A DNA stretch of 64,000 bases from a bacterium (GTDB lineage Bacteria > Gemmatimonadota > Gemmatimonadetes > Longimicrobiales > RSA9): assembly GCA_003242735.1 (NCBI GenBank), contig QGVH01000018.1:1-64000 (forward strand), read 5' to 3'. The notes under the pieces were generated by a model that was not told the origin of the DNA, searched no databases, and was given only the letters and a program-made list of their open reading frames with translations. Below, piece after piece: positions 1 to 64,000 of this stretch (within the stretch, counting starts at the first letter, position 1; every line of letters begins with the position of its first letter). Position numbers and translations under genes: made by a program.

Positions 1-157
1 GTCCTGTCCGGCGCCGTCCCGGGGCGGTAGCCCGCCCGACAGCCGCCCAACCCGGGGTCGTGTCAGAGGCCCACGCGAGATTATTTGCGGCCAAGGTTGC
101 CGCTCTGTAAACAGAAATGCGGTCACCGCTCCCGTTCACTCTCCGCAGGAGGCTCCT

Positions 158-580
158 ATGCGCCGACTGACGGCGGTTGGCTTGGCGGTCGCGGTCGTGA
201 TCCTCGCGGCCTGCGGCGCAAGGGCGGTCCAGCTCGTTGCGCCCGCCCCGGACCACCGGACGGCCCTCGACTGCGCGCTCAACGAGGCCAACGCGCGAGG
301 CTACATCCCGGAGGCGGGCGGCGTGGATGCTGGCCACATAACTGTAAATCGCAAGGTAGGCGGCGGTACGAGAGAGGAGGTTGTGACCCGGCTCATGACC
401 CTCGGCCTGGCAGGCGCGAACAGCGTAGAGCTAGACCGTCTCGTCATCGTCGGGGCTGACGGGGATCTGCGGATCACCGCTTGGGCGATCCGTGAGGACG
501 GCAAGGCCGACAGCCCTCGAAAGGAAGCGGTCACGGACGCCCGCGAGATCCTGGCGAAGTGCGCGCGGCCTGAGGGGTGA
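158..580 (+). CDS. small predicted lipoprotein, unknown function
   Basis: A 140-residue protein I do not recognise. A basic start and a hydrophobic stretch run into a lipobox ending in LAAC, with Cys19 as the likely lipidated residue, so it is probably anchored in the envelope. The mature part has one later Cys near the end and mixed alpha/beta character (segment VELDRLVIVGADGDLRITAW looks like paired strands). The start at 158 is supported by AGGAGG about seven bases upstream; a longer overlapping frame starting at 85 has no such site and a low-complexity Arg/Gly composition. It stands alone, 50 bases ahead of a small broken frame. Confidence 0.75.
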   Translation: MRRLTAVGLAVAVVILAACGARAVQLVAPAPDHRTALDCALNEANARGYIPEAGGVDAGHITVNRKVGGGTREEVVTRLMTLGLAGANSVELDRLVIVGADGDLRITAWAIREDGKADSPRKEAVTDAREILAKCARPEG

Positions 581-632
581 GGCCACGACCCGGGAGCCCT
601 GCGCCAACCAACCCAACGCAAAGGATGCGATC

Positions 633-841
633 ATGCCAGAAGAACAGGATCTGAGGCGGGACCGGCAGCTCGCTGACAAGGTCTACGAGGCGACCGGGCC
701 CTGAACGACGCGACTCACGCGGCGTCGCGGGCAGGATTGCACATTGACATCAACGTCAGCGAGGAGGAGGAGCAAGCGGAGGGCGCCGCGCCCTGGCCGA
801 TGGTGGTAGCGCACATCGAGCGCCGTATCGGCTACGACTAG
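633..841 (+). pseudogene. small frameshifted open reading frame, unknown
   Basis: An ATG at 633 opens a charged N-terminus (MPEEQDLRRDRQLADKVYEA) that stops at 704. The neighbouring frame then carries a protein-like continuation starting LNDATHAASRAGLHIDINVS, with an acidic EEEE patch, to a stop at 839-841. Joined across a frameshift near 695-702 this gives one soluble protein of about 65-68 residues. Neither half alone looks complete. It may be a real small gene with an indel in the read sequence or a decayed one. No family recognised. Confidence 0.4.
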
Positions 842-1071
842 AAGAACGTCGAGTAGCGCCTGTGGCCGGCCGCCAGACCCGCGGCCAGGCGGCCCGGAAG
901 CCACCCGCCCAACCTGCCCCGCGCGGTTCTCTCGGAGCGAGGCGCGCGGGGCTACTCTTCCGAATCTGCCCTGACAGAACCGACAGAATCCCCAGGCCTG
1001 GGGCGCGGCAGCCGCCGTGCCGGCGGGTCGGGCGGTTCGCACGGGTCGCACGCATGGCCCCGCCCTCCCGT

Positions 1072-1377
1072 TCAGCAGCCGGAGGTGAGCGCGCCCGCCA
1101 GCGTTCCCCTCCTCCCTTCGCGCGCGTCTTGTGCGCGCTTCCACGCCGGTGGCTCCACCGCGGCGAGGTACATCTCGAGCAGCCGGATGACGAGCTCCTC
1201 GTCCGCCGGATCGTGGACGTGGACCTCGGCACGCACATGGCCGAGCGAGTCGACGGCCGCGATGTACATCTCTCCGTGCGGGCCGCGGAGGTCAGAGATG
1301 CGTATGCCGCGCCTGGCCGGCCACGACCGGCCGGAAGCACCGGGGCCGCGGTTCGCTCGCCCGTTCTGCTCGCGCAT
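1072..1377 (-). CDS. small conserved-looking soluble protein
   Basis: A 101-residue protein with no signal peptide. The middle (about residues 26-76) is clearly protein-like: alternating strands in ISDLRGPHGEMYIAAVDSLG and VRAEVHVHDPADE followed by an amphipathic helix EELVIRLLEMYLAAVEP. The N-terminal 25 and C-terminal 25 residues are low complexity. GGAGG lies nine bases before the ATG and fixes the start. It shares strand and neighbourhood with the BON-like gene upstream (start at 1670), 47 bases away, so the two may be co-transcribed. Function not known. Confidence 0.6.
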   Translation of the reverse strand: MREQNGRANRGPGASGRSWPARRGIRISDLRGPHGEMYIAAVDSLGHVRAEVHVHDPADEELVIRLLEMYLAAVEPPAWKRAQDAREGRRGTLAGALTSGC

Positions 1378-1424
1378 GGTGTCGCCTCCATCCCTCGGGG
1401 TGTACTCCCGAGGGGCACGTCGGG

Positions 1425-1670
1425 TCAGGCAGCGGGCAGCGTGCAGCCCACCGATCGCAGCAGCTCGTACAGCGCGTCGTCATCCGAGCGCGCCTCGATC
1501 GGCGCGCTCACGTGGTTGCGCATCCCGCGTAGGATGACCAGGCCGTCGGTCGTGGTGCACTTCACGCTGCGGTTGCGGACGGCATACCGGAGGGAGCGAG
1601 CCAGCTCATCTCGTCTGCTTGTTTCCGTCCACGACTCCCAGCTCGAGTCGAGTAGGCGGAGCGCGGACAT
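1425..1670 (-). CDS. BON-domain-like small protein
   Basis: An 81-residue soluble protein. From about residue 20 it reads like a single BON fold: ELARSLRYAVRNRSVKCTT, then DGLVILRGMRNHVSAPIEA and a C-terminal helix with the acidic DDDALYELL. BON domains are small alpha/beta modules thought to bind phospholipids and occur in envelope-stress proteins; here one appears alone, without the usual signal peptide or second copy. A GTG at 1682 would add four residues; neither start has a strong Shine-Dalgarno, so the start is uncertain. The family assignment rests on pattern only. Confidence 0.5.
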   Translation of the reverse strand: MSALRLLDSSWESWTETSRRDELARSLRYAVRNRSVKCTTTDGLVILRGMRNHVSAPIEARSDDDALYELLRSVGCTLPAA

Positions 1671-1837
1671 CGTGTCGAGCACGGCCGGCAGCGCCGCGCG
1701 CCGAAGCGGCTCGAGCCGGCCCCGGGCGGTGCCCGTGGGTATTCAGCTGCCCGCCGGCTCCATGTTCAGCACCCACGCGGACGAGCAATGCCTTCCGGGC
1801 GATGTCGCGAGCGTGAAGCGATTAGGCTTCTTGCTCC

Positions 1838-2526
1838 TCAGCCGCTCCCTCGGTCGCCCTCGGCGCTCGGCTTCTGCGTCTGGCCGTACGCCTGCTCGAG
1901 CAGCGCGCGATACGCCGCGAGCGGCGGCATGCCCAGGGCCGCGCGCCGTTCGTCCACGTGGAGCGAGTCCTCGATGGGCAGGAGGACCAGGCCGTCTGGA
2001 GTCAGATTGACCTGCGTCCCGTAGAGCTGGGGCTCGCCCTTCGCCACGCGAACCCGATCCGTCAGCAGCGCCAGCGCCTCGCCCGGCGCGTCGCCTGCCG
2101 CGACGGCGCTCTCCAGGTACGTCAGGTACTCCTCCTGGAACGCGCGGTCGCGATCGGCGTGCTGGACGATGAGAAACGCGGCGCGCGCGCCTTCCCTACC
2201 GACACGCGCGGGCGTCGGCCAGCCATGGTCCGGATGATCTCCTTGAGGCGCGCCGTGTGGGCGCGATCCAGCGAATCCAGCCGGGCGGCGGCCTGGGCCA
2301 GCGCCGCAGTGTCCAGCGCCTGAGGATCGCCCGAAAAGACCGCCCTGAGGGCAAGCTGGTCCGCCTCCGCCATCCGGATCAGTTCCGCGGCGATCTCGGG
2401 GAATTCCGGGTGGATCGAATTCGACGGCTCGGACGACGACGCGGCAGCACGCGGCTCGCCGGAGGAGCACCCGGCCGCCAGTGCGATCGTGAGCAGCATT
2501 GCGAACCCCTGCCGCGTCTTTCTCAT
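1838..2526 (-). pseudogene. DUF6624-type lipoprotein gene with a frameshift
   Basis: Starts at 2526 behind GGAGGG with a signal peptide and lipobox ending AAGC (MRKTRQGFAMLL...). The frame is good through the segment ending HTARLKEII, then the similarity jumps frame to DHGWPTPARVG, GARAAFLIVQHADRD and onward to a stop at 1838. HGWPT and the IVQHAD segment are hallmarks of DUF6624 proteins. The switch lies near 2230-2237 and is explained by one missing base in CGGACC. Corrected, the product would be about 229 residues, a normal length for the family. Role unknown; members are often secreted. True frameshift and sequence error cannot be told apart here. Confidence 0.7.
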
Positions 2527-2805
2527 TTCGCCCTCCGCTCCGACGAAGAACGTGAACGGCACTGGCACGAGCCGGGCTCCAAGGCGTCCGATCGAGAACC
2601 CGCTTCGCGGCGTTCAGCCCCCCGCAGCCGAGTCTACTCCGCCACGCGCAGCATGCTGACGAAGCGCGATGGGAGATCACTTCACGCCCCTGCAGGCGGC
2701 CCTGCTATGGGTACCCTGGAATGACGCGGCCCGTCACGTGCCCCGCCGCCGAGGCCTCATTGGGTGCTGCAACGACCTGCCCTTCTGGAGGCACGCCGAC
2801 GAACG

Positions 2806-4350
2806 TCACGCGACCCGCGGCTGGCGCGCGGAGGACATCCTGGCGCCGCCGGCGCCGTCCGCAAGGATGGCACTCGCCTCGCTCGCGTCCCGACACGCTG
2901 CCGCAGCGGTCGGCGCCAGGGCGAGGAATGCGAGGCCGCGGCCCGTGCCATCGCCGGGAGAGAGGAAGACGACACCGCGGCGCCGACCGGCGCTGAAGAG
3001 CCGATCCCCCATGCGCTCGAGCGCCTCGTCGAACGCGGGCGGGCCGGGCTGCTCCGGGGCCACGACCGCGAACGGCGTCTCGGCCCAGTCGCCGGTCAGG
3101 CGGTTGACCAGCGTCATCGGGATCGAGGTGCCGCCCCAACGCCCGTTGCACTCGATCCAGTGGAGCTCCGCCGTGGCCGGGTCCGCGCCCACCAGGATCG
3201 CGTCGAAGCTGCAACGGCCGAAGTAGCCGAGCCGCTGGAACAGCGCTGCCAGCAGGACGGCCTCACGCGCAATGCGAATCGCGGTGTGCTCCGGGAGGTC
3301 GGCGGGCACGGCGCCCGTGAACACGCCGGTCGGCCCGCACACCTGCTGCTCGAAGACGCCTTCGACGACGGGTAGGCCTTCCGCCGCGTGGGGGATCCAG
3401 AGCTGCACGGACGGCGTCGTGCATACGGGCGATTCCCACACGCTGACGAGGAGCGGGAAGGGCCGCGGCCAGCCGAGGCGGCGGAGCAGACCGCGCAGCG
3501 TCTCGCGCACCGCCGCGAGCGGCAGATCCCGCACACACGCTGCGTCGAGCACCGCGTTGCCTTCCCCGCCGGCCGCGCTGGGCAGCTTGATCGCGATCCG
3601 GTCGTGATCGTGCGCCAGGCGCCGCACGCGCGCCGCGAGGGCGGCCATGCTGTGGGCCACCGTGGTGTCCGGCAGCGCCCGCTCGCCGAGGAGCTCCGCG
3701 GCCTGCCGCGCGAACCACGTCTTGTCGTTGACGCGCCGCGTCACGCCGGGCGGCGGGGCGACGACATGCACGGTCACGCCGGCCTGCTCGCCGATCGCCC
3801 CCGCGAGCGCCCAGACGGCGCCGGAGCCGATGTACGGCTGAACGTTGAGTCCGCCCCGGCGCCGCGCGACGTCCGCGAGCCGGGTGAGCAACCCTCCGTC
3901 TTGGATCACCCGCGCAGCCAGCGCCCCACGCCGCACCTTCGCTGCCGGCCGCAGCACCTCAACCGCACCCAGGCCCAGCACATCGCGACAGTACGCCTCG
4001 AACGCCGGATTGCGCGGCATCCACAGCGCCACGAAGTCGCCCTCGCCGGCCAGCATGAACCCGCGGTACTCGAGCGGACTCGGCGTCCACCGCCCCGCGA
4101 GCTGGACCGGCGACAGGTCGTGCACGAAGAGGGAGGGGCCCGCGCCGAAGCCTGCACGCACCCGGTCGCCGAACATCGACGCCGCAGCGATGCCCGGCAC
4201 CTCTGCCCGGATCCGTGCGGCGAGGCGGTCCACCTCCTCCAGCTCCGACGGATCGAGCCGGACCGGCACGTGCTCGATGACGGGGAGCCGTCCACCGAGC
4301 GGATGCCGTACCGACCCGTGTTCGGCGACCGGCCGATCTGGCTGCACCAT
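2806..4350 (-). CDS. ATP-grasp superfamily ligase (PGM1-like)
   Basis: A 514-residue cytosolic protein. The N-terminal half (to about 190) looks like the pre-ATP-grasp fold, including the segment NVQPYIGSGAVWALAGAIG. The C-terminal half has the nucleotide-binding part: DRIAIKLPSAAGGEGNAV (phosphate-loop region) and the metal-binding ELHWIECNGRWGGTSIP, where the Glu and Asn would hold Mg. Such enzymes join a carboxylate to an amine through an acyl phosphate; the architecture resembles the ligases of peptide natural-product and unusual amino-acid conjugation pathways. It precedes no obvious biosynthetic partner, so the substrate is unknown. The start is the first ATG of the open frame; the Shine-Dalgarno is modest (GAGGG). 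Confidence 0.7.
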   Translation of the reverse strand: MVQPDRPVAEHGSVRHPLGGRLPVIEHVPVRLDPSELEEVDRLAARIRAEVPGIAAASMFGDRVRAGFGAGPSLFVHDLSPVQLAGRWTPSPLEYRGFMLAGEGDFVALWMPRNPAFEAYCRDVLGLGAVEVLRPAAKVRRGALAARVIQDGGLLTRLADVARRRGGLNVQPYIGSGAVWALAGAIGEQAGVTVHVVAPPPGVTRRVNDKTWFARQAAELLGERALPDTTVAHSMAALAARVRRLAHDHDRIAIKLPSAAGGEGNAVLDAACVRDLPLAAVRETLRGLLRRLGWPRPFPLLVSVWESPVCTTPSVQLWIPHAAEGLPVVEGVFEQQVCGPTGVFTGAVPADLPEHTAIRIAREAVLLAALFQRLGYFGRCSFDAILVGADPATAELHWIECNGRWGGTSIPMTLVNRLTGDWAETPFAVVAPEQPGPPAFDEALERMGDRLFSAGRRRGVVFLSPGDGTGRGLAFLALAPTAAAACRDASEASAILADGAGGARMSSARQPRVA

Positions 4351-4410
4351 GCCCTCGCTTCCGCAGACCCCTCCCCGATCGCCTACAACTTCCTTGCCGG
4401 GCGGGCTATC

Positions 4411-4989
4411 TCAGGAGGCTGGATGCGCAGACGCCGCGCGCGCCTCCTTCGTCACCCTGGTCCACCAGGCCAGCTCGTCGAGCAACTGCTCGGCGCGCTC
4501 GTTGAGGAAGTCGAAGTCGGACAGCGCCTTGGCGTTCGCCTTCACGGCCTGCATCACCTCCAGCCCGGCGTGGACCGCGGCGTGGACGGGCACCATCTCG
4601 AGCTCCAGGCAGATCAAGCGCAGATGCTCGACCGCCCGCGCCGCACCGACACCGCCGTAGCCCACGAACGCGACGGGCTTGTGCTGCAACTCCAGATCGA
4701 CGTAATCCAGCGCGTTCTTCAGCACGCCCGGGATGCTGTGCTGGTACTCCGCCACCACGAAGACGACGCCGTCCAGCTCCTCCAGTTTGGCGAGCCAACG
4801 CGCGGCGGCCTCGGAGCCCTCTGCCTCGGGGGTGCCGTAGAACGGCATCGAGTAGTCGCGCAGGTCAATGATCTCGAAGGAGAGATCGCTGCGGCGCACA
4901 GCGAGATCGTGGAACCAGCGGACGGCCGTGTCGGCGAAGCGCCCCTGGCGAACCGTGCTCAAGATGATCCCGATCCTGGGCTTCTCCAT
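4411..4989 (-). CDS. NAD(P)H-dependent FMN reductase family protein
   Basis: A 192-residue flavodoxin-fold enzyme. The phosphate-binding loop for FMN is visible at the start (IGIILSTVRQGRF), followed by the typical EYQHSIPGVLKNALDY segment that packs on the isoalloxazine ring and YGGVGAARAVEHLR. Family members reduce flavins, quinones or azo compounds using NAD(P)H in the cytosol. GAGGAG six bases before ATG supports the start. It lies 60 bases upstream of the ATP-grasp gene on the same strand and may be transcribed with it. The natural acceptor cannot be deduced. Confidence 0.85.
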   Translation of the reverse strand: MEKPRIGIILSTVRQGRFADTAVRWFHDLAVRRSDLSFEIIDLRDYSMPFYGTPEAEGSEAAARWLAKLEELDGVVFVVAEYQHSIPGVLKNALDYVDLELQHKPVAFVGYGGVGAARAVEHLRLICLELEMVPVHAAVHAGLEVMQAVKANAKALSDFDFLNERAEQLLDELAWWTRVTKEARAASAHPAS

Positions 4990-5371
4990 GCGTCTCCTCT
5001 CACATCCCCACGTTCACGACACGAGCGGTTCTACCCCTGTCCGGGAAACCACTCCGGGCCGCCGCGCCGAGGCCCCCGGGCTGTGACCCATCGCCGGGCC
5101 GGAGGCGGCGCGGGCGGGCCGGCATCACCCAAAGCAGGAGGCGGTGCCCGTCACGGCGCACGACTGCGTCATCCGGGCCAGCCAGGGTCGGCGCACCCGG
5201 TTCGTGGGGCGCCCGCCAGTGGCCACGACGCGTCTGCCTCCTGGACCCGTGAATCACGCAACGCGGCGAACGGTTCCCGGGGTGGGGAGTGAGCGTGCCC
5301 GCAGCCGTCGAGAAGCCCCCGGCCGCGCCCGGCGTCACCACCCCGCCGGGCGCGGCCGGCCCACGCACGGC
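4990..5371. other. gap holding one strong hairpin
   Basis: 382 bases without a convincing gene. The only structure seen is the 16-bp hairpin at 5319-5359, listed separately. The promoter of the FMN reductase should lie close to 4990-5060 but no clear -35/-10 pair stands out. Confidence 0.5.
5319..5359 (-). terminator. hairpin downstream of the alcohol dehydrogenase
   Basis: A perfect 16-bp stem (5319-5334 pairing with 5344-5359) with a nine-base loop begins 12 bases past the alcohol dehydrogenase stop codon. There is no U tract, which is usual for terminators in such GC-rich genomes. Position and stability make it the likely end of that transcript. Confidence 0.6.
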
Positions 5372-6427
5372 TCACGCCGTGAAGTCGATCAGCGGCTTGA
5401 TGATCCCCTCCTCCTTCGTCTCCATGAGCTTGAACGCCCGGTCCAGCTCGTCGAAGCGGAACGTGTGGGTCGTCAACGGCGTCGGATCCACGCGCCCGTT
5501 CTCCAGGAGCCGCAGCAGGCGCTGCAGCCGCAGCCGGCCGCCCGGGCAGAGCCCCGTCACGATGTTCTTCTCCGCCATCCCGACGCCCCACTCCAGGCGC
5601 GGGATCGCGATGAAGTCGCCCTGGCCGTGGTACCCCGCGTTCGAGATGATGCCGCCCGGCTTGGTGACGCGCACGCAGTTGGCCAGCACCTCGGACGAGC
5701 CCAACGCCTCGATCGCCGTGTCCACGCCCTCGCCGTCGGTCAGGTCCAGGATCGCCTGCACCGGGTCGGTCTTGGTGAAGTCGATGACGACGTCGGCGCC
5801 GAAGTGACGGGCCAGCTCCTGCCGCCGCGGCACCGATTCCACCGCGATGATGAGCCCCGCGCCGAGGAGCCGCGCGGCCGCCGTCGCCATCAGCCCCACC
5901 GGGCCCTGCGCGAAGATCGCAACGGTCCCGCCCATCGGGATCTTGCCGTTCTCTGCGGCCATGAAGCCGGTGCTCATCATGTCCGCGACATAGACCGCTT
6001 TCTCGTCGGGGACCGAGTCCGGGATGTGGGCCATGTTCGCGTCGGCTTCGTTGACCAGGAAGTACTCGGCGAAGACGCCGTCCTTGATGTTGGCGTACTT
6101 CCAGCCGCCGAGCGCGCCGCCGGACTGGGAGGGGTGGCCCGCCTGCGCGGCGAGGGAGCCCCAATCGGGGGTGATGGCGCCGACGGCGACCCGGTCACCC
6201 GGCTTGAAGTCCCGCACCAGCTCACCCACCTTCTCGACGATCCCGACCGCCTCGTGTCCCAGTGTCAGGTTCGTGCGCTCCCCGATCGCGCCGTGGACCG
6301 TGTGGACGTCGGACGTGCAGATCAGGGCCTTGGTGGGCCGGACCAGCGCATCGAGCGGGCCCGGCTCGGGGACGGGCTTGTCGACGAACCCTGCCGAACC
6401 GATCTGCTTCATGACGAACGCCTTCAT
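5372..6427 (-). CDS. adh: zinc-dependent NADP alcohol dehydrogenase (T. brockii type)
   Basis: A 351-residue medium-chain dehydrogenase. It closely follows the Thermoanaerobacter brockii secondary alcohol dehydrogenase: the catalytic zinc ligands are Cys37, His58 (in LGHEA) and Asp149 (in ADMMSTGF), and the structural-zinc loop of horse-liver-type enzymes is absent. The Rossmann motif GPVGLM and the typical LEWGVGMAEKNI and GLCPGGRLR segments are present. Enzymes of this group interconvert secondary alcohols or aldehydes and ketones. The start has GGGGGAG nine bases upstream. It is monocistronic, with a strong hairpin after the stop. The likely role is alcohol or aldehyde turnover; cofactor preference is inferred from the family. 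Confidence 0.9.
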   Translation of the reverse strand: MKAFVMKQIGSAGFVDKPVPEPGPLDALVRPTKALICTSDVHTVHGAIGERTNLTLGHEAVGIVEKVGELVRDFKPGDRVAVGAITPDWGSLAAQAGHPSQSGGALGGWKYANIKDGVFAEYFLVNEADANMAHIPDSVPDEKAVYVADMMSTGFMAAENGKIPMGGTVAIFAQGPVGLMATAAARLLGAGLIIAVESVPRRQELARHFGADVVIDFTKTDPVQAILDLTDGEGVDTAIEALGSSEVLANCVRVTKPGGIISNAGYHGQGDFIAIPRLEWGVGMAEKNIVTGLCPGGRLRLQRLLRLLENGRVDPTPLTTHTFRFDELDRAFKLMETKEEGIIKPLIDFTA

Positions 6428-6938
6428 GCTGCTCCCCCTTTCCGTTGTGCGGCTGCCTCCACGGTTCGCGCACCGCCCCTACGGGTGAGGAGACTGGCCG
6501 AACCGGTGCGATCATCTGCATGGATCGTTCGAACACGATAGGGCACGGATGGGGAGCGATCTGTGGGGGAAGTGCGGATCTCGTGTCGGCGGGAGGAGGA
6601 AGGCGTTGTAGGGCAGCCCCTTTGCAGCCACCCGCGCAACTGGAAAAGCCGATCGCCCCGGAATCCTGCGCGGTCGGGTTGGAATCCTGCGCAGCCGGGT
6701 TGCCTCAGACTCGCGTGGGGGCTCCTCCCTCGTGCCAGGACCAGCAAGGTGCGCCTCCCTGACGGCCCGCTGCCGGGTCGCGTTGCAGCGAATCCCCCTC
6801 CGAGGAACCGGCACCGGATCTCGCAGCCGCGGCGTCCAACGGTCGAGAAGGCGGTGCTGCAGGACGACCACCGAGATGGGATCGGGTCTCACGCTCCGTC
6901 GAACCTCACGACGGCGCTCGACCAGGAGGACCGATCCG
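6428..6938. other. divergent intergenic region
   Basis: 511 bases between the leftward alcohol dehydrogenase and the rightward beta-propeller gene. It must hold both promoters, but none is clear by eye. The only repeat is the 21-bp tandem pair at 6660-6701. Open frames across it are antisense shadows with Arg/Pro-rich products. Confidence 0.5.
6660..6701. repeat. two tandem 21-bp copies
   Basis: The unit begins GGAATCCTGCGC and ends CGGGTT; 6660-6680 and 6681-6701 are adjacent and differ at two positions (G/A and T/C). It lies in the intergenic region about 240 bases before the beta-propeller start, so it could be a regulator site pair or a simple duplication. Confidence 0.6.
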
Positions 6939-8078
6939 ATGGACCAGGCATCCGTGAGAGCGGCCACTCGGTCCCGAATCGTCGCAGAACCCGGGTGCCC
7001 GATCGGGATCTCTTCCCCCGCTCATGGACGCAGCACGTCGGCGGGGCTGGCCGCGCTGGCGTTCCTGTTCGCATGGGCGATCCTTGCGACGAACCCGCTC
7101 GCCGCGCAACTCGCGGGACTCGCGCGGCAGCAGCCGGCACTGGTGATCGGCGAGCTGGACGGGTCGGACGAGCAGGTGCTCGGCCATATCCGCGGCGTCG
7201 CCGTCGACGGGGCGGGGAATCTCTTCGTGCTGGACGCGCACGCGCACGAGGTGCGCTGGTTCGGCGAGGGCGGCGCGTTCCGCGGACGGCCGGGTCGCCG
7301 GGGTCGCGGCCCGGGCGAGCGGACGGCGCCCATGGACATCGCCCTGGACGGCGCCGGCCGCGTGCACGTGCTCGACCCGGCCAACCTGCGCATCACCACG
7401 TATACGCCAAGGGACACGGGACTCGTCCATACCGGCGACGTGCGCGTGCCGCCGGGCTACAGCCTGTGCGCGATCGGTGCGCGTCGCTTCCTGCTGCTTC
7501 CTCGCGATGAGGGCGTGATCCACGAGGTGGCCGCAGTGGGCAACGTCGTCCGCCCGTTCGGCAGCATAGAATCACCGCCAGAGGAGACCACCGACCGCGA
7601 GCTCAGACAGAACCCCATCCAGCGCGAGATCGTGAACGGGGGCGTGCTCCGGTGCGACCCGGCGTCAGGCACTCTCGTGCTGCTGCACACGCCCCTGCCG
7701 CTGGTTCGCGCGTTCGCCGCCGACGGTCGGCCGCTGTGGCGGACCGTGCTGTCGGGCTACCGCCCGATCCGCTGGATCTGGAGTCCGACCGAGGACGGGC
7801 GGCCGGGGGCTCGGATGGGCGTGGATCCAGCGACCGGCACCGCGCACACGGGCGCCGCCCTCGCCATCACCGACGACGGCCGGATCATCGCGACGCTGAG
7901 CGAGACCGGCTACGGCGTGGAGCCCCGCCTCGAAGCGCGCGTTCTGCGGTTGAGCGATGGGAAAGAAATCGAGCGTGCAACCGTGCCGATCCAGATCGCA
8001 GCGCTCCGCGGCGGCGCGGTCTACGGACATGTTCGGGAGCCGTTCCCGCGCGTGCCCGTCTACCGGTCGGCGCGGTAG
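6939..8078 (+). CDS. secreted six-bladed beta-propeller protein
   Basis: A 379-residue exported protein. AGGAGGA ends nine bases before the ATG at 6939, so the longer open frame starting at 6732 is not used. The N-terminus is long and basic, with a hydrophobic core (LAALAFLFAWAIL) and a probable cleavage after LAAQ near residue 56. The mature part carries NHL/YncE-like blade repeats: RGVAVDGAGNLFVLDAHAHEV, DIALDGAGRVHVLDPANLRI and ALAITDDGRIIATLSE. This is the DUF5128-type propeller common in Gemmatimonadota and Bacteroidota. Ligand and role are unknown. It faces the ADOP permease tail to tail with a 139-base gap. Confidence 0.8.
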   Translation: MDQASVRAATRSRIVAEPGCPIGISSPAHGRSTSAGLAALAFLFAWAILATNPLAAQLAGLARQQPALVIGELDGSDEQVLGHIRGVAVDGAGNLFVLDAHAHEVRWFGEGGAFRGRPGRRGRGPGERTAPMDIALDGAGRVHVLDPANLRITTYTPRDTGLVHTGDVRVPPGYSLCAIGARRFLLLPRDEGVIHEVAAVGNVVRPFGSIESPPEETTDRELRQNPIQREIVNGGVLRCDPASGTLVLLHTPLPLVRAFAADGRPLWRTVLSGYRPIRWIWSPTEDGRPGARMGVDPATGTAHTGAALAITDDGRIIATLSETGYGVEPRLEARVLRLSDGKEIERATVPIQIAALRGGAVYGHVREPFPRVPVYRSAR

Positions 8079-8217
8079 CGCGCGCACGTGCTGCGGAGCT
8101 GCGAAAGCCACGGAGCGCGTAGGGTCGCGGCCCGGGTCACGCCGGATCGGTCTGCCGAAACCGATGCCCGCGGCGACGTTCGATCGCACCGCAGCCGCCG
8201 ATCAGGCCGGAGCCCCG

Positions 8218-10857
8218 TCACTCCACCCGCATCACTTCCACCGGATCGATGCGCACCGCGCGCACCACGGGCACGCAGCTCGCCGCCACGGCGACGAGCC
8301 CCAGCAGCACGGCCACACCCATGAACGTCGTCGGGTCGAACGCCCCGAGACCGTACACGTGGAGCGCGCGCTCCAGCACGCGCGCCGCGGCGTGGCCCAG
8401 CACGAGCCCGGCCGCCACGCTCACCGCGGCAAGGGTGGTCCAGCGGCCCACCACGTGCCCGACGACGGCGCGCGCCGGCGCGCCGAGGGCGATCCGGATG
8501 CCGTACTCGCGGCTACGCCGCGCGACCTGGAACGCCAACACTCCGTAGAGGCCGACGCCGGCTAGAGCGACGCCGAGGACGCCGAACAACCCGAGGACGC
8601 CGGTGGCGAACTGCATGGGGCCGAGCATCTGCGCGGCGGGCCCGGAGAGCGGCTCCGCCCGCTGCACGGCGACGTTCGCGTCGAGCACCTGCACCTCTTC
8701 CCGAATGCGGCGGATCAGCATGCCGACGTGCACGCCGTCCTCGTGACGCACGTGCAGCGTCATGCGGCCGGAGTAACGCTGCGCGACGGGAACGAAGACG
8801 TACGGCCCGGGCGCGCCGGAGCGCAGGCCGTACCGGCCATCCCGCGCGACGCCGACCACCACCGCCTGGCCGCCGTAGGTGTCAATGACCTTGCCCAACG
8901 GCTCCTCGTCCGGCCAGAGGCGGCGGGCGAGTGCCTGGTTCACGATCGCGACGCGCGGCGCGCCGTCCCGGTCCGCGTCGGTGAACTCGCGCCCGGCGAC
9001 GAGCGGGAGCCGCAGCGTCGTGAAGAATCCGGGGGCCACGTGGTTCTGCGGCACGCCCCACTCGTGGCGAGTCTCGTCGCCACCCGCCGTGCGCACATCG
9101 TTGATCAGCGCGCCTCCGCCCAGCAACGGCGCACCGGCGAGCGCGACCTCCGTGACGCCGGGGAGGGCGCGTACGCGCTCGACGAGGGCCGCGTAGAAGG
9201 CACGCCCGCGCGTCTCGTCATAGCCGAGGGGGCCCACATCCGTCGTCACGATCACGACCCCTTCGGGGTCGTAGCCGAGGTCGAGCGCGAGCGTCCGCTG
9301 GAGCGACCGCACGAAGTTGCCTGCGAGAACGAGCAGCACGACGGCCATCGCGAGTTGGCCAGAAACGAAGAGACTGCGTGCACGCGTACCGGCCGGGCCG
9401 GCGTCGCCGTCTCTCAGCGCCGGGAGCAACGCCGGCCGCGAGGCCTGGAGCGCAGGGTAGAGCCCTGAGAGGAGGGCCGTCATCATCGTCAACGCCAGCG
9501 CGAAGCCGAGCACGCGCGGTTCGAGGCGCAGGTCCAGCGCGAGCTGCTGCGAGCCGAAGAGCGGAGCGGCGGCGACGACGCGCGCGCCGACCACCGCGAG
9601 CAGCACGCCGCCAGCTCCGCCGAGCAGTGCGAGCAGCGTGTACTCCGTCATGAGCTGGCGGACGAGACGCCCCCGGCCTGCGCCGATGGCCAGGCGGATG
9701 CCGATCTCGCGGCGAAGCGCGACGCCGCGGGCCAGCAGCATGCCGGCGATGTTCGCGCTGGCGATCAGCAAGACGAGCAGCGCCGTGCCGAACAGCGTGG
9801 TGAGCCCGGTCCGCGCGTCGTCCCGCATGCTGCCGTGAATCATGCCGGTCAACGGCTCGAGCATCGCACCCCGCACGTGCGTCTGCGGCTCGTCGGGCGG
9901 GATGTGTTTCGCCGTCGCATCCACCAACGCGGACGCAGCGGCCGGCTCGACGCCCGGACGCAGCCGCCCGAAGATGGCCAGCCACGCGGCCATCGCTTCG
10001 AGTCCGCTGGCGCGGCGGGCGGCGACGACGGGGACCCAGACATCGCTGGGCATGCCAGGCAACGTGCCCGTGAATCCGCGCGGCGCCACGCCCACGATGG
10101 TGAACGGCTGACCGTCGATGTGCACCACACTGCCCAGCACGTCCGGATCGCTGCCGAACCGGTCACGCCAGAAGTGGTACGCGATGACGGCGGACGGCTC
10201 GTCGTCGCGCGCAAAGAACGAGCCGGCCTCGGGATGCAGGCCGAGCACCGAGAAGTAGTTGCCCGACGTCATCACGCCCCGTGCCGCCATCGTCTCGCCG
10301 CGAACACGCACCGAGAAGATGGTCAGACGATGCGCGGCGAGGCCGGTGAACAGCGTCTGCGTCGCCTCCCGGTAGCGCACGTAGCGCACGTACGGCACGC
10401 CCCTGCCCTCGACGCCCTGCCAGACCGCACCCCAGCGCAGCTCCTCGAGCGCGAACAGCCGGTCCGGCGACGGCACCGGCAGCGGACGGAGCAGGGCCGC
10501 GTTCACCATGCTATAGACGATCGTCGTGGCGCCGACGCCCACGGCGATGGTCAGCACGGCGATGAGGGTGAATCCCGGGGTCTTCCCGAGACTGCGCGCC
10601 GCGTAGCGGAGATCCCGCAGGAAGTCTTCCAGCCAGCGTGCGCCGCGGCCATCGCGCATGAGCTCCTTGTGGTACTCGACGCCGCCGAACGCGATGAGCG
10701 CGCGGCGCCGCGCTTCCTGCGGGTCCATTCCTGCGCGGATGTTCTTCTCCGTCTCCATCTCGATGTGCAGACGGAACTCCTCGTCCATGCGGGCTTCGGC
10801 GGCGTGGCGCGCGAAGAGGAGGCTCAGGCGGGTTCGGAGGGCGTGGAGCCAGTTCAT
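8218..10857 (-). CDS. ADOP-family ABC transporter permease (MacB/FtsX-like)
   Basis: An 879-residue membrane protein. Residues about 1-60 form the charged ADOP prefix (LHIEMETEKNIRAGM). A first membrane helix follows TPGFTLIAVLTIAVGVGAT, then a MacB-like periplasmic domain, a three-helix FtsX domain (residues about 320-470), and a second copy of both ending VRAVRIDPVEVMRVE. This two-repeat form is the single-polypeptide permease abundant in Acidobacteria and Gemmatimonadota. It should couple to a cytosolic ATPase that is not encoded here. GGAG before the ATG at 10857 sets the start; the longer frame to 10971 lacks a site. It lies downstream of a PadR repressor, 204 bases away, on the same strand, the usual arrangement. 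Confidence 0.9.
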   Translation of the reverse strand: MNWLHALRTRLSLLFARHAAEARMDEEFRLHIEMETEKNIRAGMDPQEARRRALIAFGGVEYHKELMRDGRGARWLEDFLRDLRYAARSLGKTPGFTLIAVLTIAVGVGATTIVYSMVNAALLRPLPVPSPDRLFALEELRWGAVWQGVEGRGVPYVRYVRYREATQTLFTGLAAHRLTIFSVRVRGETMAARGVMTSGNYFSVLGLHPEAGSFFARDDEPSAVIAYHFWRDRFGSDPDVLGSVVHIDGQPFTIVGVAPRGFTGTLPGMPSDVWVPVVAARRASGLEAMAAWLAIFGRLRPGVEPAAASALVDATAKHIPPDEPQTHVRGAMLEPLTGMIHGSMRDDARTGLTTLFGTALLVLLIASANIAGMLLARGVALRREIGIRLAIGAGRGRLVRQLMTEYTLLALLGGAGGVLLAVVGARVVAAAPLFGSQQLALDLRLEPRVLGFALALTMMTALLSGLYPALQASRPALLPALRDGDAGPAGTRARSLFVSGQLAMAVVLLVLAGNFVRSLQRTLALDLGYDPEGVVIVTTDVGPLGYDETRGRAFYAALVERVRALPGVTEVALAGAPLLGGGALINDVRTAGGDETRHEWGVPQNHVAPGFFTTLRLPLVAGREFTDADRDGAPRVAIVNQALARRLWPDEEPLGKVIDTYGGQAVVVGVARDGRYGLRSGAPGPYVFVPVAQRYSGRMTLHVRHEDGVHVGMLIRRIREEVQVLDANVAVQRAEPLSGPAAQMLGPMQFATGVLGLFGVLGVALAGVGLYGVLAFQVARRSREYGIRIALGAPARAVVGHVVGRWTTLAAVSVAAGLVLGHAAARVLERALHVYGLGAFDPTTFMGVAVLLGLVAVAASCVPVVRAVRIDPVEVMRVE

Positions 10858-11061
10858 GGATCGTGCTCCGATCAAGGGAAGGCGTTCGGCGCGCGTGCGC
10901 AGCGTTCCGCGGCTCCATGCTCGGCCGCCCGGGCGTCGTACTGTGCGCGGCCCGGGCCGCGGCCCCGGCATCGAGAGAATGGCTCCTGCGGCGGCGTTCG
11001 CGCGCTGCGTGCGGCGAGGGTGCGCCGGGTTCGCGGCGGCCCGCTCGTTCGCCCGCGTGGA

Positions 11062-11397
11062 TCAGGCGCTGCGCAAGACCATCTCCAGCGCCGCCGCGAA
11101 CCGCCGCCAGCTCTCGATTTCCTCCCCCAGCACGCGTCGGCCGGCCGGGGTGATCTCGTAGTAGCGCGCCCGGCGGTTGTTCTCCGTCACGCCCCAGGAG
11201 CTCTTGACCAGACCTTCCTTCTCCAGCCGCTGGAGCGCCGGGTAGAGCGAGCCCTGGTTCAGCTCCAGCGCGCCTTTGGACACCTGCTGGATCCGCTGGC
11301 TGATCCCCCAGCCGTGCATCGGGCCGAGGGAGAGCGTCTTCAAGATCAGCAGGTCGATCGATCCGCGGAGTGCATCGGTCTGCGAGCGTGGGGACAC
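11062..11397 (-). CDS. PadR-family transcriptional regulator
   Basis: A 111-residue winged-helix protein. The DNA-binding part reads LRGSIDLLILKTLSLGPMHG, then GYALYPAL-type recognition segment ELNQGSLYPALQRLEKEGL, and the wing TENNRRARYYEITPAGRR, all standard for PadR. The C-terminal helix (EEIESWRRFAAALEMVL) is the dimer arm. Start is a GTG at 11397 with GGAG seven bases upstream. It should repress itself and the ADOP permease that follows; a palindrome lies 26 bases before the start codon. ADOP-linked PadR proteins typically respond to small hydrophobic molecules, but no ligand can be inferred. Confidence 0.88.
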   Translation of the reverse strand: MSPRSQTDALRGSIDLLILKTLSLGPMHGWGISQRIQQVSKGALELNQGSLYPALQRLEKEGLVKSSWGVTENNRRARYYEITPAGRRVLGEEIESWRRFAAALEMVLRSA

Positions 11398-11422
11398 GAT
11401 CGGCTCCGGGTCTGGAGTCCAA

Positions 11423-11470
11423 TGTCGATGTCGACAGAAACGATGACCCGCGTTCCTGTCGATGTCAAGA
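11423..11470 (-). promoter_or_regulatory. candidate PadR operator, two sites
   Basis: TGTCGATGTCGACA at 11423-11436 is an inverted repeat (TGTCGA, two-base spacer, TCGACA). A second copy, TGTCGATGTCAAGA at 11457-11470, keeps the left arm and differs at two places on the right; start-to-start spacing is 34 bases, close to three helix turns. Both are just upstream of the padR start codon, where a self-repressor would act. Confidence 0.5.
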
Positions 11471-11548
11471 GGAACAGCTCCGATGGTCCTCGCCCATGCT
11501 CTCGCCACTTGCGCTGCGGATGGTCCACCACACGGGGACCCGCTGATC

Positions 11549-11909
11549 ATGGACGGCGCGGGTGTCCGGGTCGTGAACCCGGCTCCGCGGGCGGCGACCA
11601 CGCTGGGCTGGCGGCTTGCGGATGGCTCCACGGTGTGGATCGGCGAGCATCCCGCTACCGACACCTCGTGGTCACGCTCAGCGACGGCACCCCGGCCATC
11701 ACGAGCATGGTGTTCGGCCTGCAACGGCATCTCGCCGTCGCGGCCGGCCGGCTGGCGCTGGCCACGAGGGACGCGTACGGCACCCGCGTCTACGACGCGG
11801 CCGGCAGACGCCGCGTCACGCCACCCTCCCCGCCCCCGCGTCGATCCGGTCGGAGCGCGTCGGAGTCGAAACCGTGCGGCTGTATCGACGCGAAACGGGC
11901 GGGGCTTGA
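11549..11909 (+). pseudogene. decayed beta-propeller gene fragment
   Basis: Propeller-like segments appear in three successive frames: MDGAGVRVVNPAP followed by LGWRLADGSTVWIGEHPATD; then RHLVVTLSDGTPAI, VFGLQRHLAVAAGRLALAT and GTRVYDAAGR; then RSERVGVETVRLYRRET to a stop at 11909. Together they resemble the C-terminal blades of the DUF5128-type propeller family seen intact at 6939. At least two frameshifts and the lack of an N-terminus mark it as a remnant. It sits divergently from padR. Confidence 0.55.
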
Positions 11910-11988
11910 GCGACGTGCGCACGCCCGCCGGTGCGGTTCCTGCAACAGACAAGGTGGTGGAGGCGAGTCACTCCCACCGCTCTCGCCT

Positions 11989-12060
11989 GGCCGGGTAGCT
12001 CAATGGGAAGAGCCGGGATCCTTCATTCCCGAGACGGCGGTTCGAATCCGCCCCCGGCCA
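11989..12060 (+). tRNA. tRNA-like gene with irregular anticodon arm (possibly tRNA-Glu)
   Basis: A 72-base cloverleaf: acceptor GGCCGGG (11989-11995) pairs with CCCGGCC (12053-12059); D arm GCTC/GAGC; T arm GGCGG-TTCGAAT-CCGCC. The anticodon stem CGGGA/TCCCG pairs perfectly but encloses eight bases, TCCTTCAT, and no reading gives the usual U33 ahead of a centred triplet; TTC (Glu) preceded by C is the closest. The gene is one base short of a standard 73-base tRNA without CCA. CCA is not encoded. It may be a damaged tRNA or contain a one-base error. Confidence 0.55.
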
Positions 12061-12116
12061 TGGACCGCCCTCTCGAAGCCGGCTGGCTTCGATCGGCAAG
12101 GCGAGTCGAACGCTGA

Positions 12117-12142
12117 GCGGGGCCCGGCGAACCGGGCCCCGC
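12117..12142 (-). terminator. hairpin after the small outer-membrane barrel gene
   Basis: A perfect 11-bp stem (12117-12127 with 12132-12142) with a CGAA tetraloop, 13 bases past the stop codon of the leftward gene. No U tract. It could also end the rightward tRNA transcript. Confidence 0.65.
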
Positions 12143-12155
12143 GTCGTCGGACTCC

Positions 12156-12764
12156 TCAGAACCGGATGGACAACGCGCCGGCGAGGAAGAGGTCGTTGCG
12201 GGTGGAAGAATCGGAGAGCTTGCCGTCGAGGCCGTCGAAGCTGGACAGGTAATCGCGGGCCTCGAGACGCAGCCCGAACCTGCCGGCGTCGAACTGCACG
12301 CCAGCGGCGCCGTAGCCGGCGAAGTCGGTCTCCGCATCCACGTCGCGGTCACGGAAGCTGTACGTGCGGGCGCCGGCGCCGATGCCGATGAACGGCCGCC
12401 AGGTCCAGGCGGACGCGCCCAGCGAGAAGTCACGGCCCAGCTCGACTCCCGCATCGTACTGGAACAGGTCCAGATCGTTGTCATCCGCGGCCGCAGCGGA
12501 AGTGGCCTTGGCTTCGGAGGGACTCCAGCCGAAGTTGCCGACGATGCTCAGCGCAGGGGTCACGCGGTACGCCAGCGTGGTCCCCAGCGCGAACGCGTCC
12601 TTCAACTCATCCCGCTGGTCACCTGTGGGGATGTATGCGCCGACGAACGGCCGGAGCTCGATCCTGCGCGCCGCGACCTCCTGTGCAGCGGCCTGCCCAG
12701 CGAGCAACCCGATCCCAACGACTGCGACTGCGGCCGACAGCGCCGCCCTGGTCGTCAGCCTCAT
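12156..12764 (-). CDS. small outer-membrane beta-barrel protein
   Basis: A 202-residue exported protein. A signal peptide (AVAVVGIGLLAGQAAAQ) is followed by alternating amphipathic strands and a terminal Phe (ALSIRF), the signature for BamA-assisted insertion. The size suits an eight-stranded OmpA/OmpX-type barrel: strands such as ALSIVGNFGWSP, FIGIGAGARTYSF and FGLRLEARDYL are visible. An acidic loop (AAADDNDLDLF) suggests a surface or periplasmic turn. GGAGGAG lies seven bases before the ATG, so the longer frame to 12962 is discarded. Function is unknown; it resembles annotated outer membrane beta-barrel proteins of Gemmatimonadota. Confidence 0.8.
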   Translation of the reverse strand: MRLTTRAALSAAVAVVGIGLLAGQAAAQEVAARRIELRPFVGAYIPTGDQRDELKDAFALGTTLAYRVTPALSIVGNFGWSPSEAKATSAAAADDNDLDLFQYDAGVELGRDFSLGASAWTWRPFIGIGAGARTYSFRDRDVDAETDFAGYGAAGVQFDAGRFGLRLEARDYLSSFDGLDGKLSDSSTRNDLFLAGALSIRF

Positions 12765-13247
12765 ATGACTCCTCCGTTGTGCGACTACCGGTTGATTGGT
12801 TTCTCCGCCTGTGCCCGGCGGTTCTCGGTGCCGGGACACTTCGCGCTCCGCGGCGGCGACCCGTCCACGTCGCCGGTCCGCGGGGCTCGTTCCCGCGCGC
12901 GGCGTCGCGGGCGGGGGACGACGTCTTCGGCCCACCGGGTGTGTGCCCCGGTCGTCGTCCATGAGGGAACAAACCGCTGGATCGTCTCCCGGATCACGTC
13001 GGTGGTCGAATTCGTCGCTCTATGTGCTATTCAGCCATGAATCAAATAGCCCCGGAAACCGCGGCCGTCGCTCGATCCGGCGCCGGTACAGGCGCGCCGG
13101 ATCGGCCCGGCCGCGTTGTTCAGCGCTCAACATTACATGGGTGACATGACGCTGTAAAGGGGGCGGCCGGCCCAGGCGGCAGTCCCCACCAGTGGGCCGC
13201 GCCGCGCCCGCAGGCCGGGCCCGGCGCGGCCGCAGGCAGCGTCGCTC
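12765..13247. other. intergenic region between two leftward genes
   Basis: 483 bases. It includes a locally AT-richer patch around 13010-13060 (ATGAATCAAATAG and neighbours) that may hold the promoter of the barrel gene, and the hairpin at 13195-13231. No open frame in it looks coding. Confidence 0.5.
13195..13231 (-). terminator. hairpin after the patatin gene
   Basis: A ten-base perfect stem (13195-13204 GGCCGCGCCG with 13222-13231) around a 17-base GC-rich loop, 16 bases past the patatin stop. No U tract. Confidence 0.45.
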
Positions 13248-14339
13248 TCAAACGCCCCCGGCCGCCACGACCGGCGCGGGCCCGCCCACATCCACCACGA
13301 CCCGGGTCGGGATCCGGTTGACCGGCGACTCGTTCGGGTCCTCGAACCACTGGAAGTAGCGCTCCGCGCCTTCGATCCCCTGCCGCACCAGCTCCTGCTT
13401 CTCTTGCTCGGAGATGTCGAAGTCGGTGGTGCCGACGTCGAGGGTGTCGATGTAGATCGTCCGCTGCCAGTCGTCGCTGTGCAGGTGCATGTGTTCCTGG
13501 GCGTTCAGGAGCGCAGTCACGAGGGCCTTGGCGTAGTCCGAGAACTTCTTGATCGGCTTGCTCTGGAGCGGCTCGTCGTAGCGGAAGAGGCCGATCTGGT
13601 CCCGCGTGTCGAGGCGCATCCCGAGGGTTTGACGGTTGTAGACGTACGGGCTGCGGCCCGGCCGCACGAGTTGGAAGATGGCGTTCTCGCGGTTGTAGTA
13701 CTCGGTGCGCCGCGCTGCGTACGCTTCGTTCTGCATGTCAATGTACTTCTCGCGGTCGAACAGCTTGACGGGGTAGTTGAGTTGCACGCCGCCGTCCACG
13801 TAGACGTCGCCGCGCGGCCCGTGGCGGACCGCGGCGAAGAAGAGCGGGATGGACATGGAGATGCGGACCGCGGTGGCGAGAGGCATGTCCGGGTGGCGCT
13901 CGGCGGAAAAGACTTCCGCGAAGCCGGTGGAGAGGTTGGTGCCGATGACGTAGAGCTCGGGCCGCCCGGAATCCTTCAAATCCGCGAACGTGGCGCGTTC
14001 CGAGCCGAGCTTTGCCTTGATGATGTCGCCGATCCAGCTCGAGACGAAATCTCCCTTGTTCCAGCCGAAGTCGCGGGCGAGGCGCCGGATGTCGCGGATC
14101 ACGCCGAAGGAGTCGTCCATGAACTTCTTGAAGTCCACGGAGGAGAGCAGCTCGAGCATCTCGGCGTTGGTGTAGCCCAGCGCGACGATGAGTGCGTTGA
14201 TGGCGCCCGCGCTCGTTCCGCCCACGCGGGTGATGTGCTCCAGCAGTCCGCGCTGCTCGAGGATCTGCATCGCGCCGACGTACGCAATGCCCTTCACCCC
14301 ACCGCCCTCGAACACGAGGTTACGGAACTGGACCGCCAT
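13248..14339 (-). CDS. patatin-like phospholipase
   Basis: A 363-residue soluble hydrolase. The oxyanion motif FEGGGVKG (residues 10-17), the nucleophile elbow GTSAG with Ser43, and the catalytic aspartate in DGG (Asp182) form the complete patatin Ser-Asp dyad. The part after about 190 (EAYAARRTEYYNREN, TRDQIGLFRYDEP) matches the C-terminal half of bacterial patatin proteins that cleave acyl esters of phospholipids. No signal peptide is seen, so it acts in the cytosol or is exported another way. GGAGG eight bases before the ATG sets the start. It ends with a Val/Pro/Ala-rich tail. Its neighbours are unrelated. Confidence 0.9.
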   Translation of the reverse strand: MAVQFRNLVFEGGGVKGIAYVGAMQILEQRGLLEHITRVGGTSAGAINALIVALGYTNAEMLELLSSVDFKKFMDDSFGVIRDIRRLARDFGWNKGDFVSSWIGDIIKAKLGSERATFADLKDSGRPELYVIGTNLSTGFAEVFSAERHPDMPLATAVRISMSIPLFFAAVRHGPRGDVYVDGGVQLNYPVKLFDREKYIDMQNEAYAARRTEYYNRENAIFQLVRPGRSPYVYNRQTLGMRLDTRDQIGLFRYDEPLQSKPIKKFSDYAKALVTALLNAQEHMHLHSDDWQRTIYIDTLDVGTTDFDISEQEKQELVRQGIEGAERYFQWFEDPNESPVNRIPTRVVVDVGGPAPVVAAGGV

Positions 14340-14654
14340 GGTTCACCTCCGTCACGGGGTTGAATGACGAGCGCAACGGCATGCGGCCGCCGGCGCGTGC
14401 TCGCTGGCGCGAGGCGCGACGGTGCCGTCGGTTCGTGTTCGTCGTCGCCAGAGCGGCCGGATCGTTTCGGGCGCGGGCGGCGAACAGGGCCGTGACCCGA
14501 CGCGGTGCACGAATGTGCCGGGGGGCGCCGTCAGTGCAAGGAGGTCGCGGCCGCGGAAACGAGGAGCTCGTGGGCGGCTGGCCCAAGGACTCCATGAGCG
14601 CCGGTGCGGAGCGGGTGGTGCGTGCCGGCACGGCGCGCCGTGCGGGTAGCGTTG
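14340..14654. other. intergenic region upstream of patatin
   Basis: 315 bases between two leftward genes. The one structure noticed is a 16-base perfect palindrome (14628-14643, GCACGGCG and its complement) just past the histidine kinase stop, which may be its terminator. Nothing else identified. Confidence 0.4.
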
Positions 14655-16655
14655 TTACGCTGCCTTCCGGGCTCCCGGCCGCGTCCCGATGACCGGCAGC
14701 CAGAGCGTGAAGGTCGATCCCTTGCCGGGGGTGCTGACGAGGGTGACGTCGCCCCGCAGAGCACGGGCGATGCGGCGGCTCATGGCCAGGCCCACGCCGG
14801 CACCGCGGCGCTTGCCGGGCTCGAGGCGCGTGAATTCCCGGAAGAGCAGCCGCTGCTTCTCCTTCGGGATACCAGGGCCGGTGTCCACGACGTCAATGGC
14901 GACCCACCTGCCCGGCGTCGGCGCCGCGCCGTCCTCGCGTTCCTCGACGCGCACCGTGATCGAGCCCCGCTCCGTGAACTTCAGCGCGTTCGACAGCAGG
15001 TTGCTCAGCACCTGCCGGATCCGTGCGGCGTCGCTCTCGATGAGCGACAGCTCCTCGGGCACTTCGGTGCGCAGCTCCAGCCCCTTCGATTCTGCCTGTG
15101 CGCGGTACTCCTCCGCGATGGTGCGGACCACCTCGCGCACGTCGGTGGGGGACGGCTCGACCTCCACCTGACTGGCTTCCCAGCGCGCGAGGGCGAGCAG
15201 GTCCTCGATGAGCTCCAGCGCGGTGCGGATCGAGCGGCGCGCGCGCGACACGCCTTCCCGCACCTTCTCTTCGAGCTCGCCGGCGACGCCCTCTTCCAGG
15301 AGCTGGAGGTAGCCGTCCGCTGCGCCGAGTGGGTTCTTCACGTCGTGACCGAAGCCGCGCATGAGGCGCGAGCGGCTCTCGGTCAGGCGGACCAGTTCGG
15401 CCCGGCGCCGCTCCGCCTCTTCGCGCGCCCGGCGCGCCGCCTGGTAGAGGCGGGCGTTGTCGATCGCGAGGGCGGCGCGGCCGGCGAGGTCCTCGGCGAG
15501 CGCCACGTCTTCCGGTCCGTAGACGCGCTCGGGCCGCGTTGCCATGAACTGGATGGCGCCCAGCGCGCGTCCCCGCGCGATGAGTGGAACGAGCAGGATG
15601 AACCGCGGCGAGATCTCCCGTAGAACGGCCAGGTGCTCGGCGCTCTGTGCACTCGCCTCCACCGCCTCCCATTCCGTGAGCACCATGGACCTGCCCGTGC
15701 GCATGGCCTCGAAGATGGGATGGCGGCTGCCCGGTTTCGGGGCAAAGGCCTCGAGCCGCCGGGCCTGTCGGTCGATGTCGGGGGTCGGGCTCGTGGACAC
15801 GATGCGCCGGATCTCGTCGTTCTCCTGGACGATGTCGATCAGGCAGATGTCGGCGAACGCGGGGACGGCGAGGTCGGCCGTGGCGCGAAGGGTGTCCTCG
15901 TAGTCGATAGAGCTGGCCAGGATCCGCGCCCCGTCGGAGAGGAACCGTTCGCGCGCCTCGCTCGCCGCCAGCTCCCGGGTGCGCCGCTCGAGCCGCTGGC
16001 TGAGGCGCACCACGAACAGGATGGACGCGAGCGCCATGACCACCAGAATCGAAGAGAGAACCACCCCCAGTCGCTGGATGGCCGCGGACTCGCGGCGCCG
16101 TTGGTTCACGTGCGCGACGATCGTATCCACCAGACGCGTGGTGCCGTTCAGGACCTGCCGGTAGAGTTCGTCCTGCGCGGGCAACACCACCGCGTATGCG
16201 CGCGGCGTCACGCGGGTTGCCGCCACACTGTCCTGCTGTGCGTGCCACTGCTCCAGCAGAGCATCCAGCCGCGCCAGTTCGGAGGCGGCCGCCGGCCCCA
16301 GCTGCTGGACGAGGGGGCGAAGCGCCTGCAGCGCACGCGCCTCCTGGGCCCGCGCGTCCCGGTACTGCTCCAGGTGCCTGGGTTGGCCGTCAATGATGTA
16401 ACCGCGGATCGCTGCCGCCTGCTGCGCGACCGACACCTCCAGTCGGTTCACGAGCAGCCGCGCCGGTTCCCAGACTTCAGTGGCCTCCTCGCGGATCACC
16501 GCGCCCCGGCGGCTCACCACGACGGGGACGGCCAGCAGTGCGACGAGCGTGAAAATCACCAGCGCGACGGGCAGCCGCCCCCGCCAGGGGGTGCCTGCGC
16601 CGGCGGAGGGGATGCCGTCACCGGCGGCGGTGTGCGGCGGGGGGCCCAACGCCAT
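14655..16655 (-). CDS. membrane sensor histidine kinase (CHASE3-GAF-HisKA)
   Basis: A 666-residue inner-membrane sensor. Helix 1 is about residues 29-48, a CHASE3-like periplasmic domain spans about 50-190 (including SVAQQAAAIRGYIIDGQ), helix 2 is about 196-216. A GAF domain follows (about 240-405), then the phosphoacceptor GHDVKNPLG with His437 and the ATPase domain with N box NLLSNALKF and G1 DTGPGIPKE, G2 GAGVGLAM. All kinase boxes are present, so it should be active. AAGGA eight bases before the ATG at 16655 selects this start. No response regulator gene is next to it, so it is an orphan whose partner lies elsewhere. The signal is unknown. Confidence 0.9.
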   Translation of the reverse strand: MALGPPPHTAAGDGIPSAGAGTPWRGRLPVALVIFTLVALLAVPVVVSRRGAVIREEATEVWEPARLLVNRLEVSVAQQAAAIRGYIIDGQPRHLEQYRDARAQEARALQALRPLVQQLGPAAASELARLDALLEQWHAQQDSVAATRVTPRAYAVVLPAQDELYRQVLNGTTRLVDTIVAHVNQRRRESAAIQRLGVVLSSILVVMALASILFVVRLSQRLERRTRELAASEARERFLSDGARILASSIDYEDTLRATADLAVPAFADICLIDIVQENDEIRRIVSTSPTPDIDRQARRLEAFAPKPGSRHPIFEAMRTGRSMVLTEWEAVEASAQSAEHLAVLREISPRFILLVPLIARGRALGAIQFMATRPERVYGPEDVALAEDLAGRAALAIDNARLYQAARRAREEAERRRAELVRLTESRSRLMRGFGHDVKNPLGAADGYLQLLEEGVAGELEEKVREGVSRARRSIRTALELIEDLLALARWEASQVEVEPSPTDVREVVRTIAEEYRAQAESKGLELRTEVPEELSLIESDAARIRQVLSNLLSNALKFTERGSITVRVEEREDGAAPTPGRWVAIDVVDTGPGIPKEKQRLLFREFTRLEPGKRRGAGVGLAMSRRIARALRGDVTLVSTPGKGSTFTLWLPVIGTRPGARKAA

Positions 16656-16903
16656 ACGCGGTCCTTGCCAGTGCTCGCCCAGACGTACGTCGCACAGGGC
16701 GGGCCACGGGGGCGGGTGGCCGGCCGACTGCCGCCCTGGCACGGCCTTGCTGTGGAGCGCCGCGCCCGGGCGCCGTTCCACGTCTGGCCTCGGGCCGGTC
16801 CTGGCGGATCGCGGTGCCGCCGCGATCCACCGTAGGCGTGCCAGCGCGTTGTCGGAACACGACTTGCTCCACTGTCTCCCTGAACGCCGACAAGGGAGGC
16901 AGC

Positions 16904-17419
16904 ATGCGCGACTCGAGACACTACCTGCAGCTCGCGCTGTTCCTCGTGGCGATTCCGATCGCCGCGGCCGTGCTGTTCCGCTACGACGTCCTCGACTTCT
17001 TCGGCCAGGGGCCGGGGATGGAGCTGAGGGTGGACCTGTCGGAGCGCCGGCTGCGTGTGGTGGAAAACGGCAAGACCATCAAGACCTACGCCATCGCGGT
17101 CGGCCGGCCGAGCAACCCGACGCCGACCGGCAGGTTCCGCACGGGGCGCATCGAGTGGAACCCGTCGTGGAACCCGCCGAACTCGCCGTGGGCGCGGGGC
17201 ATGAAGCCGCGCAAGCCGGGCGACCCGCAGAACCCGATGCAGGGGGTGAAGATCTACTTCCGTGAGCCGGCGTACTACATCCACGGGACCAACGACCCGG
17301 CGTCGATCGGCCAGGCGGCGTCGCGCGGCTGCATCCGCATGACGCCGGACGACGCCCGTGAGCTGGCGCGGATGATCGAGAGGGCGGGCGGCAGCGTGCC
17401 GCTGATCATCAGCCCGTAA
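16904..17419 (+). CDS. L,D-transpeptidase (YkuD domain)
   Basis: A 171-residue envelope protein. A membrane anchor or signal segment (about residues 8-24) precedes a short linker and a YkuD catalytic domain from residue 39. The active-site signature is intact: His127 in IHGTND and Cys143 in SRGCIRM. Enzymes of this type make 3-3 peptidoglycan cross-links or attach proteins to peptidoglycan. The protein is at the short end of the family and has no separate peptidoglycan-binding domain. AAGGGAGG precedes the ATG at 16904. It is divergent from the histidine kinase (248-base gap) and followed by a strong hairpin. Confidence 0.9.
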   Translation: MRDSRHYLQLALFLVAIPIAAAVLFRYDVLDFFGQGPGMELRVDLSERRLRVVENGKTIKTYAIAVGRPSNPTPTGRFRTGRIEWNPSWNPPNSPWARGMKPRKPGDPQNPMQGVKIYFREPAYYIHGTNDPASIGQAASRGCIRMTPDDARELARMIERAGGSVPLIISP

Positions 17420-17420
17420 G

Positions 17421-17441
17421 GCGGGGGCGCTTCGCCCCCGC
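17421..17441 (+). terminator. hairpin after the L,D-transpeptidase
   Basis: A perfect nine-base stem, GCGGGGGCG with CGCCCCCGC, around a CTT loop, immediately after the stop codon at 17419. No U tract. Confidence 0.65.
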
Positions 17442-17579
17442 GCGTCTCGCGGCTCCGCGGGCTCGAGAGGGTCTCGCGGTCCCGGGCAGACCCGGCTGAG
17501 GACCTCCTGCGGGTACCGGCCGGTGGCGGTGACCTCGCCGCTCGCGCACAGCCGCGGAGATCGTCACGGCCGCCAGGCC

Positions 17580-17985
17580 GGGTACTCCCCGTTCCGAGAG
17601 AGATCGCGGACCTGACCGGGATCGCATCGACGATCACGTTCCACGGGCTCCCCGTGCCGACGATCCACCTGTGGTCGGGGGACCACGAGACCCCGGGCGC
17701 GAGACCGTGCCGACCGAGGCGATGCGCAGGTCCCCGGCGTCCGGGCGCACGAGCCTCAACGGGCCCAGGAAGCCCATCGCGTACGCGATCCATGCGCCGT
17801 CCGGCGACCAGCGCGGCGCGTACACTCCCATCTCCGGCCGGGCCTGGAAGTCCATCCACCGGCGAGGGGGGTCGTGTTCTCGCCGGCGAGGCCGGTTCCC
17901 GCTGCGGCACGTGGACGATTACGCGACGCGCGTACCCGAACGCTGGCTGCGCCACGACGGCGTCATGCTCCCGATGTACCAGAGC
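17580..17985 (-). pseudogene. TolB/PD40-like beta-propeller remnant
   Basis: Two PD40-type blade signatures in different frames: PRWSPDGAWIAYAMGFLG (frame ending at 17634) and VSWSPDHRWIVGTGSPWN (a second frame further downstream), with an upstream stretch (VVAQPAFGYARRVIVHVPQ) also out of register. WSPDG-A-I is the TolB-repeat hallmark. No start codon, signal peptide or complete domain remains, and at least two frameshifts are needed to join the pieces. The rest of 17420-18079 holds only the hairpin listed above. Confidence 0.5.
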
Positions 17986-18079
17986 GAAGCGCCGTGGCGT
18001 GGTCTCGCGGCGCACGAAGTGCGGCAGGACGAGTCGTGAGGGCTGAGCACCGTGACGACCCGGTCGTCCGGCGTGCCGG

Positions 18080-19006
18080 CTACGCGGCGCGCCGTTCCAT
18101 CACCGGTAGCGCTTCCTCCGGCGCCACCGGACGTGCATAGCGATCGAGCGCATCCGTGTACGCCTCGAAGAGCGTGGGCGGCGCGGCGACCTTGCGGCCC
18201 GCCACCATCTTCCTGAACTGGATCGCATTGACCAGCGCCTTGCCGCGGCTGTGATTGTTGAAGACGACGTCGACGACGTCGGTCGTGGGGTCGCGCGCGA
18301 TCTCCCGCGCACGCGAGGCCCACGTCCGCAGCTCCTCGGGCTCGTAGAGGTAGTCGTAGCGCGCACCGCCCGCGTCCTTGCGCCACCAGTCGCGGTAGTT
18401 GCGCCCGTGCACGCGCACGTAACCGACGCGCGCCGTGCTCCGCGCCGAGGGCCCGATGGACCGGCGGAACAGCGGCTGGTCGATGTTGACGAACCCGACG
18501 CCACGCTCGCCGAGCCACGCGTAGAACCCCGGATCGTTCCAGCTCTCGTGCCGCACCTCGACGACGAGCGGGTACTTGCGGAACGCCTTCACCAGGTCCG
18601 CGAGCCACTCGCGGTTCGCATCGTCGTTCTTGAACGACCAGGGGAACTGGATCAGGACAGCGCCGAGCTTTCCCGCCTGGTGGAGCGGGTCGAACCCGTT
18701 GCGCACACTGCGGACCTCGCCGAGCGTCCATGCTTCGGTGCGCTCGTGCGTGAAGCGGCGCCACAGTTTGGCCGTGTAGCGGAAATGGTCCAGGTCGCGC
18801 ACGCGCGCGGCCCACTTCTCCGCGACAGCGCTTCGCGGCGGCCGGTAGAACGTCGAATTGATCTCGATCAGGTCGATGTAGCCGGCGAGGTACCGGACCG
18901 GGTCGAAGCCGCGCGGCTTCGGCTGGGGGTAGACCACCCCGTTCCAGTCGGCGTAGTCCCAGCCGGCGACGCCCACGCGGATCGGGCTCATGGGGGTCGA
19001 GGGCAT
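18080..19006 (-). CDS. DUF72 family protein (TIM-barrel fold)
   Basis: A 308-residue soluble protein. DUF72 hallmarks are clear: RVGVAGWDYADWNGVVYP at the start, LIEINSTFYRPP, LGAVLIQFPWSFKND and VVEVRHESWNDPGFYAWL, with the late VFNNHSRGKALVNA segment. The fold is a TIM barrel related to the YecE proteins, whose biochemical role is not established. GGAGG lies before the ATG at 19006; a second ATG five codons in (MSPIRVG) is less well placed. It is divergent from the oxidase operon with a 197-base gap. Confidence 0.88.
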   Translation of the reverse strand: MPSTPMSPIRVGVAGWDYADWNGVVYPQPKPRGFDPVRYLAGYIDLIEINSTFYRPPRSAVAEKWAARVRDLDHFRYTAKLWRRFTHERTEAWTLGEVRSVRNGFDPLHQAGKLGAVLIQFPWSFKNDDANREWLADLVKAFRKYPLVVEVRHESWNDPGFYAWLGERGVGFVNIDQPLFRRSIGPSARSTARVGYVRVHGRNYRDWWRKDAGGARYDYLYEPEELRTWASRAREIARDPTTDVVDVVFNNHSRGKALVNAIQFRKMVAGRKVAAPPTLFEAYTDALDRYARPVAPEEALPVMERRAA

Positions 19007-19203
19007 GGCGGAACCTCCGTTCATGCGCAGAGGAGGGCTCGCGAGGAACATGCCGGGACCGTCTGGATGCGTGACGTGGCCTACACACCGCACGCGCCTG
19101 GCGTCTGATCCGTGGCTGGCATCGTGGGCGCGGGTGTCCAGGCTGCCCTGGGCGCAGATGTTGCACGCCGCCCGGCACTCTTCGCGGGGGCTGCGGAGGC
19201 AGG

Positions 19204-20244
19204 ATGCGCCGCTTCGCTCATCGTTCCGCCGCGTTCGTGCTGCCGGGGCGGCGTGCCGGGCGGGTGCTGTCAGCCGCGGCGCTCGCAGGCTGCGCCCCCA
19301 ACGCCCAGTCCGTGACCGCGCCGAACGGCCCGGCGGCCGAGCGGCTGCTCGAGCTGTCCTGGATCCTGTTCGCGATGGGCGGCGCGGTGTTCGCGCTCGT
19401 CGTGGTTCTCTTGTTGTACGCGATTTTCCGGCGGCACCGCCCACCACTGCCACCGTCGGCTGCCGCCGACCGGCGCGCCACGCGATGGATCGTGATCGGC
19501 GGCGTCGCGTTCCCCGGCGTCGTGTTGAGTGCGTTCTTCCCGTACGTGCTGCGGGTGCAGCGCGCGACGCAACGGCCGCCCGAGGATGCGGCGCTGACGA
19601 TCGAGGTGCGCGGGTATCGATGGTGGTGGGAGGTCCGGTATTTCTCGGATGATGGGCAGCCGGCGTTCGAGACGGCGAACGAGATCCGCATCCCGGTCGG
19701 CCAGCCGGTGCGGGTGCGGCTCACGTCGGCCGACGTGATCCACAGCTTCTGGGTGCCGCGGCTCCAGGGCAAGCTGGACATGATCCCGGGCCGCGTGAAC
19801 GAGACCTGGATCCAGGCGGACGCGCCGGGCGTGTACCGCGGCCAGTGCGCGGAGTACTGCGGCCACCAGCACGCGAAAATGGCGCTCCTGGTGGTCGCGG
19901 AGCCGCCGGATGCGTTCGCGGCGTGGCACGCGCGGCAGCTCCGGCCCGCGGCCGAGCCGTCCGACCCTCTCTCGGCACGCGGCCGGTCCATCTTCCTCGG
20001 GAGCGGATGCGCGGCCTGCCACACGATCCGCGGCACGCAGGCCGCAGGAACGCTCGGCCCCGACCTCACGCACGTCGGAGGCCGGCTCACGCTCGCGGCG
20101 GCGACGGTGGCGAACACGCCCGACCACCTGGGCGCCTGGATCGTCGACCCGCAGCGCATCAAGCCGGGCAGCCTCATGCCCGCCACGCCGCTCGCGCCTG
20201 CCGACCTCAGCGCACTCATCCACTATCTCACGATGCTGGAGTAG
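19204..20244 (+). CDS. coxB: cytochrome c oxidase subunit II with fused cytochrome c (caa3 type)
   Basis: A 346-residue membrane-anchored periplasmic subunit. It has a signal or lipoprotein-like N-terminus (AALAGC near residue 30), two membrane helices (about 50-73 and 95-115), the cupredoxin domain with the CuA site (HSFWVPRL, then CAEYCGHQHAKM), and a C-terminal cytochrome c domain with the haem motif CAACH and a likely axial Met in SLMPAT. It receives electrons from soluble carriers or complex III and passes them to CuA and subunit I. The fused cytochrome is the mark of caa3 oxidases. GGAGG is upstream. It is the first gene of the operon; subunit I starts six bases after its stop. Confidence 0.95.
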   Translation: MRRFAHRSAAFVLPGRRAGRVLSAAALAGCAPNAQSVTAPNGPAAERLLELSWILFAMGGAVFALVVVLLLYAIFRRHRPPLPPSAAADRRATRWIVIGGVAFPGVVLSAFFPYVLRVQRATQRPPEDAALTIEVRGYRWWWEVRYFSDDGQPAFETANEIRIPVGQPVRVRLTSADVIHSFWVPRLQGKLDMIPGRVNETWIQADAPGVYRGQCAEYCGHQHAKMALLVVAEPPDAFAAWHARQLRPAAEPSDPLSARGRSIFLGSGCAACHTIRGTQAAGTLGPDLTHVGGRLTLAAATVANTPDHLGAWIVDPQRIKPGSLMPATPLAPADLSALIHYLTMLE

Positions 20245-20250
20245 CCGGCC

Positions 20251-22776
20251 GTGAGCACCGCACCGGCAGCCAGGCCTCGCGGTGAGGACCGGCTCCAGCG
20301 CTTCGAGCAGGCGTGGGCGAGCCCGCCGGGGCTGGACGGCATCATCCGGGAGATCAACAACATCCCGGTCGCGCACCGCTACATGGCCACCGCGTTCGCG
20401 TTCTTCCTCGTCGCGGGTGTGTTCGCCATCGTGATCCGCACGCAGCTCGCGCGGCCGGAGAACACGCTGCTCGGCCCGGAGGCGTACAACCAGCTCTTCA
20501 CCATGCACGGGACGGCGATGATGTTCCTGTTCGTCATCCCGTTCACCGAGGCGCTGGCGACGTACATGCTGCCGCTGATGCTAGGCACGCGCGATCTCCC
20601 CTTCCCCCGGCTGACGGCGCTGAGCTACTGGACCTTCCTCTTCGGCGGGCTGTTCATCTTCAGCAGCTTCTTCTTCGGCCTCGCGCCGGATGGCGGCTGG
20701 TTCGCGTACGTCCCGCTCACCAACCGCGAGTACTCGTCCGGCCTGAACATGGACTTCTGGGACATCGGTCTGAGCGTCGCGGAGATCGCGGCGATGGGCG
20801 CGGCCGCCGAGCTGATCGTCGCGGTGCTGCGGATGCGCGCGCCGGGCATGGCGCTTCATCGCATCCCCGTGTTCGCGTGGTCGATGCTGATCGTCGCCTT
20901 CATGATCATCTTCGCCTTCACGCCGCTGATCGTCGGCACGGCGATGCTCGAGCTCGACCGCAAGGGGTTCACGGCGTTCTTCAAGCCCGAAGCGGGCGGC
21001 GAGCCGCTGCTGTGGCAGCACCTGTTCTGGGTGTTCGGCCACCCCGAGGTCTACATCATGTTCCTGCCGGCGGTCGGAATCGCGACGCAGGTCGTGCAGG
21101 TGTTCGCGCGCCGGCCGGTCGTGAGCTACACGCTGGTGGTGCTAGCGCTGCTCACGACGGCGTTCATCGGCTTCGGGCTGTGGGTACACCACATGTTCAC
21201 GACCGGGCTCTCCCCCGCGGCCATGGGTCTGTTCGCCGCCGCCAGCTTCCTCATCGCGATCCCCAGCGGTATCCAGATCTTCAGCTGGATCGCGACGTTG
21301 TGGACGGGGCGGCCGGTCTGGCGCACGCCGCTGCTCTTCGTCGTCGGAAGCATCGTCATCTTCGTGGCGGGCGGGCTGACGGGCGTGATGGTGGGGGTGC
21401 CGGCGTTCGACGCGCAGGCCCACGACACGTACTTCGTGGTTGCGCACTTCCACTACGTCCTGATCGGCGGCGTGGTCTTCCCGCTCTTCGCGGGGCTGCA
21501 CTACTGGCTGCCGAAGATCACCGGCCGGATGCTGGACGAGCGGCTCGGCAAGTGGAACTTCTGGCTGATGTTCATCGGCTTCAACGTCGCGTTCTTCCCT
21601 ATGCACATCGCGGGGCTGCTCGGCATGCCCCGGCGCGTGTACACGTACCCGGCCGAGCTGGGGCTGGGCGGCGTGAACCTGGTCTCGACGATCGGCGCGT
21701 ACGGCTTCGCGATCGGCGTCGCGCTGCTGCTGGCCAACCTGCTGCTGAGCCTCCGGCGCGGGCGGCCGGCCGGCGCCGACCCGTGGGAAGCGGATACGCT
21801 CGAGTGGTCCGAGACGTCGCCGCCGCCGGCCGCCCAGTTCCGCCGGATCCCGGTGGTGCGTTCGCGGCACCCGTTGTGGGAGCAAGGCTCGCTGGATCCG
21901 CAGGACGCGTGGACGGAGCAGTTGCTCGAGCCGCTGGACACCGCGCCCGGCGGCTGGCGCGGCGCGCTGGTGGTCACGATGCTGGATGCGCGGCCGCTCG
22001 CGGTCGTGCACGTGCCAGGCCCAACGATTTGGCCTTTCGCCATGTCCGTGGGCTTCCTGGTCCTGTTCGTGGGTGCGTTGCTCGAGGATCTCTTTCTTCT
22101 CGGCATCGGCAGTGCGATCACGCTGGGCTGCCTCGTGGGCTGGTTCTGGCCCTCGAAGACGGAGAGCACGGCGCTCGAGGAGTACGGCGGGGAATCGGGC
22201 GGGGACAGGCTGCCCCTCGCCGTGGCAGGGCCGCTCGCCAACGGCGCCTGGGGCACGGGCATCCTGCTGCTGGTGCTGCTGACGGCGCTGGTCACGCTCA
22301 TTGCGAGCTTCTTCTACCTCGCCGATGAATCCATCGGGCGGCCGGCGGACGCACCGGACCTGGGCTTGCCCGGCCTCGCGACCGGCGTGGCCGCCACGCT
22401 CGCGGCCGCGGGTTCCATCGTCCTGCGGAGCGCGGTGCGGCCGGCTCGCGTGACGCAGCGGCGCCTCGCGACGCTGGCGGTGCTCGGGCTCGGCGCGACG
22501 TTCATTGCCCTGACCGCCGCCTCCGCACTGGAAACCGGTCTCTCGCCCGCGTCGAGCGCGTACGACTCCGCGTTCGTCGGGCTGCTCGGGTTCCAGTGGA
22601 CCGTGATGCTGGTGCTCCTGGCGATGATGGGGGCAGCGACGTTGTGGGCGTGGCGGGCGCCGCGCGACCCGCGCGGCCGCGGCGTCGCGTTCAACGCGGC
22701 ACTGGTCGCGCTGTTCGCGGCGCCGAGCTGGCTCGCCGTGTTCCTCACCCTCTACGTCACGCCGAGGCTCGGGTAG
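20251..22776 (+). CDS. coxA: cytochrome c oxidase subunit I/III fusion
   Basis: An 841-residue haem-copper oxidase core. All ligands are present: His86 (TMHGTAMM) for low-spin haem, His264 and cross-linked Tyr268 with Glu266 in GHPEVY, His313-His314 (HHMF) for CuB, and His399/His401 (AHFHY) for the two haems. Glu266 marks an A1-type enzyme. After the 12-helix core (to about 500), a linker leads to a helix pair around 590-625 (subunit IV-like) and a five-helix subunit III-like part to the end (NGAWGTGILLLVLL, GFQWTVMLVLL). This I/III fusion occurs in Thermus caa3 oxidase. The start is GTG at 20251, translationally coupled to coxB. It reduces oxygen to water while pumping protons. Confidence 0.93.
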   Translation: MSTAPAARPRGEDRLQRFEQAWASPPGLDGIIREINNIPVAHRYMATAFAFFLVAGVFAIVIRTQLARPENTLLGPEAYNQLFTMHGTAMMFLFVIPFTEALATYMLPLMLGTRDLPFPRLTALSYWTFLFGGLFIFSSFFFGLAPDGGWFAYVPLTNREYSSGLNMDFWDIGLSVAEIAAMGAAAELIVAVLRMRAPGMALHRIPVFAWSMLIVAFMIIFAFTPLIVGTAMLELDRKGFTAFFKPEAGGEPLLWQHLFWVFGHPEVYIMFLPAVGIATQVVQVFARRPVVSYTLVVLALLTTAFIGFGLWVHHMFTTGLSPAAMGLFAAASFLIAIPSGIQIFSWIATLWTGRPVWRTPLLFVVGSIVIFVAGGLTGVMVGVPAFDAQAHDTYFVVAHFHYVLIGGVVFPLFAGLHYWLPKITGRMLDERLGKWNFWLMFIGFNVAFFPMHIAGLLGMPRRVYTYPAELGLGGVNLVSTIGAYGFAIGVALLLANLLLSLRRGRPAGADPWEADTLEWSETSPPPAAQFRRIPVVRSRHPLWEQGSLDPQDAWTEQLLEPLDTAPGGWRGALVVTMLDARPLAVVHVPGPTIWPFAMSVGFLVLFVGALLEDLFLLGIGSAITLGCLVGWFWPSKTESTALEEYGGESGGDRLPLAVAGPLANGAWGTGILLLVLLTALVTLIASFFYLADESIGRPADAPDLGLPGLATGVAATLAAAGSIVLRSAVRPARVTQRRLATLAVLGLGATFIALTAASALETGLSPASSAYDSAFVGLLGFQWTVMLVLLAMMGAATLWAWRAPRDPRGRGVAFNAALVALFAAPSWLAVFLTLYVTPRLG

Positions 22777-22779
22777 CCC

Positions 22780-23214
22780 ATGGGCGCGGGGACCAGACGG
22801 GCACGGGACACCGGCGGCGAGCCGCGCCTCGGCCGGGGCCGGCTCTTCTTTGCCGTGTTCGGCGCCGCGATCGCGTGGTCGCTGCACCTGCTCATGAGCT
22901 ACCTCATCATCGCGACGTTCTGCAACACCGGCTGGCCGGGCCTGCGCGTCGCACTCGTGGCCACGACGCTCCTCAGCGCCGCCGGCGCCGCTGCATCCGG
23001 CGTCGTCGCCTACCGCACCTGGCGCGCGCACGTGGGCGGCCAGGCGTGGGACGCTGCGCTGCGCGATCCCCACGGCCGCGCCACCGGGTTCCTGCTGGTC
23101 ATGGGGATGGTCGCCGCCGGCCTGTTCCTCCTCTTCATCCTGCTCGGCGGCCTGCCGCCGTTCCTGCTGCCCGGGTGCGGACCGGGGGTGCAGGTCGCCG
23201 CGGCTGCCGCGTGA
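22780..23214 (+). CDS. small membrane protein of the oxidase operon
   Basis: A 144-residue protein with four predicted membrane helices: about 24-46, 53-78, 102-122 and a shorter one toward the end (LFILLGGLPPFLLPGC). The ATG at 22780 is three bases after the stop of the subunit I/III gene, so it is co-translated. Such four-helix proteins often close oxidase operons and may be an assembly factor or accessory subunit. No sequence family is recognised. One conserved-looking His lies in the first helix (WSLHLLMSY), a possible haem or metal contact, but this is speculation. Confidence 0.75.
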   Translation: MGAGTRRARDTGGEPRLGRGRLFFAVFGAAIAWSLHLLMSYLIIATFCNTGWPGLRVALVATTLLSAAGAAASGVVAYRTWRAHVGGQAWDAALRDPHGRATGFLLVMGMVAAGLFLLFILLGGLPPFLLPGCGPGVQVAAAAA

Positions 23215-23218
23215 GACG

Positions 23219-23253
23219 CAGGCCCCCACGACCGACCCGGGGACAGGGGCCTG
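23219..23253 (+). terminator. hairpin after the oxidase operon
   Basis: CAGGCCCC (23219-23226) pairs with GGGGCCTG (23246-23253) around a 19-base loop, directly after the last stop codon. No U tract; moderate support. Confidence 0.4.
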
Positions 23254-23390
23254 GGCCCGCACGCGACCGCCCGGGAACGGGCCCGGCGAGCGGCCGGGCA
23301 GCGCGTCCCCGCCTTCCCTCCCGGCCCGAAGGCGCTATCTTGCCCCGCAGTCATGGACCCCACGTTTTCGGTGACACGGAGAAGCAGCGT

Positions 23391-25748
23391 ATGAGCTACG
23401 GCACCGGCCGCACGCCCGCACGTCGGATCATCGTGCGGGCCTCCTTCCTCGCCTTGCTGCTCGCCGCCACGCCGCTCGCCGGCCAGGAGCGGCGGCAGCT
23501 CACCGCCGAGGACTACGCACGCGCCGAGCGCTTCCTCCCGGCCAACGTCGCGCCGCTGGTCACGAACGTGGCTGGCTCGCCCACCTGGTTGTCGGACGGC
23601 CGCTTCTGGTACAGGCTGCGCACTCACGACGGCGTGCAGTACATGCTGGTCGACCCGGCCCGTGGTCGGCAGGCCACCGCGTTCGACCACGCTCGACTCG
23701 CCTCCGCGCTGTCCGCGGCGACGGGCGCCCGCGTGGAGCCCACGGCCCTCGCCATCCAGGACCTCCTCTTCACCGGAGGCCGGCGCGAGGTCGCGGCCAC
23801 CGTCCGGGGGCAGCGCTGGACGTGCGACGTGGCGGCATACACCTGCGCCGCGGTGGACACGACCCGTCCGCCGTTCCCGCCACCGCCCAATTCGGTGACG
23901 TCGCCCGACGGGCGCTGGGCCGCGTACATCCGGGACCACAACCTGTGGGTCAGGGACCTGCACACGGGCGAGGACCGGCAGCTCACGACGGACGGCGTCG
24001 AGGACTTCGGCTACGCCACCAACAACGCCGGCTGGTACCGGAGCGATCTGCCCGTGCTGCTCTGGTCGCCGGACTCCAAGAAGATCGCCACGTTCCAGCA
24101 CGACGCCCGCGGCGTGAGCATGATGTACCTGGTGAGAGCAAACGTCGGCGCGCCGCAGCTCGAGGCGTGGCGGTACCCGTTCCCCTCGGACACCGTGGTC
24201 TTCCGGATCCACCGCGTCATCATCGAGGTCGAGACCGGGCGCGTCATCCGGCTGCAGATGCCGCCCGACGCGCATCGGTCCACCATCAACGACCACATCG
24301 CCGAAGGCAGCCGGTTCCTGGATGTGCAGTGGTATCCGGACGCATCGCACCTGGCGTTCGTCAGCTCATCGCGCGACCACAAGCATGCGATCCTGCGCAT
24401 CGCGAACGCCTCGACGGGCGAGGTGCGCACGGTCCTGGAGGAGCGGTCGCCGACGCAGTTCCAGTCCGGGATCGCGGCGTTGGGCGTGTCCAACTGGCGG
24501 GTGCTGCCCGCGTCCAACGAGGTGCTCTGGTGGTCCCAGCGGGATGACTGGGGGCACCTCTACCTGTACGACCTGCGTACGGGCCAGTTGAAGCACCAGA
24601 TCACCCGCGGCAACTGGAACGTCGCCGCGCTGCTCCACGTGGATGAGAAGAACCGCGTGCTCTACTTCACCGGCGTCGGCCGCGAAGAGGGGCGCGATCC
24701 TTACTTCCAGCACTTCTACCGCATTGGCATGGACGGCCGCGGACTGCGGCTGCTCACGCCGGAGAACGCGAACCACAACATCGAGGTCTCGCCGGACGGC
24801 GAGTACTTCGTGGACACATACTCGACGCCGGTGGAGCCGCCGGTGACCGTCGTTCGCCGCATGCGTGACGGCCGCCTGATGACCGAGCTCGCCCGCGCGG
24901 ACATCTCGCGCCTGCTCGCGATCGGCTGGAAGCCGCCCACGCCCATCGTGGTCAAGGCCCGGGATGGCAAGACGGACCTCTACGGACTGATGTTCACGCC
25001 CACGCAGCTCGACAGCACGGCGAAGTACCCGATCGTCAACTACATCTACCCTGGCCCGTGGAACAGCAGCGTGGGCTCGCGGAACTTCATGCCCGCGCGC
25101 CGCGACCACCAGGCGATGGCGGAGCTGGGCTTCGTCGTCGTCGCCATCGACGGGATGGGCACCGAGTGGCGCTCCAAGTCGTTCGCCGACTTCTACTACG
25201 GCAACATGGCCGACAACACCATCCCCGACCAGATCGCGGGCATGCGCCAGCTCGCGGAACGCTACCCGTGGATCGACATCGAGCGGGCGGGCATTTGGGG
25301 CCATTCGGGCGGCGGGTTCGCCACGGCGGCTGCGATGTTCCGCTACCCCGACTTCTTCAAGGTCGGCGTCGCCCAGGCCGGCAACCACGACAACCGCAGC
25401 TACGAGGACGACTGGGGCGAGCGGTTCATGCCGCCCTACGAGCGCACGAACGGGAGCGACAACTGGGCGATCCAGGCGAACCAGCTCGTGGCTCAGAACC
25501 TGCGCGGCAAGCTGCTGCTGGCCCACGGCGCGATGGACGACAACGTGTCGATCTACAACACGTACCTGGTGGTGGATGCGCTGATCAAGGCGAACAAGGA
25601 CTTCGACCTGATCGTCTTCCCGTACGCGCGGCACGGCTTCGGCGTGGACGACAACTACATGACGCGGCGCCGCTGGGACTACTTCGTCAAGCACCTCCTG
25701 GGCGCGGAGCCGCCGAAGGAGTACCGGATCGGCGGGCCGCGGAGCTAA
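23391..25748 (+). CDS. S9 family peptidase (dipeptidyl peptidase IV-like)
   Basis: A 785-residue exported protease. A signal peptide (ASFLALLLAATPLAG) is followed by the eight-bladed DPPIV N-terminal propeller (residues about 60-520; a visible blade is NSVTSPDGRWAAYIRDHNLWV) and an alpha/beta hydrolase domain. The triad is complete: Ser639 in GHSGGGF, the Asp of DDN at 716-718, and His748 in ARHGFG. Members clip Xaa-Pro or similar dipeptides from peptide N-termini in the periplasm. GGAG precedes the ATG at 23391; the open frame extends far upstream, overlapping the previous gene, but has no better start. It appears to be a single-gene unit. Confidence 0.93.
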   Translation: MSYGTGRTPARRIIVRASFLALLLAATPLAGQERRQLTAEDYARAERFLPANVAPLVTNVAGSPTWLSDGRFWYRLRTHDGVQYMLVDPARGRQATAFDHARLASALSAATGARVEPTALAIQDLLFTGGRREVAATVRGQRWTCDVAAYTCAAVDTTRPPFPPPPNSVTSPDGRWAAYIRDHNLWVRDLHTGEDRQLTTDGVEDFGYATNNAGWYRSDLPVLLWSPDSKKIATFQHDARGVSMMYLVRANVGAPQLEAWRYPFPSDTVVFRIHRVIIEVETGRVIRLQMPPDAHRSTINDHIAEGSRFLDVQWYPDASHLAFVSSSRDHKHAILRIANASTGEVRTVLEERSPTQFQSGIAALGVSNWRVLPASNEVLWWSQRDDWGHLYLYDLRTGQLKHQITRGNWNVAALLHVDEKNRVLYFTGVGREEGRDPYFQHFYRIGMDGRGLRLLTPENANHNIEVSPDGEYFVDTYSTPVEPPVTVVRRMRDGRLMTELARADISRLLAIGWKPPTPIVVKARDGKTDLYGLMFTPTQLDSTAKYPIVNYIYPGPWNSSVGSRNFMPARRDHQAMAELGFVVVAIDGMGTEWRSKSFADFYYGNMADNTIPDQIAGMRQLAERYPWIDIERAGIWGHSGGGFATAAAMFRYPDFFKVGVAQAGNHDNRSYEDDWGERFMPPYERTNGSDNWAIQANQLVAQNLRGKLLLAHGAMDDNVSIYNTYLVVDALIKANKDFDLIVFPYARHGFGVDDNYMTRRRWDYFVKHLLGAEPPKEYRIGGPRS

Positions 25749-26077
25749 GCGGGGCGGTCGTCGCCTCGCAGGCCGCGGTACCGGAGTCCGTAAGGGGGGT
25801 TCGCTGGGTCCGCGCGGCGGTGGTCGTCGCCACCGGCCGCCGCGCAGCCGGCGACAACGGCGATCGTGACAGCGGCTCCGTTCGTCGCCGAACAACGAGC
25901 TGTCCGAGGTCTCACGCTCGGACAACCTCACGAGCCAGATGTTCCCGCGCTTCCCCGCCTCAGCATCCGGGCTCCGCTCCGCCTCGAGCCCTTCTGATGC
26001 CTTGCGGCCCGTTCAAGCGTATATATTTTTTCAGAAATACCGCCTTACTGGCCGAAATGCCAAGCTGGGCCAATAAG
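25749..26077. other. intergenic region with an AT-rich patch
   Basis: 329 bases. The only marked feature is an AT-rich run at about 26020-26040 (GTATATATTTTTTCAGAAAT), very unlike the surroundings. It may contain the promoter of the three-gene block that follows or the left edge of inserted DNA. No gene seen. Confidence 0.5.
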
Positions 26078-27679
26078 ATGGCGACGCAGCGTTGGCCGCG
26101 CTCCGTGAACGCAGCTCGGCGGGCCACGACGCAGCTCGTTTCACTGTGCGTGCGCCCGAGCCCGTGCTGGCGCGCGTCAGGTTGCAACGAGCACCGGCGA
26201 CGGGGGCTCGTGTTGGGGGGTATCGCGGTTGGGTTGCTCTGGCTCGGTTGCGCACGGGCCGAGGCCCCTCCCGCGCTCGTCATTTTCGACGAATCGCTCG
26301 GAGAGCCGTTCTCGATTCGTGACGCCGGATTCAAGGGATACTCGCTCGCGGCGGAGGCCATGCGAAACGCTGGGTACCGTGTTGCGGCGAACTGGAGGCC
26401 GCTGCACGACCTGCTGCCGGCCATCCCCGAGCCCAGCCGGACCGTGGTTGTGGTCGCCGTTCCCTCGCGAAGTGCCACGGCCGAGACCCGCCGTGCCGCG
26501 GCCGCATTCCTCAATGCCGGCGGCCGTATGCTGCTCCTAGCAGAGCATGACGACATCTACGGCAACGCTTCGATTGTCAACGAGTTGCTGAGCGATACCG
26601 GTGTGGAGATCGGAAAGGGGCGGTTGGCGGGTGCGAAAGGCACGGCCTTCTCTCCAGGGCCGGTATCGGTGGGGCGCTCGGTTCCGCTCCAGCTCGATTC
26701 CGTGATCCTCTATCTTGCCGCGCCGTTCGCGCGGATTGGGGAACGTACCGTCATACTGCTGGAAGGCGACGCAGGTACACCCCTGGTCCTGGGCGCCAGT
26801 GCCGGGAGAGGACGGCTCGCCGTGGCCGGCGATGCTGAGTTCATATGGAACGGGACGCCGGGGTATGGGATCCGCTCCGGGCGGAACGAGGAGTTCCTTC
26901 TCGGGTTGGTGCGCTGGCTCCTTCGACACACACGGCGCGCAGCCAACGCCGTCCCGCCGCGCGCCCCCGGGGGCGAGCCGGGTGACGTCGTCGCGGTAAC
27001 GGATCGACATCGCCATCACTACGGCCACACGCCCGACGGGTACGCTGCGTTGCTGGATGCGCTCGCCGCGCGAGGGCTGAAGGTCACCGTAACAGATGAC
27101 TCTGCGGCGATCGCCAACGCGGGTACACTCATCATCGCGGATCCCGCACCGACGTTGCCTGCGGGCGTACGCGAGGCACAGCGGATCGTGTTCCTCCTCG
27201 GAGCGGCCTCGGGACCGCCGGTGCGCACGAACGACCTCCTCCCCGCGCGTCACCCCGTGGCGCAACTGCTCGCCGCCGGGGGCATCGAATGGCTCCATGG
27301 AATCGTGGACGGTCCGTTCGACGAGTCGCAACAGCCCATGCCGGAGACGTGTCGGTGGCGCCGCGCAGCGCTCCTCCGCCTGTTCGAGGAGCGTCCCTCC
27401 ACGCAAGTCCATGCCTGGACCCGAACGGCGGCCAACCGCTACGTGCTGCCTTGGGTCAACGCCCATGGCGAGATCCTCGACGGCCCGGTGCCGCCCTTCC
27501 ACGCTGAAGGTTGGCCCATGGTGATCTCGACTGCGCGGCATTTCGTCATAGCATCAGGGTCAGTACTTGCCAATGTCGAAGCGGGCAACGAGTGCTTTGC
27601 AGCGCTTACCGACCAGATCGCATCCTGGATTCAGCTCGGCAAGACCGGGGATGGGAGTCGGCCATCGCTCAAGCCCTGA
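26078..27679 (+). CDS. exported protein of unknown function
   Basis: About 533 residues from the ATG at 26078, but the start is uncertain: the signal-like segment GLVLGGIAVGLLWLGCARAE only begins near residue 45, and earlier residues are basic and low quality. LWLGC could be a lipobox. The mature part has two similar alpha/beta halves: VIFDESLGEPFSIRDAGFKGYS with TVVVVAVPSRSATAE and GGRMLLLAEHDD, and later HTPDGYAALLDALAARGLKV with AGTLIIADPAPTLP. This resembles the GATase-like or DUF4350 fold in envelope proteins, but I cannot name a family. It opens a three-gene run, 13 bases before the next gene. Base composition is less GC-biased than its neighbours. Confidence 0.7.
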   Translation: MATQRWPRSVNAARRATTQLVSLCVRPSPCWRASGCNEHRRRGLVLGGIAVGLLWLGCARAEAPPALVIFDESLGEPFSIRDAGFKGYSLAAEAMRNAGYRVAANWRPLHDLLPAIPEPSRTVVVVAVPSRSATAETRRAAAAFLNAGGRMLLLAEHDDIYGNASIVNELLSDTGVEIGKGRLAGAKGTAFSPGPVSVGRSVPLQLDSVILYLAAPFARIGERTVILLEGDAGTPLVLGASAGRGRLAVAGDAEFIWNGTPGYGIRSGRNEEFLLGLVRWLLRHTRRAANAVPPRAPGGEPGDVVAVTDRHRHHYGHTPDGYAALLDALAARGLKVTVTDDSAAIANAGTLIIADPAPTLPAGVREAQRIVFLLGAASGPPVRTNDLLPARHPVAQLLAAGGIEWLHGIVDGPFDESQQPMPETCRWRRAALLRLFEERPSTQVHAWTRTAANRYVLPWVNAHGEILDGPVPPFHAEGWPMVISTARHFVIASGSVLANVEAGNECFAALTDQIASWIQLGKTGDGSRPSLKP

Positions 27680-27692
27680 ACAAGGAGATCGC

Positions 27693-29093
27693 ATGCTACG
27701 GCCCGTGCATCGTAGCCACGCGCTCGGCGTGGTCGTCGTGATCGCTGCCTTCGGCTGTACTGAGCGTGTGGCGGAGCCCGAACTCGTTACGCCGGTCACG
27801 CCGCCGGAGCAGTTCGCGCTCGTTGAGGACACGGGCGTCGTCCGGGGCCCCCTCATCGCCGAGGTCACCGTGCAGGTTCCGGAATCAGGGGCCGCTTTCG
27901 GCGAAACGATGCTCTGGACGCACGGTCAGATCGACACGACGGCCATCTTGGAGATCACAGCCGACATCGCTCTGGACAACAGGACGTTAGGGGTATCGGA
28001 GGTCGTCTACCCCGGAGGTGTCATCGCGTATTATCGCAGCGACGGCGAACTCGTGCGTCGCTCGGTCAACGTCATATTCTTTGCCATTTCACCGTCTGGA
28101 ATACCACAGCTCCAACCCTTGACGGGATTCGACGAATCAGCCACCACCGTCGTCGCGCTGGACACAGATGCCCCGAACCACGGCTTCCTGCTGACATGGA
28201 GCGTTTCCGAGGAGGAGCTCGTAGGCTACAACATCAACGATGGCGGAGATCCGCCCGATTGCGTGCTGTTGATCAGCTTTCTCTGCTACGGAAGCCCGAG
28301 CTACTCTCCCGAGAACGTATCGGACACACCACCGCACGGATCGGTGCAGGTGCGTGTGTACGCTGCAGGGTCCGGTGAGGCCGTACGGATCCAACCGGTG
28401 GACGGCACCATGAGCGTGCGACCCGCAGGCACCGGAGGTCAGCCCCTGGCGCTGCGGGTCGGCGTGTTCGACACGGGCGGCTCTCCGATACCGAACCGCA
28501 CCGTCGTGCTCACCGTGGATGGTATCGAGCAAACCGGTGGGCACCAGCACGGTGGGACCATGCCGAATGGCATGCTGTCGCAGACGCAGATCAACACCGG
28601 CCCGAGCGGGCTGGCCGAGGTCCGGTACACGCCGGACGTCTTCAGCGGCAAGGTGGTCATCCGCGGGACGAGCGGAAACGCCAAGCCAGCGGAAGACACC
28701 ATCCTGATTCAGGTTCCCGGGCTCGTTGCGCTCGAGGCGAGCGAGACCATAAGGCTCATCGGAATAAGGGACGAGCACCCCAGCAGCCATTGGGGAACGC
28801 CGGACATGGTGTCGGCGCTACGAGCGCTCGCAGACTCAGTCCACACGCGGTACGACACCCATATCGAAGTCAACGACATGAGCCTGGAGTTCGGCGGCAA
28901 GTTCGATCTGGCCGCGGACTACTCGCGCGGCGGCAGCCACGCCGAGCACCGCGTGGGAAGGAACGCCGATCTCCGGACCATCATTTTCACGCATGCGCAA
29001 CTGAGATTCATTCATCGTACCTGGGAGCTACTGGGCGGCTCCGTCTACGACGAGACGAATACGTCCCAACCGCACTATCATCTGCGCTTCTAA
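27693..29093 (+). CDS. lipoprotein with Ig-like domain and C-terminal M15-like zinc peptidase
   Basis: A 466-residue lipoprotein. AAGGAGATCGC places the ATG at 27693; a lipobox ends in AAFGC. Residues about 230-345 include a big/invasin-type Ig-like domain (LALRVGVFDTGGSPIPNRTV, GLAEVRYTPD, GKVVIRGTSG). Residues about 355-466 match the DD-peptidase fold of M15/M74 peptidases: a His-x6-Asp pair with His419 and Asp426 (HRVGRNAD), and a terminal His-x-His at 461/463 (PHYHLRF) as third zinc ligand. Such enzymes cut peptidoglycan stem peptides. The combination is unusual and the order with the carbohydrate-binding protein 13 bases downstream suggests a cell-wall or glycan target, possibly of other cells. 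Confidence 0.7.
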   Translation: MLRPVHRSHALGVVVVIAAFGCTERVAEPELVTPVTPPEQFALVEDTGVVRGPLIAEVTVQVPESGAAFGETMLWTHGQIDTTAILEITADIALDNRTLGVSEVVYPGGVIAYYRSDGELVRRSVNVIFFAISPSGIPQLQPLTGFDESATTVVALDTDAPNHGFLLTWSVSEEELVGYNINDGGDPPDCVLLISFLCYGSPSYSPENVSDTPPHGSVQVRVYAAGSGEAVRIQPVDGTMSVRPAGTGGQPLALRVGVFDTGGSPIPNRTVVLTVDGIEQTGGHQHGGTMPNGMLSQTQINTGPSGLAEVRYTPDVFSGKVVIRGTSGNAKPAEDTILIQVPGLVALEASETIRLIGIRDEHPSSHWGTPDMVSALRALADSVHTRYDTHIEVNDMSLEFGGKFDLAADYSRGGSHAEHRVGRNADLRTIIFTHAQLRFIHRTWELLGGSVYDETNTSQPHYHLRF

Positions 29094-29106
29094 TAGGAGC
29101 GGTGCC

Positions 29107-30219
29107 ATGAGACACGTCATGATCCTGATGTTGCTCGCGCTCCCCGCTCGCTTGAGCGCCCAGGGCACACCGGGTACCAATATCTCAATCGACGTCCTCG
29201 TCGGCCCAGTTACCCGCCACGGTGACACGATCAGCGTGCAATACGTGCTACGGAGCCAACCACAGAGTGTGGAACCCCTCTTCCATTATACGGTGGATGC
29301 CCCCGCCCCCGTGGTGGCGATGACGCACCCAGATCCAAAGGAGGATTGGGCGACTTTCACGGAGTATCGCGGACGTTCCATCGCCGAATGGACGGTACTG
29401 GGCGACGAAATGCAGCCCGGCGACACCAGCCCACCACTCGGCTTCCGCGCAATCGGGTTGCCCACGATCGTAACCTATTGGGTGCGTGGCTACACCCCGC
29501 CGCCGCCGCTCGGGGCCGCGGACACCTTGCCCGTCGTCGCGCCATCCGATCCGCTAACCGAGAACAGCGTGCCCGGAAAGACAGTGGGCGTCGAACCGTT
29601 CCCGAGCGACCTCACTCCCCCGGCGCTCCTGAGGCGTATCCAGGGGCTACTAGGCGAGAGCTGCTCGCTCGGGTGGGTCGCGTCCGGAACGTGTCCTTCG
29701 CTGGCCGCGCTCCTCCAGCAGGCCAGTACGGCGCTCGGCGTGGATGACATCGCAACAGCAATCGCGCGGCTCGACGCCTTCGTCGCGGAGCTGGAGAGCG
29801 GGCACCAGACCGGCAGCGGCGCCGTGAACGCCGCGGCCTACTGGCTGCTGAGGATCAACGCCGAATTCATCCGCGAGCGCCTGGAGGCTCTTTCGCCCGG
29901 TCTCACGGAATGGGCGCCGGGCATCGACTACAAGGTCGGTGATGAAGTGCGCTTCCAGGGGCTGGACTATCGCTGCCGTCAGGCCCATCGCTCGCAGGTC
30001 GGCTGGGAGCCACCCAACGTGTACGCGCTCTGGGCCCGCATCAACACGGGCGGACAGTGGGCTCCGCAGGTGCTCTACGAGGCCGGCGACCAGGTCCTCT
30101 TCGAAGGCATTCGGTATCGCGCGATTCAGGGCCACCAATCGCAGCCCGGCTGGGAGCCCCCTGTCACGCCGGCGCTCTGGGCCCGCGTGGACGAGCCCGG
30201 CGGGCTGCTCGATCGCTGA
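29107..30219 (+). CDS. secreted protein with two CBM5/12-like modules
   Basis: A 370-residue exported protein with a short signal peptide (ILMLLALPARLSAQ). The first half is a beta-rich domain of unknown family (VGPVTRHGDTISVQYVLR), then a helical linker (about 185-260), then two tandem modules of about 45 residues: WAPGIDYKVGDEVRFQGLDY and the near copy WAPQVLYEAGDQVLFEGIRY, each ending W-EPP-x-x-x-ALWAR. These match carbohydrate-binding modules of families 5/12, which bind chitin or peptidoglycan-like glycans through stacked Trp and Tyr. No catalytic domain is seen. AGGAG precedes the ATG; it follows the peptidase lipoprotein by 13 bases and is likely its functional partner. Confidence 0.75.
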   Translation: MRHVMILMLLALPARLSAQGTPGTNISIDVLVGPVTRHGDTISVQYVLRSQPQSVEPLFHYTVDAPAPVVAMTHPDPKEDWATFTEYRGRSIAEWTVLGDEMQPGDTSPPLGFRAIGLPTIVTYWVRGYTPPPPLGAADTLPVVAPSDPLTENSVPGKTVGVEPFPSDLTPPALLRRIQGLLGESCSLGWVASGTCPSLAALLQQASTALGVDDIATAIARLDAFVAELESGHQTGSGAVNAAAYWLLRINAEFIRERLEALSPGLTEWAPGIDYKVGDEVRFQGLDYRCRQAHRSQVGWEPPNVYALWARINTGGQWAPQVLYEAGDQVLFEGIRYRAIQGHQSQPGWEPPVTPALWARVDEPGGLLDR

Positions 30220-30284
30220 ACAGGTCCACAGGCGGGGCTCCGGCCGCGAGGCGGCCGGGGCCCCTGCACCCGTGGCGGCCATCG

Positions 30285-30308
30285 GAGCCGGCGGAGCCCC
30301 GCCGGCTC
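30285..30308. terminator. bidirectional hairpin between convergent genes
   Basis: GAGCCGGCGG (30285-30294) pairs perfectly with CCGCCGGCTC (30299-30308) around AGCC. It lies between the rightward CBM gene and the leftward DUF421 gene and touches the stop of the latter. It can serve both transcripts. Confidence 0.55.
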
Positions 30309-30801
30309 ACGCCGCCCGATCCTCGCCTCGCTCCTCCGACGCCGCCGCGCCTCCGTCCCAGTCCCGCTTCGGGACGACGCTGATCCTCCCGTCCGTCTCC
30401 AGGATCACCCACAACGCCTCGTCCAACCGCTCGAGCCCGGCCTTGCGGAGCTCGGCGTAGACCTCTTCGGGCGGGACCCGCTGCTGGTTCATGTTCCGCT
30501 CGATGAACCGGCCGTCGTGCACGAGCACGGTGGGAGTCCCTTCGATGATCTCCTGTGAGCGGCGGCTCAGGTGCGTCAGCACCGACGTCATGAACACCAA
30601 CGTGAAGAGGGTGCACAACGCGATGACCGCGTTGGTCATCGAGTAGTCCTCCCGCAGCAGCGCCTGGGTCACGAGGTCGGGGATGAGCAGCAACGTGACC
30701 AGGTCGAACGGTGTGAGCTGGCCGAACTCACGCTTCCCGACCACCCGTAGCGCGAACAGCACGAACACATAGACGAACGCTACGCGGATGACCGTTTCCA
30801 T
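30307..30801 (-). CDS. DUF421 (YetF-type) membrane protein
   Basis: A 164-residue protein with an N-terminal membrane part (about residues 4-20, 33-50 and 58-78, with the family segment LRVVGKREFGQLTPFDLV) and a cytosolic tail containing the second DUF421 domain (TPTVLVHDGRFIERNMNQQR). Function in the family is unproven, with suggestions of spore and membrane-protein roles. The charged tail after residue 150 is variable. GAGG is eight bases before the ATG. It starts six bases after the stop of the upstream gene, so the two form an operon. Confidence 0.85.
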   Translation of the reverse strand: METVIRVAFVYVFVLFALRVVGKREFGQLTPFDLVTLLLIPDLVTQALLREDYSMTNAVIALCTLFTLVFMTSVLTHLSRRSQEIIEGTPTVLVHDGRFIERNMNQQRVPPEEVYAELRKAGLERLDEALWVILETDGRISVVPKRDWDGGAAASEERGEDRAA

Positions 30802-30807
30802 GGTGCC

Positions 30808-31311
30808 TCACGGGAATACGAGGGTTTCGAGGTCGACGCGGACGGTGTCCGTGCCGGCCGCTGCCGTGACCTGGCCTCGGTGCCGCCAGTAGCGGAATCC
30901 CTGGATCTCCGCGACGACGAGCCGTGTCCCGCCCGGTTCGACGTCGAGCAGGTCGACCTCGTACCCCCGCACGGGCGGGGGACTGATCATGATGTTCGAG
31001 AAGCGGCTGATGTACGCGGTGTCGAACGCGACGGTGAGCGTGTCGATCCGGCGGCCGGATGTGTTGGTGACCAGGACCTCGACGCTGCTGATCTGCCGGT
31101 AACGGTAGCGTTCGGGGTAGAGCACGCGGAGCTCGAGCGCGCCGGCGCGGGCCTGGACCCGCCCCCAGCGCTCGCCGAAGACGCCGAGCAGCGCGAGGAC
31201 CGGGACGGCCACGAAGACGAGCAGGCCCACGAGGTGGAACCGTTCGAAGCACAGACGGCGCCGGATGTCCGGTGGCTGGGGTGGCCGGTCGGATCCCTTC
31301 TGATCGCTCAT
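30808..31311 (-). CDS. membrane-anchored hypothetical protein
   Basis: A 167-residue protein: a charged N-terminus, one membrane helix (about residues 28-47, LVGLLVFVAVPVLALLGVF), and a periplasmic part with a beta-sandwich look (ISSVEVLVTNTSGRRIDTLTV, YEVDLLDVEPGGTRLVV). It suggests an Ig-like or immunoglobulin-type fold outside the membrane. It is the first gene of the pair with DUF421. The start at 31311 was picked because upstream codons are low complexity; the Shine-Dalgarno is weak. No family recognised. Confidence 0.6.
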   Translation of the reverse strand: MSDQKGSDRPPQPPDIRRRLCFERFHLVGLLVFVAVPVLALLGVFGERWGRVQARAGALELRVLYPERYRYRQISSVEVLVTNTSGRRIDTLTVAFDTAYISRFSNIMISPPPVRGYEVDLLDVEPGGTRLVVAEIQGFRYWRHRGQVTAAAGTDTVRVDLETLVFP

Positions 31312-31481
31312 CGTCCGCGGCTCGGTCCTGCAGCAACCTTCGGGGTCGGGGCGGCGTCCGCGATGTGCCCGCCGGTCTCCCCCGCATCCAGGCCGCGTGC
31401 CAGAACCACGCCAGAACGCGTCGAGCCCCGGCGCCCGAGGCGGGGCCGGGGCTCGGCACGGAGCGACCGCTGGGCGAGGGC

Positions 31482-34400
31482 TCAGGTCAGCGCTTCCGCA
31501 CCTCCATGCACCGGCTCCACCCCACGGCCGGCGCGCACCCGCTCCGGCTCCAGCGCGGGCACCCCCTGCGGCGCCCGACGCAGCACGCGCCGCCGCACCC
31601 ACGCGCCGAAGTCGTCGAAGTACGTATAGGCGACCGGGACGACGACCAGCGTCAACAGCGTGGAGGTGATCAGTCCGCCGATCACCGCCCGCGCCATGGG
31701 GGCGCGGAAGCCACCGCCCTCACCCATTCCCAGCGCGATGGGCAGCATGCCGCAGATCATCGCAATGGTCGTCATCATGATGGGCCGTAGACGGACGCGT
31801 CCCGCTTCGACCAGCGCGGTCCAGCGGTCCGTCCCTTCCCTGCGCCGCTGGTTCGCGTTGTCCACCAGCAGGATCGCGTTCTTGGTCACCAGACCCATGA
31901 GCATGATGACGCCGATCATGGACATCATGTTCATGGTGTCGTCCGTGATCAGCAGCGCCAGCAACACGCCGACCAGCGAGAGAGGCAGCGACAGCATGAT
32001 CGCGAACGGCTGCGTGAAGCTCTCGAACTGGCTCGCCAGGATCAGGAAGATCAGGATCACGGCGAGCAGCAGCGCTTCGATCACGTAGCCGACCGTCTCC
32101 TGCAACTGCTCCGTCTCGCCGCCGAACGTGATGCTGTACCCCGGCGGGACGTCCAGCTGCTGGATCGCACGGGCGATCTGTGCGGAGGCCTCCGAGACCG
32201 ACAGCTCCGGCACCGTGGAGGCGCCGACCGTCACGACGCGCTGGAGGTCCTGCCGGTCGATCTGCGCGGGCGCCGAACTCGGCACGACGCGCGCCACTTG
32301 CCCGAGCGGCACGGTGATCGCCGCACCGCTCTCCGTGCGCCGGGCCGTGGCAATGGGGAGCGTGAGCAGGTCCTCGAGCGAGGCGCGCTGGTCCGCCGCG
32401 AGCTGGATGACGACGTCGCGCTCCTCGCCCGTCGGATCCTCCCATGTCGTGGCCACCTGGCCCGCCAGCAGCGGGCGCACCGTGGCCGAGATCTGGCCCA
32501 CGTCGAGCCCCAGCTCGTTGGCCAGATCCCGGTTCACCTCGATGCGGTACTCGGGCTTCGGCTCGCCCATGGAGCTCTTCACGTCGATGACGCCCGGGAT
32601 CGCCTTCATGGCCGCGGCGACCTGGTCGGCGAGCTCCTGGAGGCGGTTCACGTCCGGCCCGCGCACGAGAACCTGGATCGGCCGCTGGGGCCCCCCGAAT
32701 CCGCCGGCGTCGAGGACGGCGGTCGTGACGCCGTAGATCGAAGCGAGCCGCTCGCGCGCGGCCACCATCAGCTCGTCCTGGCTCAGTGAACGCTCCCGCC
32801 GGGGCTTGAGCTTCACGTAGACCTCGCCGGCGTTGACCGTACCCATGGCCCCGGCGCCGATGGTCGTGTACGTGTAGTCCACGCCATCGAGCTCGCGTAG
32901 CGCGGCGATGATCTCGTTGGCCTTGCGGCGCGTGTAGTCGATGGACGAGCCCTCCGGGGTCTCGAACGTGACCGCGAACTGGCTGCTGTCCATGTCTGGC
33001 ATGAAGCCGCCGCCAATGAAGGGGAACAGCAGGAACGCGCCGAAGAACGCCGCCGCCGCCATGGCCAGCGTCGTCTTGCGGTGGCCCAGTGCCCAGGCGA
33101 TGACGCCACGGTAGCGGTCCGCCTGCGCATCGAACCACGCGTTGAACGCCGTGATCGGCCGGGTCAGGCGCGCGAGCAAGCCGCGCCCCTCCTTGTGCGG
33201 CTCCACGCCCCAGTGCGCCGACAGCATCGGCGTCAGGGTGAACGAGACGAACAGCGAGACCAGCACGGCGAAGGCGACCGTCATGCCGAACTGGTAGAAG
33301 AACCGGCCGACGATCCCGCCCATGAACGCGACCGGCACGAACACCGCGACGATGCTCAGCGTCGTCGCCATGACGGCGAGGAAGATCTCACGCGTACCCC
33401 GCCGGGCGGCGACGAACGCGCTCTCGCCCATCTCCCGGTGCCGCACGATGTTCTCGATCACCACGATCGCGTCGTCCACCAGGATGCCGATCGAGAGCGA
33501 CAGCCCCAGCAGCGTCAGCATGTTCAGGGTGAAGCCGAGCGCGTACATGAGGATGAACGACGCGATCACGGAGATCGGCAGCGCGAACGACGTGATGACC
33601 GTCGCCTTCCAGTCGTTCAGGAAGATCATGACGACGAGCACGGTCAGGATCGCGCCGAGGATCAACTCGAAGATCACGTCGTCCACCATGTGGCGGATGT
33701 ACTCCGAGTTGTCTCGCACGATGGAGAGCTGCGTGCCCTCAGGCAGGGTGGGCCCGAGCTTGGCGATCAACTCCTTGACATCCTCGGCGACCTGCACCGT
33801 GTTCGCGCCGCTGACCTTGAGCACGTCGATCGCGATGGCGCGCGTATGGTCCACGAACGCCAGCGAGCGCTCTTCCGCCGCGCCGTCCTCGACGTCCGCG
33901 ACCTGACCGAGGCGGACGGGTGCGCCGTTGCGTGTCGCGACGATGATGTCCGCGAACATGGCCGGGTCGGTGATCCGCCCCGTCACACGCACGAGCTGTT
34001 CGCCCGTGCCGCGCTCGACGCGGCCCGCCGGCACGTCCAGGTTCTGGCGCTGGAGCGCGCCGATGATCTCGGCGACGGACACGCCGAGCGCCTGCATGTC
34101 GGCCGGCCGCAGGTAGATGCGGATCTCGCGCTCGAGCCCGCCGGCCAGCCGCGCCTCGCCCACGCCGTTCACCGCCTCGATCTGACGACGCACGACCTCA
34201 TCGGCCAGGCGTGTGAGCTCGGTGGGGCTGAGCGTGGTCGAGGACAACGCCAGCGAGAGGATCGGCTGGTCGTTCGGGTTGAACGTCTGCACGACCGGCG
34301 GATCGATGTCCTGCGGCAGCAGGCGGCGGTTCGCGTCGATCTTGGCGCGGATGTCCGCGGCGGCGGCGTCGCGGTTCCGGCCGAGATCGAACTCGATGAT

Positions 34401-34739
34401 GATCATGCTCACGCCCTCGAGCGAGTAGGACGTGATGCGGTCCACTCCCTGGACCGGGTTGAACGCCCGCTCGAGCGGCTCCGTGATCTCGCGCTCCACC
34501 GCCTCCGGGCTCGCACCCGGGTACGTGGTCTGGACCACGACGACCGGGATGTCGATCTCCGGGAACTCGTCAATGGGCAGTCGCCGGAAGCCGAACAGCC
34601 CGAGCACGACCAGCGCCAGCATCATCATGGTCGTGAAGACGGGCCGGCTGATGGCGACGCCGCTCAGGCCACCGCCCTCGCCCCGGTCGTGCCGCAGCTC
34701 GTTGTCCCGATCCGGGATCTTCTCTTTCGTCGCTGCCAT
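31482..34739 (-). CDS. RND efflux pump inner-membrane transporter
   Basis: A 1085-residue pump of the hydrophobe/amphiphile-efflux (AcrB/MexB) class. The usual pattern is present: helix 1 after GVAISRPVFTTMMML, two porter loops (first begins near FRRLPIDEFPEIDIPVVVVQ), the helix-4 proton-relay acidic pair in GILVDDAIVVIENI, and the second half with KNAILLVDNANQRRREG. Twelve membrane helices are expected. It exports drugs, dyes or lipids from the periplasm in exchange for protons. It is the last gene of the operon and starts four bases before the adaptor stop is passed, so translation is coupled. A start alternative is not needed. Confidence 0.94.
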   Translation of the reverse strand: MAATKEKIPDRDNELRHDRGEGGGLSGVAISRPVFTTMMMLALVVLGLFGFRRLPIDEFPEIDIPVVVVQTTYPGASPEAVEREITEPLERAFNPVQGVDRITSYSLEGVSMIIIEFDLGRNRDAAAADIRAKIDANRRLLPQDIDPPVVQTFNPNDQPILSLALSSTTLSPTELTRLADEVVRRQIEAVNGVGEARLAGGLEREIRIYLRPADMQALGVSVAEIIGALQRQNLDVPAGRVERGTGEQLVRVTGRITDPAMFADIIVATRNGAPVRLGQVADVEDGAAEERSLAFVDHTRAIAIDVLKVSGANTVQVAEDVKELIAKLGPTLPEGTQLSIVRDNSEYIRHMVDDVIFELILGAILTVLVVMIFLNDWKATVITSFALPISVIASFILMYALGFTLNMLTLLGLSLSIGILVDDAIVVIENIVRHREMGESAFVAARRGTREIFLAVMATTLSIVAVFVPVAFMGGIVGRFFYQFGMTVAFAVLVSLFVSFTLTPMLSAHWGVEPHKEGRGLLARLTRPITAFNAWFDAQADRYRGVIAWALGHRKTTLAMAAAAFFGAFLLFPFIGGGFMPDMDSSQFAVTFETPEGSSIDYTRRKANEIIAALRELDGVDYTYTTIGAGAMGTVNAGEVYVKLKPRRERSLSQDELMVAARERLASIYGVTTAVLDAGGFGGPQRPIQVLVRGPDVNRLQELADQVAAAMKAIPGVIDVKSSMGEPKPEYRIEVNRDLANELGLDVGQISATVRPLLAGQVATTWEDPTGEERDVVIQLAADQRASLEDLLTLPIATARRTESGAAITVPLGQVARVVPSSAPAQIDRQDLQRVVTVGASTVPELSVSEASAQIARAIQQLDVPPGYSITFGGETEQLQETVGYVIEALLLAVILIFLILASQFESFTQPFAIMLSLPLSLVGVLLALLITDDTMNMMSMIGVIMLMGLVTKNAILLVDNANQRRREGTDRWTALVEAGRVRLRPIMMTTIAMICGMLPIALGMGEGGGFRAPMARAVIGGLITSTLLTLVVVPVAYTYFDDFGAWVRRRVLRRAPQGVPALEPERVRAGRGVEPVHGGAEALT

Positions 34740-34742
34740 CGC

Positions 34743-35885
34743 TCACCGCTCCTGCGGAACGGGGGAAGCCGCGGCCGGCGACGCACCCGCGATGCGCACC
34801 AGCGTCCCCTCTTCGATGGTCCCGGGCGCGGCGATCACGCGCTCGCCCGGCTCCAGGCCGGACAGCACCTGGACCACGCCGCGGCGCAGGTCCTCCGCGC
34901 CGATGGTGACCGGCTGCCGGACGGCGCGGTCGTTGCGGATCGCCCAGACGTACGGCTGATCCCCGTCGCGCCGCACCGCGGAGCTCGGAACGACGACGCC
35001 GTCCTGCCGCTCGCCCGTCAGGATGCGCCCGGTCGCGAACAGCCCGCCGACCAGTGCACGGTTGTGGTTCGGCAGTTGGACGTACACGCCGACCTGGCCG
35101 GTCGCCGGGTCTGCCGTCGGTTCGACCCGCGCGACCTTGCCGGTCAGCACGCGGCCCGGCATGGCGTCCACCGTGAACTCGACAGGCAACCCCGGGCGTA
35201 GCCCGGCCGCCCGGTTCACCGGGACCTGGCCGGCCAGCTCGAGGATGCGCGCATCCACGACGGTGAACAGCGGCTGCCCGATGTTGACCGCCTCTCCCTC
35301 GTTCGCGTGTCGCTTGCTGACCTCGCCCGCGAACGGCGCGACGACCGTCGTACGGCGCGCCTGCTCGTCGGCGCCGACCGCCTGCGCCCGCGCGGCTTCG
35401 AGCTGCGCCTGCGCCGCCTCGTGCGCGGCCTGCGCCTGACGGAACTCGATCTCCGACATCGCGCCGGCCTCGTAGAGCTTGCGGGCGGACTCGAGCTGGC
35501 GCGCCGCAAGGGCGAGGTTCGCCTCGGCCGCGGCGACGCCGGCCTGCGCGCTCGCGGCCTGGCCCCGGATTCCCTCCGCCTCGATGCGGGCGAGGACCTG
35601 CCCCGCGCGGACCGCATCGCCACGGTCCACCTGAACCGACACGAGCACGCCGGGCACCTGCGCGCGCACTTCGGCCTGGCGGTACGGCAACAGCGTGCCC
35701 GTCACGACGACGCCTGCGGCCACGCTCTCACGTTCCGCGACCGCGACGTCCGCCGCATCCAGCGTGACGGCGGCGACGGCGTTCTCGGCACCCGCACCGG
35801 CGGCCTGCGACCCACCGCCCGCACAGCCCGCGAGCACCACGCCCGCCGCGAGCAACCCGTAGACCTGCCTATGCCTCCACGTCAT
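34743..35885 (-). CDS. RND efflux periplasmic adaptor subunit
   Basis: A 380-residue lipoprotein of the membrane-fusion family. Signal and lipobox end LAGC at about residue 21. Then the biotinyl-lipoyl-like half (TGTLLPYRQAEVRAQVPG, VDRGDAVRAGQVLARIE), a hairpin of long Ala-rich helices (about 105-185), the second lipoyl half (TTVVAPFAGEVSKRHANEGE) and beta-barrel plus membrane-proximal domains. It bridges the pump and the TolC channel. ATG at 35885; the frame to 35948 adds 21 basic residues without better support. It lies between the TolC gene (111 bases downstream on the chromosome) and the pump. Confidence 0.92.
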   Translation of the reverse strand: MTWRHRQVYGLLAAGVVLAGCAGGGSQAAGAGAENAVAAVTLDAADVAVAERESVAAGVVVTGTLLPYRQAEVRAQVPGVLVSVQVDRGDAVRAGQVLARIEAEGIRGQAASAQAGVAAAEANLALAARQLESARKLYEAGAMSEIEFRQAQAAHEAAQAQLEAARAQAVGADEQARRTTVVAPFAGEVSKRHANEGEAVNIGQPLFTVVDARILELAGQVPVNRAAGLRPGLPVEFTVDAMPGRVLTGKVARVEPTADPATGQVGVYVQLPNHNRALVGGLFATGRILTGERQDGVVVPSSAVRRDGDQPYVWAIRNDRAVRQPVTIGAEDLRRGVVQVLSGLEPGERVIAAPGTIEEGTLVRIAGASPAAASPVPQER

Positions 35886-35996
35886 GAGTCGACCCCGTGA
35901 TCGGTTGCGTTTCGGTATGCGCTGCACCCTGGTCCGCCGTTCCTCCACTCGCTCCGCGTGCCGGGCAGGGATGCGAGCCGGAGGGACGGCGAGAGG

Positions 35997-37502
35997 TCAC
36001 GGCAGCGTCGTGCGGTCCACCGGCAGGCCGAGCATCCGCTCCGCCTGCGCGAGCGCCGTGTACGCCGCGTGATACGCCTGCACCTGGTTGATCCGCGCCT
36101 GCTGGAGCGCCAGCCGCGCGTTGGAGACATCGAGCTGCGTGGCCAGCCCCTCGCGGTAGCGCAGCTCCGTGAGCTCGTAGACACGCTCCGCCTGCTCCAC
36201 CGTGCGGCTCGCCGCGGCGACCTGGGCCTGCGCGCGCTCCAGCTCGCTCTTCGCCTGCCGGTACTGGAGGCGCAGCGCCTCACGGAGCTGCTCGAGCTGG
36301 AGCTCCGCCTGCCGCAACTGCGCCTTCGCAGCGTCCACATCCGCGCCGCGCTTGAAGCCCTGGAACAGCGGCAACTGCACCGCGAAGCCGACCGTCCAGT
36401 CGTCGCGCCAATCATTGCGGGCCGGGAAGCCGAACGAGCCTGCCGGGAACGCCTGCCGCATCAGGCTGCCCGTCAACGCGACGGTGGGCAGATACGCGGC
36501 CCGCGCGATGTCCACCTGCTCCTCGGAGATCGTGACCTGCTCGCGCGCCGCGCGCAGCGCCGCCCTCCGGTTCAACAGATCCTCCGCCTCGTCCAGCTCC
36601 GGGAGTTTGATGGCGACGAGGTCCGTCCCCGTCGACGTCTGCGCGTCCAGCTCCGTCGTCAGCTCGATCTCCGCGTCCGCCGGCAGGTTGATCAGGCGCT
36701 TGAGGTTGAGCATCGCGACGTCGCGCTGGTTCCGCGCCTGCACGAGCTGCGGCATCAGGTTCTCCAGCTCGACCTCCGCGCGGAGCGCCTCCAGCTCGGA
36801 GGCCCGGCCCGCCGAGAGCCGGAGCCGCACCTGCTCCAGGTGCTCACGCGCCAGCTCCGTGCTCATCTCCACGATCTCCACGCTGCGGCTGGCCAGGAGC
36901 GCGTCGTAGTACGCGCGCTTCACGTCCAGCGCAATCTCCGCCCGCGCCTCCTCCAGCGCCGCGCTGGCCGCGTCCGCCGCCGCTTCGGCCGCGCTGATGG
37001 CCGAGCTGATGCGCCCGCCGGTGAACAGCGGCTGCGACACGCTCAGACCCGCGACCCAGGTGTGCTCGTTGCCGAACGGCAGGTTCCTGAACAACCCGCC
37101 CAGCGCACCGAGCGCGGCGTTCGGCGTCTTGTCCTCGAGGTACTTGACGCGCTCCTCCAGCGGCAGCGTGGGATCCGGCTCGAAACGCAGGCTGTCCGGC
37201 AGGGTGAAGCCGCCCACGTTCTGGAAGACCGAACGCAGCGTACGCGTGTATCCGAACTGGGCGTTGACCTGCGGCAGCGCCGCAGACCGCGCACTCCGCG
37301 CCTGCGCCCGCGCCGCATCCACCTGCGCCTTCGCCAGGCGCACCTCCTCGCTCTGCTCCAGGGCGCGCGAGAGCGCGTCCTGCAAGCTCAACTGGATCCG
37401 CGCGGCCCCGGCCTCAGCCGGCGGCTCCTGCGCGGCGAGCCCCGCCGGAACCAGCGGGGCCAGAAGGACGACGGCGAGCAGCCGCATCCGCATGTTCCTC
37501 AT
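35997..37502 (-). CDS. TolC-family outer-membrane channel
   Basis: A 501-residue exported protein. A signal peptide (LLAVVLLAPLVPAGLAAQ) leads to two OEP repeats rich in coiled-coil heptads (SLQDALSRALEQSEEVRLAKAQ, ALEEARAEIALDVKRAYYDALLAS, later RVYELTELRYREGLATQLDVS, the last a family signature). Strands such as NAQFGYTRTLRSVF belong to the barrel. It forms the outer duct of the tripartite pump. AAGGAG ten bases upstream supports the ATG at 37502. The regulator stop is five bases before it. Confidence 0.92.
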   Translation of the reverse strand: MRNMRMRLLAVVLLAPLVPAGLAAQEPPAEAGAARIQLSLQDALSRALEQSEEVRLAKAQVDAARAQARSARSAALPQVNAQFGYTRTLRSVFQNVGGFTLPDSLRFEPDPTLPLEERVKYLEDKTPNAALGALGGLFRNLPFGNEHTWVAGLSVSQPLFTGGRISSAISAAEAAADAASAALEEARAEIALDVKRAYYDALLASRSVEIVEMSTELAREHLEQVRLRLSAGRASELEALRAEVELENLMPQLVQARNQRDVAMLNLKRLINLPADAEIELTTELDAQTSTGTDLVAIKLPELDEAEDLLNRRAALRAAREQVTISEEQVDIARAAYLPTVALTGSLMRQAFPAGSFGFPARNDWRDDWTVGFAVQLPLFQGFKRGADVDAAKAQLRQAELQLEQLREALRLQYRQAKSELERAQAQVAAASRTVEQAERVYELTELRYREGLATQLDVSNARLALQQARINQVQAYHAAYTALAQAERMLGLPVDRTTLP

Positions 37503-37506
37503 CGCT

Positions 37507-38001
37507 TCAGGCTCCTTCCCGGCCGGCACCCTGCCCGGCCGGCACGTTCAGCCCTCTCTCCTCTCGCCACGCCTCCGCCGCCTCGCCCAGCGACCGGTAC
37601 AGATGCCCGAACAACGAGGCGAGGCCATCGAGGCGCGCGCGCACGCGCACGTCCTGTGCGGCCGGCGTCTGCAACGCGGCCAGCAGCAGGTCGCGCAGCT
37701 CCCCGATCTGCCGGAGGCGTTCTTCCAGGATCCGGTTGTGCAGCTCTTCGTGGACGTAGTAGTAGTCCCGCCGATCCCCCGGCACCACGGCCCGCTCTGC
37801 CGCGCCGAGACGCTCCAGCAGGCGCGCGTTCGTGCTCGCGCTCGCCTTGCTGATCCCGAGATCGGCGGCCAGGTCGTCCAGCGAGAGCGGTTCCGCAGCG
37901 AGCAGGAGCCGTCCGAGGATCAGCCCCGCGGCGCGCGGCAGGCCGTCCTGCTCGAACTTCAGGCCCATCCGTTCGATGATGTGCTCCGTGGGCTGCTCCA
38001 C
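37507..38001 (-). CDS. GbsR/MarR-type transcriptional regulator
   Basis: A 164-residue winged-helix protein. The core PLSLDDLAADLGISKASASTN is a clear helix-turn-helix with recognition helix KASASTNARLLERL, the form found in GbsR-like MarR proteins. The wing is RRDYYYVHEELHNR and the C-terminal helices form the dimer. Start is GTG at 38001 with AGGAGGGG upstream. It is the first gene of the efflux operon, so it probably represses the pump and itself through the palindrome at 38059-38080. The inducer is unknown. Confidence 0.88.
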   Translation of the reverse strand: MEQPTEHIIERMGLKFEQDGLPRAAGLILGRLLLAAEPLSLDDLAADLGISKASASTNARLLERLGAAERAVVPGDRRDYYYVHEELHNRILEERLRQIGELRDLLLAALQTPAAQDVRVRARLDGLASLFGHLYRSLGEAAEAWREERGLNVPAGQGAGREGA

Positions 38002-38447
38002 GACGACCCCTCCTGAGCGGGTGCGTTAGGGGAGAGACGATGCGCCGAGTCGTACGTTACTTTCAGAATCTATTGAAAGTTCCAAATCAGGAGAAGCGCC
38101 TTCCCTACGGACGGGCACGGGCCAGAGGGCGCCTGAGAGCACCATGTGGACCACATCGCCCCGCCGGCGGACGGCCTTACCGGCCCGCCAGCCCGCTCCC
38201 CGACGTGCAAACAGCCGCGGCGTCGCTCCGTCCGCCGGCGCGGCGCCGACCCGGCACCGGCCTGCGCCCGGGTGCGACGGATGCCACCTACGGGTGCACC
38301 GCCATCCGGGTTTCGCCACGGAGAAACCTCCCCGGGGTGGGGACGGTCACGTCGGCCCGGGAGACGGTCGCTGGCGGGAGACGTACACGCGGTCGCGTCG
38401 AGAGGGCCGTCGCTGGACCGGTGGGCCGTGGTCGAGCACCCGGCGCG
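38002..38447. other. intergenic region with the efflux promoter
   Basis: 446 bases between the BNR gene stop and the regulator start. The proximal part has the operator listed next; the rest is GC-rich and shows no gene or further structure. Confidence 0.5.
38059..38080 (-). promoter_or_regulatory. palindromic operator candidate of the efflux operon
   Basis: ACTTTCA (38059-38065) and TGAAAGT (38074-38080) form a perfect seven-base inverted repeat with an eight-base AT-rich spacer, 58 bases before the GTG start of the GbsR/MarR gene. Arm length and spacing suit a dimeric winged-helix repressor, and the AT content is far above the surroundings. Confidence 0.6.
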
Positions 38448-39446
38448 TCACGCCCCGCCGTCGCCGCTCTCCGGCGCGGCCGCGAGCGCAAGGATCCGAC
38501 GCGGCGCCGCGCCGCGCACGTCGAGCCGCGTCCACGTGTCGCCCCGGTCGCGGCTCGCGTAGATCCGCTCGTCCGCCAGCCCGGCGACCAGCAGCCCACG
38601 CATGGCGAGTAGCGCGTACGGCATGCTGTCCAGCGGCTGAGGCAGCCCGCCTTCGAGCCGTTCCCACGGCCCCTCGCCCCGCCAGCGGTAGATGTGCGCC
38701 TCTGCGTGACCCCGGCCGTGCGCGGCGCCCGGGGCGGTGCTCGCGGAGATGTACCAGACGTCCGGGTCATCGGGGTCGACGGCGAGCGCCCACGTGTAGT
38801 GGCGGTCGCGCCCCTCGTCCGCGGGCCGCCACGTCTCGCCCCCGTCGAAGCTCCATGCGGCGCCGCCGCCGCCTGCCTCGTACGCGCGTTCCGTGTGGAC
38901 GGGGTGCCACGCGAGCGCGTGCACGTCCCGCTGCGCGCCGGGACGGTGGTCCTCCCACGTCTCGCCGCGGTCCGTGCTGCGCATCAGGCCGCCCAGCTCG
39001 ATGCCGGCGAGCAGCAGGCCCGCGTCGTGCGGATTCGGCGCGATCCAGCGCACATGGGAGGTCCACGGCCGCGGCGGGAAGCTCCACGTGGACGCCGAGG
39101 GGAGCCGACGCAGCGCATCCAGCTCCCGCCAGCTCGATCCGCCGTCGTCGCTCCGGAAGACCATGCTCGGCTGGGTGCCGGCGTAGACCGCGCCGTCGGC
39201 TGGACTGACGGCGAGGGAGAAGACGTCGCGGGCGGGGAGATCGGCGCCGCTCCAGGAGGCCCCGCCGTCGTCGCTCCTCCAGACGCCGCGTCCCCGGGAG
39301 CCGGCGAAGATCCGGCCCGGCTCGCGTGGATGGACGGCGACGCACTGGAGCCGCCGGTCCTCGAGGAGGAGGCGGGACTCGAGGGCGCCGTCGCGTTCCG
39401 CGAGGCACCGAAGGCCGAGGTCGGTGACGGCGAAGAGGGTGGCCAT
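38448..39446 (-). CDS. BNR/sialidase-like beta-propeller protein
   Basis: A 332-residue propeller protein with repeated Asp-box motifs of the form S-x-D-x-G-x-x-W: WRSDDGGASWSG, FRSDDGGSSWREL, MRSTDRGETWED and a last YASRDRGDTWTRL. It has no signal peptide. Such proteins resemble glycosidase propellers and photosystem-assembly YCF48 types, but the catalytic residues of sialidases cannot be confirmed. GGGAG is about nine bases before the ATG at 39446; upstream codons of the frame are low complexity. A LacI-type palindrome lies 216 bases upstream, and a GH1-type gene is next, so a link to sugar control is possible. Confidence 0.8.
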   Translation of the reverse strand: MATLFAVTDLGLRCLAERDGALESRLLLEDRRLQCVAVHPREPGRIFAGSRGRGVWRSDDGGASWSGADLPARDVFSLAVSPADGAVYAGTQPSMVFRSDDGGSSWRELDALRRLPSASTWSFPPRPWTSHVRWIAPNPHDAGLLLAGIELGGLMRSTDRGETWEDHRPGAQRDVHALAWHPVHTERAYEAGGGGAAWSFDGGETWRPADEGRDRHYTWALAVDPDDPDVWYISASTAPGAAHGRGHAEAHIYRWRGEGPWERLEGGLPQPLDSMPYALLAMRGLLVAGLADERIYASRDRGDTWTRLDVRGAAPRRILALAAAPESGDGGA

Positions 39447-39941
39447 GGCGGGCTCCCGACAGGGGTCGCGGGGGGCGCTGCTCCGGAGGCGGCGCGGCGC
39501 GCAGGGCGGCCTGCTCCCGCCCCACGAGACGACGCCTGCGCTCTCGGACGGCCCGTGCGCCCTGCTGCACGGTCCGGGCCGTCGCCATCCCGGTTTGCCG
39601 CGTGCGCCGTGCCGTGCGTGTTTCCCCGACCGGGTCTCAACGACCCGTGCCCCCGGCCGCAAACGGTTTCCGAAAACGTTGACACACAGGCCGGCGCGAT
39701 CGTGCCGCCCCCCGCAGGCGGCCCGGCGCCGTTCGCGCCCGACGTCGCGATCCCGGCGCTCCAGACGATGCGCGACCGCTGCGGCGAGCACCTCTTACGG
39801 CCGCTGCGCCCGGTCCTCGCCCTGATCGAGAACGGCCGCTCAGGGCTGGTGTGGCGGTTGATGCGCGGGGCGCCGGAGATCGTGCCGGGCCTGGAGCGTG
39901 CGGGGCTCAGCGGCAACCCGACTCCAACCTCGTCCCTCGCG
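39447..39941. other. intergenic region with a LacI-type palindrome
   Basis: 495 bases between BNR and GH1-type genes, both leftward. It contains the operator candidate at 39662-39680. A rightward open frame through it has no coding look. Confidence 0.5.
39662..39680 (-). promoter_or_regulatory. LacI-family operator candidate
   Basis: AACGGTTTC-C-GAAAACGTT: nine-base arms matching at eight positions around a single central base. The arrangement AACG-TTTC-GAAA-CGTT is typical of LacI/GalR operators. It stands upstream of the BNR-repeat gene. No LacI gene lies in the window. Confidence 0.45.
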
Positions 39942-41318
39942 TCATTCCTCGAACAGCGCCTCGCCGTTGCTGCGGATGACCTCCGAGTAGAAGCGCGCGC
40001 TCGCCTTGGGCGTGCGCTTCTGCGTCTCGAAGTCCACGTGCACGATGCCGAAGCGCTTCGAGCAGCCGTGCGCCCACTCGAAGTCGTCCAGCAGCGACCA
40101 GACGAAGTAGCCGCGCACGTCCACGCCCTCACGGATCGCCTGGTGCACGGCGAGCAGGTGATCGCGAAGGTAGGCGATGCGCTGCGGGTCGTACACGCCG
40201 GACTCCGGCGCCACGGGCGGGTCGGCGAACGCTGCGCCGTTCGCGGTGATGTAGATCGGCACATCGCCGTAGCGCTCGCGCACCTGCCGCAGGATCTCCA
40301 CCAGCCCCTGCGGGTAGACCTCCCAGTCCATCTCGGTGTACACCGCGCCCGGCTGGCGCACGCCGGCGATGCGCGGCGGCGGCGCGGACGGATCGTCCCG
40401 GGTGATGCGGCGCGTGGAGTAGTTGATGCCGATGAAATCGATGGGTTGCCGGATGTACTCGAGGTCGCCCGGCGGAACGTCGGGCCAGGCGTCGCCGAAG
40501 ATGTCCGCCATCTCGTCCGGGTAACGGCCCAGGAACACCGGGTCGAGGTACTGCCGGTTGATGTAGGCGTCCATCCGGTTCGCCGCCGCGATGTCCTCCT
40601 CCCGGTCCGATGCGGGATACTGCGGCTCGAGGTTCACGACCAACCCGATCCGGTGGCGCCCCTCGGCGCGGTACGCCTCCACCGCCATCGCATGGGCGCG
40701 CAGCAGGTTGTGCGCGACGACGGGCGCCTCATCGACGCTCGCGTGCCCGGGCGCGAGCACGCCGCGCAGGTAGCCGCCGTCCGCGACGGCCCACGGCTCG
40801 TTCAGCGTCGCCCAGAACCGTACGCTGCCGTCCAGCGCGCGGAACACGACGCTGGCGTAGTCGGCGAACCAGCCGGCGATGTCCCGGTCCAGCCACCCGC
40901 CGCGCTCATCCAGCGCGGCGGGCAGGTCCCAGTGGTAGAGCGTGGCGAACGGCTCGATGTCGTTCTCCCGCAGCGCGTCCACCAGCCGGCGGTAGAAGTC
41001 GAGCCCCCGCTGATTGACCCGGCCCTTCCCTTCCGGCAGCACCCGCGCCCATGCGATGCCGAAGCGGTAGGCGGTGAGCCCCAGCTCCCGCATCAGCCGC
41101 ACGTCCTCGGGCCAGCGCCGGTAGTGGTCGCACGCGACGTCGCCCGTGCCGCCGTCCGTGATGCGGCCGGGGGTGTGAGCGAAGAGGTGCCAGATGCTCG
41201 GGCCCGCGCCGTCCGCGAGCGGCGAGCCCTCGATCTGGTACGCGGACGTGGCCGCGCCCCAGAGGAAGTGGTTCGGGAACGTGGTTCCGTCCTCCATCGT
41301 CGCTCGTCCGCGAGGCAT
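39942..41318 (-). CDS. GH1 beta-glucosidase-like protein, nucleophile replaced by Ala
   Basis: A 458-residue TIM-barrel protein of glycoside hydrolase family 1. Signatures are intact: FLWGAATSAYQIEG near the N-terminus, the acid/base glutamate Glu174 in TLNEPW, and the aglycone-side VWSLLDDFEWAHG late in the sequence. In the nucleophile motif, usually TENG, the sequence is ITANG: Ala359 (codon GCG, 40242-40244) replaces the expected Glu (GAG). Unmodified family members cleave beta-glucosides by double displacement; this protein could not form the normal covalent intermediate. ATG at 41318 overlaps the MgtE stop (TGATG), supporting this start; an internal ATG at 41297 is an alternative. Confidence 0.9.
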   Translation of the reverse strand: MPRGRATMEDGTTFPNHFLWGAATSAYQIEGSPLADGAGPSIWHLFAHTPGRITDGGTGDVACDHYRRWPEDVRLMRELGLTAYRFGIAWARVLPEGKGRVNQRGLDFYRRLVDALRENDIEPFATLYHWDLPAALDERGGWLDRDIAGWFADYASVVFRALDGSVRFWATLNEPWAVADGGYLRGVLAPGHASVDEAPVVAHNLLRAHAMAVEAYRAEGRHRIGLVVNLEPQYPASDREEDIAAANRMDAYINRQYLDPVFLGRYPDEMADIFGDAWPDVPPGDLEYIRQPIDFIGINYSTRRITRDDPSAPPPRIAGVRQPGAVYTEMDWEVYPQGLVEILRQVRERYGDVPIYITANGAAFADPPVAPESGVYDPQRIAYLRDHLLAVHQAIREGVDVRGYFVWSLLDDFEWAHGCSKRFGIVHVDFETQKRTPKASARFYSEVIRSNGEALFEE

Positions 41319-42658
41319 CACCCACCGAGATACCATGCCGCGATCGAGAAGTAGATGATCACGCCCACGATGTCGGCCAGCGACGTGATCAGCGGCGCAC
41401 TCGCCGTCGCCGGGTCGAAGCCGAGACGGGTCAGCAGGAACGGCATCGACATGCCCATCAGGCTGCCGACGATCACGATGACGAACATCGTGCTCGCGAC
41501 GACCAACGTGACCTCAGGGGCCCGGACGATCCCGATCAGCGACGCCGCCACGGCCATCGTGATCCCCAGCGCGCCGCTGACCGCCAGCTCCTTGCCCAGC
41601 ATCCGCAGCCAGTCCCGCATCCCCACATCGCCCGTGGCCAGCGCCCGGACCATCAGCGTCGCCGACTGGGCCCCCGCGTTGCCTCCGCTGCCGATCAGCA
41701 GGGGCAGGAAGAAGACGAGGGCGACGGATGCCGCGATCGTGTCGCTGAACGCGGCGATGCCCGCACCCGAGAAGATGTTCACCACGACCAGTGCGAGCAG
41801 CCACAGGATGCGCCGGCGGTAGAGATAGCCGACCGTCGCCTCCTTGAGGCTCGTCCTCAGGGGCGCGACGGAGCCGACCCGATGGAAGTCCTCCGTCGCC
41901 TCCTCCTCCGCCACGTCGAGAATGTCGTCCACCGTGACGATCCCCAGGAGTACGCCGTCGGAGTCCACGACCGGCAAGGCGATCAGGTCGTAGCGCAACA
42001 TGAGCAGGACGGCTTCCTCGCGATCGGCGTGCGCCGGCACCGTGACGAACGCGTGGTCCATGATCTCCTCCACGCGCGTCCCGGGGGCGGCGAGGATCAG
42101 GCGCCGGAGCTCGATGTCGTCCAGCAGCCGCCACTCCTGGTCCACCACGTAGACCACGTTGATCGTCTCGCTGTCCTTGCCTTTCGCCCGGATGTGGGCC
42201 AGCGCCTGCTCGATCGTCCACTCCGGCCGGACCGCCACGTAGTCCGGCGTCATGAGCCTGCCCACGCTCTCCGCCGGGTACCCCAGGAGCCAGCGCGCCT
42301 CCTTGAGGTCCTCGGGTGAGAGGAGGTTGAGCAACCGCTGCGTCACCTGGCCGGGCAGCTCTTCCAGGAGCTGGGTGCGGTCGTCCGGCGGGAGGCCCGC
42401 CAGCAGTTCGCGGGTCTCGTCGTCCGTCAAGTCCTCGAGCAGCGTCCGCCGCCACTGCGGCTCCAGGTGTGCGAACGCCGCAGCGGCCTGCGGCCGTGCC
42501 AGCGCGCGGAACAGCAGCACGCGGTCCGGCTTGTCCAGCTCGGTCAGGCGGTCCGCGATCTCCGGGGCCGGCACGTCGGCCAGCGCCCGCCGGAGCATCG
42601 CCCAATCCCGTGCGTGGATCAGCTCCGCGATGTCCGCCCCAACGACACCGTTCGTCAC
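41318..42658 (-). CDS. mgtE: MgtE magnesium transporter
   Basis: A 446-residue transporter. The N domain of helical repeats (RTLLEDLTDDETRELLAGLPPDD) covers about 1-130, two CBS domains about 135-255 (ALPVVDSDGVLLGIVTVDDIL) and five membrane helices from about 285. The pore-lining segment LPLLIGSGGNAGAQSATLMVRAL in the membrane part is the MgtE hallmark. It imports Mg2+ and is gated by Mg2+ bound to the cytosolic N/CBS part. Start is GTG at 42658, with GAGAGG upstream; the long open frame beyond is an artefact of composition. Its last base is shared with the GH1-type ATG. Confidence 0.93.
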   Translation of the reverse strand: MTNGVVGADIAELIHARDWAMLRRALADVPAPEIADRLTELDKPDRVLLFRALARPQAAAAFAHLEPQWRRTLLEDLTDDETRELLAGLPPDDRTQLLEELPGQVTQRLLNLLSPEDLKEARWLLGYPAESVGRLMTPDYVAVRPEWTIEQALAHIRAKGKDSETINVVYVVDQEWRLLDDIELRRLILAAPGTRVEEIMDHAFVTVPAHADREEAVLLMLRYDLIALPVVDSDGVLLGIVTVDDILDVAEEEATEDFHRVGSVAPLRTSLKEATVGYLYRRRILWLLALVVVNIFSGAGIAAFSDTIAASVALVFFLPLLIGSGGNAGAQSATLMVRALATGDVGMRDWLRMLGKELAVSGALGITMAVAASLIGIVRAPEVTLVVASTMFVIVIVGSLMGMSMPFLLTRLGFDPATASAPLITSLADIVGVIIYFSIAAWYLGG

Positions 42659-42907
42659 GCGTCCCTCTCGGTGCTGCGGTGATAGGCCATGGCCGGCAGC
42701 ACGGTGTCTCGATCCGGGAGCGGGCGCAAGGAAGGCGTCTCGGTCGACCCAAGGCCAAGGCGGACAGGCGCCGCACCGGCACGGCTTCCGAGCCCACCGG
42801 CCTTCCCGCGCCTCTGCGCCGCCCCAAGGGCATGTCGCCCGAGGCCGATCCCGCGTAGCTTCCCTCTCCGTCGGGGAGCAAGATTGATCCGGGAGGAGCA
42901 CATACTC

Positions 42908-43729
42908 ATGAAGATCTTGCTGGCTCTCGACGGCACGGACGGCAGCTTCGGCGCCGCGCGCGTGGCGACCCTCCTGGCCCAGCGCGAATCCGCCGCCGTC
43001 ACCGTCGCCACCGTTGCGGAGCCGCCACCGGCGTACCGGGCCGGCGGCGCCGTCCCTCTCGCGACCCGCGCCGAGGAGCGCGACCTGGTGCGCGCGCACC
43101 TGGAGCGGGTCCAGGCGCAGATCGAGGCGGCGGGCGCGCAGCCCGGGAGCTGGCCCATCCGCCTCGGCATCGAGGCGGCCGGCCGGTTCATCCTCCACGC
43201 CGCCGAAGAGGCGGAGGCCGACCTCATCGTTCTGGGGCTGGGCCGCAAGCCGCTGCACAAACGACTCCTGCACGGCGATGTGCTCGGTCACGTCGCGTCC
43301 CGCGCCGCCGTGCCGATCCTCGCCGTCGACAGCGCCGCCGACCGGCTCCCGCGCGCTGCGTGCGCGGGCATCGACTTCAGCCCGCCCAGCCTCGAGGCCG
43401 CTCGCGCTGCCTGCCGGATCGTCGGCCCCGCGGGCACCGTCCACCTCGTGCACATCGCACCCGTGACGGATGATACGCCAGGCGCGCCCCAGCGCCTCGA
43501 CGAACTGGCGGCGCGCCTCGCCCCGGGCTGCGCTGCGTCGTCCGCCATCCTCCGTGCCGACGATCCGGCGCAGGCGCTGGTCTCCCTCGCCGCCGACCGC
43601 GGCCTCGATCTCGTCGCGGTCGGCCGCCACGGCCGCTCCGTTGCCAGCCGGCTTATCCTCGGAAGTGTCTCGGTCGGCGTGCTCCGGACCGCGCATTGCT
43701 CCGTGCTGGTCGCGCCGCCGGTCGTGTGA
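42908..43729 (+). CDS. universal stress protein, two USP domains
   Basis: A 273-residue cytosolic protein. Domain 1 (residues 1-140) starts MKILLALDGTDGS and ends with DLIVLGLGRKPLHKRLLHG; domain 2 (about 145-273) ends with DLVAVGRHGRSVASRLILGS followed by VLRTAHCSVLVA. The G-x2-G-x9-G(S/T) ATP loop is complete in domain 2 (GRHGRSVASRLILGS) and modified in domain 1. Tandem USPs bind adenine nucleotides and support stress survival. ATG at 42908, with GGGAGGAG about 13 bases upstream, longer than ideal. It is divergent from mgtE with a 249-base gap. Confidence 0.9.
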   Translation: MKILLALDGTDGSFGAARVATLLAQRESAAVTVATVAEPPPAYRAGGAVPLATRAEERDLVRAHLERVQAQIEAAGAQPGSWPIRLGIEAAGRFILHAAEEAEADLIVLGLGRKPLHKRLLHGDVLGHVASRAAVPILAVDSAADRLPRAACAGIDFSPPSLEAARAACRIVGPAGTVHLVHIAPVTDDTPGAPQRLDELAARLAPGCAASSAILRADDPAQALVSLAADRGLDLVAVGRHGRSVASRLILGSVSVGVLRTAHCSVLVAPPVV

Positions 43730-43998
43730 GGCACGCGGCGTGCGAGATTCGCCATCGCGCGCCGCGATGGGGTGAGGCCGCCGCGCAAATTGCGGAGGAT
43801 CGCGAAGGAGTACGAGAGCAGTCGCGCACCCGGTACGCCACGGCCGCCCCAGGCTTGATGAGCATACACACGCAGCGCTCCGGTCGGTGACTCACCCCGG
43901 CCTTCGTGATCGACGGCATCGAGGCTGATACCAATCGAGTGCGCGCTGCGGCGTGCTGATCGAGCGGGCTTGCGGCCACGGCGTCGCCCGCCGCGCCA

Positions 43999-44592
43999 TC
44001 ACCGGCCCGTCTCCAGATACGCCCACACCGCCCGCGCCTCCTCCACCGTGATCTCCAGGTTGGGCATTTCGAGGAAGTGTTCGATCAGGAGCTGCTGTGC
44101 GGTGTGATCGGCCTGGACCATGTACTCGGGCTGGGTCAGCATCATGACGATCCAGGCGTAGCTCCGGCGCTCGCTCACGCCGGCGAGGTCGGGGCCGTCG
44201 CGGTCGCCGCCGCCGACGGTGTGGCACCGGGCGCAGCCCTTCGCGCGGAAGACCCGCTCGCCCTCCACCGCGAGCCGCCGCGCCTCCGCCGCCTCCGGCC
44301 GGGGCGGCAGGAGCGGCTCCATCGCCTCCGGGTCCGGCGGCTGCACGTCCGTCCCGACGCCGGCCTGACCAGCGGACGTCGTGTCCGGAGAACGGACCGC
44401 GGCCGCGGTTTCGCCCGTCACCGGCGGCATCCCCGACTCCACCCCCCACGCCGGGCGGGCGTCCGCGGCCGCGCTGGCGTCTGCGCCACGTTCCGCCGCG
44501 CTGGCTGAACCCTCCGGCCCCTCACCGGCGCACGCCGCGAGCGCAGCGAGCGCGACGACGGCAAAGCGACGGCGCCGCCCTGAACGCGACAC
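43999..44592 (-). CDS. cytochrome c lipoprotein
   Basis: A 197-residue envelope protein. A signal with lipobox LAALAAC is followed by a long Ala/Gly/Pro-rich linker (about 22-105) and a class I cytochrome c domain: haem motif CARCH and probable axial Met in EMPNLEIT. It would carry electrons in the periplasm, tethered to a membrane by lipid. The start is GTG at 44592, behind AAGGAGGT. It is the last gene of a four-gene run beginning with the CBS protein and starts 29 bases past the FeoA-like stop. The partner oxidase or reductase is not evident in this run. Confidence 0.88.
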   Translation of the reverse strand: MSRSGRRRRFAVVALAALAACAGEGPEGSASAAERGADASAAADARPAWGVESGMPPVTGETAAAVRSPDTTSAGQAGVGTDVQPPDPEAMEPLLPPRPEAAEARRLAVEGERVFRAKGCARCHTVGGGDRDGPDLAGVSERRSYAWIVMMLTQPEYMVQADHTAQQLLIEHFLEMPNLEITVEEARAVWAYLETGR

Positions 44593-44621
44593 CGGACCTC
44601 CTTTCGAGCGTCCCGCGACCG

Positions 44622-44888
44622 TCAGCTCCTGGTGCTGCCGGCTGCGGCGATCTGAATGAACCGGGCCCAGTCGCGCTCCAGCGCGACGGTGCGGCCGCTC
44701 GCGGTCTCGAGCATCAGCCACGGGCCCGTATCCGTCCTACACTCCACCACATCACCCTCGTGGAGGTCCAGCCTGTCGCAGAGCGCGCGGAGCTCGTCGA
44801 ACAGGATGCGCTCGACACGGAATACGTCGCCCCGGTGCACGCCCGCGAGACTCCGCCGGACCGTCGGCGTATTTCGCATCGCGCTCAT
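44622..44888 (-). CDS. FeoA-like small SH3-fold protein
   Basis: An 88-residue cytosolic protein. The C-terminal 60 residues look like the SH3-type FeoA fold (LDLHEGDVVECRTDTGPWLML, then GRTVALERDWARFIQI). FeoA domains accompany iron transporters and DtxR regulators, but no FeoB is present. The family assignment is by pattern. ATG at 44888 overlaps the baeRF stop (ATGA), so it is translated by coupling with that gene. Confidence 0.6.
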   Translation of the reverse strand: MSAMRNTPTVRRSLAGVHRGDVFRVERILFDELRALCDRLDLHEGDVVECRTDTGPWLMLETASGRTVALERDWARFIQIAAAGSTRS

Positions 44889-46003
44889 TTCGCCCCCACC
44901 GTTTCGGCCGGGCGGGGCCGATACCGGAGCCGCGCCGCAACGCCACCCGCTTCGCCATCCAGCGCGTCCGCTCCTTCGCCGCCCAGCTCCTCGACCCGTG
45001 TCACACCTGCATCCAGTGCAGCGCGAATGATGCGCTCGACCACCTCGGGCTGGCTCTCCCGCAGTCGACGCGAGATGAGCAGCGTGTCGACGCCGCCATC
45101 ACGCAACGCGTACTCGACGTGCTCCCGGCCGATCGCGCCCAGCCCGCCGGCGCGCGCCGCTTCCAGCACGTCCCGGAGCAGCTCCTCCTGCTGCTTACGC
45201 GATAGCGTCGACGCCGCCTCTTCTAGGATCGGCTGCAGCTCGGCGGGCGTTACCGCGAGGTGCAGCGATGGACGCTCGGCGACTCGCCCCGCCATGGTCT
45301 TCGGCAGCCGCCGGGCCGCAGCAGCGATCATCTCGGGCGTGCCGCCCAGGACCAGGAAGCCGTCGTCGCCCGCCAAGGCGACCGCCCGCTCCACCGCGAG
45401 CCGCGCCAGCCGCTCCGCCGCCGCGTCCGCAAGGCTCTGCCGCACGTCCGTGCCCGTCGCTCCGCGCATGCCCGTGTGCGTCGCCGCGCGCTTGGCGCCA
45501 CGCGTGCCCTCGATGTCCGGTTCGGGCGCGTCGGGCACCAGCTCCTCGGGCTCGCCCAGCTCGCCCCCACGGTAACGGAAGAGCCGCGCACGCTGCCGGT
45601 CGAGCAACAGCGCGATCACCGCACGGTTCTGCTTGAGCCCGCGCACCAGAGGGGCGACGCGCATCCCGGTATCCCACGCCACCAGGTCCGGCATCGGCGC
45701 AGGCAACGACCCCGCGTACCACAGTCGGTCCGGCGTCGCGAACGCCGCCCACCCGCGCCCGGGCAGGAACCCGGTGTACTGGTCCAACCGCTCCATGACG
45801 CGGGCGACCGCCGCGTCGAACGCCGCACGCCGTCCCGCCGCGCCGTCCGCCGCGCCGCGCGCCTCCGCCACCAGATTGTTCAGCCGCCGGCGCCATGCGG
45901 TCTTCTCCGCCGGATCGCGCTCCTCGGCGTCCAGGTAGACGCTCAGGACGTCCCGCTCGCGCAGCTGGCGATACAGATCGAGCAGTTCCACATCGGTGAG
46001 CAT
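44885..46003 (-). CDS. bacterial eRF1-like (baeRF) family protein
   Basis: A 372-residue protein of the bacterial archaeo-eukaryotic release-factor group. The N-terminal part (DVLSVYLDAEERDPAEK) is the usual opener; the middle has the Vms1/eRF1 core segment AVIALLLDRQRARLFRYRGG; the last third resembles the C-terminal eRF1 domain (ALRDGGVDTLLISRRL). It lacks a GGQ peptide-release motif, as many baeRFs do. These proteins are thought to act on stalled or hibernating ribosomes and often neighbour CBS proteins. GAGGAGG is before the ATG at 46003. It is 16 bases downstream of the CBS gene. Confidence 0.82.
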   Translation of the reverse strand: MLTDVELLDLYRQLRERDVLSVYLDAEERDPAEKTAWRRRLNNLVAEARGAADGAAGRRAAFDAAVARVMERLDQYTGFLPGRGWAAFATPDRLWYAGSLPAPMPDLVAWDTGMRVAPLVRGLKQNRAVIALLLDRQRARLFRYRGGELGEPEELVPDAPEPDIEGTRGAKRAATHTGMRGATGTDVRQSLADAAAERLARLAVERAVALAGDDGFLVLGGTPEMIAAAARRLPKTMAGRVAERPSLHLAVTPAELQPILEEAASTLSRKQQEELLRDVLEAARAGGLGAIGREHVEYALRDGGVDTLLISRRLRESQPEVVERIIRAALDAGVTRVEELGGEGADALDGEAGGVAARLRYRPRPAETVGAK

Positions 46004-46019
46004 CGCCCCTGCCCTCCTC

Positions 46020-46577
46020 TCACGCGACCACGGACTCAGCGGGTTCGACTGTCACCTTGCCCTCCGCTACCGCGCGGATCACATCCGTCGCCGTCACGAT
46101 CCCGGCCAGCTTCCCGCCTTCCATCACCAGCGCGCGGCGGATTCCTGCACGTAGGAGGAACTTGGCCAGCTCCTGGATCGTCGCGTGCGGCCGGACCGAG
46201 AAGATCGCCCGCGTCATGATGTCGCCCACCGTCACCTCCTCGAACACCGACTCCACGATCCCGTCCAGCCCGGTGTAGAGCTGCGGCGCCTCATCCGCGA
46301 AGAAGGCGTACCACGATGCCTCGGCCCCCTCTTCCTCCACCTCCTCCGGCGGGTACACCGGCTCGTGCTGCCGCACCTCGTCCGACACGTCCCCCTGCTC
46401 GGCCGCCAGCCGGATCAGGTCCGACGCCGACACCACACCCAGCACCTTGCCGTTCACGTCCACCACCGGCGTGCCGGTGATGCCCCGCTCCTCCCAGAGC
46501 CGGGCCAGCTCCCGCACCGTCATGTCCGGCGACGCGGTCGTCACTTCCGTCTGCATGATGTCCCTGACCGTGAGCAT
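46020..46577 (-). CDS. tandem CBS-domain protein
   Basis: A 185-residue soluble protein made of two CBS motifs: LTVRDIMQTEVTTASPDMTV with GTPVVDVNGKVLGVVSASDL, and VTVGDIMTRAIFSVRPHATI with KLAGIVTATDVIRAV. A 50-residue insert with an acidic stretch (EEVEEEGAE) separates them. CBS pairs bind adenosyl ligands and report energy state. AAGGAG precedes the ATG at 46577; the longer frame to 46790 is Arg-rich noise. First gene of the CBS - baeRF - FeoA-like - cytochrome c run. Confidence 0.9.
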   Translation of the reverse strand: MLTVRDIMQTEVTTASPDMTVRELARLWEERGITGTPVVDVNGKVLGVVSASDLIRLAAEQGDVSDEVRQHEPVYPPEEVEEEGAEASWYAFFADEAPQLYTGLDGIVESVFEEVTVGDIMTRAIFSVRPHATIQELAKFLLRAGIRRALVMEGGKLAGIVTATDVIRAVAEGKVTVEPAESVVA

Positions 46578-46813
46578 GGCCAGCTCCTTTCCGTATGGGT
46601 GCCCTTCAGCCGCTTCTCGCCCCACAATCTGTCGCGACCGCCGCCGCCGGGGTGTCGGGCGCCGGTGGAATCTGTGTCGGGCAATGCCCGAGCACGATCT
46701 CCTTTGCTGTGAGGGGTTCGCCGACCCGCGCGGCGAAGGCGCCGCGACGGGCCATGCAGGAGGTTCGCCGCGCGGAGGAGAGCCCGCCACGCAGCAGGCG
46801 CGGCTCCGAGCCG

Positions 46814-46850
46814 AGAGCCGGCGGGCGGCCCAAGGCCACCCGCCGGCTCT
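46814..46850 (-). terminator. hairpin after the porin gene
   Basis: A 17-bp stem with one mismatch (46814-46830 with 46834-46850) closed by a CAA loop, 26 bases past the porin stop. No U tract. Confidence 0.65.
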
Positions 46851-46875
46851 TGGACCCTCGCGGGTCGTCGCCGGC

Positions 46876-48249
46876 TCAGAACGAGACCACGCCCTCGAAG
46901 ATGAACCCGCTGAACTTACCGCCGTGGCGGATGTCGGTCTCCGGGAAGTCGAGGTACCGCTGACGCGCGTACTCGCCCTTCAGCAGGATCGTGGGAGTCA
47001 CGAACCAGCCGGCACCGAACTGCCAGCGATCCACGGAGATGTCGTAGTTCTGGCCGCTGATCGGCAGCTCACCCTCCACGGTGTTGTACCGCGCGCCCAC
47101 GTACACCTTCTCGCCCGGCAGGAACCGGTACACCACATCGGCGGCGTACTGCTCGAAGCGCCGGGTCTCGGGCTCCGTGGACGCACGGCCGTCCGCGCGC
47201 TCGATCACGCCGAACAGCTCGAGGCCGCCATACTTCACGAACGGGTTGATCTGGATCGCCCGGATCTCGTTCCGGAACGCGGGGTTGATCAGCCCGGACC
47301 ACGCCTGCGAGGTCACGTTCGCCTGCACGTTCTCCATCACCATGTAGTAGCGGGAGCCAGCGCGGTCACCCCAGAACAGCGTGGCGCTGGGCGACTTGTC
47401 GATGTCATAGAGGGATCCGGTCAGGCGCACCCGCAGCGCGTCGTTGATCTGCCGGTCGAAGCCGAGCTTCGCCAGGAAGCCGGGTGAGCGGGCATCAGGA
47501 TACGTCACATCACCCTTGTTGACGCCGGTCGTGATGCCGCCCATGGCGAGGAAGCCCTTGTAGCGGAGGTAGATCTCTGCGCCGGGCTCGAACGTGAACG
47601 CGTCGAGGATCAGGTTGCCGACGAACGGGTTGTACAGCGCGTTGCCGTTGTCGCTCCGGCGGAAGTGCGCGTCACCGTAGTTCAGGTCGAACATGCCGAC
47701 CTTCACCGTCAGCACCTCGAACAGCTTGTTCAGCGCCCAGTGGTCGATCGGTGACGCATCGACCTGCAGGTATCCGCCCTTGACCCACGCCTCCTGGTGG
47801 TGCCGCGAGGAGAGGTACGTCTCCAGCGCCACGCGGATCCCCGGCGCGAGCTGCGCGTTCATCACCAGGTTCGCCGTGGGCAGGTTGACGCCCCAGCCGA
47901 TGTCGATCAGCTCGTTCACGTTCACGCTGTCGACGACGTTCGGGACCGCGCGGTTGCTATGGGACATGGACTGGAACTGCGTGGTGAACGCGCCGCCGAA
48001 GTCGATCCGGAACCCGGCGTACGGCGTCGCGTCGTCCTTGGGCGGCTCGAACACGTTGATTCCCCGCTGGTCGGCAGGGCGGATGTGCTGGATCGCGATG
48101 GGCGGCGCCAGCACGGCGCCCGCCGCCTTCGCCGAAGCCGTGTCCGCTGGCGCGCTCGGCCCGCTGCCGTTGCTGCCCTGGGCGGCAGCCACCGGTGCCG
48201 CCAGCAGCGCCATGAAGGCGCCTGTAAGGATCGTGGTCCCGGCTCTCAT
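46876..48249 (-). CDS. outer-membrane porin-like beta-barrel protein
   Basis: A 457-residue exported protein with a signal peptide (ILTGAFMALLAAPVAAAQ) and a low-complexity linker to about residue 50. The rest is amphipathic strands with aromatic girdles (FRIDFGGAFTTQFQ, RVALETYLSSRHH, VYVGARYNTVEGEL) ending in EGVVSF, with a terminal Phe. Length suits a 16- to 18-strand barrel of phosphate- or sugar-selective porin type. No substrate can be read from the sequence. GGAG is eight bases before the ATG at 48249. A strong hairpin follows the stop. Confidence 0.85.
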   Translation of the reverse strand: MRAGTTILTGAFMALLAAPVAAAQGSNGSGPSAPADTASAKAAGAVLAPPIAIQHIRPADQRGINVFEPPKDDATPYAGFRIDFGGAFTTQFQSMSHSNRAVPNVVDSVNVNELIDIGWGVNLPTANLVMNAQLAPGIRVALETYLSSRHHQEAWVKGGYLQVDASPIDHWALNKLFEVLTVKVGMFDLNYGDAHFRRSDNGNALYNPFVGNLILDAFTFEPGAEIYLRYKGFLAMGGITTGVNKGDVTYPDARSPGFLAKLGFDRQINDALRVRLTGSLYDIDKSPSATLFWGDRAGSRYYMVMENVQANVTSQAWSGLINPAFRNEIRAIQINPFVKYGGLELFGVIERADGRASTEPETRRFEQYAADVVYRFLPGEKVYVGARYNTVEGELPISGQNYDISVDRWQFGAGWFVTPTILLKGEYARQRYLDFPETDIRHGGKFSGFIFEGVVSF

Positions 48250-48353
48250 GGTCTATCTCCTCTCTCTACGGCGTCCTCGTTCTCGGGTCGTGAGGCCCGT
48301 CAGTCCACGTCATCGCCGGCCGCCCCGGACCCTCCGGGCCGCCGGCATCGGTC

Positions 48354-48992
48354 CTACTGCTTCAGCACAACGTCGAAGTGCACCACCACGCGCGGATTCA
48401 CCTTCAACGTCCCCATCATGAGCTTGGGCGGATTGACGCCGAAGTCCGTCATGACGATCTCCTTGCTCCCCTGCACCTTCAGCGTCCCGTCCGCACCGGG
48501 CGTCACGACGACGTCGAGGGTGACCGGCTTGGTCGTGCCGGCGATCGTGAGGTCACCTTCGAGCTTGGCCAGCCCCTCGCCGTTGCCCTGGACCTGGAGC
48601 TGGTAATTCGTCATGCGGTAGGCGATGCCCGGGTTCTGGTCGGCCTTCAGCGCCTTCCGCATGTGGTCGTTCATCGTGCCGTTGCGGCAGTCGAGATCCG
48701 CCACGGCGATGTCGAGACGGACGCTGCGTACCGACCCCTGGAGGTCCGCGACCGCGATGCTCGGCTTGGCCGCATCGACCTCCACCGCACCGTCCATCCG
48801 CGTCGCCTCGCAGCGGAAATCCCGCACCGTGGACGTCCCCTCGAACCACAGCCGGCTCTCGGGCTGGATCACCAGGGCCGCGCGGCCGTTGGCCGGCGAC
48901 GACGGCCCCGGCTCGATCACGCCCTGGACGGCGAGTACCGGCGCCGGCAGAACCAGCAGTGCGAGAGCGCTCAAGCGTCGCAGCGTGGTCAT
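48354..48992 (-). CDS. YceI-family periplasmic protein
   Basis: A 212-residue exported protein. A signal peptide (LSALALLVLPAPVLA) precedes a lipocalin-like YceI domain: SRLWFEGTSTVRDFRCEA, then LDCRNGTMNDHMRKALKADQNP, AKLEGDLTIAGTTKPVTLDV and the C-terminal GSKEIVMTDFGVNPP. YceI proteins bind isoprenoid or other lipid-like molecules in the periplasm. Two Cys (in FRCEA and LDCRNG) may form a disulfide. GGGAGGAT precedes the ATG at 48992. A perfect palindrome lies 52 bases upstream. Confidence 0.9.
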   Translation of the reverse strand: MTTLRRLSALALLVLPAPVLAVQGVIEPGPSSPANGRAALVIQPESRLWFEGTSTVRDFRCEATRMDGAVEVDAAKPSIAVADLQGSVRSVRLDIAVADLDCRNGTMNDHMRKALKADQNPGIAYRMTNYQLQVQGNGEGLAKLEGDLTIAGTTKPVTLDVVVTPGADGTLKVQGSKEIVMTDFGVNPPKLMMGTLKVNPRVVVHFDVVLKQ

Positions 48993-49043
48993 CGGATCCT
49001 CCCTCGTTCTCACGGGATCCCCCGTCATCATTTTCGAACCGTT

Positions 49044-49062
49044 GCAGTCACTTCTTGACTGC
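49044..49062 (-). promoter_or_regulatory. palindrome upstream of yceI
   Basis: GCAGTCA and TGACTGC, perfect seven-base arms around CTTCT, 52 bases before the YceI start codon. It has the geometry of a MarR- or TetR-size operator and sits where a promoter should be. No regulator gene is adjacent. Confidence 0.5.
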
Positions 49063-49214
49063 GCGGATCAAGTTGGCCACCGGGAGGGCCGGGCGCTGTC
49101 GGGTGGCGGAGGAAATTCCGGTGAGGGAAGGAGGAAGGCCTGTCCGGCAACTCCTTACAGGGCGAGCAGCGGGCAGGATGGGATCGCGACCGGCGAGTTC
49201 GCCGGCCGCTTCGG

Positions 49215-50006
49215 TCACCGCGCGTCGCTCACCCCACGCGCCAGTGAGGCGGGTCGGGCCGGGACGGCCGCCTCGAGTTCGAGGATCGCCCTCCCGGCAA
49301 TGGAAGCCGAGGTTTCCAGGCGGACGGGGTAGCGATGCTCGTCATCCGTCAGGTACATGCGGAACGAGCCATCGCCGTTGAAGTGGTCCTTGTCCCGGAC
49401 GCGCATCTCGACGACGACCACGTCGAAGGCGCCGGCGGGGACCACCACGCGCTCCCGCCGCAGCACCTTGATGTGCACGGGGTTCCGCTCGGGGTCGAAG
49501 TGCCGCTCGACGACGTAGGTGGCACCGTCCTCCAGCTCGAGTGTGCGGACGTAGTATAGGAAGGACAGCTCGTCCAGCGGCGCGTCCGTCTCGCTGACCC
49601 CCTCGCGCCCTTGCGCGGACCGCCAGCGCCGTTCGCCGGGATACAGCTCGACTTCTTCGCTCTTGGACGAGAACGGGTGCCGCTCGTGCTTGTGGAACCG
49701 CAGCGCGGCCATACGCTCCGGGTCCACCCAGGACCGGCTCCTCGCCTCCACCCGGAACGGCCCGACCTTGGTCGCGAAGTCGAACGACAGCAGGTACGTC
49801 TCGGCGGACCGGACGGTATCCGTCTCCACGCGCATCACGCCCTTGCCCGATCCGCCCAGGCGGCCGAGCTTGCTGCTGTAGATCAGCTCCTCGCCCGGCC
49901 GGAACGGCAGGGGCCTCTCCTGCGCGCCCGCGGCTGCCGCCGGGAGCACGACGAAGGCGAGGCCGCCGACCAGGAGGTCACGGATCGGATGGCGTCGTGG
50001 CGTCAT
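49215..50006 (-). CDS. DUF3108 exported protein
   Basis: A 263-residue exported protein with a signal peptide (GGLAFVVLPAAAAGA). The DUF3108 pattern is visible: PFRPGEELIYSSKLGRLG near the start of the mature part, SFDFATKVGPFRVEARSR, TDAPLDELSFLYYVRTL and VPAGAFDVVVVEMRVRDKD. The fold is a lipocalin-like barrel and the role is unknown. GGGGAGGAG is before the ATG at 50006. It stands alone, divergent from the next gene, and its promoter must lie within 50007-50332. Confidence 0.85.
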   Translation of the reverse strand: MTPRRHPIRDLLVGGLAFVVLPAAAAGAQERPLPFRPGEELIYSSKLGRLGGSGKGVMRVETDTVRSAETYLLSFDFATKVGPFRVEARSRSWVDPERMAALRFHKHERHPFSSKSEEVELYPGERRWRSAQGREGVSETDAPLDELSFLYYVRTLELEDGATYVVERHFDPERNPVHIKVLRRERVVVPAGAFDVVVVEMRVRDKDHFNGDGSFRMYLTDDEHRYPVRLETSASIAGRAILELEAAVPARPASLARGVSDAR

Positions 50007-50332
50007 GTCGAACTCCTCCCCGCATTGTGGCATCGGCGCTGCCGGCTGCCGGTGATGAATCTAACGTACGCGCCGCACGCGTGGATGTCGGAGAACGGAT
50101 GATCCTGCGCCGGGAGTCGGGAGGATTCTCCCACCGGGTCCGTGCTGACAGACGGATCCCGCCGTAGGGTGTCGCCCGACGCCGCGTGTAGGGGATCCCC
50201 GCACAGCCGGCCACGTGCGCTGCCCGATGGATCGCTCCGGCGGCTCGAGCCATCTTTCCGCGGCGCGGCCGTTTGCGGCGTGAGCGGTCGGTCGTGGAGC
50301 GGTGCACGGGGCGAGCCGACGGAGACACGGCC

Positions 50333-50791
50333 ATGCACACGATGGTTCGGCGCTACATCAAGACGGGGATCGGCTTCCTGGTGGCCGGGCTCCTGACTGG
50401 CCTTTACGCGCTGGTCCGCCGCGAGCTGTTCGGGGTATGGCCCAACCGCTACGTCGTTTCCGCCCACACGCACGCCGTGCTGGTCGGCTTCGTGATCTTC
50501 CTGATCCTGGGCGTTGCGTTGTGGCTGTTCCCCCGGGCGCCCAAGGGTGACACGCGCTATCGGCCTGAACGCATCGCCATCGCGTACTGGATCCTGACGG
50601 TCGCGACCGCCGCCCGGTTCCTCGCCGAGCTGGCACGCGCGTGGCGCGGCGGCGAGACGTGGCTGGCGTGGATCGTCGTCCTCGGCGGCGCCGGGCAAGT
50701 GGTCGGCATCTTCCTCTACTTCTGGACCATGTGGACGCGGATCCGCGCCGTCGGCAGCCAGATCCGGGAAGCGAAAGGGGAGCGGTTCTGA
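50333..50791 (+). CDS. small four-helix membrane protein, haem-copper oxidase subunit I-like
   Basis: A 152-residue membrane protein with four helices (about 12-30, 42-66, 79-100 and 108-130). The second carries HTHAVLVGFVIFLILG, which resembles the haem-binding helix of cbb3 and NO reductase subunit I and short proteins annotated as cytochrome oxidase-like. The full set of oxidase ligands is absent, so it cannot reduce oxygen alone. ATG at 50333 has GGAGACAC upstream. The next gene starts 19 bases later on the same strand; both are likely one transcript. Confidence 0.65.
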   Translation: MHTMVRRYIKTGIGFLVAGLLTGLYALVRRELFGVWPNRYVVSAHTHAVLVGFVIFLILGVALWLFPRAPKGDTRYRPERIAIAYWILTVATAARFLAELARAWRGGETWLAWIVVLGGAGQVVGIFLYFWTMWTRIRAVGSQIREAKGERF

Positions 50792-50809
50792 GGCCAGAAC
50801 GGAGAAACA

Positions 50810-51304
50810 GTGTCGCTGTACTACCTGAACGTCACGCTGCACGTGCTGGCCGCCTTTCTCTGGCTCGGCGGCATGTTCTTCCTCGCCGCCGTCGGCGCGC
50901 CCGTGCTCCGCAAGGTCGAGCCGCCTGCGCTGCGCGCGGAGCTGTTCGGCAAGATCGGCACGCAGTTCCGACTCGTCGGCTGGATCGCCATCGCCATCCT
51001 GATCCTGACCGGCGTCGGCAACCTCTACTTCCGTGGCATGCTCCGCTGGGAGCTGCTCACCGACGGCGCGTTCTGGGCGACGCGGTACGGCCACACGCTC
51101 GCAGCGAAGCTGGGCACCGTCCTGGCCATGGTGCTGCTCAGCGTGGTGCACGACTTCGTCGTCGGCCCGCTCTCTACGCGCGTCCGACCCGGCACGCCCG
51201 AGGCGATCCGGCTGCGGCGCAGGGCCGCGCTGCTCGCGCGCATCAACGCGGTGATCGGGATCATCCTGGTCGCGATCGCGGTGCGGCTGGCGCGAGGCGG
51301 GTGA
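50810..51304 (+). CDS. CopD/DUF4149-like membrane protein
   Basis: A 164-residue protein with four helices, the first holding NVTLHVLAAFLWLGGMFFLA and the second WIAIAILILTGVGNLYF, which recall the copper-resistance D family and related DUF4149 proteins; His11 (in LHVLAA) and another His (YGHTLAAKL) are in the right places for metal or haem contacts. Start is GTG at 50810 with GGAG eight bases before. It is co-transcribed with the preceding small membrane protein. The function is likely metal or electron related, but not proven. Confidence 0.7.
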   Translation: MSLYYLNVTLHVLAAFLWLGGMFFLAAVGAPVLRKVEPPALRAELFGKIGTQFRLVGWIAIAILILTGVGNLYFRGMLRWELLTDGAFWATRYGHTLAAKLGTVLAMVLLSVVHDFVVGPLSTRVRPGTPEAIRLRRRAALLARINAVIGIILVAIAVRLARGG

Positions 51305-51357
51305 GCGGAATCGCCGCGTCACAACTCCGCAGGAGCCGCCCCCGATGTGGCAGGTGA

Positions 51358-51875
51358 GTCACGACTGGCGTGGCCCTCCTCGCGCCCACGGCAGCTCTGC
51401 GCGCAGCAGCGCGGCTTCGTCCTGCAGCGCGACGTAGAGCGCGCCGCGCTCGACATCGACCGCGAACGGGCCCGCGGGCGAGCCGAGCATCAACACGAGC
51501 CTCTGCAACTGCTGGCCCGTCGCGGCGTCCAGCACCGCGATCACGCTGCGGCCATCCTCGCCCGGCCCGAGCCGGAGCCAGAGATCGCCGCCCGGGCCGA
51601 CGGCGAGCAGGACGTTGTTGCGGAGCTCGACCGGGATCTCGCCCCGCAGAGCCTACTCGCGGAGACGCGACAGCGAGACCATCCGGGGCGGCGCGGCCAG
51701 CGGCTCGCCCAGCCACGCCGGCTCGCTCGCCCCCGGGCGGACAACGGCGACCAGGCTCCCGCGCCAGCAGGTGTTCGGTTGGCGCGTGGTCCCCAACGCA
51801 CTCGTCAGCGCCGCAGCCCGTCAGGGAGAAAGCGGCGAGCCATACGCCCCACGACACCGTGCGCTTCCGGTTCAT
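51358..51875 (-). pseudogene. broken lipoprotein beta-propeller gene
   Basis: ATG at 51875, behind a GAGG site, starts a lipoprotein signal (WGVWLAAFSLTGCGAD). The frame then degenerates; propeller-like sequence continues in another: LVAVVRPGASEPAWLGEP, then an in-frame TAG near 51652, EIPVELRNNVLLAVGPGG, DLWLRLGPGEDGRSVIAVLD and FAVDVERGALYVALQDEAAL. At least one frameshift and one stop are present. It is the third decayed propeller in this window. Confidence 0.6.
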
Positions 51876-51975
51876 CGCAGCCTCTGGTTCCGCGTGTTAT
51901 GCCGGAGCCCTCGCCGTCGCCGCACGCCGGGCGACTCTCGGGTGTCCGCGGGCTCGGCGTCATCGCCGGGCCTTT

Positions 51976-51993
51976 CTACTATCTCCCTAGTAG
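51976..51993. promoter_or_regulatory. perfect 18-base palindrome CTACTA-N6-TAGTAG
   Basis: CTACTA (51976-51981), spacer TCTCCC, TAGTAG (51988-51993). It resembles operators of BlaI/MecI-type repressors (TACTA...TAGTA). It lies 100 bases upstream of the broken propeller gene and 210 before the SDR gene. No such regulator is encoded nearby. Confidence 0.45.
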
Positions 51994-52202
51994 CTCGCGG
52001 ACAGGGCGTCAAGAACCGAGCGCCGCGCCGTCGGCAGGGCTGCCACTGCCACGTCACACCGTGGCGACGCCTGGCGGGCATCGCTGGCGGTCCGCTCCCG
52101 CACAAACGACCTCAACGGGGGTACCGTGACCGACACAGCCGCTCAGGGGGCGTCTCGGCGCCCGAGCATCCACGTTCCTTGTGACCACGCTTACGAACAC
52201 CC

Positions 52203-53129
52203 ATGCAGACCATCCTCGGCGCGGGCGGCGTCATTGGCCGCGAGCTCGCACGCGCGCTCCGCGCCTTCACCGACCAGATCCGCCTGGTCAGCCGGTCGCC
52301 ACGCCCGGTCCACCCAACGGACGAGACGCATGCCGCCGATCTGCTGGACGCCGCTGCGACGGACCGGGCCGTCGCCGGCAGCGACGTCGCGTACCTCGTC
52401 GTGGGCTTGAAGTACGATACGGAAGTGTGGCGCGAGCAGTGGCCGCGCATCATGCGCAACGTCATCGACGCGTGTAAGCGTCATGGCACGCGCCTGGTGT
52501 TCCTCGACAACGTTTATGCGTACGGGCGGGTCGACGGCGTCATGACGGAGGACGCGCCGTTCAACCCGTGCAGCCGGAAGGGCGAGGTGCGTGCGGAGAT
52601 CGCGACGATGCTCCTCGACGAGATGCGCGCGGGTGAGCTCCAGGCGATGATCGTGCGCAGCGCCGACTTCTACGGCCCGGGCGCGCACACCAGCGTCACC
52701 GACTACGTCGTCTTCCAACGGCTGGAGGCCGGGAAGACGCCGCAGTGGATCGGCAACCCGAAGGCGGTGCACACGTTCACCTACACACCGGACGTCGGCC
52801 GCGCGCTGGCCGTGTTGGGGCAGTCTGTCGACGCGTACGGGGAGACCTGGCATGCGCCAACGAGCCCCGAGCCGCTGACGGGCGAAGGCTTCGTTCGTCT
52901 GGCCTGCGAGCTGGCCGGCCGGCCGTATCGCCTGCAGGTCGCGCCGCGCTGGCTGCTTCGCGTGATGGGCGTCTTCAACCCGGTGCTGCGCGAGAACGAC
53001 GAGATGATGTACCAGTTCGAGTGCGACTACCGCTTCGACAGCAGCAGGGTGAGGGAGGCGTTCGGGCTGGAGGCGACGCCGTACCGGGACGGCATCGCGG
53101 CGACGCTCCAGGCTGCCGGCGCCGAATAA
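52203..53129 (+). CDS. NAD-dependent epimerase/dehydratase (extended SDR)
   Basis: A 308-residue Rossmann enzyme. The nucleotide loop LGAGGVIGRELARALR is at the very start; the conserved Tyr of the active site is in VYAYGR and the typical SADFYGPGAHTSVTD segment follows; HTFTYTPDVGRAL is a late hallmark. A normal YxxxK Lys is not obvious (the segment is NVYAYGRVDG), so catalysis may be atypical. Members act on nucleotide sugars or small ketones. The start is ATG at 52203, without a clear Shine-Dalgarno. A 13-bp hairpin ends the transcript. Confidence 0.82.
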   Translation: MQTILGAGGVIGRELARALRAFTDQIRLVSRSPRPVHPTDETHAADLLDAAATDRAVAGSDVAYLVVGLKYDTEVWREQWPRIMRNVIDACKRHGTRLVFLDNVYAYGRVDGVMTEDAPFNPCSRKGEVRAEIATMLLDEMRAGELQAMIVRSADFYGPGAHTSVTDYVVFQRLEAGKTPQWIGNPKAVHTFTYTPDVGRALAVLGQSVDAYGETWHAPTSPEPLTGEGFVRLACELAGRPYRLQVAPRWLLRVMGVFNPVLRENDEMMYQFECDYRFDSSRVREAFGLEATPYRDGIAATLQAAGAE

Positions 53130-53142
53130 TCCGTGCCGATCC

Positions 53143-53176
53143 CGCAGGGGCCGGGTCGGCAAGCCCGGCCCCTGCG
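53143..53176 (+). terminator. hairpin after the SDR gene
   Basis: A perfect 13-bp stem (53143-53155 with 53164-53176) and an eight-base loop start 13 bases after the stop at 53129. No U tract. Confidence 0.7.
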
Positions 53177-53263
53177 CGTCTCGAGCTCCGGCTCACTCTC
53201 GCCTCGGACGTTGCGCGGCCAGCGCGGCGGGCGCTGGACGCGCGCAGATCCCGAGCCGAAGGA

Positions 53264-53530
53264 TCAGGAGGGAGCGACGACCCGGAACCCGCAGCGCGGC
53301 CGCTCGCCGCGCTCGCACTCCTCGACCACGGGCGCGCCGACGAGCTCCGCCACCAGCGCCTCGGCGAGGCTGCAGGCGGCTGGATGGGCCGCCGCCAGCG
53401 CCCCCAGCGGACAGCCGTAGCCCCGCAAACGGAGCCCGCCGTCGTCGCCTTCCTGCACCTCCGCGAGCCCCCCAGCTCCGTGAGCACCGCCGCCGCGTGC
53501 TCCGCCCGCTCGCGCAGGCTGCCCGACGTC
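53264..53530 (-). pseudogene. truncated regulator: Cys-rich C-terminal domain only
   Basis: The C-terminal part of an ArsR/SufR-like winged-helix regulator. LRERAEHAAAVLTELGG is in one frame and continues after a run of six C (53468-53473) in the next frame as LAEVQEGDDGGLRLRGYGCP, then HPAACSLAEALVAELVGAP and EECERGERPRCGFRV. Four cysteines are spaced as in Fe-S or metal-sensing regulators. The DNA-binding N-terminal domain is missing: from about 53530 the opposite strand carries the DUF4142 gene instead. Confidence 0.6.
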
Positions 53531-53534
53531 GTGG

Positions 53535-54080
53535 CCGCGGGCCGCTCGCGCCGCCAGCCAGCAGCAGGGCCAGCCGGCTTCCGAGGTACAGCCCCGGCCG
53601 ACGGATGCGGCGACCGCCCCGCAGCTCGACGACGCCGACATCGCGGCCATCGTCGCCGCGGCGAACACGATCGACAGCCGTTACGGCGAGATCGCGCGGG
53701 AGCGGGCGACGAACCCGCAGGTGAAGGCGTTCGCCGAGACGATGATCCGGGACCGCACGGCCCTGAACAACGGCGCGACCGAGCTGGTCACACGCCTGGG
53801 TGTCACGCCGCGGGAGAACGATGTGAGCCGCTCCCTGGAGCAGCAGGCGGCGCAGATGCGCGACACGCTGCAGACCAAGTCCGGCGCGGAGTTCGACCGC
53901 GCGTACATCGACAACGAGGTCGCGTACCACCGCGCGGTGCTCCAGGCGATCGACGAAACGCTGATCCCGAACGCGAAGAACGCCGAGCTGAAGCAGATGC
54001 TGGTGGACGTGCGTCCGGCGATCCAGGCGCACCTGGAGCACGCGCAGTCGATCCGGCGTTCGCTGGCTGCCGGGGCATGA
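53535..54080 (+). CDS. DUF4142 protein lacking its 5' end
   Basis: Coding similarity begins near 53535 (ASQQQGQPASEVQ) and runs through DDADIAAIVAAANTID, NPQVKAFAETMIRDR and YHRAVLQAIDETLI to the stop at 54080. This is a ferritin-like DUF4142 helical bundle of exported proteins. No ATG, GTG or TTG is in frame before 53721, and no signal peptide is visible, so the natural start is gone. A start at GTG 53721 would drop the first helix. The upstream sequence is the truncated regulator on the other strand. ATGA overlap couples it to the cupredoxin. Confidence 0.7.
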   Translation, partial: PRAARAASQQQGQPASEVQPRPTDAATAPQLDDADIAAIVAAANTIDSRYGEIARERATNPQVKAFAETMIRDRTALNNGATELVTRLGVTPRENDVSRSLEQQAAQMRDTLQTKSGAEFDRAYIDNEVAYHRAVLQAIDETLIPNAKNAELKQMLVDVRPAIQAHLEHAQSIRRSLAAGA

Positions 54081-54460
54081 AGCGACGACGCGGACCGACC
54101 GGGCGGCCCGTGCGCCTCGGTGCGCCGGGCCTGCCCGTGTTCGCGGCGACGGTGGTCCTTGTCGGCGGCATCGCGGCGGGTTGCCGGGCAGGCCAGGCCC
54201 GCGCGCCGGAGCTGCACGTCGTCGAGACCGAGCGGTTCGTGTTCCGTCCGGACACCCTGCGGGTGGAGGTGGGCGACACGGTGGCGTGGCTCAACCGCGA
54301 CCTGGTCCCGCACACGGCGACGGACGGCGCAGGGGCGTGGGATTCCGGCATCATCGGCACGGCTGCCGAGTGGCGGCTGGTGCCCGCCGCGCCGGGCGTG
54401 CACCGCTACGGGTGTGCGCTGCACCCCACGATGGAGGCGGTCCTGATCGTGGAGGAGTGA
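54077..54460 (+). CDS. cupredoxin-type lipoprotein
   Basis: A 127-residue envelope protein. The N-terminus leads to a lipobox ending AAGC (Cys36). A plastocyanin-like beta-sandwich follows with an intact type 1 copper site: His79 in VPHTAT, then Cys113, His116 and Met119 in YGCALHPTM. It would carry electrons in the periplasm, plausibly to or from the terminal oxidase of the same genome. ATG at 54077 overlaps the DUF4142 stop. It ends 16 bases from the convergent GreA gene. Confidence 0.88.
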   Translation: MKRRRGPTGRPVRLGAPGLPVFAATVVLVGGIAAGCRAGQARAPELHVVETERFVFRPDTLRVEVGDTVAWLNRDLVPHTATDGAGAWDSGIIGTAAEWRLVPAAPGVHRYGCALHPTMEAVLIVEE

Positions 54461-54476
54461 GGCGTGGTCGCGGCGT

Positions 54477-54950
54477 CTAGGAGACCATGTCGTGGAGGGT
54501 GACGAGCTCCAGCACCGCGAACCGCCGCTCGCCGGCCGGCAGACGCACGGGGACTTCGTCGCCGACGGCACGGCCGAGCAACGCCTGGCCGAGCGGCGAC
54601 GCCATGGAGATGTGGCCGGCGTCGAGGTCGATGAAGTCGCCAGTCACGAGGGTGTATTCGACCTCTTCGCCCGTGGCGAGGTCCTTCAGCCGGACGCGGG
54701 ATCCGAAGCCGACCCGGTCCACCGGGAGGTGCTTCACATCGATCCGCGAGAGCTCGCTCATGCGCTGCGTGATCTGGTGGATGCGGGCCTGGACGAAACG
54801 TTGCCGATCCAGCGCGGACTGGTACTCGGCGTTCTCGCTGAGGTCTCCCAGCTCCACCGCTTTCCGGATGACGGCCGGCAGGACGACGTTGAGCTCATGG
54901 CCGAGGCGCTCCAGCTCTTCGGAGAGCCGCGCCTTGATCTGTTCCAGCAT
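54477..54950 (-). CDS. greA: transcription elongation factor GreA/GreB family
   Basis: A 157-residue cytosolic factor. The coiled coil with the catalytic acidic tip is ELGDLSENAEYQSALDRQ, where Asp and Glu hold Mg at the polymerase active site; the C-terminal FKBP-like domain has SRVRLKDLATGEEVEYTLV and ISMASPLGQALLGRAVGDEV. It rescues backtracked RNA polymerase by stimulating RNA cleavage. The N-terminal helix is MLEQIKARLSEELERL. TTGGAG lies seven bases before the ATG at 54950. It is downstream of the PPK fusion gene on the same strand, with a 122-base gap carrying hairpin sequence. Confidence 0.93.
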   Translation of the reverse strand: MLEQIKARLSEELERLGHELNVVLPAVIRKAVELGDLSENAEYQSALDRQRFVQARIHQITQRMSELSRIDVKHLPVDRVGFGSRVRLKDLATGEEVEYTLVTGDFIDLDAGHISMASPLGQALLGRAVGDEVPVRLPAGERRFAVLELVTLHDMVS

Positions 54951-55020
54951 GCCCGACTCCAAGTGGGAAAGAGAATGGATCCACGGGCCGGTGGGCCAGC
55001 GCGCCCGGGAAACCAGAGGA

Positions 55021-55057
55021 CCCGGCCGGCTGCCGCGCAGCGCGGAGCCGAGCCGGG
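55021..55057 (-). terminator. hairpin after the CYTH-PPK1 gene
   Basis: CCCGGC with GGCT (55021-55031) pairs with AGCC and GCCGGG (55046-55057), with a small internal bulge. It lies 16 bases past the stop at 55073 and would separate the polyphosphate operon from greA. Confidence 0.4.
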
Positions 55058-55072
55058 CCGGGGAACCGGAAT

Positions 55073-58000
55073 CTAACCCGGAGGAGGCCGATGGTTCCAG
55101 TCCCTCGGCGGATGACGCGGGCCGGCGCCCGCTCCGACCGGCGGGTCGAACGGGATCGCGCCAGCCGTGCCGATCCCGCCGATCACCTCGTTCCCGCGCA
55201 CGTAGGCGCCGTCGGCGCGCAGCTCCCAGGCCTCGGGGTGCTCGAGGACGGTCGTGAGCATGCGGTCCAGCGCGGCGCGGTGTTCGGGATCGTCCACCGG
55301 TGTGACGACCTCGACGCGGCGCAGCAGGTTGCGCGGCCGCCAGTCCGCCGAGCCGATGTAGTATTCCGGATCGCCGGCGTTCCCGAAGTAGAAGATGCGG
55401 CTGTGCTGGAGCAGGCGGCCGAGCAGACTGACGACGCGGATGTTCTCCGAGATGCCGGGCAGCCCCGGCCGCAAGCGGCAGATCTCGCGGACGGCCAGCT
55501 CGATGCGCACGCCCGCCTGTGAGGCGCGGTACAGCGCCGCGACGATCCTCCGGTCCGACAGGCCGTTCATCTGCGCACGGATGTGCCCACCGCGACCTGC
55601 GCGTGCGTGCTCGATCTCGCGCTCGATCAGCTCCAGGAAACGGCGTCGCATCTGGAACGGCGAGACGAGGAGCCGGTCGAGTCGGGCCGAGGCCGAGTAG
55701 CCGGTCAGCAGACCGAACACCGCGTTCAACTCCTCGCCCAGCCCCGGGTCGGCGGTGAGGATGCCGACGTCGGTGTAGGCGGCAGCCGTGCTCGCGTTGA
55801 GGTTTCCCGTGCCGAGGTAGATGTAGCGGCGGATGCCGTCCGGCTCGTTGCGGAGCACGAGCGCGATCTTCGCGTGGACCTTGTAGCGCGAAGGGCTGAA
55901 GACGACGTGCACGCCGGCGGCGTCCAGCGAGCGGGCCCACTCGACGTTACGGCGCTCGTCGAAGCTGGCCTTGAGCTCGACCAGCGCGAACGCGTCCTTG
56001 CCGGCCGCGCGGGCGCGTGCGAGCGCCCGCACGATCTCGGAGTCCGGGTCCGTGCGGTAGAGTGTGGTCTTGATGCCGACGACGTCCGGATCGTCTGCGG
56101 CCTCGGCGAGGAAGCGGCCGACGGTCGCGTCGAAGGAGTGGTCGGGGAACGCGATCAACCGGCTGCGTTCACGGATCTGGTCGAAGATGGACCGGTCCGG
56201 CGCGAACGGCGAGCTGCGCTCCAACGGCGGGTACTTGAGCTCCGGTGCATCGAGCGCCGCGATCTCCGACAGCCCGGCGAGGTCCACGAGCCAGGGAACG
56301 GCGTAGATGTCGGCTTCGCCCAGCGTGCTGAGCGACTCGGGCGCCTCGAAGCGGAGCTCGCGGAGGAGATGGCGGCGCATCTCCTCCGGCATCGCCTCCT
56401 CGACCTCGAGGCGGACGGCCTGGCGGAACGGGCGCGTCGCGATCTCGTCCTCGACGGCGGCCATCACGTCGCCCACCTCGTCGGCGGGCAGGCGGCTCGT
56501 GGCGCTGCGCGTCACGCGGAACGTGTGGGCTCGCACGACCTCGAGCCCGGGGTACAGGCGCGGCAAGCCGCCGAGGATCAGCTCCTCCAGCGGCACGTAG
56601 CGGCGGCCGTCCGGGAGCGGAACGAAGCGTGGCAGCTCGCCGGGCAGCTCGATGGCGACGAAGCGGTCGAGCCGGCTCTCCGGCAGCCGCACGATCGCGG
56701 CGATGGCGGGCCTGAGGTTGCGGATGTGCGGGAACGGGTGGCTGGGGTCCGCGACGAACGGCGTGATCAGCGCCTCGATGCGCGCCCAGTGACGCTCGCC
56801 GAGGAGCGTGCGCTCGGCGTCGTCGAGCTCGTTCCAGCGGACCACGCGAAGGTTCTCGCGCGCGAGGTCGGGCAGCAGCGACGTCGTCAGCACGCGATAC
56901 GCGCGTCGCGCGACCTGGCGCGCACGGATGCGGATGACCTCGAGCTGTTCTGCCGGAGTCAGGCCATCCGGCGTGCGGCGGGTGACGCCGGCGGCGACCT
57001 GCTCCTTGGATTCCGCGACGCGCGTCATGAAGAAGTCGTCCTGACGCGCGCCGAAGATGGCGAGGAACCGGACGCGCTCGAGCAGGGGGATGCTCCGGTC
57101 CTCGACCATGACGAGGATGCGCTCATCGAAGGCGAGGCGGCAGAGCTCGCGGTTGAGGAGGAGCTCGGGGCGTGCCTCCTTGGGCGCGAGCACGTCCGCG
57201 TCGTCGTCGCTCTCGGGCGCGTATGCGGCGAGGTCCAGCGGCTCCGAGGCCGCTCCGGTCGCCGGCGTCGGGATCGTCACGGCGTGGGCCGGCAGGTCGG
57301 AGCGCAGGACTACCTCGAGGGCAGCGAGCGTGCGTGCGTCCCGGAGTTGCGGCGAGCCCGCCGCCTGGAGCACGTGTTCGAGGGAGAGCCACGTGCATTG
57401 GCCGCCCCCGATCGCGTCGGGCTCGATGCCCTCGGCGAGCCAGACCTCGAGCGCGGGGCGCTGGCTGTCCCCCGGGCTGGTGCCGAGGATGCGGACCCGG
57501 CCGCGCACGCCGCCGAGCCAGCCGCGCAGCACGCGGTGGCAGGCGTCGCGTCCGGAACCGGGCCCGGTGGGGACGCGCAGCCCTTCGCCGCCGGAGCGGC
57601 ACAGCGCGATGCGCCCGTTGTGGTAGGCGACGACGGCGACCTCTCGCGCGGCGTGGAGCCGCCTGGCCAGCTCCTCGCCCTCCAGCGCCGAAACGAGCTC
57701 GCGGGCGCGACTCGCCAGGTCGCCCAGCAGCGGCCGCAGGCCGTACCCCTCCTCGAACGTCCGGACCAGCCCTTCGAAACGGCCCGGCGGCGCCTCCGGC
57801 ATCCGGATCTCGACCTCGTACAGCTCGCCGGAGGTGTCGCCGCGGCGCACGGTGGCGATGTCGTACGCGATGTGTACGGGCGCCGGCGCGTCGCCATCCG
57901 CGCGCGCGACCCGCAGCCGCCGCGTCACGCCGAGCTCGAGGACGATGTCGAGCAGCGATGGATCGCAGAGTGCGCGGACCACGCGCGTCGGCTCACACGC

Positions 58001-58315
58001 GTGGGCGAACAGATCGGATGGAGCGAGATCCGGCACCCTGGCCTCGGCGCGACGCCGCCGGACCACGCCCCCCGTCGCCCTTTCCCGAACATCCACGCCG
58101 AGGAGGTGCGTGCCGTCCTGATGGATCGACAGGCAGACGGTCGCGCCGCGCCGCTCGAGGTCGTGGCCGGGCGTGTCGTAGTAGAGCGCGCGGAAGAGGT
58201 CCAGCTCGATACGCTCCTCGTGGAACCCCGGCGGCAGCGGCTCGCCGAGCAGCCATTCGAGGATCTCGCCACTCGGGACCTCGAAACGGAGGATCCGCTC
58301 GCCGAGCATCCCCAT
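55073..58315 (-). CDS. ppk1: CYTH - Nudix-like - polyphosphate kinase 1 fusion
   Basis: A 1080-residue cytosolic protein, about 390 longer than normal PPK1. Residues about 3-215 are a CYTH (triphosphate tunnel) domain: FHEERIELDLFRALYYDTPG and LYEVEIRMPE are typical. Residues about 224-345 look like a degenerate Nudix domain (EVAVVAYHNGRIALCRSGGE). From about 385 there is PPK1: ELLLNRELCRLAFDERILVM, VVGIKTTLYRTDPDS, the phospho-His region YKVHAKIALVLR and the second His in LLQHSRIFYF. PPK1 makes polyphosphate from ATP. ATG at 58315 is two bases after the preceding stop. The CYTH part could bind or process triphosphates or polyphosphate. Confidence 0.9.
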   Translation of the reverse strand: MGMLGERILRFEVPSGEILEWLLGEPLPPGFHEERIELDLFRALYYDTPGHDLERRGATVCLSIHQDGTHLLGVDVRERATGGVVRRRRAEARVPDLAPSDLFAHACEPTRVVRALCDPSLLDIVLELGVTRRLRVARADGDAPAPVHIAYDIATVRRGDTSGELYEVEIRMPEAPPGRFEGLVRTFEEGYGLRPLLGDLASRARELVSALEGEELARRLHAAREVAVVAYHNGRIALCRSGGEGLRVPTGPGSGRDACHRVLRGWLGGVRGRVRILGTSPGDSQRPALEVWLAEGIEPDAIGGGQCTWLSLEHVLQAAGSPQLRDARTLAALEVVLRSDLPAHAVTIPTPATGAASEPLDLAAYAPESDDDADVLAPKEARPELLLNRELCRLAFDERILVMVEDRSIPLLERVRFLAIFGARQDDFFMTRVAESKEQVAAGVTRRTPDGLTPAEQLEVIRIRARQVARRAYRVLTTSLLPDLARENLRVVRWNELDDAERTLLGERHWARIEALITPFVADPSHPFPHIRNLRPAIAAIVRLPESRLDRFVAIELPGELPRFVPLPDGRRYVPLEELILGGLPRLYPGLEVVRAHTFRVTRSATSRLPADEVGDVMAAVEDEIATRPFRQAVRLEVEEAMPEEMRRHLLRELRFEAPESLSTLGEADIYAVPWLVDLAGLSEIAALDAPELKYPPLERSSPFAPDRSIFDQIRERSRLIAFPDHSFDATVGRFLAEAADDPDVVGIKTTLYRTDPDSEIVRALARARAAGKDAFALVELKASFDERRNVEWARSLDAAGVHVVFSPSRYKVHAKIALVLRNEPDGIRRYIYLGTGNLNASTAAAYTDVGILTADPGLGEELNAVFGLLTGYSASARLDRLLVSPFQMRRRFLELIEREIEHARAGRGGHIRAQMNGLSDRRIVAALYRASQAGVRIELAVREICRLRPGLPGISENIRVVSLLGRLLQHSRIFYFGNAGDPEYYIGSADWRPRNLLRRVEVVTPVDDPEHRAALDRMLTTVLEHPEAWELRADGAYVRGNEVIGGIGTAGAIPFDPPVGAGAGPRHPPRDWNHRPPPG

Positions 58316-58317
58316 CG

Positions 58318-61062
58318 CTAGTATGGCAACCCGAGCCAGGCGTAGAGCCGCGTGCGCCCGCCGCGCGCAACGGCCGCGCTCACGACCTGACCCAGCGTCG
58401 CGTACCACAGCCCCACGCCCGCGCCGACGTGCCAGCCGTCGTTGGAGTCGCCGTCGAAGAAGACGCGCGCGGCGTCGGCGAACGCGAGCGCGCCGAGTTC
58501 ACCCGCGGTGAGGAGCGTGACGCGCGTGATCGGCCAGCGGAGCTCCGCGCTCCCGAACAGCGATGCGTCGCCCGCGTAGCGGCGGGAGACGTAACCGCGT
58601 AGCGAATGCCGGCCGCCGATGAACGCGGCCTCCTGGACGGGGAAGTCGCCCCAGACGCGCTCGCCGCCCGTGCGGAACGCCAGGACGGGGCCCGTCGGTC
58701 CGCGGAGCGGCAAGTAGTACGCGCCGACCACCTCCACATCCGCGAAGTCGTCCGCCTCGCCGTCCACGAACGGCCAGAAGCCGGCCTGCACGTCCACGGT
58801 GAAGCCGCGCCGCGGCACGGGCTGGCCGTCGGTGCGCTCCAGCTCCGCATCGAGGATCGCGCCGATCTGGCCGAACGGGCTGCTGCCAGGGGGCCGCAGG
58901 AGGCTCAGCGTGCTGCCCCGCTCGAACCGCGGATCGCGGTACACGAACGCCGGGCCGACCGAGATCCGCGCCCGATCACCGCGCCCTCCGTAGCGCGGGC
59001 GCCAGTCCAGTGTGGCCGCGGCGGACAGCTCGGTCTGCCTCACGGTGGCGCGGTCGGTGTCGAACTCCGGTGTGTCGTTGCCGAAGCCGAAGAAGCGCAC
59101 AGCGCCGAACCGAACGGCGCGCGCGAGGAGCGAAAAGCCGAAGGGCGAGTTCTCTCGGCGGACATCACCATCCAGCTCGATGCCGAAATCGAACGGCCCG
59201 GGCGCGAAGAGGACCGTCAACCGCACGCGCGAGGCGTAAGGGACGTGGCGGAACCCGTAGTACGTTTCGACGGGCCCGAAGCCGACCACGAGACCCGTGC
59301 CCAACTCGAAGTCCGCCGTGGGTCGCCAGGAGAAAGTCGAGCCGTAGTCCCGATAGCGGTCCCCGCCGATCTTGTGGACGACCCAGTCGTCGTCGCCGTA
59401 CGGCTTGCCGTCAGCGTTGCCTGCGTCCTCGTCATCGGCGGCGCCGGCTCCAGGCGGCATCTCACCGTGCGGGGCCGGCTGCGCATCCGCGGCCACCGCC
59501 GCCTCTGGCCCCGGGCTCAACGACGATGCGGGCACTTCGAAGCGGAACGGCCGCCGCTCCACGCGCGTGCGCGGTCCCGTGATGAAGGTGTTCTCCCCGT
59601 GCGCGTCATACAGCACGGTTCGGCCGCGGCCGCCCGCAGCGACCGTCGAATCGACGAGTACATCGTCCCCGTGGCCGCCGATCACCCGCACGATGATGTC
59701 GCTCGTCACCTCGCCCCGGACCACGGCGTGATCGTCGCCGCCGTGCAGGTAGATCCGCACCTCGCGGGTCTCGGTCGGGACGAAACGCCGGTGGAAGTAC
59801 GGTTCTTGGCGGCCGCCGGCGTCGCCATCGGCCACGGCCATGGCACTCGCTGCGCCCGGATAGAGCCGCACGTCCACTGTGCCATCCGCGAGCCGGACGA
59901 CTTCGAGCCGGTCCGGCTCGTGCGTGCCGTGCACATCCACGTCCACGGCCAGCCACTCGTAGTAGTCGAGAGAGACCTCGCGCAGCCGGTCGCGGCGCGC
60001 ACGCAGGTCGCGCTCGAGCCGCGCGCCTTCCATGGCGCGGTACGGCGCCGGGAGCTGCGCGATCGCCCGGTCGATGACGTCGTCCGTGATCCGTGTCTGG
60101 ACTGCGGCCGTCACGCTGTCCCACGTGCGACGATCCAGGTCGCTCAAGAGCGGACGCTCGTAGTCCACCGCCTCGAACACCAGCGAGCGTCGGTCGGGGT
60201 AGTCGGGGCCGAACGCGACCAACTTCGGATAGATGCGGCGCGCGATGCCGCCCAGCACGCCGTTCGAGTTCATGAACGCGCCGTCGCGGTCGAGTGGGAT
60301 GGGCCGCCAGCGGTAGTACGCGCCCTCGCGCTCGGGCCGCGCCCACCGCCACTGGTCCTCACTGCGATCCGTGTCGTTGATCAGGAAGTCGACGAGGCGC
60401 GCGGCGAGGTACTCGCGGCTGTCTACGCGGTCCGCAGGTTCCTCGACCAGCCGCTCCAGCATCCGCTCCATCGCGACGACCCTGCGCGAGCCCGCGAACC
60501 CGGGCGTCCCATCGGGCCCCTCGTCTGGCCGCTCGAACAGCACGCCCAGCATCCCCGCGAACTCCTCGCGGAACTCGCCCAGCCGCGGGTCGTCCGGCAT
60601 GACGAACACCCGCGCTGGCGGGTACAGCAGCCCCACGGCGTCCTGGATCGGCCCCACAGCGGCCTCCGCCGTGGGGAACAGCGCGCTGGTCTGGTCCTGG
60701 ATCAGGATGCCGGCCGGCGTGCCGCGCAGGTCCCGGGGCAGCGACTTCTGCACGAACTTGTCCACGGAGCGGAAGACGTAGCGCCGCCCGTCCGCGCCGC
60801 GCATGTGCAGCGTCGTGCTCTGGTTGCCCCCGGTGCGGAACGGTTCGAGCCCGCCGGCGAAGCTCCCGAGGTCCAGCACCGGTGCGCGGATCGGCGTGAG
60901 CCAGAGGTGGCGCCAGTTCTCGCCGAGGAAGAACTCCTGGACCCGGTCGGCTGCGTAGCGCGGGCCGGGAACGACCTCCGCCGAGTCTCGTTGCGCAAAC
61001 AGCGCGGCGGGTACGCACAGCAGCGCCAGCACACCTCCCGCGCCGATCCTTCCGAGCGCCAT
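58318..61062 (-). CDS. kinase-like / BamA-like outer-membrane protein
   Basis: A 914-residue exported protein. Signal peptide (GGVLALLCVPAALFAQ). Residues about 80-265 have kinase-like landmarks: a Lys in YVFRSVDK, then LINDTDRSEDQWRWA and PLDRDGAF, which recall the DRH-x2-N and D-x-D metal motifs of CotH/Fam20C-type kinases, but with Ser for His. A periplasmic beta domain follows, then a C-terminal surface-antigen (D15/BamA) barrel from about 560, ending GLPY (terminal Tyr). AGGAG six bases before the ATG at 61062. The gene lies between DUF4956 and CYTH-PPK1, stops and starts within three bases of each, so the three form one operon. Confidence 0.7.
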   Translation of the reverse strand: MALGRIGAGGVLALLCVPAALFAQRDSAEVVPGPRYAADRVQEFFLGENWRHLWLTPIRAPVLDLGSFAGGLEPFRTGGNQSTTLHMRGADGRRYVFRSVDKFVQKSLPRDLRGTPAGILIQDQTSALFPTAEAAVGPIQDAVGLLYPPARVFVMPDDPRLGEFREEFAGMLGVLFERPDEGPDGTPGFAGSRRVVAMERMLERLVEEPADRVDSREYLAARLVDFLINDTDRSEDQWRWARPEREGAYYRWRPIPLDRDGAFMNSNGVLGGIARRIYPKLVAFGPDYPDRRSLVFEAVDYERPLLSDLDRRTWDSVTAAVQTRITDDVIDRAIAQLPAPYRAMEGARLERDLRARRDRLREVSLDYYEWLAVDVDVHGTHEPDRLEVVRLADGTVDVRLYPGAASAMAVADGDAGGRQEPYFHRRFVPTETREVRIYLHGGDDHAVVRGEVTSDIIVRVIGGHGDDVLVDSTVAAGGRGRTVLYDAHGENTFITGPRTRVERRPFRFEVPASSLSPGPEAAVAADAQPAPHGEMPPGAGAADDEDAGNADGKPYGDDDWVVHKIGGDRYRDYGSTFSWRPTADFELGTGLVVGFGPVETYYGFRHVPYASRVRLTVLFAPGPFDFGIELDGDVRRENSPFGFSLLARAVRFGAVRFFGFGNDTPEFDTDRATVRQTELSAAATLDWRPRYGGRGDRARISVGPAFVYRDPRFERGSTLSLLRPPGSSPFGQIGAILDAELERTDGQPVPRRGFTVDVQAGFWPFVDGEADDFADVEVVGAYYLPLRGPTGPVLAFRTGGERVWGDFPVQEAAFIGGRHSLRGYVSRRYAGDASLFGSAELRWPITRVTLLTAGELGALAFADAARVFFDGDSNDGWHVGAGVGLWYATLGQVVSAAVARGGRTRLYAWLGLPY

Positions 61063-61064
61063 GA

Positions 61065-62081
61065 TCACTCCTGGCCGCTCCGGTCCTGGACGGGGATGTA
61101 TTCGGCGGCCGCGATGAACGCGGACCAGCGGTCCTCGAGATCGCCCAACAGGCGGACGGGGTCGCCGTCCTTCTTGAGCCGGACGAGGAGCTCGAGCGTC
61201 GCGATGCCGTCGGAGTGCTGCCGTTTGCCGACGACGCGCCAGTCCTTCGCCGCATCGCCGAGCGCGGCCTCGAGCCCTTCCAGCGCCGCGTCGGGGTCGG
61301 GCGAATGGATGAGCAGGACGCCGTCGGTCTCCATGTCGCTCGCACGGCGCGGCAGCTCGGTGCGGATCGCCGTCCGTTCCTCGGTGCCCCGGGCCACGAG
61401 CAGCCCCGAATCCCCCACCGCGAGCACGCCCTCGCCTCCGCCGGCCACGGCGCCGGCGTCGAGCTGCCAGAGCGCGAGGACGACGAGGTTGAACGAGAGG
61501 GAGATGACGAGCGCGATGTCGAGCGCCTGCACGCCCGCGGCGAGACCGAGGCCGAGGGCGAGGAAGACGTACACCGCGTCGCGTGGATCCTTGAGCGTGT
61601 TGCGGAAGCGGACGGCGGCGACGATCCCCGCGAGGCTGAACGCGAGGGCGAGGCTGTTCTTGACGACGATGACGATGCCGGCCACGACGAGCGGCAGCAC
61701 GATCATCGACTGGACCAACGAGCGGTCGGTGCGCAGCCCACGGGTGTAGCGGTAGACCCAGGCGACGGGGAGAACGAGGGCGAGCGTGCCGAGGATGACG
61801 AGCGCGGTGGTCAGCGCGCGGTGCGGCGTGGGGCTCAGCGCGGCGCCGGTGGGCGCGCGGGCCAGCTCCGGCACCTCCTGGACGGCCGGGAGCACGATCG
61901 GCGCGACGAGTGCATTCCGGACCGCCGGCACGGAGCGCGTCAGGACCGCCGCGAGTCCCGCGGCCCCGGCGTAGTACGCCAGCAAACGCAGGAACGGAGC
62001 GCGCCGCGGCCGGCGCCCCCGAGTCGAACGCTGCTCCCTTCCACCACGTCCCGAGCGGGACCGCTTCTCATCCCAGGTCAT
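61065..62081 (-). CDS. DUF4956 membrane protein
   Basis: A 338-residue inner-membrane protein. After a basic N-terminus there are membrane helices at about 31-45, 90-112, 123-147 and 158-200, including the DUF4956 region (VKNSLALAFSLAGIVAAVRF, then RNTLKDPRDAVYVFLALGLG). The last third (about 240-338) is a cytosolic ACT-like domain (GVLLIHSPDPDAALEGLEAAL). DUF4956 proteins commonly neighbour CYTH/VTC polyphosphate polymerases and CotH-type kinases. ATG at 62081 has GAAGGG upstream. First gene of the operon with the kinase-like barrel protein and CYTH-PPK1. Confidence 0.85.
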   Translation of the reverse strand: MTWDEKRSRSGRGGREQRSTRGRRPRRAPFLRLLAYYAGAAGLAAVLTRSVPAVRNALVAPIVLPAVQEVPELARAPTGAALSPTPHRALTTALVILGTLALVLPVAWVYRYTRGLRTDRSLVQSMIVLPLVVAGIVIVVKNSLALAFSLAGIVAAVRFRNTLKDPRDAVYVFLALGLGLAAGVQALDIALVISLSFNLVVLALWQLDAGAVAGGGEGVLAVGDSGLLVARGTEERTAIRTELPRRASDMETDGVLLIHSPDPDAALEGLEAALGDAAKDWRVVGKRQHSDGIATLELLVRLKKDGDPVRLLGDLEDRWSAFIAAAEYIPVQDRSGQE

Positions 62082-62341
62082 CCACCCTTCACGGAGCGGT
62101 GTTCCCACCCCGCCGGTTCCCTCGTCTCCGAGTCCTTCGCCTGGCCGACGCCGCCAGAGGCGCCAGCGCCAGGGGGCAAGAACCGTGCACCGTGCCGATG
62201 GATGGACGCCCGGATGCGACCTCGCGGCCACTCCGGGCGTCGAATGTGAGGGAGCAATCAGGATCAGGTGGAAGGCGCTGGGGGGAGCTGGCGCTCGGGA
62301 GCGTGAGTTCGTTCACGCGGCCCGCCGCCCCCACGCGCCGC

Positions 62342-63508
62342 TCAGCGCCGCGGCCCCAGGGGGGCTTCGAGCTCAGCGAGCCGCTGCTCCAGCGCAGGGA
62401 TGTGCACCGCCTGCTTCGCCGGCTCGGCCTCGTACCGCTGCTGCTGCTCGCGCAACGCCTGCACCAGCACCGCCGCAAGCTGCGTGTACGAGAGCGAGAG
62501 GTAGCCGTCCGCTTCAGCCTTCACCAGCTCCGGGAAGAGCTCGGCCACCTCCTGCGCCAGGAGCCCGATCTGCTTCTCCCGGCTCCAGCCCACGCCTTCC
62601 TTGAACCGGTAGGTCACCGGCTGGAGGCGGAGCACGCGGTCCAGCACGCCCTCCAGCGGCTCGATCTCCTCCTTGAGCCGCGCATCCGAGCTCTGCGTCA
62701 GCGTGCCGGCGATCGTCAGGTTGCCGTTCTTGAAGAGCGTGAGCGCGTTCGAGCGGCTGGCGTCACTCGTCCCGTTGCCGGCCACGAAGAGCGGGTCGGT
62801 CGCTACCCAAGCATTCGGATTGCCCGCGATCACGTTGTACCGCCCGATGGCGAGGGATGCGTAGGCCTGCGCAGTCGTTCTCTCCCCGAGTGCAGCGGAG
62901 GCACCACCGCTGGCAGTCGTCTGGGAGCCGAATGCAGCGGAGTATTCACCGCTGGCAGTCGTACTGCGCCCGAATGCAACGGAGTAGAGACCCAGGTTTG
63001 CCAGGTCTCACTCACTCCCTGTTGCCCACCCCGCGCGGAAGGCGGCCCTTGCCGGATACCAGAGCAAGCGGACCCCGGGGCCGCTCACCGGCAACGGGGT
63101 GCTGGAGCTGAACGTCCCCGTCACCGCGACGCCGCTGTTCGAGTTCCGCGCACCGCCGAGCAGCAAGTACTGCGGGTGATCGTCCGCATCGAGGCCCTGG
63201 AGCTGGCCATGCACGCTCGGTCCCGGAGGCCCCGGCGGCCCCGCAGGACCAGCGGGTCCGGCCGGCCCCACAGGACCCATCACGTTCCACTCGAACTCTG
63301 TGTGCGCCTTCGAATTGCACGTCGCCGGCAGCCCCGGCACCCCCACCCGGTACATCGTCCCGCCTCCCGGCACATCGCACGCCCGGATCGTGTCCGACGC
63401 CGTGCCTTGCTGCTGCTGCGCCCCCGCACCCTGCACCCCCGGCCCGCAGAGCGCGAAGAGCGCCGCCAGCAGCAGCCACGACCAACGCCTTCCTCGGCAC
63501 GGCTTCAT
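62342..63508 (-). pseudogene. collagen-like / YadA-head / S74 fibre gene split by an in-frame TGA
   Basis: One reading frame from ATG 63508 (GGAGG upstream) to 62342, broken only by TGA at 63008-63010. Part 1: signal peptide, a collagen-like run (about residues 78-97, GPAGPAGPAGPPGPPGP), then a fibre domain to AGWATGSE. After the TGA the frame continues DLANLGLYSVAFG and TTASGEYSAAFGS, TTASGGASAALGE, YadA/Hia-type head repeats, then an S74 intramolecular chaperone domain (SDARLKEEIEPLEGVLDRVL, LLAQEVAELFPELV) with a terminal coiled coil. The family expects Trp (TGG) at the stop position. It is a trimeric surface fibre, now probably cut to its first 166 residues. Confidence 0.75.
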
Positions 63509-63560
63509 GTGGCACCTCCATCGACGGGGATCGACGGCGTGTACAGCCGCGCCGCACGTC

Positions 63561-64000
63561 TCAGCGCGCGAGCGCGTAGTACGTCTCCGCCACGTCCAGC
63601 ACATGCTGGATCGCCGCCCGGTCCGGCAGGCTCTCCGGCGCGTCCGGCAGCGCTCCGAGCGCAGAGCGGGCAGCGCGGATCACGCGGCACGCCGCGTCCG
63701 GCGCAGCACTCGCCTGCGCCGAGCGCAGCGCCGCCGTCAGCTCCGCCGCGCGCTCACTCTCGCCGAGCCCCGGCGCCAGCCGCTCGGCCGCATCCAGCAA
63801 CGCCACCCGAACGTCCTGCTCTGTGGCTTGGCTCACCGTCGCCTGCTCGTAGACCACCTGCGCACGGCACGGCTCCGGGGCGATCGCCGCCCCCGGCTCC
63901 GCCTCGTCGCCGCACGCGAGCAGAACCTCCGCAATCACTGGGAGGACGAGGCTCGCATGGTCCGGTGCGGCGCGGGCCTTCGCGAACCCGCCGCACGCCC
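63561..64000 (-). CDS. partial exported or soluble protein at the window edge
   Basis: The frame is open to the end of the window, so the start is missing; the visible part begins ACGGFAKARAAPDHASLVLP and continues through VIAEVLLACGDEAEPG to the stop at 63561 (about 146 residues). It is helical and Ala-rich (VSQATEQDVRVALLDAAERL, AAELTAALRSAQASA), with three further Cys. It lies 52 bases upstream of the fibre gene on the same strand and may share its transcript. No family recognised. Confidence 0.55.
   Translation of the reverse strand, partial: ACGGFAKARAAPDHASLVLPVIAEVLLACGDEAEPGAAIAPEPCRAQVVYEQATVSQATEQDVRVALLDAAERLAPGLGESERAAELTAALRSAQASAAPDAACRVIRAARSALGALPDAPESLPDRAAIQHVLDVAETYYALAR

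Follow-up and report, generated by a model that had tools for sequence, protein, structure and literature searches.

The three minus-strand genes at 55073–62081 of the window (the whole 64,000-nucleotide stretch of Gemmatimonadota DNA that has been analysed) may belong to a modular envelope polyphosphate system, in which an inner-membrane, DUF4956-coupled synthase serves an extracytoplasmic kinase–phosphatase pair, a reading to which we give about an even chance. The domains, the catalytic residues of PPK1, the clustering of the genes, the swapping of parts and one DUF4956–PPK1 fusion have been observed directly. To our knowledge, the phosphate supply for kinases outside the cell membrane is unsettled, and ATP is not expected outside the cytoplasm; the set may power phosphorylation there. 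Since DUF4956 accompanies two unrelated polymerase kinds (PPK1 and VTC) and several exported kinase-like proteins, and is fused to PPK1 once, the donor question becomes testable, and one common hypothesis may come to cover DUF4956 as well as a large family of outer-membrane enzymes. According to the ORF read-out, the set consists of a DUF4956 membrane protein (61065..62081, ATG 62081 to TGA 61065, 338 aa), a kinase-like/Omp85-barrel outer-membrane protein (58318..61062, ATG 61062 to TAG 58318, 914 aa; kinase-barrel protein in the following) and a CYTH–Nudix–PPK1 fusion (55073..58315, ATG 58315 to TAG 55073, 1080 aa), all on the minus strand. The initial annotation had described three closely spaced leftward genes, which the re-read coordinates confirm with intergenic gaps of 2 and 2 bases; its DUF4956, BamA-type barrel and PPK1 calls have all been recovered by Pfam above cut-off, and its overall interpretation is partly supported. 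The host genome is 99.6% complete and holds the fusion as the sole PPK1 found and this DUF4956 gene as its sole DUF4956. A profile search of this genome has given 0 matches to VTC (PF09359), and relatives of the phosphatase and propeller discussed below have not been found in it, an empty answer that is weak for that search.

In the fusion, Pfam has detected all four PPK1 domains above cut-off (98–201 bits each), and the protein matches TIGR03705 with 647 bits at a cut-off of 466. The PPK1 catalytic core (55196..57157, minus strand; Pfam and alignment) contains H814 and H971, which align to histidines of E. coli PPK that we take to be the catalytic ones; the H814 column is occupied by His in 29 of 31 fusions and the H971 column in 30 of 31, the remainder being gaps. 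With its four domains and both histidines the protein resembles bacterial PPK1 (E. coli, 1xdo), but it differs by ∼385 additional N-terminal residues ahead of PPK1, which form a CYTH and a Nudix domain, neither of which Pfam detects on the window's own fusion sequence. For the CYTH/triphosphate-tunnel domain (residues 5–214, 57674..58303, minus strand), PF01928 is matched by 12 of 14 relatives, a profile match to YgiF has been obtained (E 3e-4), and structural comparison of the model has reached Z 15.7 (rmsd 3.2, 175 aligned), with Z 13.0 against Vtc4; the tunnel fold is clear, and the CYTH call made earlier is upheld by all three lines. The metal motif of CYTH/triphosphate tunnel metalloenzymes, EXEXK, reads LRFEV in the window protein and is missing from all 14 aligned rows. 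Yeast VTC likewise combines a CYTH/tunnel domain with the synthesis of polyphosphate and with a membrane part, whereas in the window catalysis would be that of PPK1 and the CYTH motif is degenerate. The Nudix-fold domain (residues 223–340, 57296..57649, minus strand) has been assigned by structure only, with Z 9.2 to NUDT12 (rmsd 3.4, 117 aligned) and 9.1 to NudC at a pLDDT of only 54–65 in this region; no member among 14 fusions matches Nudix in Pfam, and confidence in the modelled fold is moderate. The Nudix box, REUxEE, is degenerate (R-V-L-R-G-W in the window), its first, second and third Glu being present in 0, 4 and 1 of 14 members. Judged from these alignments, the CYTH and Nudix domains are without their usual catalytic residues, and PPK1 keeps both histidines.

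The N-terminus of the kinase-barrel protein resembles a signal peptide by eye, and its AF2 model has a pTM of 0.86 and a mean pLDDT of 86.8. The C-terminal part (∼residues 575–914, 58321..59340, minus strand) matches Omp85 in Pfam with 39.2 bits (cut-off 24), and the modelled barrel aligns to the yeast SAM complex with Z 24.9 and to TamA with 24.4; from Pfam, model and structural match together, the Omp85 (BamA/TamA-type) barrel fold is clear. Type Vd autotransporters (PlpD/FplA) have an exported patatin domain ahead of an Omp85-type barrel, and the window protein likewise places an exported enzyme-like domain before its barrel, but it carries a kinase-like domain instead of patatin, and ahead of the barrel the whole-protein model shows a mostly beta linker in which no POTRA has been recognised. 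The N-terminal half (∼residues 26–373, 59944..60987, minus strand) appears to have a kinase-like fold, for which conserved residues and the result of a single structural search speak without settling it. Among 67 aligned proteins from many phyla, R98, K102, D230, D232, R233, Q237, D258 and D260 are invariant; the family alignment defines a catalytic-loop-like motif at residues 229–238 (60349..60378, minus strand; family consensus GDxDRHxxQW, window protein NDTDRSEDQW), and D258 and D260 lie in a metal-binding-like DRD motif at residues 258–260 (60283..60291, minus strand, position checked). In the CotH/Fam20C/HipA/PI4K superfamily, too, the Lys comes first, then the catalytic loop and then the metal-binding Asp motif. 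The PDB structural lists for the full-length model have contained, among the matches listed, Omp85 barrels only, and because barrels crowded these lists, the viral library BFVD was used, in which such barrels are rarer. There, Foldseek with the full-length model has placed a phage PI3/4-kinase protein on top (best 1.4e-7), a further likeness to the superfamily; the named non-barrel matches are kinases, the top matches also include barrels and unnamed proteins, and TM-scores are low (best 0.20 by query). The kinase-like N-terminal half proposed at the outset is thereby backed by its best named non-barrel structural match, a kinase, but not by an aligned range, as the search was run on the whole protein and the output gives none.

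At the profile level, the kinase-barrel protein departs from CotH and HipA in giving no significant match. Profile–profile comparison of the kinase-like domain has yielded 12–14% for HipA and <2% for CotH and the CotH-like protein (phosphatase and propeller profiles as negative comparisons), and a PDB profile search has returned 3 unrelated matches, none of them a kinase. Pfam CotH (PF08757) is matched by 2 of 61 family members (best E 0.0023) and not by the window protein, in whose sequence Pfam leaves the kinase domain undetected; the family is visible to Pfam/NCBIfam through its barrel only, plus the phosphatase part where this is fused. Such a lack of significant matches to known kinase families would be expected if the N-terminal half were a pseudokinase or binding domain and the barrel a transport or assembly factor, the link to PPK1 then reflecting shared stress or housekeeping clusters. 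We regard this explanation as very unlikely, as the Lys and the paired Asp are invariant throughout the 67 proteins.

The DUF4956 protein matches PF16316 with 49.9 bits (cut-off 30.6, E 3.8e-13) and shows three segments above the hydropathy threshold, 2–3 weaker ones judged by eye and a soluble-looking C-terminal part. An AFxLAGIVAAVRFR-like stretch is conserved, with the exact RFR in 59 of 70 homologues, and the conservation line is biased towards RFR because the other 11 were omitted from the alignment. One DUF4956 protein (L240) has given a weak MgtC match (E 0.0016), which lies under the cut-off. Together with the soluble-looking C-terminal part, this match speaks for DUF4956 as an MgtC-like regulator or anchor of the polymerase without translocation, so that polyphosphate would stay internal and the outer kinase would draw on another donor. 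We consider this possible but doubtful: a purely internal role is less natural given the exported kinase-like partner, and in yeast VTC a CYTH polymerase with a membrane part can make and translocate polyphosphate in one step (PMC10657179).

In a sample of 200 Gemmatimonadota genomes (p values ignoring shared ancestry), kinase-barrel and DUF4956 genes share 48 genomes against 29.5 expected (p 5e-9), CYTH–Nudix is accompanied by DUF4956 in 27 of 30 against 15 expected (p 8e-7), and kinase-barrel and CYTH–Nudix genes share 21 against 8.9 expected (p 7e-7); 11 of the 59 kinase-barrel genomes are without DUF4956 and 38 without CYTH–Nudix. Clustering has been followed in 61 Gemmatimonadota kinase-barrel stretches, the window included, and in 80 named loci from several phyla, with some contigs common to both sets. 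DUF4956 is found in 29/61 and 18/80 of these, and PPK1 in 19/61 and 27/80, the PPK1 counts including cut or weak pieces (E >1e-60 in 4 of the 27). Based on the co-occurrence in 200 genomes and the clustering in dozens of loci, the genes are associated beyond chance. As to the gene order expected in relatives, the genes are indeed clustered and not scattered, but all three kinds occur together in only 10 of the 61 stretches and in the window's order in 6, intervening genes allowed. As the complete set is thus confined to a minority of kinase-barrel stretches, a swap-able module is a better description than a fixed trio. Neither PPK1 nor DUF4956 is present in 27/61 and 43/80 stretches, partly because contigs end, and these counts favour the pseudokinase explanation.

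The swapping concerns both the polymerase and the exported kinase. DUF4956 is partnered by CYTH(-Nudix)-PPK1, plain PPK1 or VTC, the last being present in 3 of the 200 Gemmatimonadota genomes and adjoining DUF4956 every time, and one 980-aa ORF joins DUF4956 to all four PPK1 domains. The exported kinase slot is filled by the kinase-barrel protein, a CotH-like protein or CotH. Twenty DUF4956 loci have been sampled, 16 from genomes without a kinase-barrel match and 4 from kinase-barrel genomes: a same-strand CotH-like protein is encoded in 15 of the 16, the sixteenth (G089) adjoining VTC with a weak CotH match close by, and is missing from all 4 others. Among 18 further CYTH(-Nudix)-PPK1 loci, the CotH-like protein is encoded in 11, in 3 the contig end truncates a barrel or kinase-barrel protein to a fragment, and 4 have neither; one of four members of this separate CotH-like protein exceeds the PF08757 cut-off. 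The exchange with CotH-like proteins counts against a pseudokinase, as does the fusion of a phosphoesterase to the kinase-barrel protein in 34 of the 80 named loci. CotH–polyphosphate polymerase–DUF4956 accessory genes adjoin Gram-positive pel clusters (PMC7112168), and the window agrees with this set in that DUF4956 is encoded together with a kinase-family protein and a polymerase for polyphosphate. It differs in its polymerase, a PPK1 that carries a CYTH and a Nudix domain, and in its kinase-like part, which sits on an Omp85 barrel and forms a family of its own, in a genome without a detected VTC. In Larkinella, canonical CotH, VTC and DUF4956 genes adjoin the kinase-barrel gene, which brings both systems into one locus and bears out the link between DUF4956, CotH and VTC drawn in the initial annotation. 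Such CotH–polymerase–DUF4956 neighbourhoods are already published; the PPK1 form, the kinase-barrel family and the fusion have not been found in the literature searched (titles and abstract openings, most subscription journals outside the coverage), where no PPK1–CYTH–Nudix fusion, kinase–Omp85 protein or DUF4956–PPK1 fusion was among the matches listed and where 3 papers mention DUF4956.

For the modular envelope system, we infer kinase activity, docking, export, donor and direction along the following lines. The PPK1 part would convert ATP to polyphosphate in the cytoplasm; the catalytically degenerate CYTH and Nudix domains may serve as binding domains for polyphosphate or nucleotide and may control or steer the chain. 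DUF4956 would dock the synthase as its partner in the inner membrane and might hand the chain outward, comparable to the transmembrane part of yeast VTC; the outer-membrane kinase-barrel protein would then use polyphosphate or a derivative as donor to phosphorylate targets in the envelope or at the surface, and in relatives an adjacent or fused phosphatase would undo the phosphorylation. The export or surface display suggested in the initial annotation is a plausible proposal. Several results count against this model: the kinase-like domain gives no significant profile match to a kinase family and low TM-scores, the catalytic-loop-like motif of the window protein departs from the family consensus, part of the kinase-barrel genomes and stretches lack the partner genes, no phosphatase or propeller relative has been found in this genome, and only a minority of the Bacteroidota loci have DUF4956 or PPK1 nearby. 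A more far-reaching version, which we think unlikely, sees polyphosphate exported via DUF4956 as a phosphate currency for extracytoplasmic kinases, with kinase-barrel, CotH-like and CotH proteins as interchangeable users and the phosphatase-fused barrel as a device for reversible surface phosphorylation.

A phosphoesterase of either kind is near or fused to the kinase-barrel protein in 35/61 and 49/80 stretches, and a propeller with SdiA-regulated and phytase-like Pfam matches is nearby in 16/61 and 38/80 (all counts from core-domain models). A same-family neighbour occurs in 10 of the 20 sampled DUF4956 stretches, antisense shadow ORFs from the neighbour clustering being disregarded, and PF01663, a family of phosphodiesterases, is matched by all 4 of those tested. 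All of this would also suit an inward route of phosphate scavenging and storage with organic phosphates as the source. The barrel protein would release phosphate from them, as would the phytase-like propeller and the exported phosphatases; PPK1 would store it as polyphosphate, DUF4956 would sense or couple the two processes, and the kinase-like domain would bind or cleave phosphoryl groups with no target phosphorylation. We regard this, too, as possible but doubtful: the invariant kinase-type residues count against it, and scavenging alone leaves unexplained both the exported kinase-like protein in 15 of the 16 DUF4956 loci of genomes without kinase-barrel and the DUF4956–PPK1 fusion. In Bacteroidota, 32 of 36 kinase-barrel loci encode a phosphatase fused to the kinase-barrel protein; DUF4956 is nearby in 2 of the 36 and PPK1 in 10, of which 9 lie on the opposite strand. 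The DUF4956–PPK1 fusion itself adjoins a plain PPK1 gene and ppx-, sixA- and CHAD-like genes, the latter three named by eye.

The three genes of the module lie on the minus strand in the order DUF4956 (62081-61065), kinase-barrel (61062-58318) and CYTH-Nudix-PPK1 (58315-55073), with intergenic gaps of 2 bases each, and the window belongs to an 87-kb contig of a 3.71-Mb genome that is 99.6% complete and is assigned to Gemmatimonadota by its named relatives. A genome search has returned a single match each for DUF4956, the kinase-like domain, CYTH-Nudix and PPK1, the sole PPK1 match found in the host being the fusion protein itself. By eye, a GreA-like transcription factor gene follows directly downstream (54477-54960, minus strand), and of two upstream genes (62342-63604, minus strand) one carries collagen-like GPP repeats and the other resembles an endosialidase-type chaperone domain.

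The AlphaFold model of the kinase-barrel protein is good (pTM 0.86), and its C-terminal 340 residues constitute an Omp85-type barrel. Residues R98, K102, D230, D232, R233, Q237, D258 and D260, all within the first ~370 residues, have been found invariant among 67 proteins, and they stand in the order expected of Fam20C/HipA/CotH-like kinases. Of the structural searches of the model, only one gave a list not dominated by Omp85 barrels. Its top entry is a phage PI3/4-kinase protein (E 1.4e-7); an iridovirus kinase takes fifth place (6e-4) and a virus protein kinase takes eighth (2e-3), while unnamed proteins and one barrel occupy ranks in between. Because the TM-scores are low and aligned ranges are missing, the predicted kinase fold of the N-terminal part is supported rather than proven; sequence profiles revealed no link of this domain to CotH or HipA. 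Between the kinase-like domain and the barrel, residues 374-500 (59563-59943) are beta-rich with GGxGDD-like motifs and occupy the place expected for POTRA domains. Several loci have two kinase-barrel genes, often in tandem (L073, L096, L097, L098, L108, L114, L116), and in one Pontibacter the gene is broken into two ORFs (L170:9902-12487), perhaps a decayed copy.

In the fusion protein, the PPK1 part is complete and retains both catalytic histidines. Residues 1-214 are a CYTH/tunnel domain: PF01928 (CYTH) is matched by 12 of 14 relatives, the window protein itself being unmatched, the profile of this domain retrieves E. coli YgiF, and the model (pLDDT mostly 80-94) aligns with tunnel enzymes at Z 15.7 and with yeast Vtc4 at Z 13.0. 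Residues 223-340 align with Nudix proteins at Z ~9, in a low-confidence part of the model, and two relatives (L210, L215) are CYTH-PPK1 proteins with no detected Nudix domain. The usual catalytic motif is absent from both the CYTH and the Nudix domain, and therefore both are read as predicted binding or regulatory domains.

Within 61 Gemmatimonadota kinase-barrel stretches, the window included, DUF4956 occurs in at least 29 (28 on the same strand), PPK1 in at least 19 (17 within 5 kb), CYTH in at least 13, a phosphoesterase of either kind in at least 35 and a phytase-like propeller in at least 16, all lower bounds since contig ends cut many stretches. All three gene kinds of the window come together in 10/61 and in the window order in 6/61, intervening genes being allowed. 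A genome-contig scan confirmed 571 of 593 pattern matches among the matches listed; the best 80 of these at least 571 matches were kept. Among the taxa named in their titles are Gemmatimonadota, Latescibacterota, KSB1, Poribacteria, Acidobacteria, Chlorobi/Ignavibacteria and Bacteroidota, and the 80 loci show PPK1 in 27, DUF4956 in 18, a phosphoesterase in 49 (fused in 34) and the propeller in 38. In Bacteroidota (taxon by record title), phosphoesterase, kinase-like domain and barrel form a single protein in 32/36 loci, with PPK1 nearby in 10/36 and DUF4956 in 2/36. In three Bacteroidota loci (L128:6659-7960, L163:6539-7753, L150:12504-13736), proteins combining an HD domain with a Pycsar effector transmembrane domain (PF18967) are encoded beside the propeller/kinase-barrel pair.

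Across a sample of 200 Gemmatimonadota genomes, the kinase-like domain has been detected in 59, CYTH-Nudix in 30 (13 of them with a single PPK1 match), DUF4956 in 100, PPK1 in 163, VTC, an alternative polyphosphate polymerase, in 3 and Pfam CotH in 14; G083, one of the genomes scored negative for the kinase-like domain, carries a barrel fragment where a contig ends. Pairwise overlaps of the gene kinds exceed expectation, by a statistic that ignores shared ancestry.

The individual parts are exchanged among loci. The polymerase adjoining DUF4956 may be CYTH(-Nudix)-PPK1, plain PPK1 or VTC. Twenty DUF4956 stretches were fetched, 16 from genomes without a kinase-barrel match and 4 from kinase-barrel genomes. 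A same-strand CotH-like protein, its export judged by eye, is present in 15 of the 16 and in none of the 4; the sixteenth, from G089, contains VTC and a weak match to CotH. No CotH-like or CotH match occurs within the 61 kinase-barrel stretches. Among 18 further CYTH-PPK1 stretches, the CotH-like protein occurs in 11, a barrel or kinase-barrel fragment truncated where the contig ends in 3, and neither in 4. Larkinella combines kinase-barrel, CotH, VTC and DUF4956 in one locus, where an adenylate/guanylate cyclase gene (L128:12499-13845) separates the kinase-barrel from CotH, VTC and DUF4956. In L224, L225, L234 and L237 the DUF4956/CotH-like pair has as its neighbour a Type I phosphodiesterase gene (PF01663) whose product looks exported, and one DUF4956 protein (L240:8105-9271) shows a weak MgtC match (E 0.0016, below cut-off).

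The co-moving set comprises an enzyme that makes polyphosphate, a single membrane protein and a kinase-like protein that is exported, often joined by a phosphatase. In the simplest mechanism, polyphosphate would be made at the inner membrane and consumed on the envelope side, with transport, donor use and kinase activity all putative; the main rival is a role in scavenging and storage.

Adjoining CotH, polyphosphate polymerase and DUF4956 genes have already been published for Gram-positive pel loci (PMC7112168), and the window module differs from these in being PPK1-based. The literature searched yielded neither this PPK1-based form, nor the kinase-barrel family and its phosphatase fusion, nor a fusion of DUF4956 to PPK1. 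The last is represented by one 980-aa ORF in which DUF4956 is joined to a whole PPK1 (L292:6960-9899, genome G049), convergent with a plain PPK1 and with other polyphosphate-type genes, lookalikes of ppx/gppA, sixA and a CHAD protein.
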